A DNA stretch of 64,000 nucleotides from Sphingomonas sp. HMP6 (GTDB lineage Bacteria; Pseudomonadota; Alphaproteobacteria; Sphingomonadales; Sphingomonadaceae): assembly GCF_013374095.1 (NCBI RefSeq), contig NZ_AP022672.1, positions 3,489,501 through 3,553,500 on the forward strand. Direction: 5' to 3'. Positions 1 to 64,000 of the stretch are shown here, one piece after another. Made by a program: the position numbers and the translations under genes. Within the stretch, counting starts at the first letter, position 1. Every line of letters starts with the position of its first letter. Under the pieces are notes generated by a model. That model saw nothing but the letters and a program-made list of their open reading frames with translations, did no database searches and was not told the origin of the DNA.

Positions 1-1128
1 GGCGGCGGTGCGCTTGTAGATCGGGGCGTTGAGCTTGAGATGCTCGCGAATGCCTTTGGGGGTCAGGCGAACGAGCTTGGGCAGCACTTCCTCGATCTTG
101 GCTTCGCTGACCGATCCGGTGCCGTGCAGATCGACATAGAGCGACAGCGGCTCGGCAATGCCGATCGCATAGCTGAGCTGGATCGTGCAGCGGCGCGCCA
201 GACCAGCGGCGACAACGTTCTTCGCCATATAGCGGCTGACATAGGCGGCCGAGCGGTCGACCTTGGTCGGATCCTTGCCGCTGAACGCGCCGCCGCCATG
301 CGGGGCAGCACCGCCGTAGGTGTCGACGATGATCTTGCGGCCGGTCACGCCCGCATCGCCGTCCGGCCCGCCGATTTCAAAGGCACCCGTCGGGTTGATG
401 TAGATCGCGGTGTCGTCCGAGATGAAGCCCTCGGGCAGCACGTCGTGCAGCACGCCGCTGACGTACTTGTGCAGTTCGTCGTACAGCGCCGGGTTGGCAT
501 TGTCGCCCTGCAGGCAATAGCCCGCCGCGTGCTGGGTCGAGACGACCAGAGCGGTCGCGCGGACCGGCTTTTCGTCCTTATATTCCAGCGTGACCTGGCT
601 CTTCGCGTCGGGCTCTAGGAACGGAGCCGCGCCCGAATGGCGATCGGCGGCCATCCGCTCGAGGATTTTGTGGCTGTAATAGAGCGTCGCGGGCATCAGG
701 CCCGGCGTCTCGTCGGTGGCGTAGCCGAACATGATGCCTTGGTCGCCAGCGCCTTCATCCTTGTTCGCGCCTTCGTCCACGCCCATCGCGATTTCCGCCG
801 ACTGGCCGTGGAGGTTGTTGTGAAACGCGAAGGTTTCCCAGTGGAAGCCCGACTGCTCATAGCCGATCTCGCGCACGGTGTTGCGGACCGCCGCTTCGAT
901 CTCGGCGAGCGCGCCGTCGGCCCATTGGCCATTCTCATACACGCCCTTGCAGCGGATTTCGCCGGCGAGCACGACCAGATTGGTGGTGGTCAGCGTTTCG
1001 CACGCGATGCGCGCATAAGGGTCCTTGCTCAGGAACAGATCGACGACGGTGTCGCTAATCTGGTCGGCGACCTTGTCTGGATGGCCTTCGGAGACCGATT
1101 CGGAGGTGAAGAGAAAACTGGAACGCAT
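1..1128 (-). CDS. metK: S-adenosylmethionine synthetase (3' end cut by window edge)
   Basis: Makes S-adenosylmethionine from methionine and ATP in the cytoplasm. The frame is open from the ATG at 1128 to base 1, giving 376 residues; the family is about 400, so roughly the last 25 residues lie outside the window. Visible signatures are the N-terminal SEGHPDK motif (about residues 13-19), the [12 protein letters not shown] loop near residue 120 and the [16 protein letters not shown] segment in the last third. It lies downstream of lnt on the same strand, 75 bp away. That gap carries a hairpin covering its Shine-Dalgarno sequence (separate entry), which suggests translational control. SpeD encoded further right in the window would be one consumer of its product. 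Confidence 0.97.
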
Positions 1129-1137
1129 GTGATGGGA

Positions 1138-1154
1138 TCCTCAATGGTTGAGGA
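1138..1154 (-). promoter_or_regulatory. Hairpin sequestering the metK ribosome-binding site
   Basis: In the metK sense strand the leader forms UCCUCAA-CCA-UUGAGGA, a perfect 7-bp stem with a 3-nt loop. Its 3' arm contains GAGGA, the only good Shine-Dalgarno, 9 nt before the ATG at 1128. Upstream in the leader is a CAACGGCC element. The layout (ligand-responsive leader with the SD in a helix) resembles translational SAM-sensing leaders of alphaproteobacterial metK genes, and CAACGG plus ACCAUUG are reminiscent of the SAM/SAH class. No match to a riboswitch consensus was verified. Confidence 0.5.
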
Positions 1155-1203
1155 GAGCTTTGGCCGTTGCCATGCCTGATATAAAGCTTTCCTTATATGC
1201 GCC

Positions 1204-2754
1204 CTATCGCGCGAACCGCCGGAACGCAATCGCGGACAATACCAGTATCAGCGCCACAAGAAATGCCATCAGGTTGCCGACACGCGCGAACAGCGTGGGT
1301 GCGGCGGCGGGCGGGATGGGCAGTTCGATCGCGCCGGCTTTCTCCGCCGGGACCTGTGCGAGCACGCGGCCCTGCGCGTCGATGATCGCGGAAATGCCGG
1401 TCGGTGTTGCGCGGATCACGGGCAACCCCTCCTCGATCGCGCGCATCCGCGCTTGGGCGAGATGCTCGGCGAGCCCCCATGGGCCATACCAACTGTCGTT
1501 CGAGGGGTGGAAGATGAAGGCGGGGCGGTGCGCCGGGTCGACGACTGCGCCCGAGAAGATGATTTCGTAGCAAATCTGGAACCCGACCGCGCCGAACGGT
1601 GGCAGCGATAGCGTGGCCGGGCCTTTGCCGGCGGCGAAGTCGAACTCGCCGGGCACGAGCCGCGACAGGCCGATCGCCGACATCAGCGGGCGCGCGGGCA
1701 GATATTCGCCCCACGGCACGAGATGCGCCTTGTCGTAGCGGTCGCGAATGGCGCCTTTCGAATCAAAGATGAAGATGGAGTTGGTCGCGGCGCTGACATT
1801 GCCCGCCGCGTCGAATTTCAGCGCATTGCCGCCGGTTAGCACGATGTCGTTCGGGCCGAGCAACGCAGCGATCCGCGCGCGCGTGACGGCGGGAGCGCCT
1901 TTCCAATAATAGGCCGGCGGGTAGCCGTATTCGGGCAGGAAGCGCAACGCGCCCTCGGGCCAGACGATCAGGCGCGGGGCGGGGCCGGGGGTGCCGCTGA
2001 GCTTGGCGAGGGCTGTGAGGTTGGCCTCGGCATAATCCTCGCGCGGGCGCTGTTCCTGGTCGAGATTGGGTTGCACGACGCGGATGCGGGGGGCGTTGGC
2101 TTCGGCTGACTTGACCAGGGTTGGAGCGCCGCCCCAAGATAGGATCGTTAAACAACCGATCAGAAACAGAAAAGTCGTTGGAACGCGACCCCAACGAAGC
2201 CCTTCATCTTTGAGGGCCATTAACAAGATGCCCGCGAGCAGCACCGTCATCCCTGAAAGGGCATAGGTCCCGACATACATAGCAAGCGTCGAGATCGGAT
2301 ATACTGGCAGCCATACCTCCGACAGCGGGTTCCACGGATAGCCGGTCAGCATCGTACCGCGCAGATATTCGGTGGATATCCACGCCGCCGCGAAGATCAG
2401 CACGAATGCCGTATCGGGCCGCGCGCGCCGGAAGCGCCAGGCGACCGCGCCGGCCGCCATCGGAAAGATCGCCAGATAGACCGACAGCAATACCGGCGCG
2501 ACGATCCCGAGCGCCTGCGGCATCGCGTCCTGAAAGGTGAAGGCCTTGGCGATCCAGTAATTGCCGACCGTGAAATGCGCGAGCCCGAACAGCCACCCGC
2601 GCCACAGCACCGCCTTCAGGCTCGGCGCGGAATGAGTAAGCCACATCCACGCGGCGAAGCACGCGAGCGTGACGGGCCACCACCCGAGCGGCGCGAATCC
2701 CGTTGCGGCGATTCCACCGAGCAGGAGCGAGAAGAGGGCGGGGCGGGCGGTCAT
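1204..2754 (-). CDS. lnt: Apolipoprotein N-acyltransferase
   Basis: Adds the third acyl chain to the N-terminal cysteine of lipoproteins at the inner membrane. The N-terminal half is hydrophobic with several membrane segments (LLLGGIAATGF, ACFAAWMWL and others). The C-terminal half is a nitrilase-like domain with the expected Glu (VWPEGALRF), Lys (DKAHLVPWGEY) and Cys (QICYEIIF). A final membrane segment precedes the stop. The frame extends back to a TTG at 2796, but neither start has a clear SD; the ATG at 2754 gives 516 residues and is preferred. In related genomes lnt follows corC directly; here three unrelated genes separate them. metK follows downstream. Confidence 0.95.
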   Translation of the reverse strand: MTARPALFSLLLGGIAATGFAPLGWWPVTLACFAAWMWLTHSAPSLKAVLWRGWLFGLAHFTVGNYWIAKAFTFQDAMPQALGIVAPVLLSVYLAIFPMAAGAVAWRFRRARPDTAFVLIFAAAWISTEYLRGTMLTGYPWNPLSEVWLPVYPISTLAMYVGTYALSGMTVLLAGILLMALKDEGLRWGRVPTTFLFLIGCLTILSWGGAPTLVKSAEANAPRIRVVQPNLDQEQRPREDYAEANLTALAKLSGTPGPAPRLIVWPEGALRFLPEYGYPPAYYWKGAPAVTRARIAALLGPNDIVLTGGNALKFDAAGNVSAATNSIFIFDSKGAIRDRYDKAHLVPWGEYLPARPLMSAIGLSRLVPGEFDFAAGKGPATLSLPPFGAVGFQICYEIIFSGAVVDPAHRPAFIFHPSNDSWYGPWGLAEHLAQARMRAIEEGLPVIRATPTGISAIIDAQGRVLAQVPAEKAGAIELPIPPAAAPTLFARVGNLMAFLVALILVLSAIAFRRFAR

Positions 2755-2807
2755 GCGGTGAGCTATCGCTTGCACTGTGGCATTCGGCAACTCCAAGGTT
2801 CGCGCCT

Positions 2808-2905
2808 CCCCGGCGAAGGCCGGGGCCCAGTCGAGAAACAGGCGATATCTGGGCGCGCTGTTCGTTACATCCGCCTGCGCAACTGGGCCCCGGCCTTCGC
2901 CGGGG
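2808..2905. repeat. Long inverted repeat (REP-like, GC-rich)
   Basis: Two 24-nt arms (2808-2831 and 2882-2905) are exact reverse complements, separated by 50 bp. Each arm is itself partly palindromic (CCCCGGCGAAGGCCGGGG core). It sits between the divergent lnt and VOC genes. This looks like a dispersed intergenic palindrome of the sort common in sphingomonads rather than a gene-specific regulator. Confidence 0.8.
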
Positions 2906-2956
2906 TGGAATGCGTTGGTAGGTGACGACGAAAGACGACCGAGTTAAACCGCCGCA

Positions 2957-3373
2957 ATGACCCGCCCCTTCCACCTCGCTTTCCCCGTTCACGATCTCGC
3001 CGCTGCGCGCGCTTTCTATGGCGGGACGCTCGGCTGCACCGAGGGGCGCAGCGCCGATGCGTGGATCGATTTCGATCTGTTCGGCCATCAGATCGTCGCG
3101 CATCTCGATCCTGCGGCGAAACCTGTGGCAGTCTCCAACCCGGTCGACGGGCATGACGTTCCGGTGCCGCATTTCGGCGTCGTGCTGACCATGCCCGATT
3201 GGCAGGCGCTCGCCGATCGCCTCACCGCAGCGGGCACGCGCTTCGGCATTGCGCCGCACATCCGCTTCGTCGGCCAACCCGGCGAACAGGCGACGATGTT
3301 CTTTTGCGATCCATCCGGCAACGCGCTGGAGTTTAAGGCGTTCAAGGACGACGCGATGTTGTTCGCCACCTGA
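2957..3373 (+). CDS. VOC superfamily (glyoxalase/dioxygenase-like) protein
   Basis: 138 residues with a single vicinal-oxygen-chelate fold: [22 protein letters not shown] at the N-terminus, and [16 protein letters not shown] at the C-terminus with the usual DPxGNxxE metal-ligand signature. Members bind a divalent metal and act as lyases, isomerases, dioxygenases or resistance proteins; the substrate cannot be read from sequence. It is divergent from lnt and 11 bp upstream of the next plus-strand gene, so the pair is probably co-transcribed. Confidence 0.85.
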
Positions 3374-3384
3374 AGGATAAACGA

Positions 3385-3687
3385 TTGAGCGACCCGATCA
3401 CCCTCGACATCCCCCACAAACTCGGCCTCGACGCCGCCAAGGCGCGCATCGGCGGCGGCATCGGCAAGCTCGCCGAGATGTTTCCCGGCGGCGCGGCGGT
3501 CGATCATCGCTGGGAGGGCGACACGATGCACTTCACCGTCGCCGCCATGGGGCAGCGCGTCGCCAGTCGGTTGACCGTGAGCGCGGCCAAGGTTCATGCC
3601 GAAGTCGACTTGCCGCCGTTCCTCGCGCTGTTCGCCGACAAGATCCGCGCGAAGCTCGCGAAGGAAGCGCCGAAGATGCTGGAGTAA
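3385..3687 (+). CDS. Polyhydroxyalkanoic acid system (PHA granule-region) family protein
   Basis: 100 residues from a TTG start, MSDPITLDIPHKLGLDAAKARI, typical of the short polyhydroxyalkanoic acid system family (PHA_gran_rgn). These proteins are found near PHA genes but have no established activity, and no PHA synthase is visible here. It follows the VOC gene by 11 bp. The convergent neighbour ends about 105 bp away beyond a large palindrome that probably ends transcription from both sides. Confidence 0.7.
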   Translation: MSDPITLDIPHKLGLDAAKARIGGGIGKLAEMFPGGAAVDHRWEGDTMHFTVAAMGQRVASRLTVSAAKVHAEVDLPPFLALFADKIRAKLAKEAPKMLE

Positions 3688-3694
3688 ACCCCGC

Positions 3695-3785
3695 CCGTTC
3701 GCCCTGAGCTTGTCGAAGGGCCGGTTGCCACAGGCGACACCTTCGCTTGTGGCACGCGGTGCTTCGACAAGCTCAGCACGAACGG
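3695..3785. repeat. Nested intergenic palindrome between convergent genes
   Basis: Outer arms 3695-3717 and 3763-3785 (23 nt, two mismatches) carry the CTGAGCTTGTCGAA motif and its reverse complement. An inner stem TGCCACA/TGTGGCA lies at 3726-3732 and 3748-3754. It fills the gap between two convergent genes and could act as a bidirectional terminator. The motif is a dispersed sphingomonad repeat; a related half-copy lies at about 17282-17325. Confidence 0.75.
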
Positions 3786-3792
3786 ACTACCT

Positions 3793-5118
3793 TTACTTCG
3801 CGCTCACCCGCCAGATCGTATTCCCGACATCGTCCGCCACCAGCAGCGCGCCGGTCGCATCGGTAATGACGCCGACCGGGCGGCCTTGCGCTTCGCCCTT
3901 GGCGTTTAGGAAGCCGGTCAGAACATCAACCGGCTTGGTCCCCTTCACCGGGAAACCCCGGTCGCCGAACGGTACGTACGCGACCTTATAGCCCGACACC
4001 GGCACGCGGTTCCACGACCCATGCTCGCCGACGAAGGCGCCGTTGGCGAAGTTCGGTCCGAGCTTTGCGTCATTCGCAAACGTCAGTCCGAGCGCCGCGA
4101 CGTGGGGACCCATCGCAAAGTCGGGCCGCTTCGAATATTCCTGCAGCGCGGGATTTTCGGGCTCGACGCGGAAATCCTGATGCCCGCCCCAATAATACCA
4201 GGGCCAGCCGAAATGGTCGCCGATCCCGACGCGCGTGATGTAATCGGGCACGATGTCCGACCCGAGCATGTCGCGCTCGTTCACCGCGACCCACAAAGCG
4301 CCCGATTTCGGTTCGAACGCCATGCCCTGCGGGTTGCGCAATCCCGCGCCATAGACGCGGAAGGTCTTGGCCTTCACATCGACCTGCAGGATGTTGGCGC
4401 GGAATTTCTCCGCCTTCATGCCCTTTTCGGCGATGTTGGTGGCCGATCCGACACCGACATACAGATATTGCCCGCCCGGATCGGCCAGCAGCGTGCGCGC
4501 CCAATGATTGCCGCCGCCGTTCAGCGCGATGACCTTTTCCGGTTTGGCGTCGATCTTGGTCTGGCCGGGCGTGAAGGGAAAGCGCAGTAGCGCATCGGTG
4601 TCGGCGATGTAAAGATAGCCGCCCATCAGCGCCATGCCGGTTGGCGAATTCAACCCGCCGATCAGCACTGTCTTAGCCTCGGCCACGCCGTCGCCATTGG
4701 TATCGCGCAGCAACGTGATGCGGTTGGGCGAGGCGACGCCAGCGCCGCCCTTCTTCATCAGATAGCCCATCACCATGCCTTCGATGCCCTTGGCGTCGCG
4801 CGGCGGCGAATTGGTCTCGGCAACCAGAATGTCGCCATTGGGCAAGCGGTAGAGCCAGCGCGGATGTTCGAGCCCGCTGGCGAACGCTGCAACTTTCAGC
4901 CCGGCGGCGGCGACCGGCGTCGCTCCATTCTTCCAGCCGATCGCATCGGCGACCGCGACCGTCGGGATCGTCTGCGCGCGCGCCGGCGAAATCTTGGGCC
5001 GCTCGCCCTGCACCGCGGTGATCGGCAAGCGCGCCGGATCGGGCTGCAACGCCCACCACACGGCACCGCCGCCCAGGACGACCGCAATCGCCAGGATGAT
5101 GAGGATATGTTTGCGCAT
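3793..5118 (-). CDS. Sorbosone dehydrogenase-like PQQ/beta-propeller protein
   Basis: 441 residues starting MRKHILIILAIAVVLGGGAVWW, an uncleaved anchor or signal sequence, so it acts in the periplasm. The rest is a glucose/sorbosone dehydrogenase-type beta-propeller, with HPRWLYRLPNGDILVAETN, NRITLLRDTNGDG, GLRNPQGMAFEPKSG and GDHFGWPWYYWGG. Relatives use PQQ to oxidise sugars or aldehydes; the substrate here is unknown. It begins 5 bp after corC stops, so it is probably read with the phoH-ybeY-corC operon, although it is not part of that set in most alphaproteobacteria. Confidence 0.85.
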   Translation of the reverse strand: MRKHILIILAIAVVLGGGAVWWALQPDPARLPITAVQGERPKISPARAQTIPTVAVADAIGWKNGATPVAAAGLKVAAFASGLEHPRWLYRLPNGDILVAETNSPPRDAKGIEGMVMGYLMKKGGAGVASPNRITLLRDTNGDGVAEAKTVLIGGLNSPTGMALMGGYLYIADTDALLRFPFTPGQTKIDAKPEKVIALNGGGNHWARTLLADPGGQYLYVGVGSATNIAEKGMKAEKFRANILQVDVKAKTFRVYGAGLRNPQGMAFEPKSGALWVAVNERDMLGSDIVPDYITRVGIGDHFGWPWYYWGGHQDFRVEPENPALQEYSKRPDFAMGPHVAALGLTFANDAKLGPNFANGAFVGEHGSWNRVPVSGYKVAYVPFGDRGFPVKGTKPVDVLTGFLNAKGEAQGRPVGVITDATGALLVADDVGNTIWRVSAK

Positions 5119-5123
5119 TGGGA

Positions 5124-6047
<924 letters not shown>

Positions 6048-6056
6048 GGCGGGCGT

Positions 6057-6566
6057 TCAATCCTCTTCGAGCAAATACGGGTCGGCCAGACCGAGGGCGG
6101 CAAGGGCGTCGATCTCGATCGCCTCCATCGCCTCGGCTTCCATCCCGACCATATGATCATACCCTAGCAAATGCAGCGTGCCATGCACGATCAAATGCGT
6201 GGCGTGATCGTGCAGCGTGATGCCTTTCTCTGCCGCCTCGCGCGCGCAGGTCTCGAACGCGAGTACGATGTCGCCGAGCAGCACTTCGCCATCGTCGCTA
6301 TTCTGGCCGATCGTGTCGAGCAGATCGGCCTGCACCATCGGGAAGGACAGCACGTTGGTCGGCTTGTCCTTCTGCCGATATTGCGCGTTGAGCGTCTGCA
6401 CTTCGGCATCGTCGGTCAGCCGGATCGAGATTTCGACCGAGGCCGGGCCGGTGGCGAGTTCGCCGTGCGGGGTGCGGCTGATCGCGGCGGTCGCGGCGCG
6501 GGTGGCGAGGGTGTCCCAGTCGTGAGGGGGCCAGATGTCTTCTTGGCTGAGTTCGACGAGGATCAT
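6057..6566 (-). CDS. ybeY: rRNA maturation endoribonuclease YbeY
   Basis: 169 residues. The zinc-binding motif HLIVHGTLHLLGYDH (HxxxHxxxxxGxDH) near residue 135 is the family signature, preceded by the NVLSFP motif. YbeY takes part in 16S rRNA 3' processing and ribosome quality control. Its ATG (6564-6566) overlaps the vapC stop (6563-6565) in an ATGA arrangement, so translation of ybeY is now coupled to a toxin gene rather than to phoH, its usual upstream neighbour. Confidence 0.95.
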   Translation of the reverse strand: MILVELSQEDIWPPHDWDTLATRAATAAISRTPHGELATGPASVEISIRLTDDAEVQTLNAQYRQKDKPTNVLSFPMVQADLLDTIGQNSDDGEVLLGDIVLAFETCAREAAEKGITLHDHATHLIVHGTLHLLGYDHMVGMEAEAMEAIEIDALAALGLADPYLLEED

Positions 6567-6961
6567 GCTAGGTCCGTTTCCGCAAAGTCATTGCCCTTGT
6601 ACAGCAACTGAGCACGGTTCGCCTTGGCGCACGCATAAGCAAAGCAATCGCCCATGTTGAGCTTGGCGGGATGACCGGTGCCCTTGCCATAACGGTGATA
6701 GGCCTCGATCGCGGTGCGGCTTTCGGTCTGGCCGATCGGGACCAGCCGGACGGCGAAGTCGCTGACGAACGAATCCACCTCGGCGAGAATATTGACGATC
6801 GGAACCGTCCTCTTCACGGCGATCGCGCGGGCCGCCTCCCACAGCGAAATGGCCGAGCACAGGACTTCGTCGGCCTCGCCAAAGCGCTGCTCTATGGCAG
6901 GCGCATCGGGTTCGTCGGTCATAATCGCGACCATCGCAGAGGCGTCGAGGAACGCGATCAA
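6563..6961 (-). CDS. vapC: VapC-family PIN-domain toxin
   Basis: 132 residues with the PIN nuclease pattern: MIAFLDASAMVAI (first Asp), LWEAARAI (Glu), LNMGDCFAYACAK (third acidic residue) and LLYKGNDF (fourth Asp). VapC toxins cut tRNA or rRNA and are neutralised by the VapB partner. The start overlaps the vapB stop by 4 nt, typical of TA pairs, and the stop overlaps the ybeY start by 4 nt. All four acidic residues are present, so the toxin looks intact. Confidence 0.9.
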   Translation of the reverse strand: MIAFLDASAMVAIMTDEPDAPAIEQRFGEADEVLCSAISLWEAARAIAVKRTVPIVNILAEVDSFVSDFAVRLVPIGQTESRTAIEAYHRYGKGTGHPAKLNMGDCFAYACAKANRAQLLYKGNDFAETDLA

Positions 6962-7212
6962 TCTTCATCCTCGTCGTTTAGCGAATCGTAGAACGCTTTG
7001 TCGGCTTCGAGCCCGGTCGGTTCGCCCAGCGGATGCGCAGCGCGCCACGCGGCAAAGCGCTCGTGAACGCTCTGGCTCCGCTCCGCTTCGAGCGCCCGTT
7101 TGCGATGCACCAGTGCGTCATGGACCGCAGCAGTCTTGCTGCTGCCGAGCAAGGCGGCAACTTCGCGCGCGAGATCTGCAGTATCGTGATTCTTGATGTA
7201 GAGCGACGCCAT
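6958..7212 (-). CDS. vapB: VapB-family antitoxin (Rv0623-like)
   Basis: 84 residues with the Rv0623-type ribbon-helix-helix N-terminus, MASLYIKNHDTADLAREVAALLG, followed by SKTAAVHDALVHRKR and an acidic C-terminal tail (SLNDEDED) that would bind and block VapC. Such antitoxins repress their own operon; a palindromic operator lies at 7223-7254, just upstream. The 47 bp between vapB and phoH hold the only room for its promoter. Confidence 0.88.
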   Translation of the reverse strand: MASLYIKNHDTADLAREVAALLGSSKTAAVHDALVHRKRALEAERSQSVHERFAAWRAAHPLGEPTGLEADKAFYDSLNDEDED

Positions 7213-7222
7213 TGGAGCCTCC

Positions 7223-7254
7223 GGGATATCCTAAAATGTATCGAAGGATATCCC
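7223..7254. promoter_or_regulatory. Inverted-repeat operator upstream of vapBC
   Basis: GGGATATCCT (7223-7232) and AGGATATCCC (7245-7254) are perfect inverted repeats with a 12-bp spacer, 11 bp before the vapB start; each arm contains the GGATATCC palindrome. Position and symmetry fit an autoregulatory VapB-VapC binding site over the promoter, ending just before the phoH stop codon. No clear -35/-10 pair can be assigned. Confidence 0.6.
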
Positions 7255-7259
7255 TGCCG

Positions 7260-8267
7260 TCAATCGGACTTCCCCTCATACGCCTCCACGATGCGCCCGA
7301 CAATCGGATGGCGCACGACGTCGCCCGAGCCGAACCGGCAGATCGACAGGCCTTCGACGCCCTCCAGCCGCCCGACTGCATCGTTTAACCCGGACGCATT
7401 CATGCCGCCCGGAAGGTCGGTCTGCTTGGGGTCACCGCACACCACCATCCGGCTGTTCTCGCCGAAGCGGGTGAGGAACATCTTCATCTGGGCGGGCGTG
7501 GTGTTTTGCGCCTCGTCTAGGATGATGAACGCGTCCGCCAGCGTACGGCCGCGCATGAAGGCGATCGGCGCGATCTCGATTTCGCCGCTGGCGATGCGGC
7601 GCTCGACCTGTTCAGCCGGCAGGCAATCGTTGAGCGCGTCGTAGAGCGGCCGCAGATACGGATCGACCTTCTCCTTCATGTCGCCCGGCAGGAAGCCGAG
7701 TTTCTCGCCTGCCTCGACCGCGGGACGCGACAGAATCAAGCGCTGGATGCTGCCGGTGATGAGCTGCGCGACGGCTTGCGCGACGGCAATATAGGTCTTG
7801 CCGGTGCCCGCTGGCCCGAGCGCGAAGATGATGTCGTTGCCCAGCAGTTCGCGCATATAATGCGCTTGCGCCATCGTGCGCGGGACGATCGTCTTCTTGC
7901 GCGTGCGGATCATGATCTGCGGTGCCCCACCGCCGCCGCCGGAATCGGCCTGGATGATCCCGGCCAGCGTCGGCTCGCTCGACATCGCGATCACCGCCTC
8001 GATCAGCCCGGTATCGACCACTTCTCCGCGCACGATGCGGTTGTAGAGGCCGTGGAGCACGTCGCGTGCCTGCGCGACCGATTCGGCGGTACCCTCCAGC
8101 CCGACCTTGTTGCCGCGCGCGGTGATGTAGACGCCGAGGCGGCTTTCGAGCGCGAGCAGGTTTTTGTCGAATTCACCGAACAGTTGCGCCATCAATTGCG
8201 GACGGTCGAACACCAATTCGGCCCGGCTGCGATCGCCGGATTGTGCGGGGACGGGCTTGCGGCTCAT
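7260..8267 (-). CDS. phoH: PhoH-like ATPase
   Basis: 335 residues from the ATG at 8267, with AGGA placed 6 nt upstream; the open frame runs further back to 8462 without a ribosome site and is rejected. The C-terminal half is a P-loop ATPase with Walker [16 protein letters not shown] and Walker [24 protein letters not shown], followed by [14 protein letters not shown]. An N-terminal KH-like domain is present. PhoH partners with YbeY in RNA metabolism, and the two genes normally adjoin; here vapBC lies between them. Confidence 0.95.
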
Positions 8268-8436
8268 GCAATTCCTTCGGGCGAAAGAGGGCGTGACGGC
8301 GATAGCGGAAGGATGAAGCGGCGGCGCTGGGCGCGGCGAGATGAGGGGGACTGCATCCGGCCCCGAGTTTGGCAGAGCGACCGGCGATAGAATAGCGAAA
8401 AGTGCTGTGGCGGCGTCGTTTCGTGCCGTGGAAGCG

Positions 8437-8583
8437 TCAGCGCCGCAACCCGATCCGCTCAAGCACGATGCGCAGGCCCGACCACAGGATCATCCCCACG
8501 CCCGCCGCGATATAGACCCACAGGCCAACCGGATTTCGTTTCCATTGCGGCGGCACGAGATCGGTCGGGGCGGGTTTTGGCAT
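8437..8583 (-). CDS. Small single-span membrane protein, 48 aa
   Basis: An ATG at 8583 opens a 48-codon frame ending TGA at 8437-8439. The product starts MPKPAPTDLVPPQWKRNPVG, has one hydrophobic span (LWVYIAAGVGMILWSGL) and a basic tail. It sits between miaB and phoH on the same strand, in an otherwise empty 387-bp gap. The ribosome site is weak. The proline-rich head plus one helix looks like a genuine small inner-membrane protein; I recognise no family. Confidence 0.5.
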   Translation of the reverse strand: MPKPAPTDLVPPQWKRNPVGLWVYIAAGVGMILWSGLRIVLERIGLRR

Positions 8584-8654
8584 GAGTTTATTGTGGACCG
8601 AATGCGGTCGCTTGTCGAGTTTCTTACCGTCTTTCGCATTCGCGGGAGAGGGCT

Positions 8655-9968
8655 CTAGGCGGAAGGCGCCGCCAACACTCCCAGCATCGAATTCGCGCCT
8701 GCTTCGGCGAGCGTTACCGCGACCAGATCACCGATCGCCGCATCGCTGACCAAATGGACCGATTGGAGCCATGGACTCTTGCCGATCAACTGGCCGGGCA
8801 GCTTGCCCGTGCGTTCGAGCAGCACCTGGCACGTTCGCCCCACGGTTGCGGCATTGAACGCCGCCTGATCGCGGTTGAGCGCGGCCTGCAGGCGCTGCAG
8901 CCGGTCGTCCATCACGTCTTCGGGGACCTGCTCGCCCATCGTTGCGGCGGGGGTGCCGGGGCGCGGGCTGTATTTGAAACTGTAGGCTTGCGCGTAGCCG
9001 ACGGCCTCCACCAGCGAGAGGGTTTCGAGGAAATCCGCCTCGGTTTCGCCGGGGAAGCCGACGATGAAATCGCCCGACAGTGCGATGTCGGGCCGCGCGG
9101 TGCGGACGCGGTCGAGAATGCGCAGGTAGGAGTCGCGCGAATGGCTGCGGTTCATCGCCTTAAGGATGCGGTCGCTGCCCGATTGCACCGGCAAATGCAG
9201 GAACGGCATCAGTTTTTCGATGCTCGCATGCGCGTCGATCAACCCTTGCGTCATGTCGTTGGGGTGGCTGGTGGTATAGCGGATGCGGGCGAGGCCCTCG
9301 ATTTCGTCGAGCTCGGCGATCAGATCGTGCAGGCCTTTGCCCGCATCTTCCCACGCATTCACATTCTGCCCGAGCAGTGTGATTTCGCGCGCCCCCGCAT
9401 CGACCAGCGCGCGTGCTTCGTCGACGATCTGCCCCCAGCCGCGCGAGACTTCGGCACCGCGCGTATAGGGGACGACGCAATAGGTGCAGAATTTGTCGCA
9501 TCCCTCCTGCACCGTCAGGAAAGCGCTCGGCGGCACGCGGCGGCGCGCGGGGAGGTGGCCGAACTTCATGTCGACCGGCATGTCGGTATCGAGCGCCGCT
9601 TCGCCGCGCGCGGCCTTTGCCACCAGCTCGGGCAGATTGTGATAGGCTTGCGGGCCGACCACGACATCGACCTTGGCGCGCCGCACGATCTCCGCGCCCT
9701 CGGCTTGCGCGACGCAACCGGCGATCGCGATCATGGGCGCGCGGCCCTGCTTGGCGGCGTCCTTGCGCAAGCGACCGATGTCCGAATAGACCTTCTCGGT
9801 CGCGCGTTCGCGAATGTGGCAGGTGTTGAGCACGACCAGATCGGCATCGGCAGGTGCGACCTGAGTCAGGCCCTGCGCGGCCATCAGTTCGGCCATGCGA
9901 TCCCCGTCATAGACGTTCATCTGGCAGCCGAACGATTTGACGGCATAGGTTTTGGGCGCGGGTTTCAT
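8655..9968 (-). CDS. miaB: tRNA-2-methylthio-N6-dimethylallyladenosine synthase
   Basis: 437 residues, the usual length for this radical-SAM methylthiotransferase that thiomethylates A37 of tRNAs reading UNN codons. The N-terminal UPF0004 domain has its three cluster cysteines ([21 protein letters not shown]). The radical-SAM motif [15 protein letters not shown] is near residue 155, and a TRAM domain closes the protein (about 370-435). It uses Fe-S clusters that could be supplied by the SUF and NfuA systems encoded in this window. Confidence 0.97.
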
Positions 9969-10004
9969 GATGCGGGCGCTATAGATCGGGGAAGCTATTC
10001 CGCC

Positions 10005-10031
10005 AAATCCTCCCCGGCACGGGGAGGATTT
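10005..10031. repeat. Perfect palindrome between plsC and miaB
   Basis: AAATCCTCCCCG, a three-base loop and the exact reverse complement form a 12-bp stem in the gap between plsC and miaB. Without a T-run on the minus strand it is not a textbook terminator; it looks like a short dispersed palindrome. Confidence 0.7.
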
Positions 10032-10036
10032 AGAGA

Positions 10037-10867
10037 CTAAGGCTGCGCGTGCCCGGTAAACGGCACCAGCGGCCGCCCGATCGCCGCGACCAATGCTTCT
10101 TCAATCCGTCGGCGGCTTTCCGCGGCGATCGCCTTGCGTCCGGTGAAATCGCGCGGGTGAAAGGGCTCAAGGAAGGTCACCGTCACGCGAAACGTGCCCG
10201 GCCGGGCGAGCAAGCGCACTGCGTTGTTTTTGCCAGATTCCTCACCGATCCAGGCGATTTCCTCGCTCACCGCGCCATAATCGAGCAGCACCGGCTGGAC
10301 CAGGATGCCGGGTGGTGGTGGTTCGAGCACCTTGAGCATCGGCGTCTTGAACGGAAAGAGCGAGCGGCCGTCCGTGGTCGTGCCTTCGGGAAAGACCGTG
10401 ACCGACCAGGTTTCGGCCAGCGCGTCGCGCAGACGATTGATCTGCTCGGCCACGCCGAGCCGGTCCTCGCGCTCGACGAAGACGGTGCGGTTGAGCGTCG
10501 CAAGCCAGCCGACCACCGGCGCGTCGCGGATTTCGGCCTTGGCCACGAAGGCGGTGCCGCTCGCGCCGGCAATCGCCAGAATGTCGACCCAACTGATATG
10601 ATTGGAGATGTAAAAGGCATCGCGCCGGAGCGCCGTCCCCCGCACTTTCACCCGCGCACCGCAAATCCGCGCCGCCGTGCCGAGATAATAGCGCGGCCAG
10701 GGCGAGGAAATGTGCAGGATTCGCCACAGATAGTGCGGCGGCACCGTGACGATCAGCGTCAGCGCAAGCAACAGGATGCGCGTCCATAGGCGCAGGAAAG
10801 CAAGCCAGCTGAGTGGCGGTGGCGTGCCCGCTGCGGCGGCGGCGCGCGCGTGCGGGCTGATCGGCAC
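10037..10867 (-). CDS. plsC: 1-acyl-sn-glycerol-3-phosphate acyltransferase
   Basis: 276 residues. An N-terminal membrane segment ([20 protein letters not shown]) is followed by the PlsC signature: NHISWVDIL (HxxxxD motif, near residue 92) and [19 protein letters not shown] (near residue 155). It makes phosphatidic acid from lysophosphatidic acid in the inner membrane. It starts 5 bp after the fur stop and probably shares that transcript. Confidence 0.93.
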
Positions 10868-10872
10868 CGCGC

Positions 10873-11295
10873 TTACGCCTTGCGGTCGAGCGCTACGCCG
10901 TACAGTTCCATCCGGTGGTCGACCAAGCGGAAGCCCAGGCGTTCGGCAATTGCCTTTTGCAGCTGTTCGAGTTCGGGATCGACGAATTCGATGACCTTGC
11001 CGGTCTCGACGTCGATCAGATGATCGTGATGCGCTTCCGGCGCTGGTTCGTAGCGCGAGCGCCCGTCGCCAAAATCATGCCGGTCGAGAATACCGGCCTC
11101 TTCGAACAGGCGGACGGTGCGATAGACGGTGGCGATCGAAATGCCGGGGTCGATCGCGGAGGCGCGCTCATAGACCTTTTCGACATCGGGGTGATCCTCG
11201 GCATCGGAAAGGACCCGCGCGATCACCTTGCGCTGATCGGTGATGCGGAGCCCCTTTTCCGCACAGAGAGCTTCGAGATCGATCTTTCGCGCCAT
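10873..11295 (-). CDS. fur: Fur/Mur-type metalloregulator
   Basis: 140 residues from the ATG at 11295 (MARKIDLEALCAEKGLRIT); the frame opens earlier but without a ribosome site. A winged helix is followed by the dimerisation domain with HHDHLIDVETGKVIEFVDPE and FRLVDHRMELYGV. The usual CxxC zinc cysteines after HHDHLI are replaced by Asp, as in rhizobial Mur/alphaproteobacterial Fur, so it may sense manganese as well as iron. It represses uptake genes at Fur/Mur boxes. Next to mucR upstream and plsC downstream. Confidence 0.9.
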   Translation of the reverse strand: MARKIDLEALCAEKGLRITDQRKVIARVLSDAEDHPDVEKVYERASAIDPGISIATVYRTVRLFEEAGILDRHDFGDGRSRYEPAPEAHHDHLIDVETGKVIEFVDPELEQLQKAIAERLGFRLVDHRMELYGVALDRKA

Positions 11296-11363
11296 GGCAG
11301 CGGGTGTAGGCGCTTCGCGCTTGTTGCGAAAGAGGAGAGTGACTCGCAATAGCGGCCGCATCA

Positions 11364-11383
11364 CCCTCCCCGGAAGGGGAGGG
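11364..11383. terminator. Hairpin downstream of mucR
   Basis: CCCTCCCC-GGAA-GGGGAGGG, an 8-bp perfect stem with a 4-nt loop, lies about 15 bp past the mucR stop and before fur. There is no T-run after it on the minus strand, so it may slow or protect the transcript rather than end it. Confidence 0.4.
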
Positions 11384-11397
11384 GATGGGGCGCTCGC

Positions 11398-11817
11398 TTA
11401 GCGAACGACCTTGCGGCGCTTCGTGCCGAGGCCGATCTTCTTGGCCAGCGTCCGGCGCTGTTCGGCATAGTTGGGCGCAACCATCGGATAATCCGCCGGA
11501 AGATTCCACTTTGCGCGATATTGCTCGGGCGTCATTTGATAATGCGTCATCAGATGGCGCTTCAGCATCTTCAGCTTCTTGCCATCTTCGAGGCAGACGA
11601 TGAAGTCGGGCTTGATCGAGGACCGGATCGAAACGGCGGGTTCCTGCTTGGCAACTTCGACAGGTGCCGGGCCACCAAGGCCGCTGAGCGCGCCATGAAC
11701 ATGCGCGATGAGAACCGGAAGATCCGAAACTGCCACGCTGTTGTTGCTGACATGGGCAGCGACGATATCTGCGGTGAGCGCGATCAGGGTCTCCTGAAGC
11801 TCGGTCATGGTGTCCAT
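11398..11817 (-). CDS. mucR: MucR/Ros family zinc-finger transcriptional regulator
   Basis: 139 residues from the ATG at 11817, which has AGGA 6 nt upstream (the frame extends to 11877 without one). The C-terminal half contains the prokaryotic zinc finger: [15 protein letters not shown] with a following [13 protein letters not shown], and the basic tail after [16 protein letters not shown]. MucR proteins are global H-NS-like silencers in alphaproteobacteria, controlling exopolysaccharide, motility and cell-cycle genes, and usually repress their own promoter. The AT-richer 108 bp upstream (11818-11925) would hold that promoter. Confidence 0.92.
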
Positions 11818-11925
11818 AAGAATCCTTTCACTCCAATTCGGACGGCAATTACACACCGCCATCACGGTGCCTATCATCTTTTAGAGTGATTTACGCAAGA
11901 CGTATTGTCCCAGATGACAAGAGCT

Positions 11926-12399
11926 TCACAAAAGCGCGCGGCGATACGTCAAAGCATCGAATGCCTCGCCATTAGCACCGCGATAGTAATGACGCCGTTC
12001 GCCGACTTTATCGAACCCGGATGCGCGGTATAGTTTGATCGCGTCATTGCCGTCGCGCACTTCCAGATGCACCGTTCGGGCGCTTTGCAATCCCGCATCG
12101 CTGATTACGGAACGCAGCAATGCCGCGCCGACTCCCCGCCGACGAAACGGCTGGGCGGTTGCGAGCAACAACAACTCGGCTTCATCGAGCACGCGACGCG
12201 ACAACGCAAAGCCCGCCGGCGCGCCGTAGATCTCCGCTATTGTCAGCCACACGCCCGGCATCGCCAACAGTCCAAGGACTTGATTATGCGTCCAGGCTTC
12301 GCCGAAGCGCGGGTCGAACGCATCGCGCATCACCCGGTCGACGATCGTCAGATCGGCCACCGCGCCGCTGCGCAAATCGATCCGCACTATCGTGCTCAT
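11926..12399 (-). CDS. rimI: Ribosomal protein S18-alanine N-acetyltransferase
   Basis: 157-residue GNAT protein with ALSRRVLDEAELLLLATAQPFRRRGVG, where the Q/RxxGxG/A acetyl-CoA loop is QPFRRRGVGAALL, and the C-terminal ASGFDKVGERRHYYRG. It acetylates the N-terminal alanine of ribosomal protein S18. Its start overlaps the tsaB stop by 4 nt, and tsaB-rimI pairing is conserved in bacteria, which supports RimI over other GNAT enzymes. Confidence 0.9.
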   Translation of the reverse strand: MSTIVRIDLRSGAVADLTIVDRVMRDAFDPRFGEAWTHNQVLGLLAMPGVWLTIAEIYGAPAGFALSRRVLDEAELLLLATAQPFRRRGVGAALLRSVISDAGLQSARTVHLEVRDGNDAIKLYRASGFDKVGERRHYYRGANGEAFDALTYRRALL

Positions 12400-13034
12400 G
12401 CCGCCGCCATCGGCTTTGCATCGGGCGCGCGGCCGTAGATCGGCTTAGGCTCCAGCGTCGTGAAGGCGTGCGGAAGCAAAACCGCGTCGGCGGCATCGGG
12501 CAGGGCACCTCGCGGGGCCGTGCGGGGATCATCAAAATTGAGCCAGCGCAGGCCGTCGCCGACGGCATGCATGCCGCCCAGCCGTCGCCGCGCCTCGGCT
12601 GGCGCCAGCGACGCGAGGGCCGAAGCCTGGGTCAGGGGCGGCGCTTCGAAAGTCTGCATGAAGACTTCGCCATGCCCGCCCTCCAAAAAGACGGCAAGGG
12701 GTCCGCTGACCGCGTCGCGCGCGAACGCACCGGCGGCAAGCACGGCGAGAGAGGAATAGCCCCCCAGCGTCGCGCCCCAGCCGAGCGCCAGGCCGCGCGC
12801 CGCCGCCACGCCGACGCGGATGCCTGTGAAACTGCCGGGGCCGCAGTCGACCAGAATGTGCGCCGCGCGCCCGCCATCCGGCAGGCGAGCGATCATCGGG
12901 ATCAGATGTTCTGCATGGCCGCGCCCGACCGTTTCATGCGCGCGTGCCAGAACCGCGCCGTCCTCGATCAGCGCGACCGAACACGCCGCCGTCGCGGTTT
13001 CGATGACCAAAGTGCGCAAGCGGGGGGTGTGCAA
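12396..13034 (-). CDS. tsaB: tRNA threonylcarbamoyladenosine biosynthesis protein TsaB
   Basis: 212 residues with the ASKHA-fold N-terminus LVIETATAACSVALI, then GRGHAEHLIPMI and the family signature GPGSFTGIRVGVAAARGLALG near residue 85. TsaB is the non-catalytic partner of TsaD in the t6A37 tRNA modification complex. It lies 6 bp after the nitroreductase stop and overlaps rimI. Confidence 0.94.
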   Translation of the reverse strand: MHTPRLRTLVIETATAACSVALIEDGAVLARAHETVGRGHAEHLIPMIARLPDGGRAAHILVDCGPGSFTGIRVGVAAARGLALGWGATLGGYSSLAVLAAGAFARDAVSGPLAVFLEGGHGEVFMQTFEAPPLTQASALASLAPAEARRRLGGMHAVGDGLRWLNFDDPRTAPRGALPDAADAVLLPHAFTTLEPKPIYGRAPDAKPMAAA

Positions 13035-13040
13035 ACCGGA

Positions 13041-13631
13041 TCAGGCGACGCTGTTGAACTTGCCGAAATCGGGCCGCGGCGATCGGCCGTAGATCGTCGC
13101 CGGGTCGCCATGCCCAAGCGTCGAGATGAAGTTGACCGTCACCGAGGGCGTATCGGCGAAGAAAGCGGCGTTGACCTTGGCCGCATCCAAGCCCGACATC
13201 GGCCCGGTATCGAGCCCGAGCGCGCGTGCTGCCAGGATGAAGTACGCGCCCTGCAGCGACGCATTACGCATCGCCGATTCCGCGCGGAGTTCCGGATTGC
13301 CGTCGAACCACGCCTTGGCGTTCGCATGCGGGAAGAGCTCGGGTAGATATTCGTGGAAATCGCGATCCATGCCGATGATCACGGTGACCGGCGCCTTCAG
13401 CACCTTGGGTGCATTCTGTGCCGAACAGCAGTCGGCGAGCTTCGCCTTGGCGGCATCGCTGGTGCACCAGATGAGCCGGGCGGGAAGCTGGTTGGCCGAG
13501 GTCGGCCCCCATTTCATCAAGTCCCAGATCGCGTGCAATTCGCTCTCGGCGACCGGCGCGTCGGTATAGCCGTTATAAGTGCGTGCGGTGCGGAACAATT
13601 GATCCAGCGCGGTATCGGGCAGAACGGTCAT
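13041..13631 (-). CDS. RutE/malonic semialdehyde reductase-like nitroreductase
   Basis: 196 residues from the ATG at 13631, which overlaps the nfuA stop (ATGA); the longer frame is antisense to other genes. It has the FMN nitroreductase fold with [18 protein letters not shown] and the C-terminal [20 protein letters not shown]. It matches the RutE/HadB branch, which reduces malonic semialdehyde to 3-hydroxypropionate with NAD(P)H. That reaction is also one half-step of the malonyl-CoA reductase encoded at 42175, but there is no direct link beyond chemistry. Confidence 0.82.
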
Positions 13632-14203
13632 CAAACGGCTCGCACTTCGGTGACTTCGGGGACGTAATATTTCAGGAGTTGCTCGATCCCGTTCTTCAAC
13701 GTCGCGCTGGACGACGGGCATCCTGCACAGGCGCCCTGCATCGCCAGGAACACTTTGCCCTTTTCGAAGCCGCGATAGACGATGTCGCCGCCGTCATTGG
13801 CAACCGCCGGGCGGATGCGCGTTTCGATCAGATCCTTGATCTGCGCGACGATGTCGGCATCGGCCGGGTCATCGTTGAACGCGTCGTTTGCGGGTACCGC
13901 GATGCCACCGGCGTTGCCGGGTTTGAACAACGGCATGCCCGCACTGAAATGATCGACCATAAGCCCCAGAATTTCCGGCTTCAGATCGCTCCATGCGGTC
14001 CCGGATGCGGCGGTGACGGAGACGAAGTCGCGCCCGAAAAATACCCCGGTGACGTCGCCCAGACCGAACAAGGCTTCGGCGAGCGGGGAGGCCTCGGCCT
14101 CCTCGGGCGTCACGAAATCGCGCGTGCCAGCCTCCATCACACTGCGGCTGGGGAGGAATTTCAGGGTCGCCGGGTTGGGCGTTGTTTCGGTCTCTATCAG
14201 CAT
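13631..14203 (-). CDS. nfuA: NfuA/NifU-family Fe-S cluster carrier
   Basis: 190 residues starting [18 protein letters not shown], the Nfu N-terminal domain. The C-terminal NifU domain has the cluster motif [18 protein letters not shown] (CxxC, near residue 157). Nfu proteins carry [4Fe-4S] clusters to target enzymes such as MiaB. An alternative ATG lies three codons upstream at 14212. The stop overlaps the following nitroreductase start by 4 nt. It is divergent from the M16 protease, with 87 bp between them for both promoters. Confidence 0.93.
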
Positions 14204-14290
14204 GCCTCGCATGTGGCGCGCGAGGTTCACGAGCGCAAGGGTGGATGTCGCGGCTGGCGGTCGGCGCTTTCCGCCGCTATCGTCCCGGAC

Positions 14291-17209
14291 ATGACCGTGT
14301 TCCTGCGTTCGACGCGCCTCGCCCTCCTGTCCTTTCTCGTCATCGGTGCCGCGCCCGAGCAGGTAGCGCCCCCCGCCGCGCCCCCTGCGGCTCCGACACC
14401 GATGCCAGCCGCAAAGCCGGCCGCTGGTGCCGATGCCGCGATCGTCAGCCGCACCGCCTGGCTCTACAAGGGCAGCGACATCACGCCCGACCCGGCATGG
14501 CGGTTCGGCACGCTGAAGAACGGCGTGCGCTATGCGGTGCGCAAGAATGGCGTGCCGCCGGGCCAGATCTCGGTGCGCGTGCGGATGGATGTCGGCTCGC
14601 TGATGGAGACCGATCCCGAACGCGGCTATGCGCATTTGATCGAGCATCTCACCTTCCGCGGCTCCGAATATGTCGCGGACGGCGAAGCCAAGCGCGTGTG
14701 GCAGCGGATGGGGACGACCTTCGGCTCCGACACCAATGCCCAGACCACCCCGACCCAGACCGTCTACAAGCTCGATTTGCCGAGCGCGACCGAGGCCGGG
14801 ATCGACGAGAGCCTGAAGATTCTGTCGGGCATGGCGGCGAAGCCCAACATAACGGCGGTCGCGCTGAATGCTGAGCGCCCTGCCGTGCTGGCCGAACAGC
14901 GCGAGGCCCCGGGGCCGCAAGTGCGGCTCAGCGACGCCGTGCAATCGACCTTCTTTGCCGGGCAGCCGCTCGCCGATCGTTCACCGATCGGCCATATCAA
15001 GGAATTGCAGGCCGCCACCGCCGAAACCGTGCGCGCCTTCCATGATCGCTGGTATCGCCCGGAACGCGCCGTCGTCATCATCGCGGGCGACTTCGACCCC
15101 GAGAAGCTCGAGACGATGATCGCGCGTCATTTTGCCGACTGGAAGGGCGTCGGCCCGGCCCCCGCCGATCCCGATTTCGGCCAGCCCGACCCCAAGCAAC
15201 AGCCGACCAAGGCGGTGGTCGAACCCAGCATCCCCACGCTGATCCAGCTCGCGATCGTCCGGCCGTGGTATTACAATGACGACACCATCCTGTTCAACCA
15301 GAAGCGCCTCGCCGATTTCGTCGCGCTCGCGGTCATCAACCGCCGCCTCGAAACCCGCGCGCGCACCGGCGGCAGCTATCTGCAAGCGGGCGTGCGGCTC
15401 GACGATCCGTCACGCTCGGCCAATATCACCTCGATCTCGATCCTGCCGGTCGGCACCGCTTGGGCGCAGGCGCTCAAGGATGTGCGCGCGGTGATCGCCG
15501 ATGCACAGGCGTCTGCCCCGACCAAGGTCGAAATCGAGCGCGAGCTCGCCGAACAGCGCGTGTCGTTCAAGACGCTGGTCGATACCTATCGTGCCGAGGC
15601 AGGGTCGAAGGAGGCCGACGACATGGTCCAGGCGCTCGACATTCGCGAGACGACGACCGCGCCCTATGTCATCCAAAAGGTCTTTGCCGACGCCGAGAAG
15701 AAGGGTTTCTTCACCCCCGACAAGATCCTCGCCTCCACCCGCCGCGTGTTCCAGGGCACGATGCGCGCGCTCATCTCGACCCCCGCGCCCGAGGCCGGGA
15801 TCGAAGCGAGCCTCGCCACCGCGCTGAAGGCCGATGTGAAGGGTCTGGCGGGCAAGCGCACGACGCAAGCCAACATCACCTTCGCCAAGCTGCCCAAGGT
15901 CGGGCCGCCCGCGACGATCGTGTCGAACACGCCGATCCGCGAGTTCGACATGCAGGAGTATAATCTCTCCAACGGCATCCGCGTGCTGATCTATCCAACC
16001 ACGTCGGAGGATAGCCGCGTCTATGTCCGCGTGCGCTTCGGCGGCGGCTACAATGCGTTGCCCGCTGACCGCGAGACGCCGGCCTGGGCGGCCGACGGCA
16101 CGCTCACCGCCGGCGGCATAGGTACGCTCAAGCAAGGCGATATCGAGGCGCTGGTGCAGGGCCGCCGGATTGGCCTCGACTTCGGCATCGACGAGGATGC
16201 GTTCGTCTATAACGCGCTGACCTCGCCCGCCGATCTGACCGATCAGTTGCGACTGATCGGCGCGGCGATGACGGCACCGGGCTGGGATCCGGCCCCGGTC
16301 AATCGCACTCGGGTGGCGGCGCAGGCTGGCTATGCCGCGTTCGATTCCTCCCCGACCGGCGTGCTGAGCCGCGATCTCGAACGCTTGCTCCACGATGGCG
16401 ATCCGCGCTGGGGCACGCCGAGCCTGAAGGCGATCGAGGCGACCACGCCTGCGTCCTTCCGCGCCTTGTGGGAGCCGCTGCTGAAAACCGGCCCGGTCGA
16501 GGTGATGGTGTTCGGCGATATCAAGGCCGATGTCGCGATCGCCGCCGTGCAAAAGACGCTGGGCGCACTTTCGTCGCGTGCCGCGCCAGCCGATTTTGTG
16601 CCGCCGCCGGTGCGCTTCCCCGCGCATAACGCGAGCCCCGTCGTGCTGACGCACAATGGCCCGGAAAATCAGGCGGCGGCGGTGATCGCCTGGCCGACTG
16701 GTGGCGGGGTCGCGGGCGCAACCGAATCGCGGCGGCTCGACGTTCTCGCCGCGATCTTCAGCGACCGTCTGTTCGATCGCCTCCGCTCGCAGGCGGGCGC
16801 GAGCTACAGCCCCAACGTCGGCAGCTCGTGGCCGACCGGCATGCCGAGCGGCGGGCGGATGGTCGCGATCGGTCAGGTCGCGCCCGAGAACCTTTCGCTG
16901 TTCTTCAAACTCTCGCGCGAAATCGCCGCCGAGCTGGTCGCCAAGCCGATCGACGATGATGAACTGAAGCGCACGATCGGCCCGATGCAGCAGTCGATCA
17001 TGCGGCAGTCGACCGGCAACCAGTTCTGGATGAACCAGCTTGACGGCGCGGTGTACGATCCGGCGCGGATCGAGGCGCTGAAGCGGCTCTACAGCGACAT
17101 CTCGAACATGACGGCGGCGGAATTGCAGGAAACGGCGGCGAAATATTTGCGGCCCGATCGGGATTGGACACTGCAAGTGGTGCCGGCGGCGAGCCAACCC
17201 AAGAAATAG
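14291..17209 (+). CDS. M16 family zinc metalloprotease
   Basis: 972 residues from the ATG at 14291; the open frame begins earlier but only antisense to nfuA. After a signal-like N-terminus (MTVFLRSTRLALLSFLVIGAAP) and an Ala/Pro-rich linker come two M16 halves. The first has the inverted zinc motif HLIEHLTFRGSE (HxxEH, about residue 116). The second (from about 550) lacks it, the usual pattern for processing-peptidase-like proteins that fold into a clam-shell. Likely a periplasmic peptidase degrading small peptides. Confidence 0.92.
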   Translation: MTVFLRSTRLALLSFLVIGAAPEQVAPPAAPPAAPTPMPAAKPAAGADAAIVSRTAWLYKGSDITPDPAWRFGTLKNGVRYAVRKNGVPPGQISVRVRMDVGSLMETDPERGYAHLIEHLTFRGSEYVADGEAKRVWQRMGTTFGSDTNAQTTPTQTVYKLDLPSATEAGIDESLKILSGMAAKPNITAVALNAERPAVLAEQREAPGPQVRLSDAVQSTFFAGQPLADRSPIGHIKELQAATAETVRAFHDRWYRPERAVVIIAGDFDPEKLETMIARHFADWKGVGPAPADPDFGQPDPKQQPTKAVVEPSIPTLIQLAIVRPWYYNDDTILFNQKRLADFVALAVINRRLETRARTGGSYLQAGVRLDDPSRSANITSISILPVGTAWAQALKDVRAVIADAQASAPTKVEIERELAEQRVSFKTLVDTYRAEAGSKEADDMVQALDIRETTTAPYVIQKVFADAEKKGFFTPDKILASTRRVFQGTMRALISTPAPEAGIEASLATALKADVKGLAGKRTTQANITFAKLPKVGPPATIVSNTPIREFDMQEYNLSNGIRVLIYPTTSEDSRVYVRVRFGGGYNALPADRETPAWAADGTLTAGGIGTLKQGDIEALVQGRRIGLDFGIDEDAFVYNALTSPADLTDQLRLIGAAMTAPGWDPAPVNRTRVAAQAGYAAFDSSPTGVLSRDLERLLHDGDPRWGTPSLKAIEATTPASFRALWEPLLKTGPVEVMVFGDIKADVAIAAVQKTLGALSSRAAPADFVPPPVRFPAHNASPVVLTHNGPENQAAAVIAWPTGGGVAGATESRRLDVLAAIFSDRLFDRLRSQAGASYSPNVGSSWPTGMPSGGRMVAIGQVAPENLSLFFKLSREIAAELVAKPIDDDELKRTIGPMQQSIMRQSTGNQFWMNQLDGAVYDPARIEALKRLYSDISNMTAAELQETAAKYLRPDRDWTLQVVPAASQPKK

Positions 17210-17348
17210 CGAGAGCTATTTCGCGGGCGCGAAGCGGCGAGCCCGGCCGGCTGGGCTACAGCCCCGACCGACGGCGCGGCCCTTCGACTGCCTGCAAGGC
17301 AGGCGCTCAGGACAGGCTTCGCCGCGACGGGCCTCCAACCTTCTCCCC

Positions 17349-18662
17349 TCAGTGCAGCTTCAACTTCGGCCGCACGATCTGGTTCACATGCCCGATCACG
17401 ATAAGCGCCACGCCGCGCCACCAGCCGTGGATCGCGATCAGGTGCATGCGGTAGAGCGACATATACACCGTCCGCGCGACCCAGCCTTCGACGCGCATCC
17501 GCCCGCCGACGAGATTGCCCATCAGGCTCCCCACCGTCGAGAAACGGCTGAGCGACACCAGCGACCCATGGTCCTGATAGACGAAGTCCTTGAGCGGCTC
17601 GCCGGCCTGTGCGCGCACCAGATTGGTGAAGATCAGGCTCGCCATCTGGTGCGCCGATTGTGCGCGTGGCGGGATCGGCTTGTCGCGGCCGGGCAGCATG
17701 CACGAGGCGCAATCGCCGAGCGCGTAGATGCGGTCATCGGTCACTGATTGCAGCGTCGGGCGCACGACGATCTGGTTGCCGCGGGTGAGCTCCAGATCGC
17801 TCATCGTCTTGATTTCCTCGGCGCCCTTCACGCCCGCCGCCCACACGATCAGATCGGCGGCGATCACGCCGCCGTCGCCGGTATGCACCGCGCGATCCTC
17901 CAGCCGCACGACCTGCGTGTTGTCGAGCACGCGCACGCCGAGCTTTTCGAGCTCATGCTTGGCGGTCGCCGCCAGCACCTCGTCGAGCGCGGGCAGGATG
18001 CGCGGGCCGGCCTCGATCAGCGAGACTTCGAGCTTGCTCTCGTCGAACACCTCCAGCCCGTAATGCCGCAGGGCCTTGGCGGCATTGTAGAGCTCGGCAG
18101 CAAGCTCGACCCCGGTCGCGCCACCGCCGACGATGCTGACACGCACCCGCGCCGACGGATCACCCGTCTGGTGCGCATGATTGGTACGCAGGCAGGCATT
18201 GAGCAATTTCTGGCGGAAGCGGTCGGCCTGCGGGCGGTCCTCCAGGAACATCGCATGTTCGCGCACGCCGGGGACGCCGAAATCGTTCGAGATTCCGCCG
18301 ACCGCCATCACGAGATAATCATAGCGGATACTGTGCCGCCCGATGATCTCGTCGCCGCGCTCGTCGAGCATCGGGACGGTGGTGATCGTGCGGCTCACGC
18401 GATCGATGCTTTCGATGCTGCCGTTGAAGAAGCGATAGCCCCAGCGCACTGCGTGGCCGCCATAGCCGACCTCGTCGAGATTGGCATCGAGCGACCCCGC
18501 CGCGACTTCGTGCAGCAGCGGTTTCCAGATATGCGTAAGGTTGCGGTCGATCAGGATGATGTCGTGGCGCTTGCGCCCATACCGCGCGCCGAGCTTGCGG
18601 ACGAGTTCCAGCCCCCCGGCACCGCCGCCCACCACCACGATCTGCGTTTTCTGATTCGGCAC
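17349..18662 (-). CDS. NAD(P)/FAD-dependent oxidoreductase, type II NADH dehydrogenase-like
   Basis: 437 residues. The FAD Rossmann motif VVVGGGAGGLELVRKLG is at residue 9, and a second dinucleotide-binding motif VSIVGGGATGVELAAEL is near residue 175. ALGDCASC near 315 binds the flavin, and the amphipathic C-terminal tail (VARTVYMSLYRMHLIAIHGWWRGVALIVIGHV) would hold it on the inner membrane. This is the layout of NDH-2, which passes electrons from NADH to quinone without pumping protons. Monocistronic; about 100 bp of upstream sequence separates it from the CBS gene. Confidence 0.9.
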   Translation of the reverse strand: MPNQKTQIVVVGGGAGGLELVRKLGARYGRKRHDIILIDRNLTHIWKPLLHEVAAGSLDANLDEVGYGGHAVRWGYRFFNGSIESIDRVSRTITTVPMLDERGDEIIGRHSIRYDYLVMAVGGISNDFGVPGVREHAMFLEDRPQADRFRQKLLNACLRTNHAHQTGDPSARVRVSIVGGGATGVELAAELYNAAKALRHYGLEVFDESKLEVSLIEAGPRILPALDEVLAATAKHELEKLGVRVLDNTQVVRLEDRAVHTGDGGVIAADLIVWAAGVKGAEEIKTMSDLELTRGNQIVVRPTLQSVTDDRIYALGDCASCMLPGRDKPIPPRAQSAHQMASLIFTNLVRAQAGEPLKDFVYQDHGSLVSLSRFSTVGSLMGNLVGGRMRVEGWVARTVYMSLYRMHLIAIHGWWRGVALIVIGHVNQIVRPKLKLH

Positions 18663-18764
18663 GCATTTTCCCCCGAGCGCGCGATCGTTGGCGCAGCCGC
18701 ATCATGACAGAAGAGCGCAGGCGAACTCAAGCGAGCGATGCGGGCCAAATTCGGCGGGCGGGGC

Positions 18765-19199
18765 TCAGCCGCGATTGTTGATGTAGGAAATCAGCGACTC
18801 ATTCTCTTCGACATGCTTTTCGATCCGCGCCCGCACGACGTCGCGGACGCTGATGATGCCGACCAGCGCGCCGCCATCCAGCACGGGCAAATGCCGGAAA
18901 TACCCACGGTCCATCAATTCCATCGCATCGTTGATGGTGGTCGCGGGCGTTACCGTGGTGACGTTCTGCGTCATCACGTCACCCGCGGCGACGGTGGCAA
19001 GTCCGGGGCCCTTGGCGGCCAGCGCCTTGACCACGTCGCGCTCGCTGACGATGCCGACCAGGTCGCCCGCCGCATCGCACACCAGCACCGCGCCGATCCG
19101 ACGCGACGAGATGGTGGCGACCAGATCCATCAGCGGCGTTTCCGGCAGGACCGAAACGATCGTGTTGCCCTTGACCCGCAGCAATGACGCGACATTCAT
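18765..19199 (-). CDS. CBS-domain pair protein
   Basis: 144 residues from the ATG at 19199, which has GAGGAGA upstream. It consists of two CBS domains only: residues 8-60 (TPLMDLVATISSRRIGAVLV, IVSERDVVKAL) and 75-130 (MTQNVTTVTPATTINDAMELM, RHLPVLDGG, ISVRDVVRARIE). Such stand-alone pairs bind adenine nucleotides and act as energy sensors; the target protein is unknown. The 170 bp upstream hold its promoter and no other gene. Confidence 0.88.
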   Translation of the reverse strand: MNVASLLRVKGNTIVSVLPETPLMDLVATISSRRIGAVLVCDAAGDLVGIVSERDVVKALAAKGPGLATVAAGDVMTQNVTTVTPATTINDAMELMDRGYFRHLPVLDGGALVGIISVRDVVRARIEKHVEENESLISYINNRG

Positions 19200-19369
19200 G
19201 ACAGACTCTCCTCGAACCAACAGCCGTACCGCCGCCTTGCGCCATCGTCGCACTTCTCGAGATAAGTGTCCAAATAATCTGACATGCCTGTTTCGGGCCG
19301 GGGAACGGGTTTGAACGGCGATGGGCGCAGGTATTCAACCCTGGCGCTGGCTTGAGCTTTCGCCCCAGC

Positions 19370-21166
19370 TCACCCCTTGTAGAGCCCCTCCAGCCGTGCG
19401 CCGTAAACCTCTTTCAACACATGCCGGCGAATCTTCAGCGATGGCGTCAATTGCTCGTTATCGATGCCGAACGGTTCGTCGGCGAGCACGAAGCGGCGGA
19501 TGCGTTCGGTGACCGAGAGATCGGCATTCACGCGCTCGACCGCTTGGCCCAGCGCGGCGCGATATTCGCTGTCATCCGATAAGCGTTTGAAGTCGCAGCG
19601 CGCACCGCCCTTGGCGCAATATTCCTGCGTCCAGTCGGGATCGGGCACCAGCACCGCGACCATATACGGCCGCCGGTCGCCGAAGATCATCGCCTGCGCG
19701 ATTTCGGGCTGGAGCGTCAGCATCCCCTCGACCTTTTGCGGCGCGACATTCTCGCCCTTGTCGTTGACGAGAATGTCTTTCTTGCGATCGGTGATCTTGA
19801 TCCGGCCCTTGGCGTCGATCAGCCCGATGTCGCCGGTGTGGAGCCAGCCGTCTTTAAGGACGCGCGCGGTTTCGGCGTCGTTGCGCCAGTAGCCGTGCAT
19901 GACCAGCTCGCCGCGCACCAGGATCTCGCCATCCGCGGCGATCCGCACTTCGGTGTCGACCAAAGGCGGGCCGACCGTGTCCATCTTGAGCCCGACCTTG
20001 GGCCGGTTGCACGAGATGACGGGCGCGGATTCGGTCTGGCCGTAACCTTGCAGCACCGTGACTCCGATCGCCTCGAAGAAGGTGCCGATTTCGGGTGTCA
20101 GCGGCGCGCCGCCCGCGACCAGCGCCTTGATCCGCCCGCCGAAGCGCTGGCCGACCTTGGGCCGCAGCGTCACGCCCAGCAGCAGATCCATCGGCTTGTC
20201 GAGGAGGCCGGCATTGCCAGCCGCTTTTTTCGCACCCAGCATCTGTGCGCGGCTGAGCAGGAAACGCGAGAGCTTGCCCTGTTTTTCGACCGCTTTGGAA
20301 ATGCGCGTGCGCAACACTTCGAACAGGCGCGGTACGACGATCATCATCGTCGGGCGGACTTCCTCCATATTAGCGGCGAGCTTGTCGAGGCCCTCGCTAT
20401 AATAGATTTGCGCGCCCAGCCCGATCGGGAAATATTGCCCGCCAGTATGTTCGTAGGCGTGGCTGAGCGGCAGGAACGACAGGAAGATTTCGTCGTCCCA
20501 GCCGAAATCCTCCGAGATCACGGTGCAGCAGCCATTGACGTTGTGCAGGATCGCGCCGTGATGCTGCATCACCCCGCGCGGCGCGCCGCCGGTGCCGCTG
20601 GTGTAGATGATGCAGGCGGTGTCGTCGCGCTGCGCGGTCGCGACGATGCTCGATGGCTCAGCGGCATGTTCGGCAAGCAGCGTGTTCCATTGGTGGAATT
20701 CGAGCGCGCCCGACTGGGTCGCGCGTAAATCCTCGATGCCGATCACGACCTTCGCGCTGCTCGCGCGGATTGCGGCGGGCAACAGCGTCTTGGCGAGCTT
20801 CGCGGTCGAGACGATCACCGCCTTCGCCCCCGAATTCTCGATGATGTGCGTGTGGTCGCGCTCGGTATTGGTGGTGTAGGTCGGCACCGTGATGCACCCT
20901 GCGGCCATGATCGCGAGATCGGCGATGCACCATTCGGGGCGGTTTTCGCTGACCAGCATGACGCGGTCGCCGGGTTCGAGCCCAATCGCCTTAAGCCCTG
21001 CCGCAATGCTGGCGACTTGCCGCGCGGTTTCAGCCCAGCTGCGCGACACCCAGATACCGCCCGCCTTATGCCACAGGAACGGCGCGTCGCCTTTCTCTGC
21101 TGCGCGCGCGAGGAACATCGCGACCAAATTGGGGAAGTGTTCGAGCATGCGGACGGACTTGGACAA
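19370..21166 (-). CDS. Long-chain acyl-CoA synthetase (AMP-forming)
   Basis: 598 residues of the FAA1/FadD15 type. The adenylate-binding loop IIYTSGTGGAPRGVMQHHG is near residue 185, GYGQTESAPVIS near 375, GWLHTGDIG and the ITDRKKDILVNDKGENVAPQKVE hinge near 455-480, and the C-terminal lysine in LTPSLKIRRHVL. It activates long-chain fatty acids to acyl-CoA at the membrane. The third position of the P-loop STGxPKG is unusually Gly-Ala-Pro-Arg here, as in several sphingomonad homologues. Confidence 0.92.
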   Translation of the reverse strand: MSKSVRMLEHFPNLVAMFLARAAEKGDAPFLWHKAGGIWVSRSWAETARQVASIAAGLKAIGLEPGDRVMLVSENRPEWCIADLAIMAAGCITVPTYTTNTERDHTHIIENSGAKAVIVSTAKLAKTLLPAAIRASSAKVVIGIEDLRATQSGALEFHQWNTLLAEHAAEPSSIVATAQRDDTACIIYTSGTGGAPRGVMQHHGAILHNVNGCCTVISEDFGWDDEIFLSFLPLSHAYEHTGGQYFPIGLGAQIYYSEGLDKLAANMEEVRPTMMIVVPRLFEVLRTRISKAVEKQGKLSRFLLSRAQMLGAKKAAGNAGLLDKPMDLLLGVTLRPKVGQRFGGRIKALVAGGAPLTPEIGTFFEAIGVTVLQGYGQTESAPVISCNRPKVGLKMDTVGPPLVDTEVRIAADGEILVRGELVMHGYWRNDAETARVLKDGWLHTGDIGLIDAKGRIKITDRKKDILVNDKGENVAPQKVEGMLTLQPEIAQAMIFGDRRPYMVAVLVPDPDWTQEYCAKGGARCDFKRLSDDSEYRAALGQAVERVNADLSVTERIRRFVLADEPFGIDNEQLTPSLKIRRHVLKEVYGARLEGLYKG

Positions 21167-21224
21167 GGGTCTCTCCCGGGGGGCGTGCCGTGTTCGGCTA
21201 CGTGGATCGTGCTATTCGAGCGGA

Positions 21225-22970
21225 TTATTCGGGCGGGCGGATCGCAATCGAGCGGACGATGTGGGTGGTCTGACCGTCCTCGCGGATCGCGACGCCCTCG
21301 CTGCGCGGATCGGCGGCACCGACCCATTGGCCTTTCACGCGCTCGATCGCATTGGCTTTCAGTCCAAGCGGCGCGCTGACGATCTGCTCGCCGAGCGCTT
21401 GCAAGGTGGGGACCATCGCATCGAGCTGCGTGCCCTTTTCGGCGATGGCATTGCGTTTCGGCGCGTAAAGCAGGCCGAGCCCGATCGCGTCCTGCGCCGA
21501 AAGCTTCCAGTCGAGCACGCCGACCAGCGCCTTGGCGATCTGCGCGATGATCGTCGATCCGCCGGCCGCGCCGAGCGCGATGCGGACCTTGCCGTCGGGG
21601 CCATAGACGATCGTCGGCGCCATCGAACTGCGCGGTCGCTTGCCGCCCTGCACGCGGTTGGCGACGAGATAGCCGTCCTTGGCGGGGACGAAATCGAAAT
21701 CGGTGAGCTGATTATTGAGCATCGTGCCCTCAACCGACAGCCCCGACCCGAACGAGCTTTCGATCGTCGTGGTGACTTCGGCGACATTGCCGCGTCGGTC
21801 CACCGCGACAAGATCGGTCGTGCCGGGCAGATCTGCATTGGGGGCGGCAGTGCGCGGTGGCGCCCCGGGGGGCGTACCGGGGGCAACCGCGGTGATGCTG
21901 CGCTCAGTCGAAATCAGCGCCGAGCGGGAGGCGATATAGGCCGGGTCGAGCAACCCCTTGACCGGCACCGTCACATGGTCGGGGTCGCCGAGGTACAGGT
22001 CGCGGTCGGCGTAGGCGAGCCGCGAGGATTCGGCGAAGAGGTGCCATGCTACCGGCGAATCCTTGCCCAGCGCCGCCATGTCGAAGCGTTCGAGCTGTTT
22101 CAGGATCATCAGCACCGCGATCCCGCCCGACGACGGCGGGCCCATGCCACAAATCCTGTAGACACGGTACGTGCCGCACACCGGCGCACGTTCCTTGGCG
22201 CGATAGCCGGCAAGGTCGGCTAGCGTCATCTTGGACGGGTTCTTGCTCGCATCATTGACCGTCGCGACGATCTTCGCGGCGACCGGGCCGGTGTAGAAGG
22301 CGTTCGGGCCCTTGGTGGCAATCGCGGTGAAGAGGGCAGCCTGCTCGGGATTTTTCAGGATCGTGCCGGTCGCGACCGCTTTGCCATCCGGCCCGAAAAA
22401 ATGCGCCTTCGCCCACGGGTCGATATGCCGACCGTAATTGCCGATCCCGCCGTGCAGCCGCGGGCTGACCGCGAAGCCATCGCGCGCGAGCTTGATCGCC
22501 GGGCCGAACAACGTCGCCCAGGGCAGCTTGCCATAACGCTGATGCGCCAGTGCCATCATCCGGATGTTGCCGGGGACCCCGACGCTCCGCCCCCCCGGAA
22601 TCGCGGTGAAGACCGGCAGTGGTTTCCCGTCCGCGCCGTAGAACCATTTCTCGTCAGCCGCGGCGGGGGCTTGCTCGCGCCCGTCGAAGCTGGCGAGTTT
22701 GCCCGTGGTCGCATCGTGATAGACCATGAAACTGCCGCCGCCGATGCCGCTGCTTTGCGGCTCGACCACGTTGAGCGCGAGCATCGTCGCGATCGCGGCG
22801 TCGGTCGCGCTGCCGCCCTTGCGCAGGATGTCGACGCCGGCCGCCGCCGCGCGCGGATCGGCGGCACTGATCATGCCGAGGCTGGTGGTGGCCTTGGGCG
22901 GGGTGCGCTTCGCCTCGGCGACGGTAGGGGCGAGGACCAGAAGGGCGAGAGCGGCGAACGAGATTTTCAT
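21225..22970 (-). CDS. ggt: Gamma-glutamyltransferase
   Basis: 581 residues with a cleavable signal peptide (MKISFAALALLVLAPTVAEA). GGSFMVYHD and DGREQAPAAA belong to the large subunit. The precursor self-cleaves before the Thr of GTTDLVAVDRRGNVAEVTTTIESSFGSG (about residue 395), the catalytic nucleophile, and the small subunit carries GGSTIIAQIAKALVGVLDW. A periplasmic enzyme that hydrolyses glutathione and transfers gamma-glutamyl groups. Confidence 0.95.
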   Translation of the reverse strand: MKISFAALALLVLAPTVAEAKRTPPKATTSLGMISAADPRAAAAGVDILRKGGSATDAAIATMLALNVVEPQSSGIGGGSFMVYHDATTGKLASFDGREQAPAAADEKWFYGADGKPLPVFTAIPGGRSVGVPGNIRMMALAHQRYGKLPWATLFGPAIKLARDGFAVSPRLHGGIGNYGRHIDPWAKAHFFGPDGKAVATGTILKNPEQAALFTAIATKGPNAFYTGPVAAKIVATVNDASKNPSKMTLADLAGYRAKERAPVCGTYRVYRICGMGPPSSGGIAVLMILKQLERFDMAALGKDSPVAWHLFAESSRLAYADRDLYLGDPDHVTVPVKGLLDPAYIASRSALISTERSITAVAPGTPPGAPPRTAAPNADLPGTTDLVAVDRRGNVAEVTTTIESSFGSGLSVEGTMLNNQLTDFDFVPAKDGYLVANRVQGGKRPRSSMAPTIVYGPDGKVRIALGAAGGSTIIAQIAKALVGVLDWKLSAQDAIGLGLLYAPKRNAIAEKGTQLDAMVPTLQALGEQIVSAPLGLKANAIERVKGQWVGAADPRSEGVAIREDGQTTHIVRSIAIRPPE

Positions 22971-23027
22971 AGGGCGACCGTAACGCTCTTAGCCGGAGAG
23001 GCAAACCCTCCGCGAAGCGAAGGGCGG

Positions 23028-24092
23028 TTAAGCGCTTTGCGAAGCGGTGCCCACGGCTTCAGCGACAGTCGCGAAGCCGTCGCGGTGCAGGTTTTCCGCA
23101 AGGCCGCGCACAATACGGCGGGCGAGGCCGGGGCCGTGGTACACAAGCGCTGTGTAGAGTTGCACCAGGCTCGCACCGGCGCGAATGCGGGCATAGGCTT
23201 CGTCGGCGCTGTCGATGCCGCCGACCGAGATCAATGGCATCGTTCCCCCGGTCGCCTGGCGGAAATCGGTCAGGCGCTGGCGTGCGAGGATGGCGAGCGG
23301 TGCGCCGGACAGGCCGCCCGTTTCGCTCGCGTGGGAGGAGCGCAGCGACGGGCGCGAAATGGTCGTGTTGCTGACGATCAGCGCGTCGATATGATGCTCG
23401 GTTGCGGCGCGTGCGATCGCGTCGATCGCCACCGCGTCGAGATCGGGCGCGACCTTCAGGAACAGGCGCGGACGCTCGATCGGCGCGCGTCGTGCGGCGT
23501 CGCAGGCGGCGAGCAGGTCGGTAAGCTCCGATCCATGCTGCAAATCGCGCAAGCCCGGCGTGTTGGGGGAACTGATGTTGACGGTGATGTAGTCCGCGAC
23601 CGCCGCCGCCGCCGAGACACCGTGGACATAATCGGCGATGCGGTCGGCGGCATCCTTGTTCGCGCCGACATTGATGCCGAGGACGCCGCGCCGCTTCGCT
23701 GCCGATGCGCGCGGCAACGCAGCGGCAAGGCCGCCGTTGTTGAAGCCCATGCGGTTGATGACCGCCGCATCCTCGACCAGCCGGAACAACCGCGGCTTCG
23801 GGTTGCCCGGCTGGGGCAGGGGCGTGAGCGTGCCGATCTCGACGCTGCCAAACCCGAATCCGAAGAATCCGTCGATCGCACGGCCATCCTTGTCGACCCC
23901 CGCCGCCAGCCCGACCGGATTGAGAAAGTCGAGGCCCGCGACCGTCGTGCGCAAACTTGCGGGGGCGTTGCCGCGCGAAAATCGCGGTGCCGCCGCGAGC
24001 ATCTGGATCGTGAGCGTATGCGCACGCTCCGCTTCGATCGCGAACAGGGCCGGGCGGAGGAGCGAGAACAGCATCGCCCGCGCTGATGGCAT
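23028..24092 (-). CDS. pyrD: Dihydroorotate dehydrogenase (quinone)
   Basis: 354 residues of the class 2, membrane-associated form. The amphipathic N-terminal helix (LFSLLRPALFAIEAERAHTLTIQML) reaches the quinone pool. FMN-binding elements are LDFLNPVGLAAGVDKDGRAIDG, IGTLTPLPQPGNPKPR, NINVGANKD-type loops, the NISSPNTPGLRDLQ motif with its catalytic Ser, and the SVGGIDSADEA / VQLYTALVYHGP phosphate site. Catalyses the fourth step of pyrimidine synthesis. Confidence 0.96.
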   Translation of the reverse strand: MPSARAMLFSLLRPALFAIEAERAHTLTIQMLAAAPRFSRGNAPASLRTTVAGLDFLNPVGLAAGVDKDGRAIDGFFGFGFGSVEIGTLTPLPQPGNPKPRLFRLVEDAAVINRMGFNNGGLAAALPRASAAKRRGVLGINVGANKDAADRIADYVHGVSAAAAVADYITVNISSPNTPGLRDLQHGSELTDLLAACDAARRAPIERPRLFLKVAPDLDAVAIDAIARAATEHHIDALIVSNTTISRPSLRSSHASETGGLSGAPLAILARQRLTDFRQATGGTMPLISVGGIDSADEAYARIRAGASLVQLYTALVYHGPGLARRIVRGLAENLHRDGFATVAEAVGTASQSA

Positions 24093-24181
24093 CGGTGCGC
24101 GGCAAGGTCAAAGGTCGTTCGCTCTCACCGCTCCGGCGCACCGGCGCACCGGCGATGTTTCGCCGTTCCGTGGCGACTTCG

Positions 24182-24187
24182 TACAAT
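24182..24187 (+). promoter_or_regulatory. Candidate -10 box for the sRNA at 24194
   Basis: TACAAT lies 7 nt before the proposed transcript start, with TTCGCC at 24159-24164 at a 17-nt spacing as a weak -35. Placement between divergent pyrD and the candidate sRNA fits a plus-strand promoter. Confidence 0.35.
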
Positions 24188-24193
24188 ACGCGG

Positions 24194-24292
24194 GCGTGGG
24201 ATGGTGGTTGAACGGGGTTGCGACCCAAGGGGCCGCCGCAAGGTGCCCCTTTCCTCCGGCCCGGTCAGCACGTCTGACCGGGCCTTTTTTTT
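24194..24292 (+). ncRNA. Candidate small RNA with exposed anti-Shine-Dalgarno loop
   Basis: This 99-nt stretch has no reading frame but ordered RNA structure. A GGGT-UGCG-ACCC tetraloop hairpin lies at 24215-24226. A stem AAGGGGC/GCCCCTT lies at 24227-24233 and 24245-24251. Unpaired UCCUCC follows at 24252-24257, then a strong terminator at 24258-24292. Alphaproteobacterial trans-acting sRNAs often show such CCUCC motifs that pair with mRNA ribosome sites. It could instead be an attenuator leader of the rrf2-suf operon 95 bp downstream. I recognise no named RNA family. Confidence 0.55.
24258..24292 (+). terminator. Strong intrinsic terminator
   Basis: GGCCCGGTCAG (24258-24268), loop CACGT, and CTGACCGGGCC (24274-24284) form a perfect 11-bp GC-rich stem followed by eight T residues (24285-24292). 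It is the clearest factor-independent terminator in the window. No protein gene on this strand ends nearby, which is the main reason to propose an RNA gene upstream of it. Confidence 0.9.
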
Positions 24293-24326
24293 GCTTTCAT
24301 CGCGACCCCGGCGCGCGCGGCAGGGC

Positions 24327-24332
24327 TTGACC
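24327..24332 (+). promoter_or_regulatory. Candidate -35 of the suf operon promoter
   Basis: TTGACC lies 60 bp before the rrf2 start and 29 bp before the inverted repeat at 24356-24380. The -10 at 17-18 bp spacing (CATTTG) is poor, as expected for a promoter whose activity depends on a regulator; the operator would overlap the -10 or start site. Confidence 0.35.
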
Positions 24333-24355
24333 CGACTCGTTGGGAAGCCCATTTG

Positions 24356-24380
24356 CAATCGGAGCAATTCGTTCCGATTG
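24356..24380 (+). promoter_or_regulatory. Inverted repeat in front of rrf2 (putative autoregulatory operator)
   Basis: CAATCGGA (24356-24363) and TCCGATTG (24373-24380) are perfect inverted repeats with a 9-bp spacer, ending 6 bp before the ATG. Rrf2 regulators of SUF operons usually bind a palindrome at their own promoter, so this is the natural candidate. Being so close to the start, it could also act as an RNA hairpin on the ribosome site. Confidence 0.5.
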
Positions 24381-24386
24381 GATTTC

Positions 24387-24799
24387 ATGCGTCTTTCCAG
24401 CCTTGCCGACTATGCCGTCGTGATGATGTCCGCCGCTGCGCGGCATTGCGGTGGCGTGGCCAGGCTGAATGCAACGACGCTGGCGGAGGAAACCGGTCTG
24501 CCGCTCCCCACGGTGCAGAAGCTGGTCAGCCGCTTGTCGGCCGGTGGCTTGATCGAAAGCACGCGCGGCACCGGCGGCGGCTTTCGCCTGTCGCGCCCGG
24601 CCGCCGCGATCTCGCTCGCGGACATCATCGAAGCGGTCGAAGGGCCGATCGCGCTCACCACCTGCGTCGACGAAGGCCGCCACGATTGCGCGCTCGAGGG
24701 CGACTGCCGGGTGAAGCCGCATTGGAACGTTGTGAATGGCGCGGTGCGCGGTGCGCTCGACGGCGTTTCGCTCGCCAGCCTGTCTAGGATCCCTGCATA

Positions 24800-24800
<1 letters not shown>
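24387..24800 (+). CDS. Rrf2-family regulator of the SUF operon (IscR/SufR-like)
   Basis: 137 residues from the ATG at 24387. The winged helix-turn-helix is [19 protein letters not shown]...[27 protein letters not shown], then the Rrf2 wing [12 protein letters not shown]. Three cysteines ([23 protein letters not shown], about residues 94-107) match the Fe-S-binding cysteines of IscR-type proteins. It would sense cluster status and repress the suf genes. The TAA stop shares its final A with the sufB ATG at 24800 (TAATG), so the two are translationally coupled. Confidence 0.9.
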
Positions 24801-26280
<1,480 letters not shown>

Positions 26281-26284
<4 letters not shown>

Positions 26285-26670
26285 TCGCAGCCCTTGCCCT
26301 GATCGCGATGCCGACGTCGGAAGCGATGGATTTCGAGGGCCCAGTCGCGTCGATCGCCAAGTGTGACCGCACGGCGGTGACCAACACGGTCGCGGCGGCA
26401 ACCACGCGGCACAGCGATTTCCTGCTGGCCTCCTATCAGGAACAGCGCGCGATTGCGGTGGCGCGCGTCGAACTCGCCGAGCGGCGGCGCGTGTTGCATG
26501 CGAAGGAAGCCAAGGTCGATACCGAGCAGGGCCTGACGCTCGTCGCCGAAAGCCTCGACGACCGCGCCCAGGCCCTCGCCGACCAGCGCGCGCTCGATCA
26601 GGCCGAGCAGGACATGATGGCCTATTTCCGCACGCAATATCTGCGGCAATGCTCGGGGAAGGCGTCGTGA
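26281..26670 (+). CDS. Hypothetical exported helical protein between sufB and sufC
   Basis: 129 residues from a TTG that overlaps the sufB stop (TTGA). The N-terminus [15 protein letters not shown] looks like a short signal peptide; the mature part is Ala/Arg/Glu-rich and predicted helical or coiled-coil ([43 protein letters not shown]), with two cysteines (about 28 and 125). I recognise no domain. It is not part of usual suf operons and its position suggests co-expression rather than a known role in cluster assembly. Confidence 0.6.
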
Positions 26671-26689
26671 GGATGGCCGTCGCCAGCCT

Positions 26690-26778
26690 CCGTCATGCCG
26701 GACTTGTTCCGGCATCCACGGAGCCGCAAGCACTATCGCTCGTGGCGCGGTGGACCCCGGCACAAGGCCGGGGTGACG
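26690..26778. repeat. REP-like double hairpin
   Basis: Two hairpins are placed back to back: ATGCCGGA-CTTGT-TCCGGCAT (26695-26715) and ACCCCGGC-ACAAG-GCCGGGGT (26754-26774), bounded by CGTCA and TGACG. This is the typical structure of sphingomonad intergenic REP pairs. It lies inside the suf operon, just before the duplicated sufB tail, and may mark the edge of an insertion. Confidence 0.75.
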
Positions 26779-26783
26779 CAGCC

Positions 26784-26831
26784 GAGGCGCAGAAGTTGGT
26801 GGGGATTTCGCTTGAGGGGAGCGTGGGGTGA
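26784..26831 (+). pseudogene. Duplicated 3' end of sufB (remnant)
   Basis: The 48 bases match the end of sufB (26237-26284) at 37 positions. The encoded tail [19 protein letters not shown] differs from the sufB tail by one residue (Leu to Val), with most changes synonymous. It has no start of its own. The next gene begins at a GTG overlapping its TGA, just as the 26281 gene begins at the true sufB stop. The simplest reading is a fragment of a diverged sufB left by recombination. Confidence 0.75.
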
Positions 26832-27167
26832 GCGTCACTGAGGTTCAACGTCCCCTTCTCCGCGAAGCGTACGAGCTTGTCATCGATCGTTGGCCTGACA
26901 TTATCGAACCGGGTGCGAAGACCTTCCATCTTGATAATGGCTGCAACATGCGGCGACTGAACGAGATACATTATCCGATTGAGCGCTGGTTCGTTGGCGC
27001 GGATTTTCCGGCCGAAATCGACGCCATCATTGGTTCGGTCGAACACTACGTTTTTACAGGCATCCATGGCGCACTGCGGAACCTAACGGCGCTTCGTAAA
27101 GCTGATTTAGACTTCGAGGCCTTTGTGTCGAGGTTTGACGGGCATCCAAATTTTAAAGTGGTATCAA

Positions 27168-27181
<14 letters not shown>
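26828..27181 (+). CDS. Hypothetical protein between sufB remnant and sufC
   Basis: 117 residues from a GTG overlapping the stop of the sufB-tail remnant. The sequence (MSVTEVQRPLLREAYELVIDRWPDI..., FHLDNGCNMRRLNEIHYPIERWF) is soluble, with no signal or membrane segment, and I recognise no family. Its codon use is visibly less GC-biased than its neighbours (many T- and A-ending codons), suggesting later arrival. It runs 14 bp past the sufC start, so it is translated within the suf transcript. Confidence 0.65.
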
Positions 27182-27907
<726 letters not shown>

Positions 27908-27911
<4 letters not shown>

Positions 27912-28657
27912 GTTTTGCCGTCCCGACGCGGCGCGATGAAGCGTGGCGCTACTCCGATCTGGAGGCGGTCGCCTCGGTCTGGCCGGTGCCGGCGGCCGAA
28001 GTGATCGAGGTCGCTGCCGGTGAATCCGTTGCGCGCGTCATAGTGCAGGATGCCGCCACCGACGCCGTGGCGATCCGCGATTACCGCGTGATCCTGCGCG
28101 AGGGTGCGTCCGCGACCTTCCACGTGCTCAACACCGGCGGGGAGCTCGGCCGCGTGACGATCGACGTGACGTGCCATGCGGGTTCGCATTTCGAGCTTGG
28201 CGCGGCGATGCTGGGCGGCGGTGAGCAGACGCTCGAGATCGTCACGACGCTCAACCATATCGAGCCGAACTCGACCTCCAATCAGGTCGTGCGCTCGGTG
28301 CTCGGCGGGCGCGCGACGGGGTCGTATCTCGGCAAGGTCGCGGTCGCGCGGCATGCGCAGAAGACTGATGCGTCGCAATCGGTGAAAGCGATGCTGCTCA
28401 GCCGCACCGCCACCGCCAATGCCAAGCCGGAGCTCGAAATCTTCGCCGATGACGTGAAGTGCGCGCACGGCGCGACGGTCGGCGAGCTGGATGCCAACGC
28501 CCTGTTCTACCTCGCCTCGCGCGGCATCGCGCCGGCCGAGGCCAAGGCGATGCTGCTGCGCGCGTTCATCGGATCGGTGTTCGAAGGGATTGCCGACGAA
28601 GCCGAGCGCGCGCGCGTCGAGGCGGCGGCGCAAGCGGCTTTGGAGCGGATGTTGTGA
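27908..28657 (+). CDS. sufD: Fe-S cluster assembly protein SufD
   Basis: 249 residues, the shortened form usual in sphingomonads. It starts GTG/SFAVPTRRDEAWRYSDLEA with the RxExWRYTxL-like motif, then the beta-helix core with LNHIEPNSTSNQVVRSVLGG and KPELEIFADDVKCAHGATVGELD, which carries the conserved Cys/His of the SufB-SufD interface. Partner of SufB in the scaffold. Overlaps sufC and sufS. Confidence 0.95.
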
Positions 28658-29865
28658 ACCTGATGACGCAAACCCGTGCGCTCGACCACCTCGCCGATTT
28701 TCCGGCGATCCCGGCAGGCTGGGCGTATCTCGACACCGCGGCCACGGCGCAGAAGCCGCAAGTCGTGATCGACGCGATCACCCGCGCCTATGACACCAGC
28801 TACGCGACGGTGCACCGCGGCGTGTACCAACGCTCCGCCGACATGACGCTCGCTTATGAGGCAGCGCGGCGGACGGTTGCGGGCTTTATCGGCGCAGACA
28901 CCGACGAGATCGTCTTCGTGCGCGGTGCGACCGAGGGGATCAATCTCGTCGCGCAATGCTGGGCGGGTGAGCAGCTCAAGCCGGGCGACCGCATTCTGTT
29001 GAGCCAGCTCGAGCATCACAGCAACATCGTGCCGTGGCAGATGGTGGCCGAGCGCGTTGGCGCGCAGATCGACGTCATCCCGCTGACGCCCGATCACCGG
29101 ATCGATCTCGACGCGATGGCGGCGATGATCACGCCCGCTCACAAGCTCGTCGCGCTGGCGCATGTCTCGAATGTGCTTGGTTCGGTGCTCGATGCGCGCC
29201 GCGCCGCCGACATTGCGCATTCGGTCGGTGCCAAGATCCTGCTCGACGGCTGCCAGGCGGCGCCGCGCATGGCACTCGACATGGCGGCGCTTGATTGCGA
29301 TTTCTACGTGCTATCGGGGCATAAACTCTACGGCCCGACTGGAATCGGCGTGCTGTGGGCGCGCGCCGAATTGCTCGACGCGATGCCGCCGTGGCAGGGC
29401 GGCGGCGCGATGATCGACAAGGTCAGCTTTGCGGGGACGACCTACGCTCCGCCGCCGGGCCGGTTCGAGGCTGGCACGCCGCATATCGTCGGCGCGCTCG
29501 GGCTCGCCGCCGGGATCGACTATGTCGAGCGCATCGGGCTGGATCGCATCCATGCGCATGAGACCGCGCTGGTTGAAATGACCCGCGCGGCGCTTTCGCG
29601 GATCAACTCCGTGACGCTCTATGGCCCTGAAGATTCTGCCGGAATCGTCAGTTTCAGCATCGCAGGGGTGCATCCGCACGACATCGGCACCATCTTGGAT
29701 GAGGCACAGGTCGCGGTGCGCGCAGGGCATCACTGCGCGCAGCCCTTGATGGAATATCTCGGCGTCGATGCGACCGCGCGGGCGAGCTTCGGGGTCTATA
29801 ACAGCGCCGCCGATGTGGATGCGCTGGTACGCGGCATTGAAAGAGTAACGAGGATTTTCGGATGA
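28654..29865 (+). CDS. sufS: Cysteine desulfurase SufS
   Basis: 403 residues if read from the GTG at 28654, which overlaps the sufD stop and has GGAG 8 nt upstream; an ATG three codons on (28663) is the alternative. PLP enzyme of the SufS/CsdB class: LDTAATAQKPQVV, LEHHSNIVPWQ, the Schiff-base lysine in YVLSGHKLYGPTGIGVLW, and the persulfide cysteine in RAGHHCAQPLMEYLG near the C-terminus. Supplies sulfur for clusters. No SufE or SufU gene is visible in the window, so its sulfur acceptor is encoded elsewhere. Confidence 0.95.
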   Translation: MNLMTQTRALDHLADFPAIPAGWAYLDTAATAQKPQVVIDAITRAYDTSYATVHRGVYQRSADMTLAYEAARRTVAGFIGADTDEIVFVRGATEGINLVAQCWAGEQLKPGDRILLSQLEHHSNIVPWQMVAERVGAQIDVIPLTPDHRIDLDAMAAMITPAHKLVALAHVSNVLGSVLDARRAADIAHSVGAKILLDGCQAAPRMALDMAALDCDFYVLSGHKLYGPTGIGVLWARAELLDAMPPWQGGGAMIDKVSFAGTTYAPPPGRFEAGTPHIVGALGLAAGIDYVERIGLDRIHAHETALVEMTRAALSRINSVTLYGPEDSAGIVSFSIAGVHPHDIGTILDEAQVAVRAGHHCAQPLMEYLGVDATARASFGVYNSAADVDALVRGIERVTRIFG

Positions 29866-30320
29866 GCGACCGGATCGAAATCGAGGAAGTGAGCGCGGTC
29901 GAGCAGCCGCCGCGCGCGCGCGTCGAGGATTTGGCGGAGGCGCCCGAGCGCAAGCGCGACTATCTGGAAGGGTTCCTGACGCAAAAGCCCGCCGCTGCCC
30001 CTGCGGGCGAGCCGGGTGGCGAGCTTTACGAAGCTGTCGTCGCGGCGCTGAAGGAGATTTACGATCCCGAAATCCCGGTGAATATCTACGATCTCGGTCT
30101 CATCTACGGCGTCGATGTGACGACGGACGGCCATGCCGTCGTCACGATGACGTTGACCACACCGAATTGCCCGGTTGCAGAAACGATGCCGACCGAAGTC
30201 GAACTGCGCGTCGGCGCGGTGCCGGGGATTGGATCGTCCGAGGTCAATCTGGTGTGGGAACCCGCGTGGGACCCGGCCAAGATGACCGACGACGCCAAAT
30301 TGGAGCTGGGAATGCTATGA
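29862..30320 (+). CDS. sufT: SUF system protein SufT (MIP18/DUF59)
   Basis: 152 residues. A variable acidic N-terminus (about 1-50) precedes the MIP18 domain: LYEAVVAALKEIYDPEIPVNIYDLGLIYGV and TMTLTTPNCPVAETMPTEVE with the conserved cysteine. SufT helps mature Fe-S proteins when demand is high. It overlaps sufS by 4 nt and sufA by 4 nt, within the operon. Confidence 0.93.
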   Translation: MSDRIEIEEVSAVEQPPRARVEDLAEAPERKRDYLEGFLTQKPAAAPAGEPGGELYEAVVAALKEIYDPEIPVNIYDLGLIYGVDVTTDGHAVVTMTLTTPNCPVAETMPTEVELRVGAVPGIGSSEVNLVWEPAWDPAKMTDDAKLELGML

Positions 30321-30673
30321 GCGACCTGAAAACCCGCACCCGCCCGGCCGCGCTCCTCCTCACGTCCTCGGCGGAGGCGCGGATTGCCGATCTGATGGCG
30401 AAGGCCCCCGCCGACGCGATCGGCGTCAAGCTCTCGACGCCGCGGCGCGGCTGCTCGGGCCTGGCTTACTCGGTCGATTATGTGAGCGAAGCCAAACCCT
30501 TCGACGAACGCATCGATACCCCCGGCGGCACGCTGTTCGTCGATGGCGGATCCATCCTCTATCTCATCGGCAGCACGATGAACTGGGTCGAGGATGATTT
30601 CGCGGCGGGCTTTGTTTTCGTCAACCCTAATGCCAAGGGGGAATGCGGGTGCGGCGAGAGCTTCACGGTCTGA
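30317..30673 (+). CDS. sufA: A-type Fe-S carrier SufA
   Basis: 118 residues from the ATG overlapping the sufT stop (ATGA). HesB/IscA fold: LTSSAEARIADLMAKAP, the first cysteine in PRRGCSGLAYSVDYV, and the C-terminal pair in NPNAKGECGCGESF. Carries clusters from the SufBCD scaffold to apoproteins. Last gene of the SUF set. Confidence 0.95.
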   Translation: MSDLKTRTRPAALLLTSSAEARIADLMAKAPADAIGVKLSTPRRGCSGLAYSVDYVSEAKPFDERIDTPGGTLFVDGGSILYLIGSTMNWVEDDFAAGFVFVNPNAKGECGCGESFTV

Positions 30674-30689
30674 TTGAGGATGTAGGGAC

Positions 30690-31142
30690 ATGGCGGGACT
30701 TTGGTTCGACGAATTGACGGTCGGACAGACCTTCGACCATGCGATCCGCCGGACGGTGACCGAGACCGACAATCTGCTCTTCTCGACGCTGACGCATAAT
30801 CCGGCGGCGCTGCACCTCGATGCCGACGCGATGAAGGACAGCGATTATGGCCGGATCATCGTCAATTCAACTTTCACTCTGGGTTTGATGGTCGGCGTGT
30901 CTGTCGGTGACACGACGCTGGGCACCGCGATCGCCAATCTGGGCTGGGACGAGGTGCGCTTTCCCGCGCCCGTGTTTATCGGTGATACGCTGCACATCCA
31001 GACCGAAGTCGCCGATCTGCGCGAGTCCAAATCGCGGCCCAATGCTGGAATCGTCACGTTCGTCCACCGCGCCTATAATCAGCGCGGCGAACTGGTCGCC
31101 ACGTGCAAGCGCAGCGGGCTGCAGCGGAAGAAGCCGGCCTGA
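30690..31142 (+). CDS. MaoC-like hot-dog acyl-CoA dehydratase
   Basis: 150 residues with the MaoC pattern: FDELTVGQTFDHAIRRTVTETDNLLFSTLTHNPAALHLDADAMK (hydratase-2 loop with Asn and His) and the hot-dog core TTLGTAIANLGWDEVRFPAPVFIGDTL. Family members hydrate enoyl-, mesaconyl- or itaconyl-CoA; which one cannot be told. It follows sufA by 16 bp and may be read with suf. Its neighbour on the other side is the carbon-fixation region, and MaoC hydratases occur in the second half of the 3-hydroxypropionate bicycle, but this is only suggestive. Confidence 0.85.
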   Translation: MAGLWFDELTVGQTFDHAIRRTVTETDNLLFSTLTHNPAALHLDADAMKDSDYGRIIVNSTFTLGLMVGVSVGDTTLGTAIANLGWDEVRFPAPVFIGDTLHIQTEVADLRESKSRPNAGIVTFVHRAYNQRGELVATCKRSGLQRKKPA

Positions 31143-31155
31143 GCCGGCCGCGATC

Positions 31156-31446
31156 CTAGCGGTTCGTCCCTGAAGGCCGCGCGGGAACGCAGGGCACGGT
31201 CGCGATTGATGCCTTCGCCACTGCGAGATCGATCTGCGCCTGACAGCGCGGCAGCAGCAGATGCCGGATCATCTCAAGATCGTTTTGCAGCACGACCGGG
31301 TCGGCCTCGTCTGCCGATCGCAACGCCTGTTTGAGCCAATCGCTCATCTGCGGGTGCTCGAGCACCCACGTGATCCTGTCCTCCGCCGCCGCGAGCAGGA
31401 GCTCGGGTTCCGGTCGAAGGTCCACCACTTGACGGCTCGTCTTCAT
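31156..31446 (-). CDS. Hypothetical protein downstream of the DabB-DabA fusion
   Basis: 96 residues from the ATG at 31446, which overlaps the dab stop (ATGA), so it is coupled to it. The sequence [24 protein letters not shown]...[23 protein letters not shown] is helical and soluble. No family recognised. The coupling suggests a role in, or assembly of, the bicarbonate transporter. It ends convergently with the MaoC gene, 13 bp apart. Confidence 0.6.
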
Positions 31447-34400
31447 GCCTGGACCGCCGGATGCCGCGTCGGAGCGGCGACCGGCTCCTCGGCGGCGACC
31501 GGTTCCCACGCCAGACCCCCGCAATATCGCCACGCCATCTGTCCAGCCGCGTCGAGCGCAAAAAGATGGAGCCAGCGATTGTCGAACAGCGCGCGCACGC
31601 CCGGATGCCGCTCGAGGATCACGGACATCGCCTCGCGCGGAGCCTCGATACACACGCTCAGCCGCAGCGGTTCGTGCGCCAAACCCACGCCGTCATGCAC
31701 CGATTGCCACGGTAGCCCCGCACGCAGCGTGCCGCCATTGCCCTCGACCACGCCGATTCCACCGACGACATTGTGTAACAGCTTGTTGCCGCCGCCGAAC
31801 AGGTCGGGCGCGACGCTCGATCCGTAATATTGCAAGCTGATCCAACTCGCCACGACGACCGGCGCGGTCATGATCAGTTCGAGCACGCCAAAGCCCGCAT
31901 CGTCGCGCCAGTTGTAATCGTGGAGGAAGGCCCGACCTTGCAGCGATTTGCCGACCGTGCGCGTGCGCGGCGCAGCGATGAACGCCTTGCACCCGGCGAG
32001 CGCCCATTCGGGGCGGGTTTCGGCCCAATCGCGGCTGCGTCTGGCGATGCTGCTTTCGGCCAGCGCCCGCGGCAAGCGCAGCGCCCGCTCGCCGCGCGTC
32101 AAGGCGCCGGCATCCGCCAGGAAACCGCGCGCGCGCACCACGGCAGCGCGGTGTTCGGGCGAGGGATGGTCCCCGGCGTAAATGAACACGGTGTCGGTGG
32201 TCGTGTCGTGGAGTGCGGCAAGGAACAGCGTGCCGGCCGGGATCACGATGTCCAGCGCGCGCAGCCCGTCGCGGATTGCCGGATCGTTGAGCAACCCGGC
32301 GAGCAGCCGGGCATTGACCTCGCCCGAATAGCCGCCACACGCGCCGCAGTGCAGGCCACTCGCATGCGGATTGTTGACCACGTTGGCGCCATGCCCGACT
32401 AGCAGCACCAGTGGCGCGAAATCGCGGGTGAGCGACATGGCGCGCAGGATCGACGCTGCCATGCCGACGCGCGTCTCCAGATCGAGTGGCGGTTCTGCCT
32501 GGGGCGCGGGGTCGTTGGGCACGGCGTTGGCATGCAGCGCGAACGCATCGCGCAGCAGCTTGGCGATATAGACCGGCCCGGCCGCCTCAACAAAGGCGAA
32601 GGAGGACACCGCCGCCAGCTTGAAGCGGCCCCACGCCCGCGTCGCGCGCGCCTTGTACCGCGCGATCGTGTCCGCGCCGACGTCCGCCGCATCGCCCGAA
32701 CGTGAGGTAAGGCCGGGGTTGAGCAAAACCGGCAAGCGATGCTCGGCCACGTCGGAGGCAAAGCGACGATGCGACGCGGTCAGCCCGAAGAAGCCCGCAA
32801 ACCCCAGAGTTTGCACGCCAGGATGCACCGTTTCGAGCGCCCGCCGATACACTTCGGATCGGACGTCGATGCAGAACGCCGCCTGCAGGATGACGGGCGT
32901 CGGGTCGGCGACGGGATGCGCCGCGGCCAGGGTCCGCCCGAGGTCGCGCTGCGCCGCGCGCTCGCACGCTTCCTGCAAGATAGCATCGACGATCTCATCC
33001 GCCGTGGGCGCGACCGGTTGCGCGTGCGCTGCGACGACGGCGTCCCATTGCGCACCGATCCGTGGCGCATAGTGATCGAACAGGGCTTCCTCCCACAACA
33101 GCCGGATCGACAGGAAATCCGTGATCGTGGCGTCGTCCGCCCCCGCGAGCTGCGCCTGCCAGCGTTTGTAGCGGGCATATTGCGCCCACCCGCCGAGCGT
33201 GATCAGCAGGCTGTGGAAATAGGTTTGCGCCGCCGCTTGCGGCAAACCCAACTGCGCCGCGGTCCGCGTCATCGCATCGCTCGCGGTTTCGGGCGCTTCG
33301 GCGACGAAGCTTGCAAAGTCGGACAGACCGGCAATTTCCGGGGTCAGATCATGCGTCGCGACCGCCTGCCAAGCGGCATAGGCGCTGCGTCCCTTGGGTG
33401 CCGCCCACAGCGCCTGACCCTCGTCGAAATAGGCCGCCGCCCAAGCGCCGAAGCGCTCGGCGATGATGCCGGGCCAGTCGATTCCCGATGCCTCTGCCGC
33501 CAGGTCGGCAATCGTCGGCACTGCCTTGATCGGCGCGGACGGCTGATTGGCCGCGGCCTTGAGCGCGGCGACGGAGCCGGGCCGGTGCGAGCCAGTTGCG
33601 CCCGACAGCGCGGCCACCAGATCGTCATCGCTCACCGTGCCGTCTGCGATGCGGGCGCTGTACCAACCGCGCGGCATCGTGACGGGGGCGCCCGCCACAC
33701 GCGCCAAGAGCGCGGCGGTCTGCGCAAGCGTCTGTTCGGTCTGCCCGAAATAGGGGTTTACGGCGACGCTCGACGCTAGCGGCCAGACGGGGGGGATGGC
33801 ACATGCGGCGGCTTCGGCGGCCGTTGACAGCGCAACGGGGTCGGCGGGCTGCGGCCCGAACTGGCTCGGCATCGGAATCATCTCCTTGCGCGTCGCGCGC
33901 CGTGGACGCAGCGCCCAGCCGCCGAGCAAGCGGTCGAACAGGGCGTTGGCGTAAAGACCGTTGGACAAATGGACCCGCAGGCCGGCAGCTGCAGGGTGAT
34001 ACGCCCAGAGCGGGAACATCGCCTGCGCGACGGCCACTATAGCGAAACTCAGCACCGCGAGCACGATCAGCGCCCATTCGAGCGGCCCCGGCATCGGGGT
34101 CGCGGGCAGCGTGTCGGCGGTGAGCCATTGCGCAAGGCCGTGCAGCGCGAAATAGCCGACCGACGCCGCCACGGCGTAGACCGCCACGCGGCGCGTCAGC
34201 GCGCGTGGGGCGGCATCGGCAAACCCTTGCGCGAAGAGATAGGCGATCCCGAAGATCAGGATCGCGCCGAGCGCGATGCCTTCCGGCGATTGCTGGTGAA
34301 ACCCGAACCCAGCGCCGATCGCGCCATAGATGCCGAGCGCGACGAGAAAAGCCCGGCCGACCGCTCTCGCATCGGGGATCGCCACCGGCCCCGGTCGCCG

Positions 34401-35459
34401 CGCCAGCGCGATCCGCTCGACCGCGCCGCCCGAGGCAAGGAACGAGTGCGCCTTATAGAGCGAGTGCGCGACGATATGCAGCAGCGCGAGCGGGAACAGC
34501 GCCAGCCCACACTGCATGATCATGAAGCCCATTTGCGCGACCGTCGACCAGGCCAGCGAGGTCTTCACTGCCGGTTGCGTCAGCATCACCAACCCGCCGA
34601 ACAAAGCCGTGAACCCGCCGATCATCACCAGCACCGCCAGCACGCCGGGGGCCAGCAGCATCACGTCGGCGAAGCGGATCAGAATGAACCCCCCGGCATT
34701 GATGACGCCCGCGTGCAGCAGCGCCGAAACCGGGGTCGGCGCTTCCATCACTTCGGTCAGCCAGCCGTGCAGCGGAAATTGCGCCGATTTCAGCAGCGCC
34801 GCGATCGCCAGCAGCCCGGCCGCGGCGACCGCCTGGGTGCCGCCTTCACCGGCGCGCGCTGCGCTCAGGATCGCGGCGATGCCGGTGGTGTGATACGCAA
34901 TCGCGAGCAGCACCGCCGCACCGACCAGCGCAACATCCGCCGCCCGCGCGGTCACGAACTTCTTGCGCGCCGCGCGCTGTGCCGCCACGCGATCGGGATA
35001 GAATATAAGCAGCCGGTGCAGCCCCATGCTCGTCGCGATCCAGGCCACGACCAGTTCGATCAAATCGCCCGACAGCACCAGCAGCAGCACCGCCGCCAGC
35101 GTCATGCACAGCCAGCCGGTGAAGGCCGCTTGGCGCGGTTCGCCGTCGAGATAGGTGGCCGAATAGCGCACCACGATCCACCCGACGAACGACACCAGCA
35201 AGGCGAGCGTCACGCTTACCGCATCGATGCGCGTGGCGAATCCGGCACCCGCCAGCCCGATCACGCGACTGTCGACCGGGCCGTGCCAGACCAGGACTAC
35301 CGCCAAGATTCCGGCGACCAAAAGCGTCAGCAGCGCCGCCGCCTCCGCCAGCCGCGCGACACTGCCCGCGCTGCGGGGCGGCGCGACGAACGCGACGCCG
35401 GCGCTCAGCAGCAACGCGAGCGGCGCGGCAAAGGGCAGAAGATTGAACGGCATCGGCAC
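31443..35459 (-). CDS. dabBA: DabB-DabA fusion: membrane proton-coupled inorganic carbon (bicarbonate) accumulation protein
   Basis: 1338 residues joining two normally separate proteins. Residues 1-529 are a complex-I NuoL-like membrane channel (many spans; [67 protein letters not shown]) corresponding to DabB. Residues 530-1338 are DUF2309/DabA, a carbonic-anhydrase-like unit. Its zinc residues are present: Cys863 and Asp865 (FCIDVRSEV), His1023 (GHGANVVNN) and Cys1038 (LHCGACGG). The His-Cys spacing of 15 equals that of the studied Halothiobacillus DabA. DAB complexes trap CO2 as bicarbonate using the proton gradient. It is divergent from the lysR-led carbon-fixation genes. Confidence 0.93.
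33872..33887 (-). promoter_or_regulatory. Internal ribosome-binding site at the DabB/DabA joint
   Basis: AAGGAG (33882-33887, minus strand) sits 9 nt before an in-frame ATG at 33872 encoding [12 protein letters not shown], the expected start of a DabA protein of 809 residues. No stop codon separates the two halves. This may be a recent fusion of overlapping genes in which DabA can also be made alone. Confidence 0.6.
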
Positions 35460-35540
35460 TTCCCCGAGGCGCAGTATTGCGCATGGGAGCCGCCATTACG
35501 CTGCCGATTTGATCAGATATAATTCATTGTCTTTGCGATT

Positions 35541-35561
35541 TCGTTCTGTTTTATAGAACGA
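35541..35561. promoter_or_regulatory. Inverted repeat in the dab/lysR intergenic region (LysR-type operator)
   Basis: TCGTTCT (35541-35547) and AGAACGA (35555-35561) form a perfect 7-bp inverted repeat with a 7-bp spacer and contain a T-N11-A core, the pattern bound by LysR regulators. It ends 1 bp before the lysR ATG, in the 103-bp region shared by the divergent dab and lysR genes, so one regulator could control both arms. Confidence 0.6.
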
Positions 35562-35562
35562 T

Positions 35563-36513
35563 ATGAAGACGCTGAATTTCAACCATCTGCGCTATTTCTG
35601 GGCGGTTGCGCATGAGGCGAGCCTGACGCGTGCGGCGGAACGGCTCAACCTGTCGCAATCGGCGCTGTCTGTGCAGATCCAGAAACTCGAACACCAGATC
35701 GGCCATGCGCTGTTCGACCGCGTCGGCAAGCGGCTGGTGCTGACCGAGGCTGGGCAGATTGCGCTCGATTATGCCGACACCGTGTTTCAGGCGGGCGATG
35801 AAATGCTGAGCACACTCGACGGCCGCCCGCTGGCGAATCGCCAGATCCTGCGCGTCGGCGCGCTCACCACGCTGTCGCGCAACTTCCAGCTCCAGTTTCT
35901 ACGCCCACTGGTCGGGCGCGCCGATGTCGAGCTGATCGTGCGGTCGGGCACGATCCGCGATTTGCTGGCGCAACTCGAAGCGCACAGCATCGACGTCGTT
36001 TTGTCGAACAGCGCAGCGCAGCGCGATGCCCGTGCGTCATTCCGCAATCATCTGCTCGACCAGCAGCCGGTCAGTCTGGTTGGTCGCCCGCGCGCCGGTC
36101 AGCGCCCGTTTCGTTTCCCGGAAGATTTGCGGCACGAGCCGATCCTGCTGCCGAGCCTCGATAGTGATATCCGCGTCCGGTTCGATCATTTGCTCGATGT
36201 TGCCGGCATCAGGCCGATCATTCTGGCGGAGGTCGATGACATGGCAATGTTACGTCTGCTCGCGCGCGAACGGGAGGGCGTGACGCTGGTGCCGCCGATC
36301 GTCGTTTTCGACGAACTTGAAGCCGGGGTGCTGGTCGAGCATTGCCGCATTCCGCACCTGACCGAGAGCTTCTACGCGATCATCCAGAAGCGCCGTTTCC
36401 CGAACCGGCTCTTGGCCGAACTGCTCGAACGCTCGGCTGCAACCGAATCGCCGCTACGGAATGCTGGCGATCCCGCACCGCCTGCGGCGGAGTTGCCAAT
36501 CGCCCGATATTGA
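35563..36513 (+). CDS. LysR-family regulator (NhaR-like) of the carbon-uptake/3-HP genes
   Basis: 316 residues. The N-terminal helix-turn-helix, MKTLNFNHLRYFWAVAHEAS... LTRAAERLNLSQSALSVQIQKLEHQIG, and the effector domain from about 90 resemble NhaR-type LysR proteins, which often neighbour dab genes. It is divergent from dabBA and 39 bp upstream of pcs on the same strand, so it is both the regulator of the left arm and probably the first gene of the right operon. The effector is unknown; bicarbonate- or acyl-CoA-related signals are only inference. Confidence 0.9.
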   Translation: MKTLNFNHLRYFWAVAHEASLTRAAERLNLSQSALSVQIQKLEHQIGHALFDRVGKRLVLTEAGQIALDYADTVFQAGDEMLSTLDGRPLANRQILRVGALTTLSRNFQLQFLRPLVGRADVELIVRSGTIRDLLAQLEAHSIDVVLSNSAAQRDARASFRNHLLDQQPVSLVGRPRAGQRPFRFPEDLRHEPILLPSLDSDIRVRFDHLLDVAGIRPIILAEVDDMAMLRLLAREREGVTLVPPIVVFDELEAGVLVEHCRIPHLTESFYAIIQKRRFPNRLLAELLERSAATESPLRNAGDPAPPAAELPIARY

Positions 36514-36552
36514 GGCTCAATACCCTCAAAATAACAGAGGGGATGATTCGGG

Positions 36553-39500
36553 ATGGTGGGAGCGTCAACGATCGCCGCGACAGTGACTCCCCAGCACAAT
36601 CCCGTCCGTACCCGCAGCGATTGGGAGGCGATGCGCGCGGCCGTTCTGGCCGATCCCGGCGCGTTTCACGGCGAGATCGCGGCGCGGACGATGCATTGGT
36701 TCGTCGGCGATGTGGGTGCGGCGGGTGCTTGGCTGGCCCGCGGCGAAGACGGCCGTTGGTCGGGCTGGGATGCGGCGACCGGTGATGCGGTAACGCCCGA
36801 TCTCCCCGCCGATTTCGCGCCGTGGACGCAAGCGTTCGACGGATCGGAGCCGCCGCATTGGCGCTGGTTCGTCGGCGGGCGCACCAATGCCTGTTTCAGC
36901 GAAGTTGATCGCCACGTGCTGAGCGGCCACGGCGACGAAACCGCGCTCATCTTTGAGGGCGACCGCTGGGACATGTCGGCGCTGGGCAGTCAGGGGGCGC
37001 CGGTCGATTGCTTTGGCGTCTCGCGTAAGCAATTGCTGCTGGAAACCGCGAAATGCGCGCTGGCGCTGGAGGCGCTGGGGCTGAAAGCGGGCGACCGCAT
37101 CGCGCTCAACATGCCGAGCATCGTGCCACAGATTTACTGGACCGAGGCGGCGAAACGGCTCGGCATCGTCTATACCGCCGTATTCGGCGGGTTCAGCGAC
37201 AAGACGCTGTCAGACCGCATCTGCGATGCCGGTGCGCGCGTCATCGTCACTTCGGATGGCAGCTATCGCAACGCGCAGGTCGCCGCGTTCAAGAACGCCT
37301 ATACCGACCCGGCGCTCGACAATTATGTGCCCGTGGCGACCGCGCTCGCGATCCTGGCAGAGACCGATCTCGAACTGGCGCCCGCCGAAACCGAGACGAT
37401 CCTCGCCACCGTCAGGGCGACGCTCGCGGGCGAAGTGTCGGTCGAGCGCTCGGACGTGATGCGCGGTGTGGGGCGGGCGCTCATCACGCTTGGCAGCGAA
37501 GGCCGCATCAGCAGTGCCGACGCCGCGCGCGTGCGGATCGCGATTGCCTCCAGCCTTGTCACGCTCCCGCCACGCGTCGAGACGGTGGTCGTCGTGCGGC
37601 ACACCGCGCAACCCGACGTGATCTGGCGCGAGGAGCGCGACCGCTGGAGCCACGAACTGACCGATGCCGCGCTGGAAACGCTGCTGGCGAAGGCGCGCGA
37701 GGCGGGCTTTGCGGTGACGACACAGGCCGAGCTGCTGGCGCTGCCGGATGCGGATTTCGTGCGCGCGATCTGGGCCGCGTCCAAGCCGCTACCGGTCGAT
37801 GCCGATTACCCGATGTTCTTCATCTATACCTCGGGCTCGACCGGAAAGCCGAAGGGCATCGTCCACGCGCACGGCTATGCCGCCGGGCTGGCCGAAACGA
37901 TGGCGGTGGCATTCGATGCGCGGCCCGGCGACACATTGTTCGTCGTCGCCGATCCGGGCTGGATCACCGGACAAAGCTATTTGATCTGCGCGCCGCTGAT
38001 GACGCGGGTGACCAGCGTCGTGTCGGAAGGGTCGCCGGTCTTCCCGCACGCCGGACGCTTCGCCTCGATGATCGAGCGGCACGGGGTCACCATCTTCAAG
38101 GCGGGCGTCACCTTCCTCAAATCGGTGATGTCGGACCCGTCGAACCTTGCCGAGCTCGAACGCTATGACATGGGGGCCTTGCGCGTCGCTACCTTCTGCG
38201 CCGAGCCGACCTCGCCATCGGTGCAGGCGTTCGGAATGCAGCATGTCGTCCCGCAATACATCAACAGCTATTGGGCTACCGAGCATGGCGGGATCGCCTG
38301 GACGCATTTTTACGGCAATCACGATTTTCCGTTGAAACCCGATGCCCACGCCTATCCGCTGCCGTGGATCGTCGGGGATGTGTGGGTCGAGGATGCCGAT
38401 GCGAGCGGTGGCGACACCCCGTTCGCGCGCGACGGTGGCGAGGGCGTGCCGTGGCGTCGCGCCGAAATGGGCGAGAAAGGCGAGATCGTCATCGCCGCGC
38501 CCTATCCGTACCTCGCGCGCACGATCTGGGGCGATGTCGGCAATTTCCGCGTCGAAAATGGCAGCGTAGCGCCCGCATGGCGCGGAGATGCCGATCGCTG
38601 GATCGACGGCTATTGGAAGCGCTGGCGCGGCAGCTGGGCCTATACCCAAGGCGATTTCGCGATCGCGCATGACGATGGCTCTTTCTCGCTCCACGGGCGC
38701 AGCGACGATGTGATCAACGTCTCGGGCCACCGCATGGGGACCGAGGAGATCGAGGGCGCGGTGCTGCGCGACAAGGCGCTCGATCCGGATTCGCCGGTCG
38801 GCAACGTGCTCGTGATCGGCGCGCCGCACCGCGAGAAAGGGCTGACCCCGCTCGCCTTCGTCGTGCCGGTGGCGGGGCGCAAACTGACGCTCGACGACAA
38901 GCGCCGCCTGTTCGAACTGGTGCGCAGCGAGAAGGGTGCGGTCGCGGTGCCGGCCGATTTCATCGAAGTCTCGCAATTCCCCGAAACGCGCAGCGGCAAG
39001 TACATGCGCCGGATGGTCCGCGCTTTAGTCGAGGGCGGCGATGTCGGCGACGTGACGACACTGCGCAACCCCGAGGCGCTGACCGAGCTCAAGACTGCGA
39101 TCGACGATTGGCAGCGCAAACAGCGCTTGAGCGAGGAGCAATCGCTGTTCGAGCGCAATCGCTACTTCCTCGTCCAGTACAATACCGTCGCTCCGGGCAA
39201 GCGCGTCGCGACCGTCACCGTCACCAACCCGCCCGTCAATGCGCTCAACGAACGCGCGATCGACGAGCTGGTGGTCGTGGTTGATCAGCTATCGCGCAAG
39301 GACGATGTCGTCGCGGTGGTGTTCACCGGACAGGGCACCGCCTCGTTCGTCGCGGGTGCCGACATCCGCCAGATGCTCGAGGAAATCCACACCTTCGACG
39401 AAGCGATGGTGCTCCCCAACAACGCGCAGCTCGCCTTTCGCAAGATCGAGACGATGGGCAAGCCGTGCATCGCCGCGGTGCAGGGCGTGGCGCTGGGCGG

Positions 39501-42051
39501 CGGGATGGAGTTCGCGCTTGCCTGCCATTACCGCATCGCCGAGCCGACCGCGCGTTTCGGGCAGCCGGAGATTCGGCTGCGGTTGTTGCCCGGCTATGGC
39601 GGCACGCAGCGGTTGCCGCGGCTGCTGGGCGACCGGGTCGCGTTTGGCGACGGCTTGATCGAAGCGCTCGAACTCATTCTCGGCGGGCGATCCATTGATG
39701 CCGAGGATGCTCTAGACATTGGCTTGATCGATTGTCGGGTCAGCGGAAGCAACGACGCTTTGAGCACGGCCCATGCGCTCGTCCGAGACTTCGTGCGGGA
39801 GGGCGCGGCAAGCACTCTGGGGAAGGCATTTGCCGAGCGTCGCGAGGCGGTCGAGCGGTGGGATCGTCCATCGCCGTTCAGCCTCGATCAGGCATTAAGC
39901 GAGGGCGATCATGTCCAACGGATATTGCGACAGCTCGAATGGTCAGGCCGTGCAGCGGCTGGCCGTCGTATTCTTGACGCCGTTCGCACCGGCCTCGAAC
40001 ACGGAATGTCCGCAGGTCTGGCGCGCGAGGCAGAGTTATTTGCCGAGGCCATTGTCGATCCTGAGGGTGGCAAGACAGGCATCCGCCAATTTATTGACAA
40101 GGTCAGCCCGCCGCTCCCCGTTCGCGCGAACGGCGTCTGGCTTGATGAGGAACATGAGCCGCGCGGCGGGGCACTCGAAGCGGCTGGAAAATTGCTCCCG
40201 GTCGGCGCGCCCTTCTACCCCGGCGTCACGGCTATCCCGGAATGGCAATACGCCTTCGGCATCGCCCGCAATGCCGAAACCGGTGCCCCGCGCTTCGGCC
40301 CGCCCGCCAGCCACGAGCGTGAGCTGATCGTCAAGGTGCCCGAGCCCGCGCCCAACGAGGCGCTGCTCTACATGCTGACCAGCGAGGTCAATTTCAACGA
40401 CATCTGGGCGCTGACCGGCATTCCCGTGTCACCCTTCGACAGCCACGAGCAAGACGTCCAGATCACCGGCTCCGGCGGCATCGCTTTGGTGGCGGCTCTC
40501 GGCAGCGAGACGCGCGCCGAGGGGCGGGTGAAGGTCGGCGATCTCGTCACCGTCTATTCGGGCACCAACGATCTGCTCAGCCCGAATGTCGGCAACGATC
40601 CGATGTACGCCGATTTCTCGATTCAGGGTTACGAGACCGAAACCGGCAGCCACGCGCAATTCCTGACGGTGCAAGCGCCGCAAATGCACGCGATCCCGCC
40701 CGACCTGACTCTGGAGCAAGCGGGTAGTTACGTCCTCAACCTCGGCACGATCTCGCGCTGCCTGTTCACGACGCTGCAAATCGCGCCGGGGCGGACCTTG
40801 TTCGTCGAAGGCGCGGCGACCGGGACCGGGCTCGATGCACTACGCTCTTCGGTGCGGACCGGCCTGCAAGTGACCGGCCTCGTCTCTTCTCCCGAACGCG
40901 CCGCGTTCATCACGGAGCAGCAAGGCGCAGTCGGCGCGATCGATCGCAAGGACCCGCGCTTCGCCGACCTCTACACGATCGTGCCCGAAGACCCCGAAGC
41001 GGCGCGTGCATGGGAGGTGGCAGGCGCACCGCTGATCGCCGAGTATGAAGCGCTCAACGGCGGCAAGCGCGCGGATTATGTCGTCAGCCATGCCGGCGAA
41101 ACCGCTTTCCCGCGCAGCTTCCAATTGCTGGCGGAGGGCGGCACGCTGGCGTTTTACGGCGCATCGTCGGGCTATCATTTCAGCTTCATGGGCAAACCCG
41201 GCACGGCCAGCCCCGAGGAAATGTTGCGCAAGGCGGCCCTGCGCGGTGGCGAGGCGGTGCTGATTTATTACGGCCCGCGCTCGTCCGCCTTGCTCGACGA
41301 AACCGGCCTCGAAATGATCGAGGCAGCGCGGCGCTTCAACGCGCGCAGCGTCGTCGCCACCACGACCGACGGCCAGCGCGAATTCCTGCAATCGCTTGGG
41401 CTGGAGGATGCGATCGAGGGGATCGTCAGCCTCGAATCGATCCGGCGGAAGGAGGGCGCCAATTTCCTCTGGCCCGACACCATGCCGCAACTGCCCGATG
41501 CCAAGGGCGATATCGAAGTCTTCAAGGCGGCAGTGCGCGATTATCAGGATCGCGTGATGAAGCCGTTCGGTTCGGCGATCGGCAAGATCCTGCGCTCGCC
41601 CGACAATCCGCGCGGCAGCCCCGATCTGGTGATCGAACGCGCTGCGCAGGATACGCTCGGCGTCTCCACCTCGCTGGTGAAGCCATTCACGGGCCGCGTG
41701 ATCTTCGCCGAGGATCTGGCGGGCCAGCGCTTCACTTTCTACGCCCCGCAAGTGTGGACGCGGCAGCGCAAGATCCTGATGCCGACCGCGTCGATTCTCG
41801 GCACGCATTTGTGCAACGCATACGAAGTGTCGCGCATGAACGACATGATCGCGGCGGGGCTACTCGAAGTGACCGAACCGCACGTCGTGCCGTGGGATGG
41901 CTTGCCGGAGGCGCATCAGGCGATGTGGGAAAACCGCCATTCGGGCGCGACCTATGTCGTCAACCATGCGCTGCCCGAACTCGGCCTGCGCAGCCGCGAT
42001 GCCTTGCTCGAGGCCTGGGCGGCGACGGAGGCGAATCCACCCGACGCATAA
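36553..42051 (+). CDS. pcs: Propionyl-CoA synthase (trifunctional)
   Basis: 1832 residues with three catalytic parts in the order known for Pcs. (1) Acyl-CoA synthetase, about 1-870: YTSGSTGKPKG at 425-435 and the acyl-adenylate lysine 816 in RSGKYMRR. (2) Enoyl-CoA hydratase, about 880-1200: FVAGADIRQM and GVALGGGMEFALACHYRIA. (3) Medium-chain enoyl-CoA reductase, about 1200-1832: EVNFNDIWALTG and the NADPH loop GAATGTGLDALRSS near 1420. It converts 3-hydroxypropionate through its CoA ester and acryloyl-CoA to propionyl-CoA inside one chamber. Pcs is known from Chloroflexus and Erythrobacter NAP1 (about 1820 residues), a sphingomonad. GAGGGG upstream supports the start. Confidence 0.96.
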   Translation: MVGASTIAATVTPQHNPVRTRSDWEAMRAAVLADPGAFHGEIAARTMHWFVGDVGAAGAWLARGEDGRWSGWDAATGDAVTPDLPADFAPWTQAFDGSEPPHWRWFVGGRTNACFSEVDRHVLSGHGDETALIFEGDRWDMSALGSQGAPVDCFGVSRKQLLLETAKCALALEALGLKAGDRIALNMPSIVPQIYWTEAAKRLGIVYTAVFGGFSDKTLSDRICDAGARVIVTSDGSYRNAQVAAFKNAYTDPALDNYVPVATALAILAETDLELAPAETETILATVRATLAGEVSVERSDVMRGVGRALITLGSEGRISSADAARVRIAIASSLVTLPPRVETVVVVRHTAQPDVIWREERDRWSHELTDAALETLLAKAREAGFAVTTQAELLALPDADFVRAIWAASKPLPVDADYPMFFIYTSGSTGKPKGIVHAHGYAAGLAETMAVAFDARPGDTLFVVADPGWITGQSYLICAPLMTRVTSVVSEGSPVFPHAGRFASMIERHGVTIFKAGVTFLKSVMSDPSNLAELERYDMGALRVATFCAEPTSPSVQAFGMQHVVPQYINSYWATEHGGIAWTHFYGNHDFPLKPDAHAYPLPWIVGDVWVEDADASGGDTPFARDGGEGVPWRRAEMGEKGEIVIAAPYPYLARTIWGDVGNFRVENGSVAPAWRGDADRWIDGYWKRWRGSWAYTQGDFAIAHDDGSFSLHGRSDDVINVSGHRMGTEEIEGAVLRDKALDPDSPVGNVLVIGAPHREKGLTPLAFVVPVAGRKLTLDDKRRLFELVRSEKGAVAVPADFIEVSQFPETRSGKYMRRMVRALVEGGDVGDVTTLRNPEALTELKTAIDDWQRKQRLSEEQSLFERNRYFLVQYNTVAPGKRVATVTVTNPPVNALNERAIDELVVVVDQLSRKDDVVAVVFTGQGTASFVAGADIRQMLEEIHTFDEAMVLPNNAQLAFRKIETMGKPCIAAVQGVALGGGMEFALACHYRIAEPTARFGQPEIRLRLLPGYGGTQRLPRLLGDRVAFGDGLIEALELILGGRSIDAEDALDIGLIDCRVSGSNDALSTAHALVRDFVREGAASTLGKAFAERREAVERWDRPSPFSLDQALSEGDHVQRILRQLEWSGRAAAGRRILDAVRTGLEHGMSAGLAREAELFAEAIVDPEGGKTGIRQFIDKVSPPLPVRANGVWLDEEHEPRGGALEAAGKLLPVGAPFYPGVTAIPEWQYAFGIARNAETGAPRFGPPASHERELIVKVPEPAPNEALLYMLTSEVNFNDIWALTGIPVSPFDSHEQDVQITGSGGIALVAALGSETRAEGRVKVGDLVTVYSGTNDLLSPNVGNDPMYADFSIQGYETETGSHAQFLTVQAPQMHAIPPDLTLEQAGSYVLNLGTISRCLFTTLQIAPGRTLFVEGAATGTGLDALRSSVRTGLQVTGLVSSPERAAFITEQQGAVGAIDRKDPRFADLYTIVPEDPEAARAWEVAGAPLIAEYEALNGGKRADYVVSHAGETAFPRSFQLLAEGGTLAFYGASSGYHFSFMGKPGTASPEEMLRKAALRGGEAVLIYYGPRSSALLDETGLEMIEAARRFNARSVVATTTDGQREFLQSLGLEDAIEGIVSLESIRRKEGANFLWPDTMPQLPDAKGDIEVFKAAVRDYQDRVMKPFGSAIGKILRSPDNPRGSPDLVIERAAQDTLGVSTSLVKPFTGRVIFAEDLAGQRFTFYAPQVWTRQRKILMPTASILGTHLCNAYEVSRMNDMIAAGLLEVTEPHVVPWDGLPEAHQAMWENRHSGATYVVNHALPELGLRSRDALLEAWAATEANPPDA

Positions 42052-42174
42052 TTCTGCCGGGGATGGCCAACCCCCGTTGCCGTTGCCGAAATCCTCGATA
42101 AGATCAGAACACGCCCTCCCCAGGCTCTGAACACCAAGGTGCGAACCAATATCGCACGACACGTGGAGAGTGAC

Positions 42175-45100
42175 ATGGCGAAGGCGAACACCGTTATCGT
42201 TGCGACCGGCGAGGGCCGGCTGGCGGGCAAGATCGCCGTTGTGACGGGGGCGGCCGGCAATATCGGCGGCTATATCGTTCGGCATTATCTCGCCGAGGGC
42301 GCGACGGTGGTGATGACCGGGCGCACGCCGGAGCGCACCGACGCCGCGGCGGAGGCGATCCGCGCCGAAACCGGCGTCGATGCCGCACGCCTCGCAACCG
42401 TGGCGCTCGATGGCGGCGATCCGCAGTCGGTGCGAGATGCCGTCGCCGATGTCGTCAAGCGCTTCGGCCGGATCGAAATCCTCGTCAACAATGCTGGCTC
42501 CGCAGGCCCCAAGCAGCCGATCGAGCAATTGCCGATCGACGCCGACGAACTCGCCGCGCTGCAAAAATCGGGATCGAGCGACGGCGAAACCGTCGGCGAT
42601 GCGATCCGCAACATCTTCGGCGTCGCGTGGAACGTGTCGCGCGCGGCGGCGACCGCGATGGGGGAGGGCGGATCGATCATCAACATCTCGACGATCTTCT
42701 CGCGCACGCCGTATTACGCGCGCACCGCATACGTCGTGCCCAAGGCGGCGATGAACGCCTTCTCGCGCGAACTGTCGCTCGAACTCGGTCCGCGCGGTAT
42801 TCGCGTCAACCTCGTCTTCCCCGGCCCGATCGAAAGCGAGCGGATCCGCAGCGTCTTCGCGACGATGGATACGATGCGCGGCGACGATGCTGGCACCACC
42901 GCCACCCAGTTTTTCGACATGATGTCGCTCGAACGCTCGACCGGCGGCAATGCCAAGACCAAGACCTTCCCGACGCCGACCGACATCGCGCAGACGTGTG
43001 TGTTCCTCGGCAGCGACGAGTCCGCCGCCTATAACGGCCATGATTTCGAGGTCACGCACGGCATGACGGTGCGCAAGGAAGCGCGCTCGACCTATCTGTC
43101 GCGCCCGACGATGCGATCGATGGACGGGGCGGGGCTGGCCGTACTGATCGCGGCGGGCGACGGCTGGCAGGAGGCGCTGGAGATCGCTAACATCCAGATC
43201 GCGTGCGGTGCGCGCGTGCTGCTCGGCCTGACGCGCCAAGCCGATGTCGCGATCGCGCAGGCCCGCGCCAAGGCCGAAGGGGCCGACGACCGGCTGACGA
43301 TCATCCGCTTCAACCGCACCGAACCCGCCGCGATGGAGGCGGCGCTCCATGCCTACACGCAGGAGTTTACCGCGATCACCGGCGCGGTGTTCATGCCGGT
43401 GCTCGGGCCGGGCGAATTGGTCGGCGATCTGGTCGATGCGAGCGATGAGGATGTCGCGCGCTTCATGGATGTCGAACTCGCGGGCAACATCGCGCTCGCC
43501 CGCACGCTCAGCCGCTATTGGAAGCGCAACGATACCCTGCTGCAGGAACCGCGCTTCGTGTTTCTCACCAATCCGAGCGACGGCAAGGGCGATGTCTATG
43601 CCCAGATGCTGCGCGCCGCGACCGAGCAATTGATCCGCATCTGGCGCGATGAATCCGACATTGACGTCGCGCACGGGCGGCGGCGGCAGGCCGAATGGGG
43701 CAATCAGATCGTCCGCTTCGGCAATAGTGAGGCAGAGAATACCCGCTTCACCGCAGGGCATGCCGCACGCATCCTGCTGAAAGAAAGCAAAATCCGCGAG
43801 GTGACGCTCTACGTCCCGAGCAGTATCGGTGAGGCGACCGGATCGCGCAAGGCGATGCCCGGGTTCAGCGAGAACATCACCGGGCTGCACATGGGCAAGG
43901 TTGCGCTGATCACCGGTGGCTCTGCCGGTATCGGTGGCCAAGTGGCCCGCTTGCTCGCGCTTGCGGGTGCCAAGGTGATGATCGTCGCACGGCGCGAAAG
44001 CGAGCTTGCCGTGGCGCGCGCGCGGATCGTCAGCGAGCTTGAGGATATCGGCTTTTCCGGGGTCGAACGGCGCGTGCAGACGCTTGGCAATGTCGATGTC
44101 AGCATTTTCGCATCGTTGAAGGGCGCGGTCGATGCGACGCTGAAGGCGTTCGGGCGGATCGATTATCTGATCAACAATGCCGGCGTCGCGGGGGCCGAGG
44201 ACATGGTCGTCGATATGAGTGTCGATGCCTGGAACTACACGCTCGATGCGAATTTAATCTCGAACTTCTTCGTGATGCACCACGTCGTGCCGCTGATGAA
44301 GGCGCAGGGGTCGGGCTATGTGCTCAACGTCTCCTCCTATTTCGGCGGTGAGAAGTATCTCGCGGTCGCCTATCCCAACCGCGCCGATTACGCCGTCTCG
44401 AAATCGGGCCAGCGCGCGATGGTCGAGGCGATGTCGCGTTACCTTGGGCCGGAGGTGCAATTCAACGCGATTGCGCCCGGCCCGGTCGATGGCGATCGTC
44501 TCGCGGGCACGGGTGGCAAGCCCGGCCTGTTCGACCGGCGCGGCAAGCTGATCCTGGAAAACAAGCGCCTCAACGCGATCCACGCCGCCGCGGTCAAGGC
44601 GCTGCGGCGCGGGGTGCGGGTCGAGGCGTTGCTGACGCGGCTGGCGCGCAACGACACGGTGCGGATGTCGCACGACACCAATGTCCCGCGCGAAATCCGC
44701 GATCTGGCGCTGGCCTGCGCGCGTGAGGGCGATGGCGTGTGTACGTGGGACCAATATCTGCTGACCGCGCCGATCGCGGCCGCGCTCGTTTCGAGGCTGC
44801 GGCAGGGTGGCTATTTCCTCGATGCGCCGGGCTGGCGCGACCGGCCCGATACGGCGGAAGCGAACGGCAACTGGCTCCTGCGCACCCCGCCCGAGGATGC
44901 GCCGTTCCTGCCCGCCGAAAAGATCGCAGTCGAGGCAAAAAAGGTCGGCAGCGGGGTGCTGTCCAAACTGTATCTCGGCAAGATGCCGACCGAGGGCGAT
45001 GTCGCACAGGCAACGGTGTTTTTCCTCGCAGATCGCGCGGTGTCGGGTGAGACCTTCATGCCCTCGGGCGGCCTGTCGGTCGAACGTTCGACCACCGAGC

Positions 45101-45858
45101 GCGAACTGTTCGGCAGCCCCAAGCAGGAACGGCTCGATCAGATGCGCGGCAAGACGGTGTGGATCATTGGCGAGCATCTGGTCGATTACATCGCCGAGAC
45201 CGCGCGTGCCTTCATCACCGAAGCGCAAGTCGCCCGCGTCGTCCTCATCACGCGGACGGCGGAAGGCTTCGCGGCGCTGAAGGCCGCGCTCTCCGATGTG
45301 CCCGGCGAAACGGTCGAATCGATCGTGTGCGGCGACGCCGTCGAGGGCGCGATGGACGCAGCGATGGTGCAATGGGGCCGGCCCACCACCGTCCTCTCCA
45401 CCCCGTTCGAGGCGCTGCCGCAAAAGCTGTTCGAACGCGACGACCCGCTCGACCCGGACGCATTCCGGCTGTTGGTCGCCAACAACCTTACGAACCACTT
45501 CCGCGTTTCGCGCAAAGCCTCGCTGTACGACGATTGCCAGCTTGTGCTCGCCTCGCCCGACGTGCCGATGGGCGACAAGAGCCCGGCCTTCGCGCTCGCC
45601 AATTTCATCAAGACGACGCTGCACGCCTTCACCGCGACGCTCGCGGTGGAGAATGAGCGGTTGGTGCATGATGTGCCGGTCAACCAGATCAACCTAACGC
45701 GCCGCGTGCAATCGGAGGAGCCACGCGATCTCGACGAGCATCTTGAAGAGGTGAAACGCTTTGCGCGGGCTGTGCTGTTGCTCGGCGCGCCGCTCCCCGA
45801 TGCCGAGGATTCGCGCTATCGTGCGCGGATCTATCGCGGCATGTCGATGACGGTGTGA
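42175..45858 (+). CDS. mcr: Malonyl-CoA reductase (bifunctional, two SDR halves)
   Basis: 1227 residues from the ATG at 42175, which has GGAG 7 nt upstream; the frame also opens at a GTG 36 bp earlier. Tandem short-chain-dehydrogenase halves: the N-terminal half has [10 protein letters not shown] (24-32) and Tyr186/Lys190 (YVVPK); the C-terminal half has [10 protein letters not shown] (from 579) and Tyr739/Lys743 (YAVSK). In the Chloroflexus enzyme the C half reduces malonyl-CoA to malonate semialdehyde and the N half reduces that to 3-hydroxypropionate, using NADPH. Both active sites look intact. It lies between pcs, which uses its product, and accA, which belongs to the enzyme making its substrate. 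Confidence 0.96.
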
Positions 45859-46799
45859 TGCACTATCTCGGGTTCGAAAAGCCGATCGAGGCGCTCGCCG
45901 CCAGCGCAGCCGCGCTGCGGCGCGCCGGGGGGAGCGAAGGCGACGCCGCAATGCTCGACGAGCGCGCCGAGCGGCAGCTCGTCGATCTCTACGCGCGGCT
46001 CACGCCGTGGCAGCGCACGCAAGTCGCGCGGCATCCCGATCGCCCGCACTTCCACCACTTCGTCGAGGGGTTGTTCGAGGATTTCATGCCGCTGGCGGGC
46101 GACCGCGCGTTCGGCGACGACAAGGCGATCATCGGCGGCCTGGCGAAGTTCGAGGGACGATCGGTCCTCGTCATCGGTCACGTAAAGGGCGAGGATACGA
46201 CCTCGCGCCTGCACCACAATTTCGCGATGGCGCGGCCAGAGGGGTATCGCAAAGCGATCCGGTTGATGGATCTGGCTGACCGCTTCGGCCTTCCCGTTAT
46301 CACACTGGTGGATACGCCCGGCGCCTTTCCCGGCATCGATGCGGAGGCGCGCGGGCAGGCCGAGGCGATTGCGCGCAGTACCGAACGCTGCCTGTCGCTC
46401 GGCGTGCCGCTGATCGCGGTGATCGTCGGCGAAGGCGGCTCGGGCGGGGCGGTTGCGCTCGCGGCGGCGAACCGCGTGCTGATGTTCGAACATGCGGTCT
46501 ATTCGGTCATCTCGCCCGAGGGGTGCGCGTCGATCCTGTGGCGCGGGGCGGACCGCGCGCCCGATGCCGCCGAAGCGATGAAGATCACCGCGGCGGATTT
46601 GCTGCGGCTCGGCGTGATCCACCGCATCGTCTACGAACCCAAAGGCGGCGCGCACCGTGACCATCCCGGCGCGATCAAGCGGCTCTCGCTGGCGCTGCGT
46701 GCCGAACTCGACGCCCTGAAGACCCTCAGCGCGGCCGAACTGCGTACCGAGCGGCGGAACTTCTTCCTTCAGCTCGGCCGCGCGCCCGCCGCGCCATAG
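45858..46799 (+). CDS. accA: Acetyl-CoA carboxylase carboxyltransferase subunit alpha (AccA paralogue)
   Basis: 313 residues from the ATG at 45858, which overlaps the mcr stop (TGATG). Crotonase-fold carboxyltransferase with [25 protein letters not shown], the biotin/acyl-CoA loop [25 protein letters not shown], and [20 protein letters not shown]. It belongs to the complex that makes malonyl-CoA from acetyl-CoA and carboxybiotin. No accD, accB or accC lies in the window, so it must work with subunits encoded elsewhere; a second, housekeeping accA is likely. Its end overlaps speD tail-to-tail by 31 bp. Confidence 0.95.
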
Positions 46800-47134
46800 C
46801 CGCGACTGATCCAGCGTTCCTCGGTCTTCGTAGCGTGGAACCCGGCGGCGAGCGCGGCGGCGGCTGCCTTCACGTCGTTCGTCGGCCCGCACAGGAAAAT
46901 ATCGGCGGCGGCATAGTCGCGCTCGGGCCAAGTGTGGATCGAGATGTGCGATTCCGCCAGCAGCGCGACGCCCGTGACGCCATGCCCCTCGCCAAAGCCG
47001 TGGACGTGCAGGTTGAGCAAGGTCGCCCCCGCCGCATTGACCGAATCGCGCAAGGTCCGTTCGACGCAGGCGATATCGTCCAGCCCGGTGCAGCCGAACA
47101 GATCTAGCAGGAGGTGCGTGCCGGTAAAATCCAC
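46769..47134 (-). CDS. speD: S-adenosylmethionine decarboxylase proenzyme
   Basis: 121 residues of the small prokaryotic form. The self-cleavage site is the Ser of [14 protein letters not shown] (near 64), which becomes the pyruvoyl cofactor; [13 protein letters not shown] and [11 protein letters not shown] carry the His/Cys catalytic residues. It makes decarboxylated SAM, the aminopropyl donor for the aminopropyltransferase encoded two genes upstream in the same operon. Last gene of the eight-gene run; it follows the FAD gene by 9 bp. Confidence 0.95.
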
Positions 47135-47143
47135 GATGATCCC

Positions 47144-48763
47144 CTACGCCAGCAGATCGGCATGGGGAATGCCGAGCAGCGCCATCGCGTCCTGCGCGGC
47201 TGTCGTGCCCCGGTAATGCGCTTCCTCGAACAGCGACAGCCCGCTCAGATCGGAATGCGCGAAGAAGAGAGGCGGTTGCGGCCGCGCGGCGGCCTCGCGC
47301 GCGCCCCCGAAGAAGAAGCCCGGCACCGGCCGGATCATCGCATGGCCCCAGCGCCACACGTCGATCCGCCGGATCGCGCCCGCCAGATCGGGATTGGTCT
47401 CGATCAGGTCGCGCGCCACGATCTCCTGCCATTCGGCCAGCGGGCGATCGAGCATCAAGCGCCGCGCCGCCGCCGGGGCCATGTCCGACAGCGGCATATA
47501 CCAGGTGAGCACGCTCGCGCCCGGGACCGCGTCGAGCGACTGATGCGTCGCGACGACATAACCGAGCGACTTGCTGGTCCACGACACATTGTCCCACGCC
47601 AGCGCCACGCCTTGCCCGCCCGGCGCGCGATCGACCGTCACGTTCGCGACGATCCACGGCGCATAGCCGAAGCGGGTGGCATCCACGCTGCCCTTGGGCG
47701 CGACGCGCGCGGCGACGAAATGCGGCATCGCGAGCACCGCCGCCTTGGCATGGACGCGGTGCGAAATGCCGCGCGCTGCATCGAAAGCGTCTATTGTCAC
47801 GCCATCACCGGCCCGTGCGACTTTATGGACGATCTGCCCGCACGAAATGTGGTCCTTCAACCGCGCCGCCATCCGTCCGGCGAGGTGGCCATTCCCCTCG
47901 GGCCAGGTCAGCACGGTGTCTTCATCGGTATTGGCGGCATGCTCGCGCCGCCCCGCGAAATAATGAATCCCGGCCCAGGCGGAGACATGCTCGGGCTCGG
48001 TCCCATAATCGTCGCGGCACGCATAACGGACATGCCCGCGCAGCACGGAAGAATGCCAGCCCTTCTCGTCGAGCCATGCCGCAAAGCTCAACCGATCAAG
48101 CGCGCGCAAATCGGCAGCGTCCGAACTGAGCGCCATCGGAATCGCGAAGGCGGGTTGGCCGTTGTCGAGCCGGTCCCGGTAGGCCCCCATCGCCGCAAAG
48201 AAGGCGTTCAGATCTGCGGTGTCTTGCGGCGTAAGGCCGACCGTCGGGACCAGCCCCGCCTGCCACTTTCCGAGATGCAGCAAGCGCTCGTCGGGATCGG
48301 ACACAAGCTGATACGGATCGTACACCGGTTTGCCGCCCTCCCAGCCGGTGACGATGCCAAGCCGTTCGAGCAAGCGGATGACGCCCTTGGTCTCGGCATT
48401 GGGGATCGGCAGATAATGCGCGCCGAGGGGGTAGGCCGAGACGGCGTTGCGCCCCGACTTGGCATTGCCCCCGGCGCGATCCTCGAGCTCGAACAAGCGA
48501 AAATCGCGATAGCCCGCTTCGGCTAGTGCCCATGCTGCCGACAGGCCCGCGATCCCGCCGCCAAGGATCGCGATGCCCGTGCGCGCTTCCGACGAGGGCG
48601 CAGGGAATTTGCCACCCTTGCGCAATTTGTGCCCACGCTTGAAATCGGCCCCGCCCAGCGTGCCAGGCATCGCCGGATCACCCCGATGCCAGGCAACGCC
48701 AGCGCCCAGCGCCGCCGCCCCCGCGACCGATCCGGCAATCAAGGTGCGACGCGATACCGGCAT
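47144..48763 (-). CDS. Secreted FAD-dependent oxidoreductase (amine oxidase-like)
   Basis: 539 residues from the ATG at 48763, overlapping the aminopropyltransferase stop. The N-terminus MPVSRRTLIAGSVAGAAALGAG is a Tat-type signal, so the protein is exported folded with its flavin. A Rossmann FAD site, IAILGGGIAGLSAAWALAEAG, and the following ELEDRAGGNAKSG are of the amine oxidase/phytoene dehydrogenase type. Between an aminopropyltransferase and speD, it is reasonable to infer a polyamine-related substrate, though none is proven. Confidence 0.85.
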   Translation of the reverse strand: MPVSRRTLIAGSVAGAAALGAGVAWHRGDPAMPGTLGGADFKRGHKLRKGGKFPAPSSEARTGIAILGGGIAGLSAAWALAEAGYRDFRLFELEDRAGGNAKSGRNAVSAYPLGAHYLPIPNAETKGVIRLLERLGIVTGWEGGKPVYDPYQLVSDPDERLLHLGKWQAGLVPTVGLTPQDTADLNAFFAAMGAYRDRLDNGQPAFAIPMALSSDAADLRALDRLSFAAWLDEKGWHSSVLRGHVRYACRDDYGTEPEHVSAWAGIHYFAGRREHAANTDEDTVLTWPEGNGHLAGRMAARLKDHISCGQIVHKVARAGDGVTIDAFDAARGISHRVHAKAAVLAMPHFVAARVAPKGSVDATRFGYAPWIVANVTVDRAPGGQGVALAWDNVSWTSKSLGYVVATHQSLDAVPGASVLTWYMPLSDMAPAAARRLMLDRPLAEWQEIVARDLIETNPDLAGAIRRIDVWRWGHAMIRPVPGFFFGGAREAAARPQPPLFFAHSDLSGLSLFEEAHYRGTTAAQDAMALLGIPHADLLA

Positions 48764-50307
48764 CAGCTTTCGAACACGCCCCACTCGGCCTCGAACTCGC
48801 GGACCAAAGCCTGATTGTCGAGCCGGTTCACCGGCACCGCTCGGCGCGCCATGTCGGGTGGGAAGGCGAAGGCGAGTTGCTCGGTCGTTCGATCAAGAAA
48901 GCGCAAACCGGCGGGCAGCCGCCCCGGCGGCGGGATCGCGCGGTTGGAGGCCAGCACGAAACCCCATTCGCCGAAGCTCGGGACATAGACATGATAGCCG
49001 CGCGTGGTGAAGCCAGCCGCCTCTAGCGTCGTCGCGACCGTCCAGTACGCGCGCGGCGCGACCAGCGGCGAGGTGCTTTGCACGCTGATCACCGCGCCGG
49101 GCATCAGCGCGCGGGCGAGTTCCTTATAGAAGGTCACGGTATAGAGCTTGCCGACCGAGAAATTGGTCGGATCGGGGAAATCGACGATCACCGCGTCGAA
49201 GCGCCGCGTATTGGTGCGCAGCCAAGCGAAGGCATCGGCGTTGATGACGCTGACCTTGGGCGACCGCAGCGCTCGGCGGTTGAGCGCGGCCAGCATGTCG
49301 CTGCTCCGGAACAGCTTGGTCATCGCCGGGTCGAGATCGACCAACGTGACCGAGGCGACCGGATATTTCAGGATCTCGCGCACCGCCAGTCCGTCGCCGC
49401 CGCCCAGTACGAGCACACGGGGGTGCGCCACGCTGCGCGACAGCACCGGATGCACCAGCGCCTCGTGATAGCGATATTCGTCGCGCGAGGAAAATTGCAG
49501 ATTGCCGTTCAAATACAGCCGCAAATCCGCGCCCTGCTTGGTCAGCACGACGCGCTGATACGGCGTCGATTCGGCAAACAGGATCGGCGCGCCGTACACC
49601 GCAACCTCCGCCGCACGCTGCAATCGCTCGGAGCCGATGAACCCGGCCGCGAGCGCGACCGCAACGACGATCGCGGCGACCAATTCGCCGCGCAAATGCC
49701 GCCGCGCGGGAAGGATCAGCATCAGCCAGATCGCCACCCCGACATTGGCCAGCCCGAACAGGAAGCCGGTGCGGATCAGCCCCAATTGCGGCACCAGCAG
49801 CAATGGGAACAGCAACGACGCGGCCAGCGCACCGACATAATCGAAAGTCAGCACCTTCGATACCAGATCGCCAAATTCGAGCCGGTCCTTCAGGATGCGC
49901 ATCAACAGCGGAATTTCGAGGCCGACCAGCGTGCCGATCACCAGCACGAGACCATACAGCGGAATGTGGAAATCGGCGACGCGGTCGAACAGCAGGAACA
50001 GCACCGCGGCCGAGGTTCCGCCGATCGCCGCGATCAGAATCTCGACGCGGACGAACACCGCAAGCTCGCCGGTCGTGACATAACGCGAACACCACGAACC
50101 GATCCCCATCGCGAAAAGATAGGTGCCGATCACGATCGAGAATTGCGTGACACTGTCGCCGAGCAGATAGCTGGCGAGCGTCCCCGCCAGCAGCTCGTAG
50201 ATCAGCCCGCACGTCGCGACGACGAAGGCGGACACGAGCAGCGCCCCGCCCAATTTCGATGTCGCCAAATTCTGATCCGCGCCGTCCGCCGGGCGCGGAT
50301 CAGCCAT
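48763..50307 (-). CDS. Membrane-anchored polyamine aminopropyltransferase (spermidine synthase-like)
   Basis: 514 residues from the ATG at 50307, overlapping the DUF350 stop by 8 nt. Residues 20-220 contain about seven membrane segments (ALLVSAFVVATCGLIYELLAG, LFPLLLVPQLGLIRTGFLFG, others). Residues 245-440 are a spermidine-synthase domain: YQRVVLTK, DEYRYHEALVHPVLS, VLVLGGGDGLAVREILKYP and AVIVDFPDPTNFSVGKLYT. It transfers an aminopropyl group from decarboxylated SAM, supplied by SpeD, to an amine acceptor at the membrane. The acceptor is unknown and may not be putrescine. Confidence 0.9.
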   Translation of the reverse strand: MADPRPADGADQNLATSKLGGALLVSAFVVATCGLIYELLAGTLASYLLGDSVTQFSIVIGTYLFAMGIGSWCSRYVTTGELAVFVRVEILIAAIGGTSAAVLFLLFDRVADFHIPLYGLVLVIGTLVGLEIPLLMRILKDRLEFGDLVSKVLTFDYVGALAASLLFPLLLVPQLGLIRTGFLFGLANVGVAIWLMLILPARRHLRGELVAAIVVAVALAAGFIGSERLQRAAEVAVYGAPILFAESTPYQRVVLTKQGADLRLYLNGNLQFSSRDEYRYHEALVHPVLSRSVAHPRVLVLGGGDGLAVREILKYPVASVTLVDLDPAMTKLFRSSDMLAALNRRALRSPKVSVINADAFAWLRTNTRRFDAVIVDFPDPTNFSVGKLYTVTFYKELARALMPGAVISVQSTSPLVAPRAYWTVATTLEAAGFTTRGYHVYVPSFGEWGFVLASNRAIPPPGRLPAGLRFLDRTTEQLAFAFPPDMARRAVPVNRLDNQALVREFEAEWGVFES

Positions 50308-50509
50308 GAATGGCCGAACCGATGATGATCGCGATCGCGATGGCGACGCCCGCCGCCAGATTGCCGAGCGCGACATTCTGGTTCTTGCAAATCTCGCCCC
50401 ACAGATCGACCGGCGTCAGCCGATCCCACAACCAGAAGCCGAGCACGAAGATCGCAAGGCCGACGCCGGCATAGAGTAAGGTGGCGAGCAGGACGGTGGT
50501 CGACAGCAT
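50300..50509 (-). CDS. DUF350 membrane protein (YjfL-like)
   Basis: 69 residues from the ATG at 50509 (MLSTTVLLATLLYAG); the longer frame reaches back into the gene before. Two hydrophobic helices (TVLLATLLYAGVGLAIFVLGFWLW; NLAAGVAIAIAIIIGSAI) joined by DRLTPVDLWGEICKNQNVALG, a single DUF350 unit. DUF350 proteins recur beside spermidine- or glutathionylspermidine-synthase-type genes and band-7 proteins; the function is not established. Confidence 0.85.
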   Translation of the reverse strand: MLSTTVLLATLLYAGVGLAIFVLGFWLWDRLTPVDLWGEICKNQNVALGNLAAGVAIAIAIIIGSAIHG

Positions 50510-50522
50510 GATGCCTGGTTCC

Positions 50523-50669
50523 TTATTTGTGGTTGGGGCCAACGGCGGTGTGGATGATGCCGCGCCGCCCGCCATCGGCAAAGGGCGAGAAGCCGTCGCG
50601 CGCCGCAGATGTGAAAAGCGCGATCACCCCGAGCACGAAAACGGCATAGAGCATCGATATCCGGGTCAT
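50523..50669 (-). CDS. Small exported/membrane peptide, 48 aa
   Basis: The ATG at 50667-50669 overlaps the upstream DUF4178 stop (ATGA), and the TAA at 50523-50525 lies 13 bp before the DUF350 start. The product begins MTRISMLYAVFVLGVIALFT, a signal peptide or single span, then a Gly/Arg-rich 28-residue tail ending GPNHK. Too short for most gene callers, but the tight coupling on both sides argues that it is real. No family recognised. Confidence 0.65.
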   Translation of the reverse strand: MTRISMLYAVFVLGVIALFTSAARDGFSPFADGGRRGIIHTAVGPNHK

Positions 50670-51958
50670 TCGTCATCTTCCTCCGCTACCGGTGCGAGGC
50701 GGCGTGTTTCGAAGCCGATATGCCGCAATACGAGGATCACCGGCCAGCATAGCAAGGCGAACAAGGTCAGGAGCAGATTGCCGATGAAGATGCCGCCGCG
50801 CGCGACATCGATCGTCACCGGCACAGCGGGGGTCTCGCCCCAGCCCGAATCCGGCGTGGTGACCGTCGTGCTCGACCAGACATGCCCTGTCGCCTCGACC
50901 ACCAGATCATATTGGCCCGCCGGGATGCTCGAGAGTTGCACCCCCGGCGTGGCATCGCCCTCGCGCCACGATTCGCCGTCCGTCACGCCGTGATACCGCT
51001 CGGCGGTGGCATAGGCATCGAAGCTTTCCTGCGTGGCGCGATTGACCAGGCTATAGTCGAGCTCGATCCAGCTATTGTCGATTCCGTCAGCGCGCGCGGC
51101 GATGCGGATCGCAGTCGTGCGACCCGGCAAGTCGATCGGCCCGATCACCCGGGTCGCCTGCGTGCCGTTGAGCGCGACATCAAGCGTCGCGCTGGCGAGT
51201 TCGGTCCTGCCGCCGCCCATGAACATGATGACGATCAGCGTGAACGCCGCAACGACGCCGATGATCAGCGCCTCCTTCATCAGATTGCCGTAGGGCGATG
51301 GCTCATGCGGGGCGGGGGTGCCGCCATAGGATTTGCGGCGTTTGGGGATGCTCAATGCCGCCTCCGCCTCGCCGAAATCGAGCAAGGTGAGCTGGGTCCA
51401 GGTCCGCTCCTCGGCATTTTCCTCGCAGCTGAGCATCGTGCCGGGGCGAACGAAATCGGTGATCTGCACCTGTTCCTGCACCGCGACGCGCCAGTAGAAT
51501 TCGCCGACGACGAACGTCACCCACGCATCGTAGCGCGACCCGAAGCGGGTGTAACCGACATCGTCCACCGTGATCGACCCGCCAGTATAGCCCGGCAGCT
51601 GGGTCAGCAACACGCCCAGGCTGAAGCGCCGCTCGTCATCGACCAGAAAGGCATAGCCCTGATACGGGTTGAACAGCAGATATTCCGACCAGTTAACGTA
51701 ATGATCGGTGCGTTCGAGATAGCCGACAACCTCCCACTGCACGCCGCGCAATGTGCCGCGCGTCCCCAGCGCAATTTCCGGCCGCTGCATCGCGGTGGTG
51801 GCTTGCGCGATCGGGGCGAGATCGGGGCTGGTCGCGTCCAGCGTCGTGCCGCAATGTTCGCAGATGATGCTGACGGTGTTGCCCGCGGCACGCAACGCGA
51901 TCGTCCCGCCGCAATTGGGGCAGGTCAGCGCGCGGACGGTGTTAAGGGGTACGGTCAT
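50666..51958 (-). CDS. DUF4178 zinc-ribbon membrane protein
   Basis: 430 residues. The N-terminal zinc ribbon has Cys13, Cys16, Cys33 and Cys36 (CPNCGG...CEHCGT). A DUF4178 domain (about 60-195) has RGTLRGVQWEVVGYLER and FSLGVLLTQLPGYTGGSITVDDVGYTRFGS. Two membrane segments are IIGVVAAFTLIVIMFM (near 240) and LLLTLFALLCWPVIL near the C-terminus, with an extracytoplasmic beta-rich domain between. DUF4178 has no known activity; it co-occurs with SPFH, DUF350 and polyamine enzymes, as here. Overlaps the next gene by 4 nt at both ends. Confidence 0.85.
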   Translation of the reverse strand: MTVPLNTVRALTCPNCGGTIALRAAGNTVSIICEHCGTTLDATSPDLAPIAQATTAMQRPEIALGTRGTLRGVQWEVVGYLERTDHYVNWSEYLLFNPYQGYAFLVDDERRFSLGVLLTQLPGYTGGSITVDDVGYTRFGSRYDAWVTFVVGEFYWRVAVQEQVQITDFVRPGTMLSCEENAEERTWTQLTLLDFGEAEAALSIPKRRKSYGGTPAPHEPSPYGNLMKEALIIGVVAAFTLIVIMFMGGGRTELASATLDVALNGTQATRVIGPIDLPGRTTAIRIAARADGIDNSWIELDYSLVNRATQESFDAYATAERYHGVTDGESWREGDATPGVQLSSIPAGQYDLVVEATGHVWSSTTVTTPDSGWGETPAVPVTIDVARGGIFIGNLLLTLFALLCWPVILVLRHIGFETRRLAPVAEEDDE

Positions 51959-52623
51959 GCCGCGAACGACGGCAGTGGCCAGCCGTCGAAGGCGCGCAGA
52001 TTGGTCGCCGAGATTTCGGCGAGCGTGACATAGCGTCCGGCATAGACCGACACTTCACCGCGATCCTTCTGGATACTGGCGCATTCGCCGCCCGGCGCCA
52101 TCAGGTCGACGCTGCGGATCGGCGTGTCGGCGGGTGTGCTGAACGGGAGCTCGCCTTCGCTGCCGACGAAGGTGGCATCCTTCACGTCGTTCACGCGGTA
52201 TTTCACGCTGGCAATGGTCGCCTCGGCCCCGATCACCACAGGCTGGTCATCGCGCACCGATCGCACTGCCCCGGTGCGCATCCCGCCATCCGCGACGGCA
52301 CGCAACAGCATAAAGTGGCCCATTGATTCGCTCAGCCAGCCGGTCGATCCGTCGTCGAACAGCGCGAGCCATTCGTTCCAGCCGCCACCCGACCAGCGCA
52401 TCCGGATGCGCCCGATTAGTTCGAACCCCATGCCATCCCTGCCGCGCGTGCCGATCTGCAGCGGACTGACGTCCTCGGGTACCTCCGCAACCTTGCCCAT
52501 CGCCTGCAGCACTTCGCCACTGCGCACCAACGTGGTGCGACAATAGTCGCAGATCTTCACCGGCAAAGCGGGGGTGCGAAAATGCACCGCCGCCCCGCAA
52601 TTCGGGCAAGTGGCGTCGATCAT
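51955..52623 (-). CDS. DUF4178 zinc-ribbon protein (soluble)
   Basis: 222 residues. Zinc-ribbon cysteines are 6, 9, 25 and 28 (CPNCGA...CDYCRT), followed by a DUF4178 domain: RDGMGFELIGRIRMRWSGGGWNEWLALFDDGSTGWLSESMGHF. Unlike its neighbour it has no membrane segment. The pair may form a complex, with the soluble one on the cytoplasmic side. It overlaps the other DUF4178 gene by 4 nt and follows the SPFH gene by 10 bp. Confidence 0.83.
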   Translation of the reverse strand: MIDATCPNCGAAVHFRTPALPVKICDYCRTTLVRSGEVLQAMGKVAEVPEDVSPLQIGTRGRDGMGFELIGRIRMRWSGGGWNEWLALFDDGSTGWLSESMGHFMLLRAVADGGMRTGAVRSVRDDQPVVIGAEATIASVKYRVNDVKDATFVGSEGELPFSTPADTPIRSVDLMAPGGECASIQKDRGEVSVYAGRYVTLAEISATNLRAFDGWPLPSFAA

Positions 52624-52633
52624 TGGCTGGCGG

Positions 52634-53608
52634 TCAGCCGATCTTCGCCAGCAATGCCGTCTTCTTCGCGTCGAATTCTTCCTGCGTGATCGCGCCGACG
52701 GTAAGCAGGCCGTGGAGCTTCTGGATCATCTCATACGGGTCTTCGGCAGGGGCCGCAGCACCGCCAGCCCCCATCATGCTCTGCCCAATCGCGAGGCCCG
52801 CCGCCGCGCCCGCGCCGATCCCGGCGACACCGCCCGATTGCGCTGCGGCGATCGGAATAGCCTCGGCGGTCTGGAAGCGGACATACTTATCGAGATCGCC
52901 GATCACGCGCATCGAACTGCCCTTGTCGAGATATTCCTGCACCGCTTCGGGCAGCGACAGGCTTTCGACGAAGAAGCTGCACGGCGTCAGGCCCCAAGCC
53001 TCGAACGCGGGCTTCACGGCATCGAGCATCCGTGCCGACATCGCGGCCTGGTCGCCTGCGAGATCGACGAACGCAGTCTGTCCGCCGCCCAAGCCGGTGG
53101 CGAGCGCGGTGGTGATCGCGCCGCGCAGTTGCGGTTCGACATCGGCAACGGTCAGCTTCTCTAGCGTCCCCATCAGCTTGGCGGCGAACACCGGCACGTT
53201 ATCGATCCGGAACGAATAGCTGCCAAAGGCGCGGATGCGCAGCGGCCCGAATTCCTTGTCGCGCACCGTGATCGGCTGCGGCGTGCCCCATTTCAGCCCG
53301 GCCTGTTCCTTCGTCGTGAAGAAATATAGGTCCGATTTGAACGGCGACTGGAACGCCTTGTCCCAATTCTGCAGCGCGGTGAGCAGCGGCAGATTGGCGG
53401 TGTCGAGCGTGTGGAGCCCGGCATCGAACACATCGGCGATGCGGCCCTGATCGTAAAAGAACGCCTTTTGCCCCTCACGGACCGTCAGTTGCGCGCCGTT
53501 TTGAATCTCGCGGTCTGCCAGCGGATAGCGGATCGCGAGATCGCCGGGCTGCTCCACCCAATCGATGACATCGACGAACTGCTTCGACAGAAAATCCAAG
53601 ATACCCAT
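52634..53608 (-). CDS. SPFH-domain (YdjI/virion-core-like) protein with SHOCT tail
   Basis: 324 residues, with GGGAGGATCATC directly before the ATG. The SPFH-like domain spans about 25-235 (NGAQLTVREGQKAFFYDQGRIADVFDAGLHTLDT, GPLRIRAFGSYSFRIDNVPVFAAKLMGTLE). A Gly/Ala-rich linker (GGVAGIGAGAAAGLAIGQSMMGAGGA) leads to a C-terminal SHOCT motif, EMIQKLHGLLTVGAITQEEFDAKKTALLAKIG. Such proteins form membrane-associated oligomers. It is the first gene of the eight-gene operon; the 213 bp upstream contain its promoter and nothing else I can see. Confidence 0.88.
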   Translation of the reverse strand: MGILDFLSKQFVDVIDWVEQPGDLAIRYPLADREIQNGAQLTVREGQKAFFYDQGRIADVFDAGLHTLDTANLPLLTALQNWDKAFQSPFKSDLYFFTTKEQAGLKWGTPQPITVRDKEFGPLRIRAFGSYSFRIDNVPVFAAKLMGTLEKLTVADVEPQLRGAITTALATGLGGGQTAFVDLAGDQAAMSARMLDAVKPAFEAWGLTPCSFFVESLSLPEAVQEYLDKGSSMRVIGDLDKYVRFQTAEAIPIAAAQSGGVAGIGAGAAAGLAIGQSMMGAGGAAAPAEDPYEMIQKLHGLLTVGAITQEEFDAKKTALLAKIG

Positions 53609-53821
53609 GATGATCCTCCCACTGTCGCAAGTATAAGGAGGTTTCTGGGCCGCACGAAGCGAAATCGGTCAGGCCGCGCATCATCGACGCACCGCCGTCT
53701 ATGGGCGCGTTGGGCGGCACAGCCGGCGGAATGTCGTTCGTCCGCGTCCTGATCTCACGATCGACCCTCGCGGTTAGTTCGTCAATCGAAGCCCGGCGGT
53801 CAACGCGGCGGCCGCTCTTCG

Positions 53822-54205
53822 TCAGTGCAGGCTGCTTGACACCGCTTCGGCAACGATCGCCGTCTGCTCCAAGAGGTCGTCAATCTGGTTTCGCATAAAC
53901 TCCTTCGGATCGAGATAGGCCATCGACCAGTCTGCGTAGCGTCGGATATGCGTCGGACCATCCACGATCAATTTCACGCTATGGTGCCGCGAGTCGACGG
54001 CAATCCGCGCCATAAGTGCCTGCAACTCGGTTTTTGGACCCTCCAGCAGCTGGGCAAAGCGCCCCTTCTGATAGGTTAGAATTCCCGTGATGTTGGCGCG
54101 CAAATTATGCGGTTGGGCCAGCGCGCAAATCGTTCGAACGTCTGCCTCCAACATCGCACCCGGTGCTGTGGCGATGCTCACGTAAGATAGTTTCCACAAT
54201 TGCAA
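53822..54205 (-). CDS. BLUF-domain blue-light sensor
   Basis: 127 residues from a TTG at 54205 (a second TTG at 54199 is possible); no ATG precedes the domain. All FAD-pocket residues of BLUF are present: Tyr in KLSYVSIAT, Asn in ANITGILTY, Gln in RFAQLLEG, and the Met/Trp strand DWSMAYLD. Blue light rearranges the flavin hydrogen bonds and the signal passes to a partner, because this is a BLUF-only protein with a short helical C-terminal extension. Possible outputs cannot be read from the sequence. The 176 bp upstream hold only its promoter. Confidence 0.88.
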   Translation of the reverse strand: MQLWKLSYVSIATAPGAMLEADVRTICALAQPHNLRANITGILTYQKGRFAQLLEGPKTELQALMARIAVDSRHHSVKLIVDGPTHIRRYADWSMAYLDPKEFMRNQIDDLLEQTAIVAEAVSSSLH

Positions 54206-54381
54206 CCGACACCCCACTTCCCCTGCGCCACCCCCGCCACGCCAAATGGCCGCGTAGGGCGGCAGCGAAAAAATGAAAGTGCTTATCGCACACCACGTGG
54301 AATTCAGCCCGCTCTGCTGTTCCGGCAAAAATGGCGACAAATCGGAGAATCGGCACGAACAAAGCGGCTTGGCCGTGTGGA

Positions 54382-55395
54382 TTAGTTTTCGACTACCGCC
54401 GCATAGTCGGGATCGCGTTCGAGCGCGCGGGCTTCGTCGGCCTGGGCGCCGCGGACATTGCCATTGGCGCGGCGGACGCGCGCGCGGTTGTAATAGCTGC
54501 GCGCCGAGGGGGCGTAGCGGACCGCGAGATCGAGATCGGCCGTAGCGCGCGCCAGATTGCCCGAGCGCCAATGCGCCAGCCCACGATTGAGATAGGCCGC
54601 GCCGAGTTTCGGTTCGCGCGCGATTGCCCCGTCGAACGCCGCGATCGCCGCGTCCCCATCGCCTTGCCACGCCTTTGCAAGACCGTTGGACAGTGCTGCG
54701 CCGCAACCCCGCAGGCTCTGCGCCGGGTCATCGACGGTGCAGGCGTTCCAGTCGCCGCGTGGAGCCGCCCGGATGTGCGATCCGGTTACGACGATGTCCT
54801 CCCCGGCGTTTTCGGCCATTGCGACGCGCGCGGCGAGCGCGGCCGGAGCGGTTTTCGCTCGCGGGGCCGATGCGAAGCTTGAGGGGGCGGGCGGTGCTGG
54901 TGCGGGGGGAGGCGGGGGTGGGGGGGCTGCCATCGGCTCCAGCACCGGGGCGGAGACTATCGGTGCCGGGGGCGGCACGTCCGCTGCGGTATCCGCCACG
55001 ACGGGCGCTGGCGGCGTTGCGAGGCGGCGTTTCGATTGGGCTTCGACCGAAGCGAGTTCGGCAGGCGGCGGGGCAGCCTCTACCGGCGGACGATCGCGCA
55101 TCGGTGCGGGCTGCGCCTCGAACCTAACCTGCTCGGGCGGACCGGCGACGCGATCGTTCGGTTTCAGGAAAGCGAGCGGAATGCCAATCAGCGCGACCAG
55201 CACCACTGAAGCAAACGCAGCAGCCGGGCCGCGGCTGATTTGCCAGCGCGGCGCACGCGTCGGCGCACGCGTCGGCGCAGCTTTGGCGGGAGCCTCCGCC
55301 CCGTCGAAATTCGCCAGCGCCGCCGCGATCGTCGCGGTGCGGGCCGCGGGGCGCGGTGGTGGCGGATCGGGAAGCTGGCGGGCGATGTCGTCCAT
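54382..55395 (-). CDS. Membrane-anchored TPR protein of the sigma/VWA locus
   Basis: 337 residues. A cytoplasmic N-terminus (1-55) precedes one membrane helix (AAAFASVVLVALIGIPLAFL, about 58-78). A Pro/Ala-rich stretch (about 85-190) contains DIVVTGSHIRAAPRG. TPR-like repeats close the protein (GDGDAAIAAFDGAIAREPKLGAAYLNRGLAHW, NLARATADLDLAVRYAP, YYNRARVRRANGNVRGAQADEARALE). The single helix and cytosolic head resemble anti-sigma factors, so it may restrain the ECF sigma encoded two genes upstream; this is inference. Confidence 0.75.
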   Translation of the reverse strand: MDDIARQLPDPPPPRPAARTATIAAALANFDGAEAPAKAAPTRAPTRAPRWQISRGPAAAFASVVLVALIGIPLAFLKPNDRVAGPPEQVRFEAQPAPMRDRPPVEAAPPPAELASVEAQSKRRLATPPAPVVADTAADVPPPAPIVSAPVLEPMAAPPPPPPPAPAPPAPSSFASAPRAKTAPAALAARVAMAENAGEDIVVTGSHIRAAPRGDWNACTVDDPAQSLRGCGAALSNGLAKAWQGDGDAAIAAFDGAIAREPKLGAAYLNRGLAHWRSGNLARATADLDLAVRYAPSARSYYNRARVRRANGNVRGAQADEARALERDPDYAAVVEN

Positions 55396-55456
55396 TCAAG
55401 CGGCCCGGGCTGCGGCAGGAAAGAGGGCTATCGCGGACATCGCATCCTCTATAGCG

Positions 55457-55487
55457 GCAATCGCGCGCGCGTCGAAAGCGCGATTGC
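55457..55487. repeat. Palindrome between the VWA and TPR genes
   Basis: GCAATCGCGC (55457-55466) and GCGCGATTGC (55478-55487) are perfect 10-bp inverted repeats with an 11-bp spacer, about 60 bp before the TPR start. Confidence 0.6.
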
Positions 55488-55498
55488 GGACGGGCAAG

Positions 55499-55528
55499 GG
55501 GCGGCGTCGTGGTCGTGCGACGCCGCCC
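55499..55528 (-). terminator. Hairpin just after the VWA gene
   Basis: GGGCGGCGTCG (55499-55509) and its exact reverse complement (55518-55528) form an 11-bp stem with an 8-nt loop, 6 bp past the VWA stop. No T-run follows on the minus strand, so it may partially end transcription or protect the upstream message. Confidence 0.5.
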
Positions 55529-55534
55529 ACCACC

Positions 55535-57265
55535 TCAACGCTCCAGCGCCGCCATCGCGCGCGCCGATTTCGCGGCACGCACGAGCTGGATGAACTCGGC
55601 GCGATACCCGAACGGGTCTTCGCCCCGCGCGGCAAGCGCGACGCGCAGGACATCCTCATAGCCGAGCGACCCGACATATTCGCCTCCGCGCAGCAGCTCG
55701 GCAAAGCCCGCCACGGCGGTCGCGAAACGCGCGTCGCGCGGCGCATCCTCGAACCGCGCGACCCGCGTGGCAGCGCCGATCGGCGCGGTGATCAGGCGGC
55801 TGGTGTCGGCCTTGGGCAATTTGTAGCGGATCTTGACGAAGCCGAGCTCGCCGGTGCCCGGCGCGACACGCTGCTGTGCGGCTGTGCCATAGCGCAAAGC
55901 GTCGACCATGCCCGGCGCGCCCTTCGGGATTACGTCATAAAGCGCGGTCACCGTCTGGCCCGATCCCACATCGCCCGCATCGACCTTGTCATTGTTGAAA
56001 TCGTCGCGGTTGAGCAGGCGCGTTTCATAACCGATCAGGCGATATTCGGAGACGGCGGCGGGGTTGAATTCGACATGCACCTTCACGTCCTTGGCGATTG
56101 GGAACAGTGTCGAGCTCGCTTCCTCGACCAGCGTCTTCCGCGCTTCGTTCAGCGTGTCGATATAGGCCGCCGCGCCATTGCCGTTCTGGGCCAGCGTTTG
56201 CATCAGCGCATCATTGTAATTGCCCATGCCGAAGCCGAGCACCGACAGGAACACGCCCTTGTCGCGTTCGCGCTCGATATAGCCTTTCAGCTCGTCCTGA
56301 TTGGTGATGCCGACGTTGAAATCGCCATCGGTCGCCAGCAGTACGCGGTTGACGCCCTTGGGATCGAAATTGGCCTCGGCCAGCGCATAGGCCTGGCGGA
56401 TTCCCTCGGCCCCCGCGGTGCTGCCGCCCGCGCCGAGCCGATCGAGCGCGGCGAGGATCGCGGCCTTGTCGCTCGCCGCGGTGGGCGCGAGCACGGTCCC
56501 GGCGCTTCCGGCATAGGCCACGATCGCGACGCGGTCCTGCGGTCCGAGCTGATCGAGCAGCAGGCCGAGCGATTGTTTGACCAGGGGAAGCTTGTTCGGC
56601 GCATTCATCGATCCCGACGTATCGATCAGGAACACGAGATTGGCGCGCGGGCGCGTGGCGCGCGGCAGCTCATAGCCCTTCACCGCGATGCGGACCAGCA
56701 GATGGCCCGCCGCCCAGGGGTTTGGGAAAGTCGCGATATGCGTGCTGAACGGCTCGGTTGCGCTGCGGGCAGGCGCGTAATCGTACGGGAAATAATTAAC
56801 CATTTCCTCGGTCCGCACGGCGGCGGGCTGAGGCAGGACATTGCCGTTGAGCGAGGCGCGCACGAAGGCATAGGAGGCGGTGTCGACATCGAGCGACAGC
56901 GTCGAGACGGGTTCCTCGCGCACCAGTTTGAACGGGTTTTCCTTGGTGGTGGTGAAGCGGTCGCGGCCGACATCGCGGTACGGTGGCGGGCCGACGACGT
57001 CGTAGGCGCGCGCCATCGGTGCGCTGAGCATCCCGACGACGGGCGCGGGCGGCGGCGGCGGCGCTGGCATCACGGCGAGCTCGGCGCGGCCCCGCACGCG
57101 CGATCCGGTGACAACCACATCGTTTGCCGCGATTTCCGCGGGGGTGGTTTTGCCTTGCGCCTCGGGTGGTACGGGCGTGGCGATAGTATCGGGGTTGGTG
57201 CTGGCGCATCCGGCGACCAACGCAATGGCGACCCCCGCGACCAGGATCGGTGAAAGCGAACGCAT
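55535..57265 (-). CDS. VWA-domain lipoprotein
   Basis: 576 residues. The lipobox LVAGC follows MRSLSPILVAGVAIA, so the mature protein is lipid-anchored at Cys20. VVVTGSRVRGRAE lies near residue 52. A vWF N-terminal domain (NPFKLVREEPVSTLSLDVDTASYAFVR) is followed by the von Willebrand A domain with an intact metal site: LVFLIDTSGSM (near 230) and LLATDGDFNVG. A C-terminal DUF3520 domain runs to about 570. Probably binds an envelope ligand or partner in a metal-dependent way. Downstream of the ECF sigma, which is likely to control it. Confidence 0.9.
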   Translation of the reverse strand: MRSLSPILVAGVAIALVAGCASTNPDTIATPVPPEAQGKTTPAEIAANDVVVTGSRVRGRAELAVMPAPPPPPAPVVGMLSAPMARAYDVVGPPPYRDVGRDRFTTTKENPFKLVREEPVSTLSLDVDTASYAFVRASLNGNVLPQPAAVRTEEMVNYFPYDYAPARSATEPFSTHIATFPNPWAAGHLLVRIAVKGYELPRATRPRANLVFLIDTSGSMNAPNKLPLVKQSLGLLLDQLGPQDRVAIVAYAGSAGTVLAPTAASDKAAILAALDRLGAGGSTAGAEGIRQAYALAEANFDPKGVNRVLLATDGDFNVGITNQDELKGYIERERDKGVFLSVLGFGMGNYNDALMQTLAQNGNGAAAYIDTLNEARKTLVEEASSTLFPIAKDVKVHVEFNPAAVSEYRLIGYETRLLNRDDFNNDKVDAGDVGSGQTVTALYDVIPKGAPGMVDALRYGTAAQQRVAPGTGELGFVKIRYKLPKADTSRLITAPIGAATRVARFEDAPRDARFATAVAGFAELLRGGEYVGSLGYEDVLRVALAARGEDPFGYRAEFIQLVRAAKSARAMAALER

Positions 57266-57361
57266 GATTGTCTCCTCGGCTTCAAAGCGGGCGTCGTTCG
57301 TCCGCTTGAACCTTGGACGCGGCAGCGCGGGAGATCCTTGGGGGCCTTTGCGAAAAAAAGT

Positions 57362-57901
57362 TCAGTCGCCTTCGCCCAGGCGCCGTCGCGCCTCATGCAT
57401 CCGCCACGATACCGTCGATTCCGCCACCCCCAGGATCACCGCCGCCTCGCCGTGGGTGAGCTGTTGCCCAGCCACCAGCACCACTGCATCGCGGTACACG
57501 GCCGGCAGTTTCGCGACCGCGCTGCGCACCCACATCGCATCATGCAGATCGCGGCCATCCGGCCCCTTGGTCAGCCCCGCGAGCACCGACAGCCGCTCGC
57601 CCAGCCCCAGAAAGGAGCGGCGACGGCGCTTCAGGTCGCGACAGGCGTTGTAGACGATCCCGCACAGCCAAGTGGTGAACTTGGCCTCGCCGCGAAAGCT
57701 GCCGATCCGTTCGACCAGTGCGCAGCACACGTCCTGCGCGACATCCTCGGCGTCGCTGCGCGATCCGGTGATGTGCCAGGCAAGGCCGTGGATGCGGTCA
57801 TAATGGCGTTCGAGCAGCGCGGCGAAGGCATCGCGGTCGCCAGCCACCGCAGCCGCGACCAGCGTGATGTCGGATTCGGCATCGAAGGGGCGCGGAGCCA
57901 T
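57362..57901 (-). CDS. ECF-type RNA polymerase sigma factor
   Basis: 179 residues. Region 2 is [64 protein letters not shown] (about 25-90); region 4 is [44 protein letters not shown] (about 130-175). It directs RNA polymerase to a dedicated promoter set, probably including the VWA-TPR genes downstream (96-bp gap with an SD but no clear sigma-70 boxes). The TPR protein may be its inhibitor. The signal is unknown. Confidence 0.92.
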
Positions 57902-58186
57902 CGCTCAGCCGCCGCGCGCCGTCACGCCGCGGCCACCACAGATTCGTCGTGACCGATGCAACGCCGCTTTCCCCGCCATGTCGCGCTCTCTGCCCCATTT
58001 GCCTACGCGACACCACCGCGCGCATCGCCCGCAATCCGGCCGATCGCCCGCGCGTTTCGGCGCAACCGTCCTAAAATACAGGGCTGACAGCGCGTTTCCT
58101 TCTCTGCAGGACAGATCGGGCTGCCGGGGAGCAAGCGACCGCAAGGTGCGGCGCTGGCGATCGGGATGCGCGTGTACGGAGTGACG

Positions 58187-59470
58187 ATGATGCGGCGGGT
58201 GGAATGGCTGGCGGTGGGGCTGATTCTGATCGCGGTCGCGGCGGCGGCGTATGTCGGTCTCGGGTCGCCCCGGCCGCCCCACACCACCCAGGCCGTATCC
58301 GCGCTGATCGCTGCGCCCGAACGCGATGTGCGACCCTCGAAGGTCGATTATGGGCGGCTGCAACAGCGCATCGCCAGCCTGATGCAGGATCGTGACATGG
58401 TCGGGCTGGCGATCGGCACGGTCGAACATGGGCGCGTCCGCTTTCTGCGTGGTTTCGGGGCGACCGTCGCGGGGTCGAATGAGGCGGTCACGCCCGACAC
58501 CGTGTTCCGCTGGGCCTCGCTCTCGAAAAGCGTCGCGTCGGCGCTGGTCGTCGGGCTGGCCGCCGACGGCAAGCTTTCGCTCGATGCGCCCATCTCGACG
58601 ATGCGCACGACGTTGACGCTGCCGGGCGATGCCAGCCGGGTCACCGTCGCGGATGTGCTGTCGCACCGCGTCGGCCTGGCGCGCAACGCGTGGGACGAGC
58701 GGCTGGAGGCGGGGGAGGACCCCAAGCAGCTTCGCGCCACGCTGGGCACGCTCGCGCCATTTTGCGCGCCGGGCACCTGCTATTCCTATCAGAACATCGC
58801 GTATGACACCGCATCGGAGATCGTCGAGCGTGTTGCCGGGCAGGGCTATGCCAGCGTCGCGCAGGCGCGGCTGTTCGGGCCGCTCGGCATGACCAACGCC
58901 AGCATCGGCTCGGCCGGCCTGGAACATGCTGCGCGCTGGGCGCGGCCGCATCATAAGGGGCGCGTGCCGGTGGCGGTGCAGCAGGCCTATTACCGCGTTC
59001 CGGCGGCGGGCGGTGTCAATTCGTCGATCCGCGATCTCACGCGCTGGATGCTGGCGCAGATGGGCCGCGCGCCACGCGTCCTGTCGGCGGAGATGCTCGA
59101 CACGATGCACCGCCCGCGCGTGCGCACCCCGCCGCACGGGCGGCGCGGGGCGATGGACCGGGCGCTGAAGGACGCATCTTATGGCCTGGGCTGGCGCAGC
59201 CTGAACTATGCCGGACATGCCTTGGTCGGGCATCGCGGCGCGGTCGATGGCTATGGCTCGCTGATCCTGTTCGACCCCGCCGAACAGAGCGGCATCGTGA
59301 TGTTGTGGAACAGCAACCAGAGCAAGGCGGCGCGTCTGCAGCTCGAATTCTTCGACATGCTCTATGGCTTGCCGCGCACCGACTGGCTTGAAGTCGATAA
59401 GACAGCGGAAGATGCCGAGGGCGGCTCGGGCGATGCGGCAGACCGGGCCAAGGACGCGCGGCGGCGCTAA
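58187..59470 (+). CDS. Serine hydrolase of the beta-lactamase/class C PBP superfamily
   Basis: 427 residues from the ATG at 58187, with GGAG 5 nt upstream; an in-frame ATG at 58166 lacks one. An N-terminal anchor (RVEWLAVGLILIAVAAAAYVGLG) places it in the periplasm. Catalytic motifs: SxxK in RWASLSKSVASALV, YxN in CYSYQNIAYD, and the third box in ALVGHRGAVDGYGS. It could be an esterase, peptidase or D-amidase; nothing points to antibiotic resistance. The 285-bp gap before it holds divergent promoters; TAAAAT at 58072-58077 is a possible -10. Confidence 0.85.
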   Translation: MMRRVEWLAVGLILIAVAAAAYVGLGSPRPPHTTQAVSALIAAPERDVRPSKVDYGRLQQRIASLMQDRDMVGLAIGTVEHGRVRFLRGFGATVAGSNEAVTPDTVFRWASLSKSVASALVVGLAADGKLSLDAPISTMRTTLTLPGDASRVTVADVLSHRVGLARNAWDERLEAGEDPKQLRATLGTLAPFCAPGTCYSYQNIAYDTASEIVERVAGQGYASVAQARLFGPLGMTNASIGSAGLEHAARWARPHHKGRVPVAVQQAYYRVPAAGGVNSSIRDLTRWMLAQMGRAPRVLSAEMLDTMHRPRVRTPPHGRRGAMDRALKDASYGLGWRSLNYAGHALVGHRGAVDGYGSLILFDPAEQSGIVMLWNSNQSKAARLQLEFFDMLYGLPRTDWLEVDKTAEDAEGGSGDAADRAKDARRR

Positions 59471-59480
59471 CCGACGGCGT

Positions 59481-61019
59481 TCAGTTAAGCGCGACCGCCG
59501 CGCACCCCGAGACGCCGCCGATGTCGCGGCCACGTGCTGCGACCCGTGGCACTGCAGCGGCATCGCAACTGGCGAGGATGCGCCGCCGCGTGCGCTCGGT
59601 GTCCGCAAGGTTCGTCGAATGGGCGACGGCGACCCCGCGCGCCGCCCATATTTCGCGATACGCGAGCAGGACCGGGGTATAGTTCGGCTCGTCCGCGACA
59701 AAGCCCGGGTCGATAACCAGGATCGGTCGATCCGCCAGCGGCACGATCCGGTCGAACAATGTGCCATAGTGGCCCGATCTCGCGCCCTCGGCCACGCCCG
59801 CCACATAGTAACGCCGCGCCACCGCCGCGGCGACACCCGTCGCCACCGGCACGATCGCCACGATAAGCAACGCCGCCGCTACCGGCCGGGCGTAGCGCGC
59901 TTCGCCACCGAGCGCGGCGCGTGCCTGGGCGATGGCAAGCTGACAGGTAAGGGCTGCGGCGATCGCCATGAAGGGGACGGCGGGCAGGATATAATGGTCG
60001 AGCTTCGACGCGGCGCAGGTGAAGACGGCCAGCGTCGCGGCGACGATGCAAAGCGCGAAAAGCAAAACCTGCCGGACCCGACCGCGCGCTGCGAGCAGCG
60101 CGATCGGTGAGAGGAGCAGGAGCGGCCCCGCCGCAAAGAAGCCGGCGCGCAGCAATTCGAAATAGAACCAACGCGGCTTCGCCAGCACCAGCGAAGACCC
60201 GAAACGACCGTTCACGTCATTGAACAACGCCGCGTGCAGATAGCCTGGACCCTGCCATTCGCGCACAGCGAGGAAAAGCAGCAGCGTCCCGGCCACCCCC
60301 AGCCCCGTCACCAGATAGCCCCGCGTCGCGAACAGGCGCCGCCATCGCCCAGTGACGGCAACATACACTACGACCCCAACGCCGGGGACCAGCGCCGCGA
60401 TACTCTTGGTCAGAAAGGCGCAGCAGATCGCGACACCGATCAGCCCGAGCAGCGCGCGCGCTGGCCGATCAGTCTCCAGCGCCGCGAACAGCAGGCACAG
60501 ATAGGCGGTGATGAAGAACAGCAGCAGCGCATCATAGTCCGCCGTCCGCGCGCTATGCTCGCCAAAGAACGCCGGACTCAACACCAGCAACGCGGCCGCC
60601 AGCGCCGCAGTGGCAACCGACCCGGTCGTGCGGCGCACGAACCAGAACAGCAAGGCGATCGTCCCCAGCGCCGCGATCATGCTCGGCAGCCGCAGCGCCC
60701 AGCTCTGCGGCCCGAACAGCGCGACGCTCCCCGCCATCAGCCAGATCAGCAGCGGCGGCTTGGTATTCCACAGATCGGGCGCGCCGTCATAGCTGGTGAC
60801 CAGCGAAAACCCGCGTGCGCGCATCTCCAGCGCATTCACGATGTTGCGCGATTCGTCCCACAATTGGATCGGCATCGCCGTCCGGTCGAAAAACAGAAAT
60901 GCGGCGGACACCAGCAATATCGCGATCAAGATCGCGACTGGCGTCTTCGAATGCGCCCGCCCGCCGGTCACTCGGGAGACACCGTCGCCACGACGGGAGA
61001 ATGACAACGACGCTGACAT
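59481..61019 (-). CDS. GT39-family membrane glycosyltransferase
   Basis: 512 residues from the ATG at 61019, with AGGA 8 nt upstream. A first membrane helix (TPVAILIAILLVSAAFLFFDR) is followed by the acidic catalytic loop MPIQLWDESRNIVNALEM, as in ArnT/PMT enzymes, then NTKPPLLIWLMAGSVALFG and about ten further spans, with a small C-terminal periplasmic part. Such enzymes move a sugar from a polyprenyl-phosphate donor to lipid A, protein or another envelope acceptor. The acceptor is unknown. Convergent with the serine hydrolase, 10 bp apart. Confidence 0.88.
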   Translation of the reverse strand: MSASLSFSRRGDGVSRVTGGRAHSKTPVAILIAILLVSAAFLFFDRTAMPIQLWDESRNIVNALEMRARGFSLVTSYDGAPDLWNTKPPLLIWLMAGSVALFGPQSWALRLPSMIAALGTIALLFWFVRRTTGSVATAALAAALLVLSPAFFGEHSARTADYDALLLFFITAYLCLLFAALETDRPARALLGLIGVAICCAFLTKSIAALVPGVGVVVYVAVTGRWRRLFATRGYLVTGLGVAGTLLLFLAVREWQGPGYLHAALFNDVNGRFGSSLVLAKPRWFYFELLRAGFFAAGPLLLLSPIALLAARGRVRQVLLFALCIVAATLAVFTCAASKLDHYILPAVPFMAIAAALTCQLAIAQARAALGGEARYARPVAAALLIVAIVPVATGVAAAVARRYYVAGVAEGARSGHYGTLFDRIVPLADRPILVIDPGFVADEPNYTPVLLAYREIWAARGVAVAHSTNLADTERTRRRILASCDAAAVPRVAARGRDIGGVSGCAAVALN

Positions 61020-61258
61020 CGGCTCAATCCTATCAGCCAAAACTGAAAGAGGTGATAAGGTCTGATGTCAGGCCCGCGGAATGATGGCACCGCAGCAGCG
61101 GCACGCGCCCCGACGCGCTACGCGCCGCCGCATTGGCCGCCGCTTCCCGAAAATCGCTTTCGCACAGTACCGGAACGTCGATCCGGCACTGCCGCTTGGA
61201 CTTGCCTTGCCGTGGCGGAGGGCAGATGACGGGTCATTGGAGAGGGACAAAACCGGCC

Positions 61259-62452
61259 ATGCTACCATTGAACGGGATCCGTGTGCTCGATTTCGGGCGC
61301 TATATCGCGGGACCATATTGTGCCGCTTTGCTCGCGGACTACGGGGCCGACGTCATCCGGATCGAACGGATTGGCGGCAACGAGGATCGCTTCACGGTCC
61401 CCGTGGCCGAAGACGGCGCGGGTGGATCGTTTTTGCAGATGAACCGCAACAAGCGATCGCTTGCTCTGGCCCTTGGAACCGAGACGGGCCGCGCGATCAT
61501 GCACCGCCTGGTCGCTCAGGCCGACATCGTCGTCGCCAACATGCCCGCCAATGCCTTGGAAAAAGCCGGGCTGGACTTGAAATCCCTCAGCGCGATCAAG
61601 CCCGACATCATCCTGGTCACCGCGTCGGCCTTCGGTGAGGATGGCCCGATGGCGGGCTGGGTCGGCTTTGACGCGGTGGGTCAAGCGATGTCCGGGGCGG
61701 TGTATCTGACAGGCACGCCCGACCAGCCGTTTCGTGCACAGGTCAATTACGTCGATTTCGGCACCGCTTTGCACTGCGCATTCGGGGCGATGGTCGCGCT
61801 GCGCGAGCGCGACAAGACGGGGCAGGGGCAGCAAGTGTCGGGTTCGCTTTTGGGCACCGCCGTCACATTCACCAACGCGCTCAGCATCGACCATGCCTTG
61901 AACGGGGTCGAGCGGCAGCCGATCGGTAACCGCAGTTACGGATCCGGGCCGACCGATGTGTTTCGCACGCGCGACGGCTGGATCGTGACGCAAGTCGTCA
62001 GCGACGCGATCTTTGCGCGCTGGGCGGTTTTGGTCGGGGCGCCCGAGCTGGTCGGCGATCCGCGCTACGCCAACGATATGGCGCGCGGCGACAATGGCAA
62101 GCCATTGAGCGCGCGCATGGCGCAGTGGTGCGAAGCGCGCACCACCGAGGAAGCGATGGCGGCGCTGGGCGAGGCCCGGATACCGGCCGGTCCGGTGCTC
62201 GCCCCATCGCAAGTCCTGTCACATCCGCAGACCGTGGCAGCGGGCTTGGCGGAGCCGATGGCCTATCCCGGCATCCCCACGCCGGCCCCCGTTGTCGGCG
62301 CGCCAATCCGGTTGAGCGGCACGCCGCGCGACCCCATGCTGCGCGCGCCGCAAGCGGGCGAGCATAGTGCGGAAATCCTGACCGAGGCCGGATTCAGCGC
62401 CGATGAGATTGCAGTGATGGCGTCAGCGGGCGTTGTTCAGCTTGGCGGATAG
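61259..62452 (+). CDS. Family III CoA-transferase (CaiB/BaiF-like)
   Basis: 397 residues from the ATG at 61259 (MLPLNGIRVLDFGRYIAGPYCAALLADYGADVIRIE). An ATG at 61226 with a better SD would add 11 residues. The catalytic Asp is in QVNYVDFGTALHCAFGA (near 165), and QVSGSLLGTAVTF and GDNGKPLSARMAQW follow. These enzymes move CoA between acids. The substrate is unknown; the downstream overlapping thiolase-like gene suggests acyl-CoA breakdown. The family also includes the mesaconyl-CoA transferase of the 3-hydroxypropionate bicycle. Confidence 0.9.
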   Translation: MLPLNGIRVLDFGRYIAGPYCAALLADYGADVIRIERIGGNEDRFTVPVAEDGAGGSFLQMNRNKRSLALALGTETGRAIMHRLVAQADIVVANMPANALEKAGLDLKSLSAIKPDIILVTASAFGEDGPMAGWVGFDAVGQAMSGAVYLTGTPDQPFRAQVNYVDFGTALHCAFGAMVALRERDKTGQGQQVSGSLLGTAVTFTNALSIDHALNGVERQPIGNRSYGSGPTDVFRTRDGWIVTQVVSDAIFARWAVLVGAPELVGDPRYANDMARGDNGKPLSARMAQWCEARTTEEAMAALGEARIPAGPVLAPSQVLSHPQTVAAGLAEPMAYPGIPTPAPVVGAPIRLSGTPRDPMLRAPQAGEHSAEILTEAGFSADEIAVMASAGVVQLGG

Positions 62453-63965
62453 TCCCATCGAACCGGCACGGATTCCGGTGATCGTGGGGGTCGGTCAGAT
62501 CAATGACCGCACCCCCGATCCGTTCGCGGCGCTCGATCCGGTCGCCTTGATGGCAGAGGCGCTGCGCAGCGCCGATGCAGATGGCGGCGGCGGGTGGTTG
62601 GCGGCGCTCGATTCGCTGGCGGTGGTCGATCAGATCTCGTTTCGCGCGCTCAATCCCGTCGTCGACGCCCTTGCCGTGCAGCTCGGCATTGCACCGGCGC
62701 ATCGTTTCCAGACCGCCATGCCGATGGGGGACAGCCCGATCCGGCTGCTCAACGAAGCGGCCAATCGGATCGGCAGCGGTGAAGCGACCGTGGCCGCGGT
62801 GGTCGGTGCCGAGGCGCTTCGTACCGCGGCCCGTCGCGCAGCGGCTGCGGCAGGCGGTAACGAGGGCGACCATAATGCGATGCGGGTGCGGCATCGCGGG
62901 CGCGCGCCCGACTATCGGCAACGCTATGGCCTCACCGCACCGGTGGACGTCTATCCCCTGTATGAGAATGCGGCGCGGGCCGCATGGGGCCAAACTTTGG
63001 CCGAGGGGCAGGCGGAAACGGGCGAGATGTGGGCGGCGATGTCGCGGGTCGCGGCGGACAATCCCCACGCCTGGCTACGCGCCGAGCGCGCCGCAGCGGA
63101 CATTATCCAGCCGACTGCCGACAACCGCCCGATCGCCTTTCCCTACACCAAGCTGATGGTCGCCAACAGTTCGGTCAACCAGGGGGCGGGCTTCATCGTC
63201 ACCAGCCTGGCCGAGGCGCGCGCGCGCGGTGTGCCCGAGAACCGGCTGGTCTATGTCGGCCACGGTGCCGCGGCGCATGAATCCGATGACGTGCTGGCGC
63301 GCGAAAATTACGAAGCGTCGCAGGGTATGCGGATTTCGCTGGAAGGGGCGCTGAGCGCTAACGGGCTTGCCATCGAAGACATCGACTTGGTCGAACTCTA
63401 TTCCTGCTTTCCGTGCGTTCCGAAGATGGCACGCCGGATCATCGGATGGCCGCAAGACCGGCCCGTCAGCGTGGTCGGCGGGCTGACCTTTGGCGGTGGG
63501 CCGATCGGCAATTACATGAGCCATGCCGTTGCGGCGATGGTCTTGCGGCTGCGCAGTGGTGACGGCCGCAACGCTCTGTTGTTCGGCAATGGTGGCTTTG
63601 CGACGCACAACCACAGCATCGTCTTGGCGAGCACGCCGCTGTCGGCGGTGCGTTTCCCCCATGATTTTGACTGTCAAAGCCGCGCAGACGCGGCGCGTGG
63701 GCCGGTGCCGACCGTGAACGAGAGCTATGCCGGTCCGGGCACGATCGAGAGTTACACCGTCATGTATGCGCGGACCGGTGCCGCGAGCGCAGGCGTCGTC
63801 GTTGCGCGTAACCCGGCAGGCGACCGGTTTCTTGCAGCAGTTTCCGCAGAAGATATGGCGACGATCCAGTTCCTGAGCGATGGGCGGGTGGAACCCGTCG
63901 GCACCTCAGGGATCGCCCGCCGCGGCGACGACGGATTGCTGATTTGGATGCCGACGGTCGCTTAA
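62433..63965 (+). CDS. Thiolase-like acetyl-CoA acetyltransferase family protein
   Basis: 510 residues, starting at a TTG (62433 or 62442) inside the end of the CoA-transferase gene; no ATG is available before the conserved PVIVGVGQINDRT. It follows the long SCP2/thiolase II pattern of sphingomonads and actinobacteria, with GAEALRTAARRAAA, VDVYPLYENAARAAWG, NSSVNQGAGFIVTSLAEARARG, EDIDLVELYSCFPCVPKMA and GGLTFGGGPIGNYMSHAVAAMV. It lacks a clear classical CxG active site at the N-terminus, so activity cannot be assumed. Translationally coupled to the CoA-transferase. Confidence 0.85.
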   Translation: MFSLADSPIEPARIPVIVGVGQINDRTPDPFAALDPVALMAEALRSADADGGGGWLAALDSLAVVDQISFRALNPVVDALAVQLGIAPAHRFQTAMPMGDSPIRLLNEAANRIGSGEATVAAVVGAEALRTAARRAAAAAGGNEGDHNAMRVRHRGRAPDYRQRYGLTAPVDVYPLYENAARAAWGQTLAEGQAETGEMWAAMSRVAADNPHAWLRAERAAADIIQPTADNRPIAFPYTKLMVANSSVNQGAGFIVTSLAEARARGVPENRLVYVGHGAAAHESDDVLARENYEASQGMRISLEGALSANGLAIEDIDLVELYSCFPCVPKMARRIIGWPQDRPVSVVGGLTFGGGPIGNYMSHAVAAMVLRLRSGDGRNALLFGNGGFATHNHSIVLASTPLSAVRFPHDFDCQSRADAARGPVPTVNESYAGPGTIESYTVMYARTGAASAGVVVARNPAGDRFLAAVSAEDMATIQFLSDGRVEPVGTSGIARRGDDGLLIWMPTVA

Positions 63966-64000
63966 ATTCCGGGCGCACCGCGTCTAATTCTCGTGCGCCC

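Follow-up and report, generated by a model that had tools for sequence, protein, structure and literature searches.

A fused DabBA bicarbonate pump is encoded beside the pcs and mcr genes in the Sphingomonas sp. HMP6 genome, and this dab-pcs-mcr neighbourhood is a new arrangement of known parts; in the open-licence literature no published description of a tie between DAB and Pcs was found. With moderate confidence we propose that it represents a partial 3-hydroxypropionate route that DAB supplies with bicarbonate and whose host is an aerobic anoxygenic phototroph (AAP). The direct evidence consists of the genes, their key residues, their linkage and their association across genomes, from which we infer activity, flux, light dependence and co-expression.

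Organization of the dab-pcs island

The original prediction of a DabBA, LysR, Pcs, Mcr and AccA block in the window, i.e. the whole 64 000-nucleotide stretch analysed, proved right down to its coordinates. ORF and domain checks located all five products in intact frames, LysR, Pcs, Mcr and AccA on the + strand and DabBA on the − strand:

31156..31446, − strand: small ORF of 96 aa with no family match, overlapping the dabA stop (ATGA); relatives lie 3′ of dabA in some sphingomonad dab loci
31443..35459, − strand: DabBA, fused DabB-DabA of 1338 aa, proton-channel subunit followed by zinc CO2-hydrating subunit; AAGGAG is retained ahead of the former dabA start
35460..35562, unstranded: 103 bp dabBA-lysR gap, conserved in S. 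psychrolutea and D8_MAG_00061 and containing a palindrome
35541..35561, unstranded: putative LysR site, a perfect 7 bp inverted repeat with a 7 bp spacer
35563..36513, + strand: LysR-family regulator, the usual dabB neighbour
36493..36521, + strand: promoter-like TTGCCA-N17-CTCAAT, in the lysR 3′ end and the gap before pcs
36553..42051, + strand: Pcs, propionyl-CoA synthase of 1832 aa, all three domains there
42139..45858, + strand: Mcr, bifunctional malonyl-CoA reductase; an alternative ATG start at 42175 is possible
45855..46799, + strand: AccA, carboxyltransferase alpha, second copy in the genome, with a 4 bp overlap with mcr

S. psychrolutea (L104; 86.5% DNA identity) has the same dab-lysR-pcs-mcr-accA order, as does D8_MAG_00061 (L113; 88.0% DNA identity) up to a contig end that cuts after dabB, so that the arrangement is not due to chance. 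The one stretch compared for an empty site in the genus (G335) was not collinear, and no viral-contig relatives of DabBA were confirmed.

The pump domains of the predicted dabBA genes are present, but in a single 1338-codon frame instead of two genes, with Proton_antipo_M at residues 130–348 (133 bits) and DabA at residues 549–1297 (PF10070, 839 bits against a cut-off of 25). As S. psychrolutea carries the same single frame, a sequencing slip is an unlikely cause of the fusion. Alignment to DabA2 of PDB 9RD0 bore out the predicted zinc residues: C863, D865, R867, E958, H1023 and C1038 correspond to C351, D353, R355, E444, H524 and C539, which provides equivalents of the zinc-binding Cys2His set, the Asp-Arg pair and Glu444. 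Judged by its sequence, DabBA is an intact DAB that retains the DAB2 residues for zinc binding and the proton path. A fused dabBA occurred in none of 57 other dab loci in which both genes could be seen (L032–L060, L080 and L191–L220 minus L196, L217 and L205, the last of these being the same place as L104; L055 and L211 seem to be a single record). Nevertheless, the fusion was rejected as unique, since a wide search in which 8000 candidates were scored found both domains in 111 of 112 protein clusters, from sources such as Woeseiaceae and Micromonospora.

Solved enzymes could be aligned to Pcs and Mcr along their length. PDB 6EQO is a solved enzyme of Erythrobacter NAP1. A pcs-mcr fusion, suggested by one long open frame, was rejected (0/71 loci). 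The ‘complete enzyme set’ from acetyl-CoA that had been predicted stands for Pcs, Mcr and AccA, but AccA is one of four acetyl-CoA carboxylase subunits, and an AccC-length biotin carboxylase (1237433) and an AccD-like match (423435) are located away from the island, while the other accA copy is at 504932.

LysR and promoter-like elements

The predicted control of both arms by the shared LysR found little support. Of 20 further dab loci, 18 have LysR next to dabB (as do five of the seven of those from Pcs-negative genomes), and 0/20 other pcs loci have it; among the 80 named pcs loci compared, out of 401, it was found in two, both of them island carriers. LysR thus most likely controls dab. The promoter-like element before pcs is common to L104, L113 and the unlinked pcs of L117 and L132, the pattern having been derived from the same loci in which it was later counted. 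No terminator-like site was found between lysR and pcs, and transcription reading through from lysR may tie the two arms together in this clade. The PpsR-type TGT-N12-ACA motif was absent from four stretches around the island.

A dab locus with its own LysR and a pcs gene that retains its promoter-like element both favour the alternative of two independent modules, in which DAB would give bicarbonate cell-wide at air CO2, Pcs-Mcr would work separately and their adjacency would be a functionless clade-level rearrangement. We consider this somewhat unlikely, and the distribution of the genes bears on it from both sides.

Linkage and co-occurrence across genomes

Co-location of dab with pcs-mcr, the check put forward with the original prediction, was found in this clade, in Rhodopila and in Piscinibacter, but of the 80 named pcs loci only four had dab in the flanks fetched, which reached up to 10 kb. 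Two of these four are unrelated to this clade: a Rhodopila MAG (L162), with the order dabB-dabA-acyl-CoA carboxylase-pcs-mcr, and Piscinibacter sp. MQ-18 (L156), with dabA, bicycle-like genes and pcs-mcr. For dabA in pcs flanks, three cases were observed against 0.16 expected (Poisson 0.0006), or two when this clade is left out (Poisson 0.011). This recurrence argues against two independent modules and hints that the pairing in unrelated bacteria may, as far as gene content indicates, be a small carbon-assimilation add-on working without RuBisCO.

Within the family, dab and pcs do not stay linked: of the 21 further genomes that carry both, 16 have them on different contigs, which in drafts may still be true neighbours, and five have them on a single contig, some 55 kb or more apart. 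Outside the clade, the closest DabA and the closest Pcs come from the same genomes (G360, G375), yet no dab was found in the fetched pcs flanks of either, which again favours separate modules. Pcs and DabA distances are correlated (Spearman 0.53, n = 47, Mantel p 0.001), as common descent would also explain. A possible dab-pcs spacing of 28 kb in Erythrobacter ramosus was dropped because contig numbers are not always in record order.

Among 347 family genomes, sampled evenly from a larger group, DabA was found in 22 of 36 with Pcs (not in the other 14) and in 17 of 311 without it (22/14/17/294; Fisher p 2.7e-15, relatedness ignored), the 17 being in line with a DAB that serves apart from Pcs. 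The association arises largely because both genes track phototrophy, itself a point against two unconnected modules: pufLM was present in 33 of the 36 Pcs-positive genomes, the other three being 67, 88 and 76% complete. Within AAP genomes it is modest (20/33 with Pcs against 10/31 without, p 0.027, relatedness ignored). DabA was not found in 18 of the 50 Pcs-positive named genomes searched, some of them fragmentary (20 labelled non-sphingomonad, then 30 others in list order of the 80), and the AAP genomes G091 and G311 of the same genus had neither DabA nor Pcs. In four genomes of genus g7, dab runs into a second pufLM. We take the host itself to be an AAP, as its genome carries pufL and pufM (two PF00124 matches, 2592031–2593708).

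A proposed partial 3-hydroxypropionate route and the probable fate of propionyl-CoA

The single bicarbonate-assimilation unit of the original prediction is thus upheld in its intact parts, their co-occurrence and their linkage in two outside lineages, but only weakly as a unit under LysR, and the linkage is rare. In the partial route that we favour, the fused DabBA would use the proton gradient, with light as its likely source, for one-way CO2 hydration and so trap bicarbonate, which would feed acetyl-CoA carboxylase composed of the island AccA and subunits encoded elsewhere. Mcr would then convert malonyl-CoA to 3-hydroxypropionate, and Pcs would convert this to propionyl-CoA. Relatives whose pccB is whole would go on to succinyl-CoA by way of propionyl-CoA carboxylase, which also consumes bicarbonate, and methylmalonyl-CoA mutase, the outcome being CO2 co-assimilation and anaplerosis without RuBisCO.

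Of the downstream genes named in the original prediction, methylmalonyl-CoA mutase is encoded in this genome (NF006944, 1187 bits; cut-off 876), but the sole PccB-like gene found is split by an IS6-family element. Propionyl-CoA is therefore probably a dead end, and the predicted route probably stops there, in this strain. An identical short duplication at both ends of the break makes it look like true transposition. The PccB-like gene is whole in six of seven compared genomes, including the two closest island carriers (G347, G356), so that the break looks strain-level. Mct, Mch, Meh and Smt were not found among the island genes, and the two HpcH/HpaI proteins of the genome are only 29–30% identical to the Mcl-like protein of Piscinibacter L156.

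As PrpD was also not found in this genome, propionyl-CoA, if made, must exit by another way, which would suit Mcr-Pcs acting mainly as a sink for NADPH and acetyl-CoA or as a propionyl-CoA source for odd-chain lipids or polymers, with carbon gain secondary; the whole PccB of the closest carriers argues against this, and we think it improbable. Accumulation of propionyl-CoA is harmful and the break looks like genuine transposition; a largely idle island would explain why the loss of pccB was tolerated. We think this improbable too: every island frame is intact and the key DabA residues are conserved, so that no decay was seen.

Significance and comparison with known systems

AAP bacteria are widespread, and light-enabled carbon gain from CO2 is still debated for them. 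The combination of dab, 3-hydroxypropionate enzymes and photosynthesis genes makes the dependence of bicarbonate conversion to propionyl-CoA on light and DAB directly testable, for which the split-pccB strain and S. psychrolutea offer a natural comparison. Tentatively, DAB in AAPs might concentrate carbon for biotin-dependent carboxylases rather than for RuBisCO, a light-driven proton gradient powering DAB and DAB feeding the 3-hydroxypropionate arm. In this reading dab would several times have become tied either to pcs-mcr, as in this clade, Rhodopila and Piscinibacter, or to reaction-centre genes, as in genus g7. If true, carbon-concentrating mechanisms would reach beyond RuBisCO to biotin carboxylases.

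With DAB2 of Halothiobacillus neapolitanus (PDB 9RD0; PMC13144422), the pump has in common the DabB and DabA domains, the zinc ligands, the Asp-Arg pair and the finger-motif glutamate. In that paper, which used an E. coli assay of growth rescue without carbonic anhydrase, the two genes were joined by hand, whereas here they form a natural single polypeptide. The present DAB also differs in adjoining Pcs-Mcr, in a host for which no autotrophy is shown. The Rhodopila and Piscinibacter loci likewise hold dab and pcs-mcr within 10 kb, on the same strand, but with an acyl-CoA carboxylase frame and bicycle-like enzymes, respectively, in between, and with DABs 41–46% identical to that of the window.

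A pcs-mcr pair in an AAP sphingomonad, as here, is also part of the partial 3-hydroxypropionate bicycle of Erythrobacter NAP1 and Porphyrobacter, as described in the accessible part of PMC10674011, where the bicycle genes of Porphyrobacter sp. ULC335 rise by day. An incomplete bicycle is likewise described for the AAPs of Microcystis blooms in the part available of PMC11089705, while the terms ‘CO2 fixation’, ‘carbon fixation’, ‘propionyl’ and ‘RuBisCO’ do not occur in the text at hand of the Sphingomonas sp. AAP5 paper (PMC8067484). The fetched pcs flanks of Erythrobacter NAP1 (L147), whose Pcs is 68% identical, differ from the island in containing neither dab nor LysR.

Organization and integrity of the island

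Gene reading and alignment with solved structures confirmed that the predicted parts of the island, which lies in a genome of a single 3.64 Mb contig, are real and intact. Two frames at its dab end are relevant here:

31443-35459, minus strand, DabB-DabA protein of 1338 aa, DabB first, in a single frame
31156-31446, minus strand, small ORF of 96 aa, overlapping the dabA stop

The lysR gene is divergent from dabBA across a gap of 103 bp, and pcs lies 39 bp beyond lysR, followed by mcr and accA. Alignment of DabA with PDB 9RD0 showed the zinc ligands, the Asp-Arg pair and the finger-motif glutamate, which are named in the accessible text of the DAB2 paper (PMC13144422), to be all present. Pcs aligned with 6EQO across residues 19-1828 and Mcr with 8HI4 across residues 27-1239; the two halves of Mcr matched 6K8V and 6K8S. 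The closest named island, that of Sphingomonas psychrolutea (L104), shares 86.5% DNA identity with the window's, and that of the pond MAG D8_MAG_00061 (L113) 88.0%. Relatives of the 96-aa ORF, which had no match in Pfam or NCBIfam, occur 3' of dabA in several sphingomonads. Comparison of window positions 31143-31442 with L104:3694-4617 further showed that in S. psychrolutea a gene for a CitE-like lyase separates maoC from dabA. This gene is missing from the window, where a short remnant of its start was judged by eye to persist.

The dabB stop codon of relatives lies slightly (a few codons) past the point at which the window's frame continues into dabA. This stop is absent from both the window and S. 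psychrolutea, and as AAGGAG is kept ahead of the old dabA start in both, free DabA may still be made alongside the fused form. Where dabB and dabA could both be seen, in 57 further dab loci, no fusion was found; among public proteins fused forms are not rare, 111 of the 112 clusters found carrying both domains.

Linkage of dab to pcs and to reaction-centre genes

The placement of dab next to pcs-mcr proved real and recurrent, but rare: dab lay within the fetched flanks of only four of the 80 named pcs loci, namely L104, L113, Piscinibacter L156 and the Rhodopila MAG L162. Among the 32 named genomes with DabA, dabA was seen in these flanks three times versus 0.16 expected by random placement (Poisson 0.0006), and twice when the island clade was left out (Poisson 0.011). 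Both genes occur in 21 other family genomes, on different contigs in 16 and on one contig in five, the nearest pair (G169) being ∼55 kb apart.

In L162, dabB, dabA, a large frame, pcs and mcr follow one another on a single strand; the large frame, of 1808 codons, combines domains for biotin carboxylase, biotin carrier and carboxyltransferase. L156, in which dabB is outside the stretch in view, has on one strand dabA and, after ∼1.9 kb, three class III CoA-transferases, an HpcH/HpaI lyase, a MaoC hydratase, pcs and mcr; from their families and from the gene order in Chloroflexus, we take the genes between dabA and pcs to encode Smt, Mct, Mcl and Mch. The same run immediately precedes pcs-mcr in L146, L165 and, in part (contig cut), L139, with no dab in view, and looks like most of the 3-HP bicycle clustered outside the Chloroflexota. 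The records concerned are from Piscinibacter, Methylibium and betaproteobacteria.

Across the 80 named loci, mcr adjoins pcs in 70. In eight of the other ten the sequence ends at most 1.4 kb from pcs; in L174 and L182 it extends far enough, yet Mcr is absent. AccA was found in 40 of the 80 and in 6/20 family pcs loci, ∼2 kb away in L100. The Pcs relative in L174, a Firmicute record (Aneurinibacillus danicus), is 60% identical and stands on a contig of 10.9 kb with no mcr in view; it may reflect transfer or contamination.

In four genomes of one genus (G006, G162, G211 and G314), DAB is tied directly to reaction-centre genes: a second pufLM lies 3' of dabA on the same strand. Their loci (L067, L234, L235 and L238) run from the dab operon through a small ORF to the second pufL-pufM, and the frame that follows has haem-binding motifs by eye. 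G100 has a second pufLM and no DabA match.

Among the 347 family genomes, Pcs was present in 36, DabA in 39 and Photo_RC in 64 (one more below the cut-off). Pcs and DabA occurred together in 22, Pcs only in 14, DabA only in 17 and neither in 294; the corresponding numbers for Pcs and Photo_RC were 33, 3, 31 and 280. Within the 64 AAP genomes, DabA was found in 20 of 33 with Pcs versus 10 of 31 without (p 0.027). Pcs and DabA thus both follow phototrophy, and their additional mutual tie is modest. A search of 50 named Pcs-positive genomes recovered DabA in 32. Both genes were absent from all seven sampled genomes of the window's own genus, two of which have pufLM.

The LysR regulator and control of pcs

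The claim of shared LysR control of both arms, as originally predicted, is weak. Twenty dab loci with no pcs nearby (L061-L080; 13 from Pcs-positive and seven from Pcs-negative genomes) were sampled, and 18 had a near full-length LysR relative beside dabB, transcribed divergently from it in 16 and in the same direction in two (L069, L070); L079 had no LysR beside dabB and L080 a weak partial match only. No LysR match of at least 60 bits was present in 20 other pcs loci (L081-L100), and within the 80 named pcs loci LysR occurred in the two island carriers only. The regulator therefore tracks dab and not pcs, and the island LysR belongs to dab.

Upstream of pcs, TTGC[CT]A-N17/18-[CT]TCAAT is common to the three island carriers, L117 and L132. 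A looser pattern, derived from the same loci, matched 6 of 78 pcs upstream stretches versus a shuffle mean of 0.3 (maximum 2), the match in L139 probably being due to chance. No terminator-like site was found between lysR and pcs, and read-through from lysR into pcs is possible.

Fate of propionyl-CoA

Methylmalonyl-CoA mutase was present in the genome, above cut-off, and the sole PccB-like gene found was split (∼2318852-2320450 and 2360855-2362369; L185, L186). A biotin carboxylase at 3263469, ∼3 kb behind the mutase gene, was taken as PccA. The N-terminal part of PccB ends in an IS6-family element at ∼2.32 Mb, and the C-terminal part starts at a second, inverted copy at ∼2.36 Mb; the two copies are identical and 833 bp long. 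Both break ends carry an identical 8-base duplication, a length typical of IS6, and the pattern would be the expected residue of IS6 transposition with inversion. A full-length carboxyltransferase at 1498142, which has an acyl-CoA dehydrogenase as its neighbour, appears to be that of methylcrotonyl-CoA carboxylase.

PccB was of full length in six of seven other genomes compared, and G375 had two partial matches on different contigs. Genome searches revealed no PrpD in strain HMP6, its closest island-carrier genomes (G347, G356), G091 or G311, and one each in G360, G370 and G375. With PccB split and no PrpD found, strain HMP6 is probably unable to pass propionyl-CoA on by the usual route, of which its island-bearing relatives are probably capable; the route probably breaks off one step after propionyl-CoA synthesis.

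Comparison with known systems

No published tie between DAB and 3-HP genes was found in our search of openly licensed papers. Partial 3-HP genes in AAP are described, in the accessible text of PMC10674011, as having a role in CO2 co-assimilation and rising by day, and the island fits this view as far as that text goes. A fusion of dabB and dabA of the same order as the window's natural one was, according to the accessible text of PMC13144422, made by hand by the DAB2 group.
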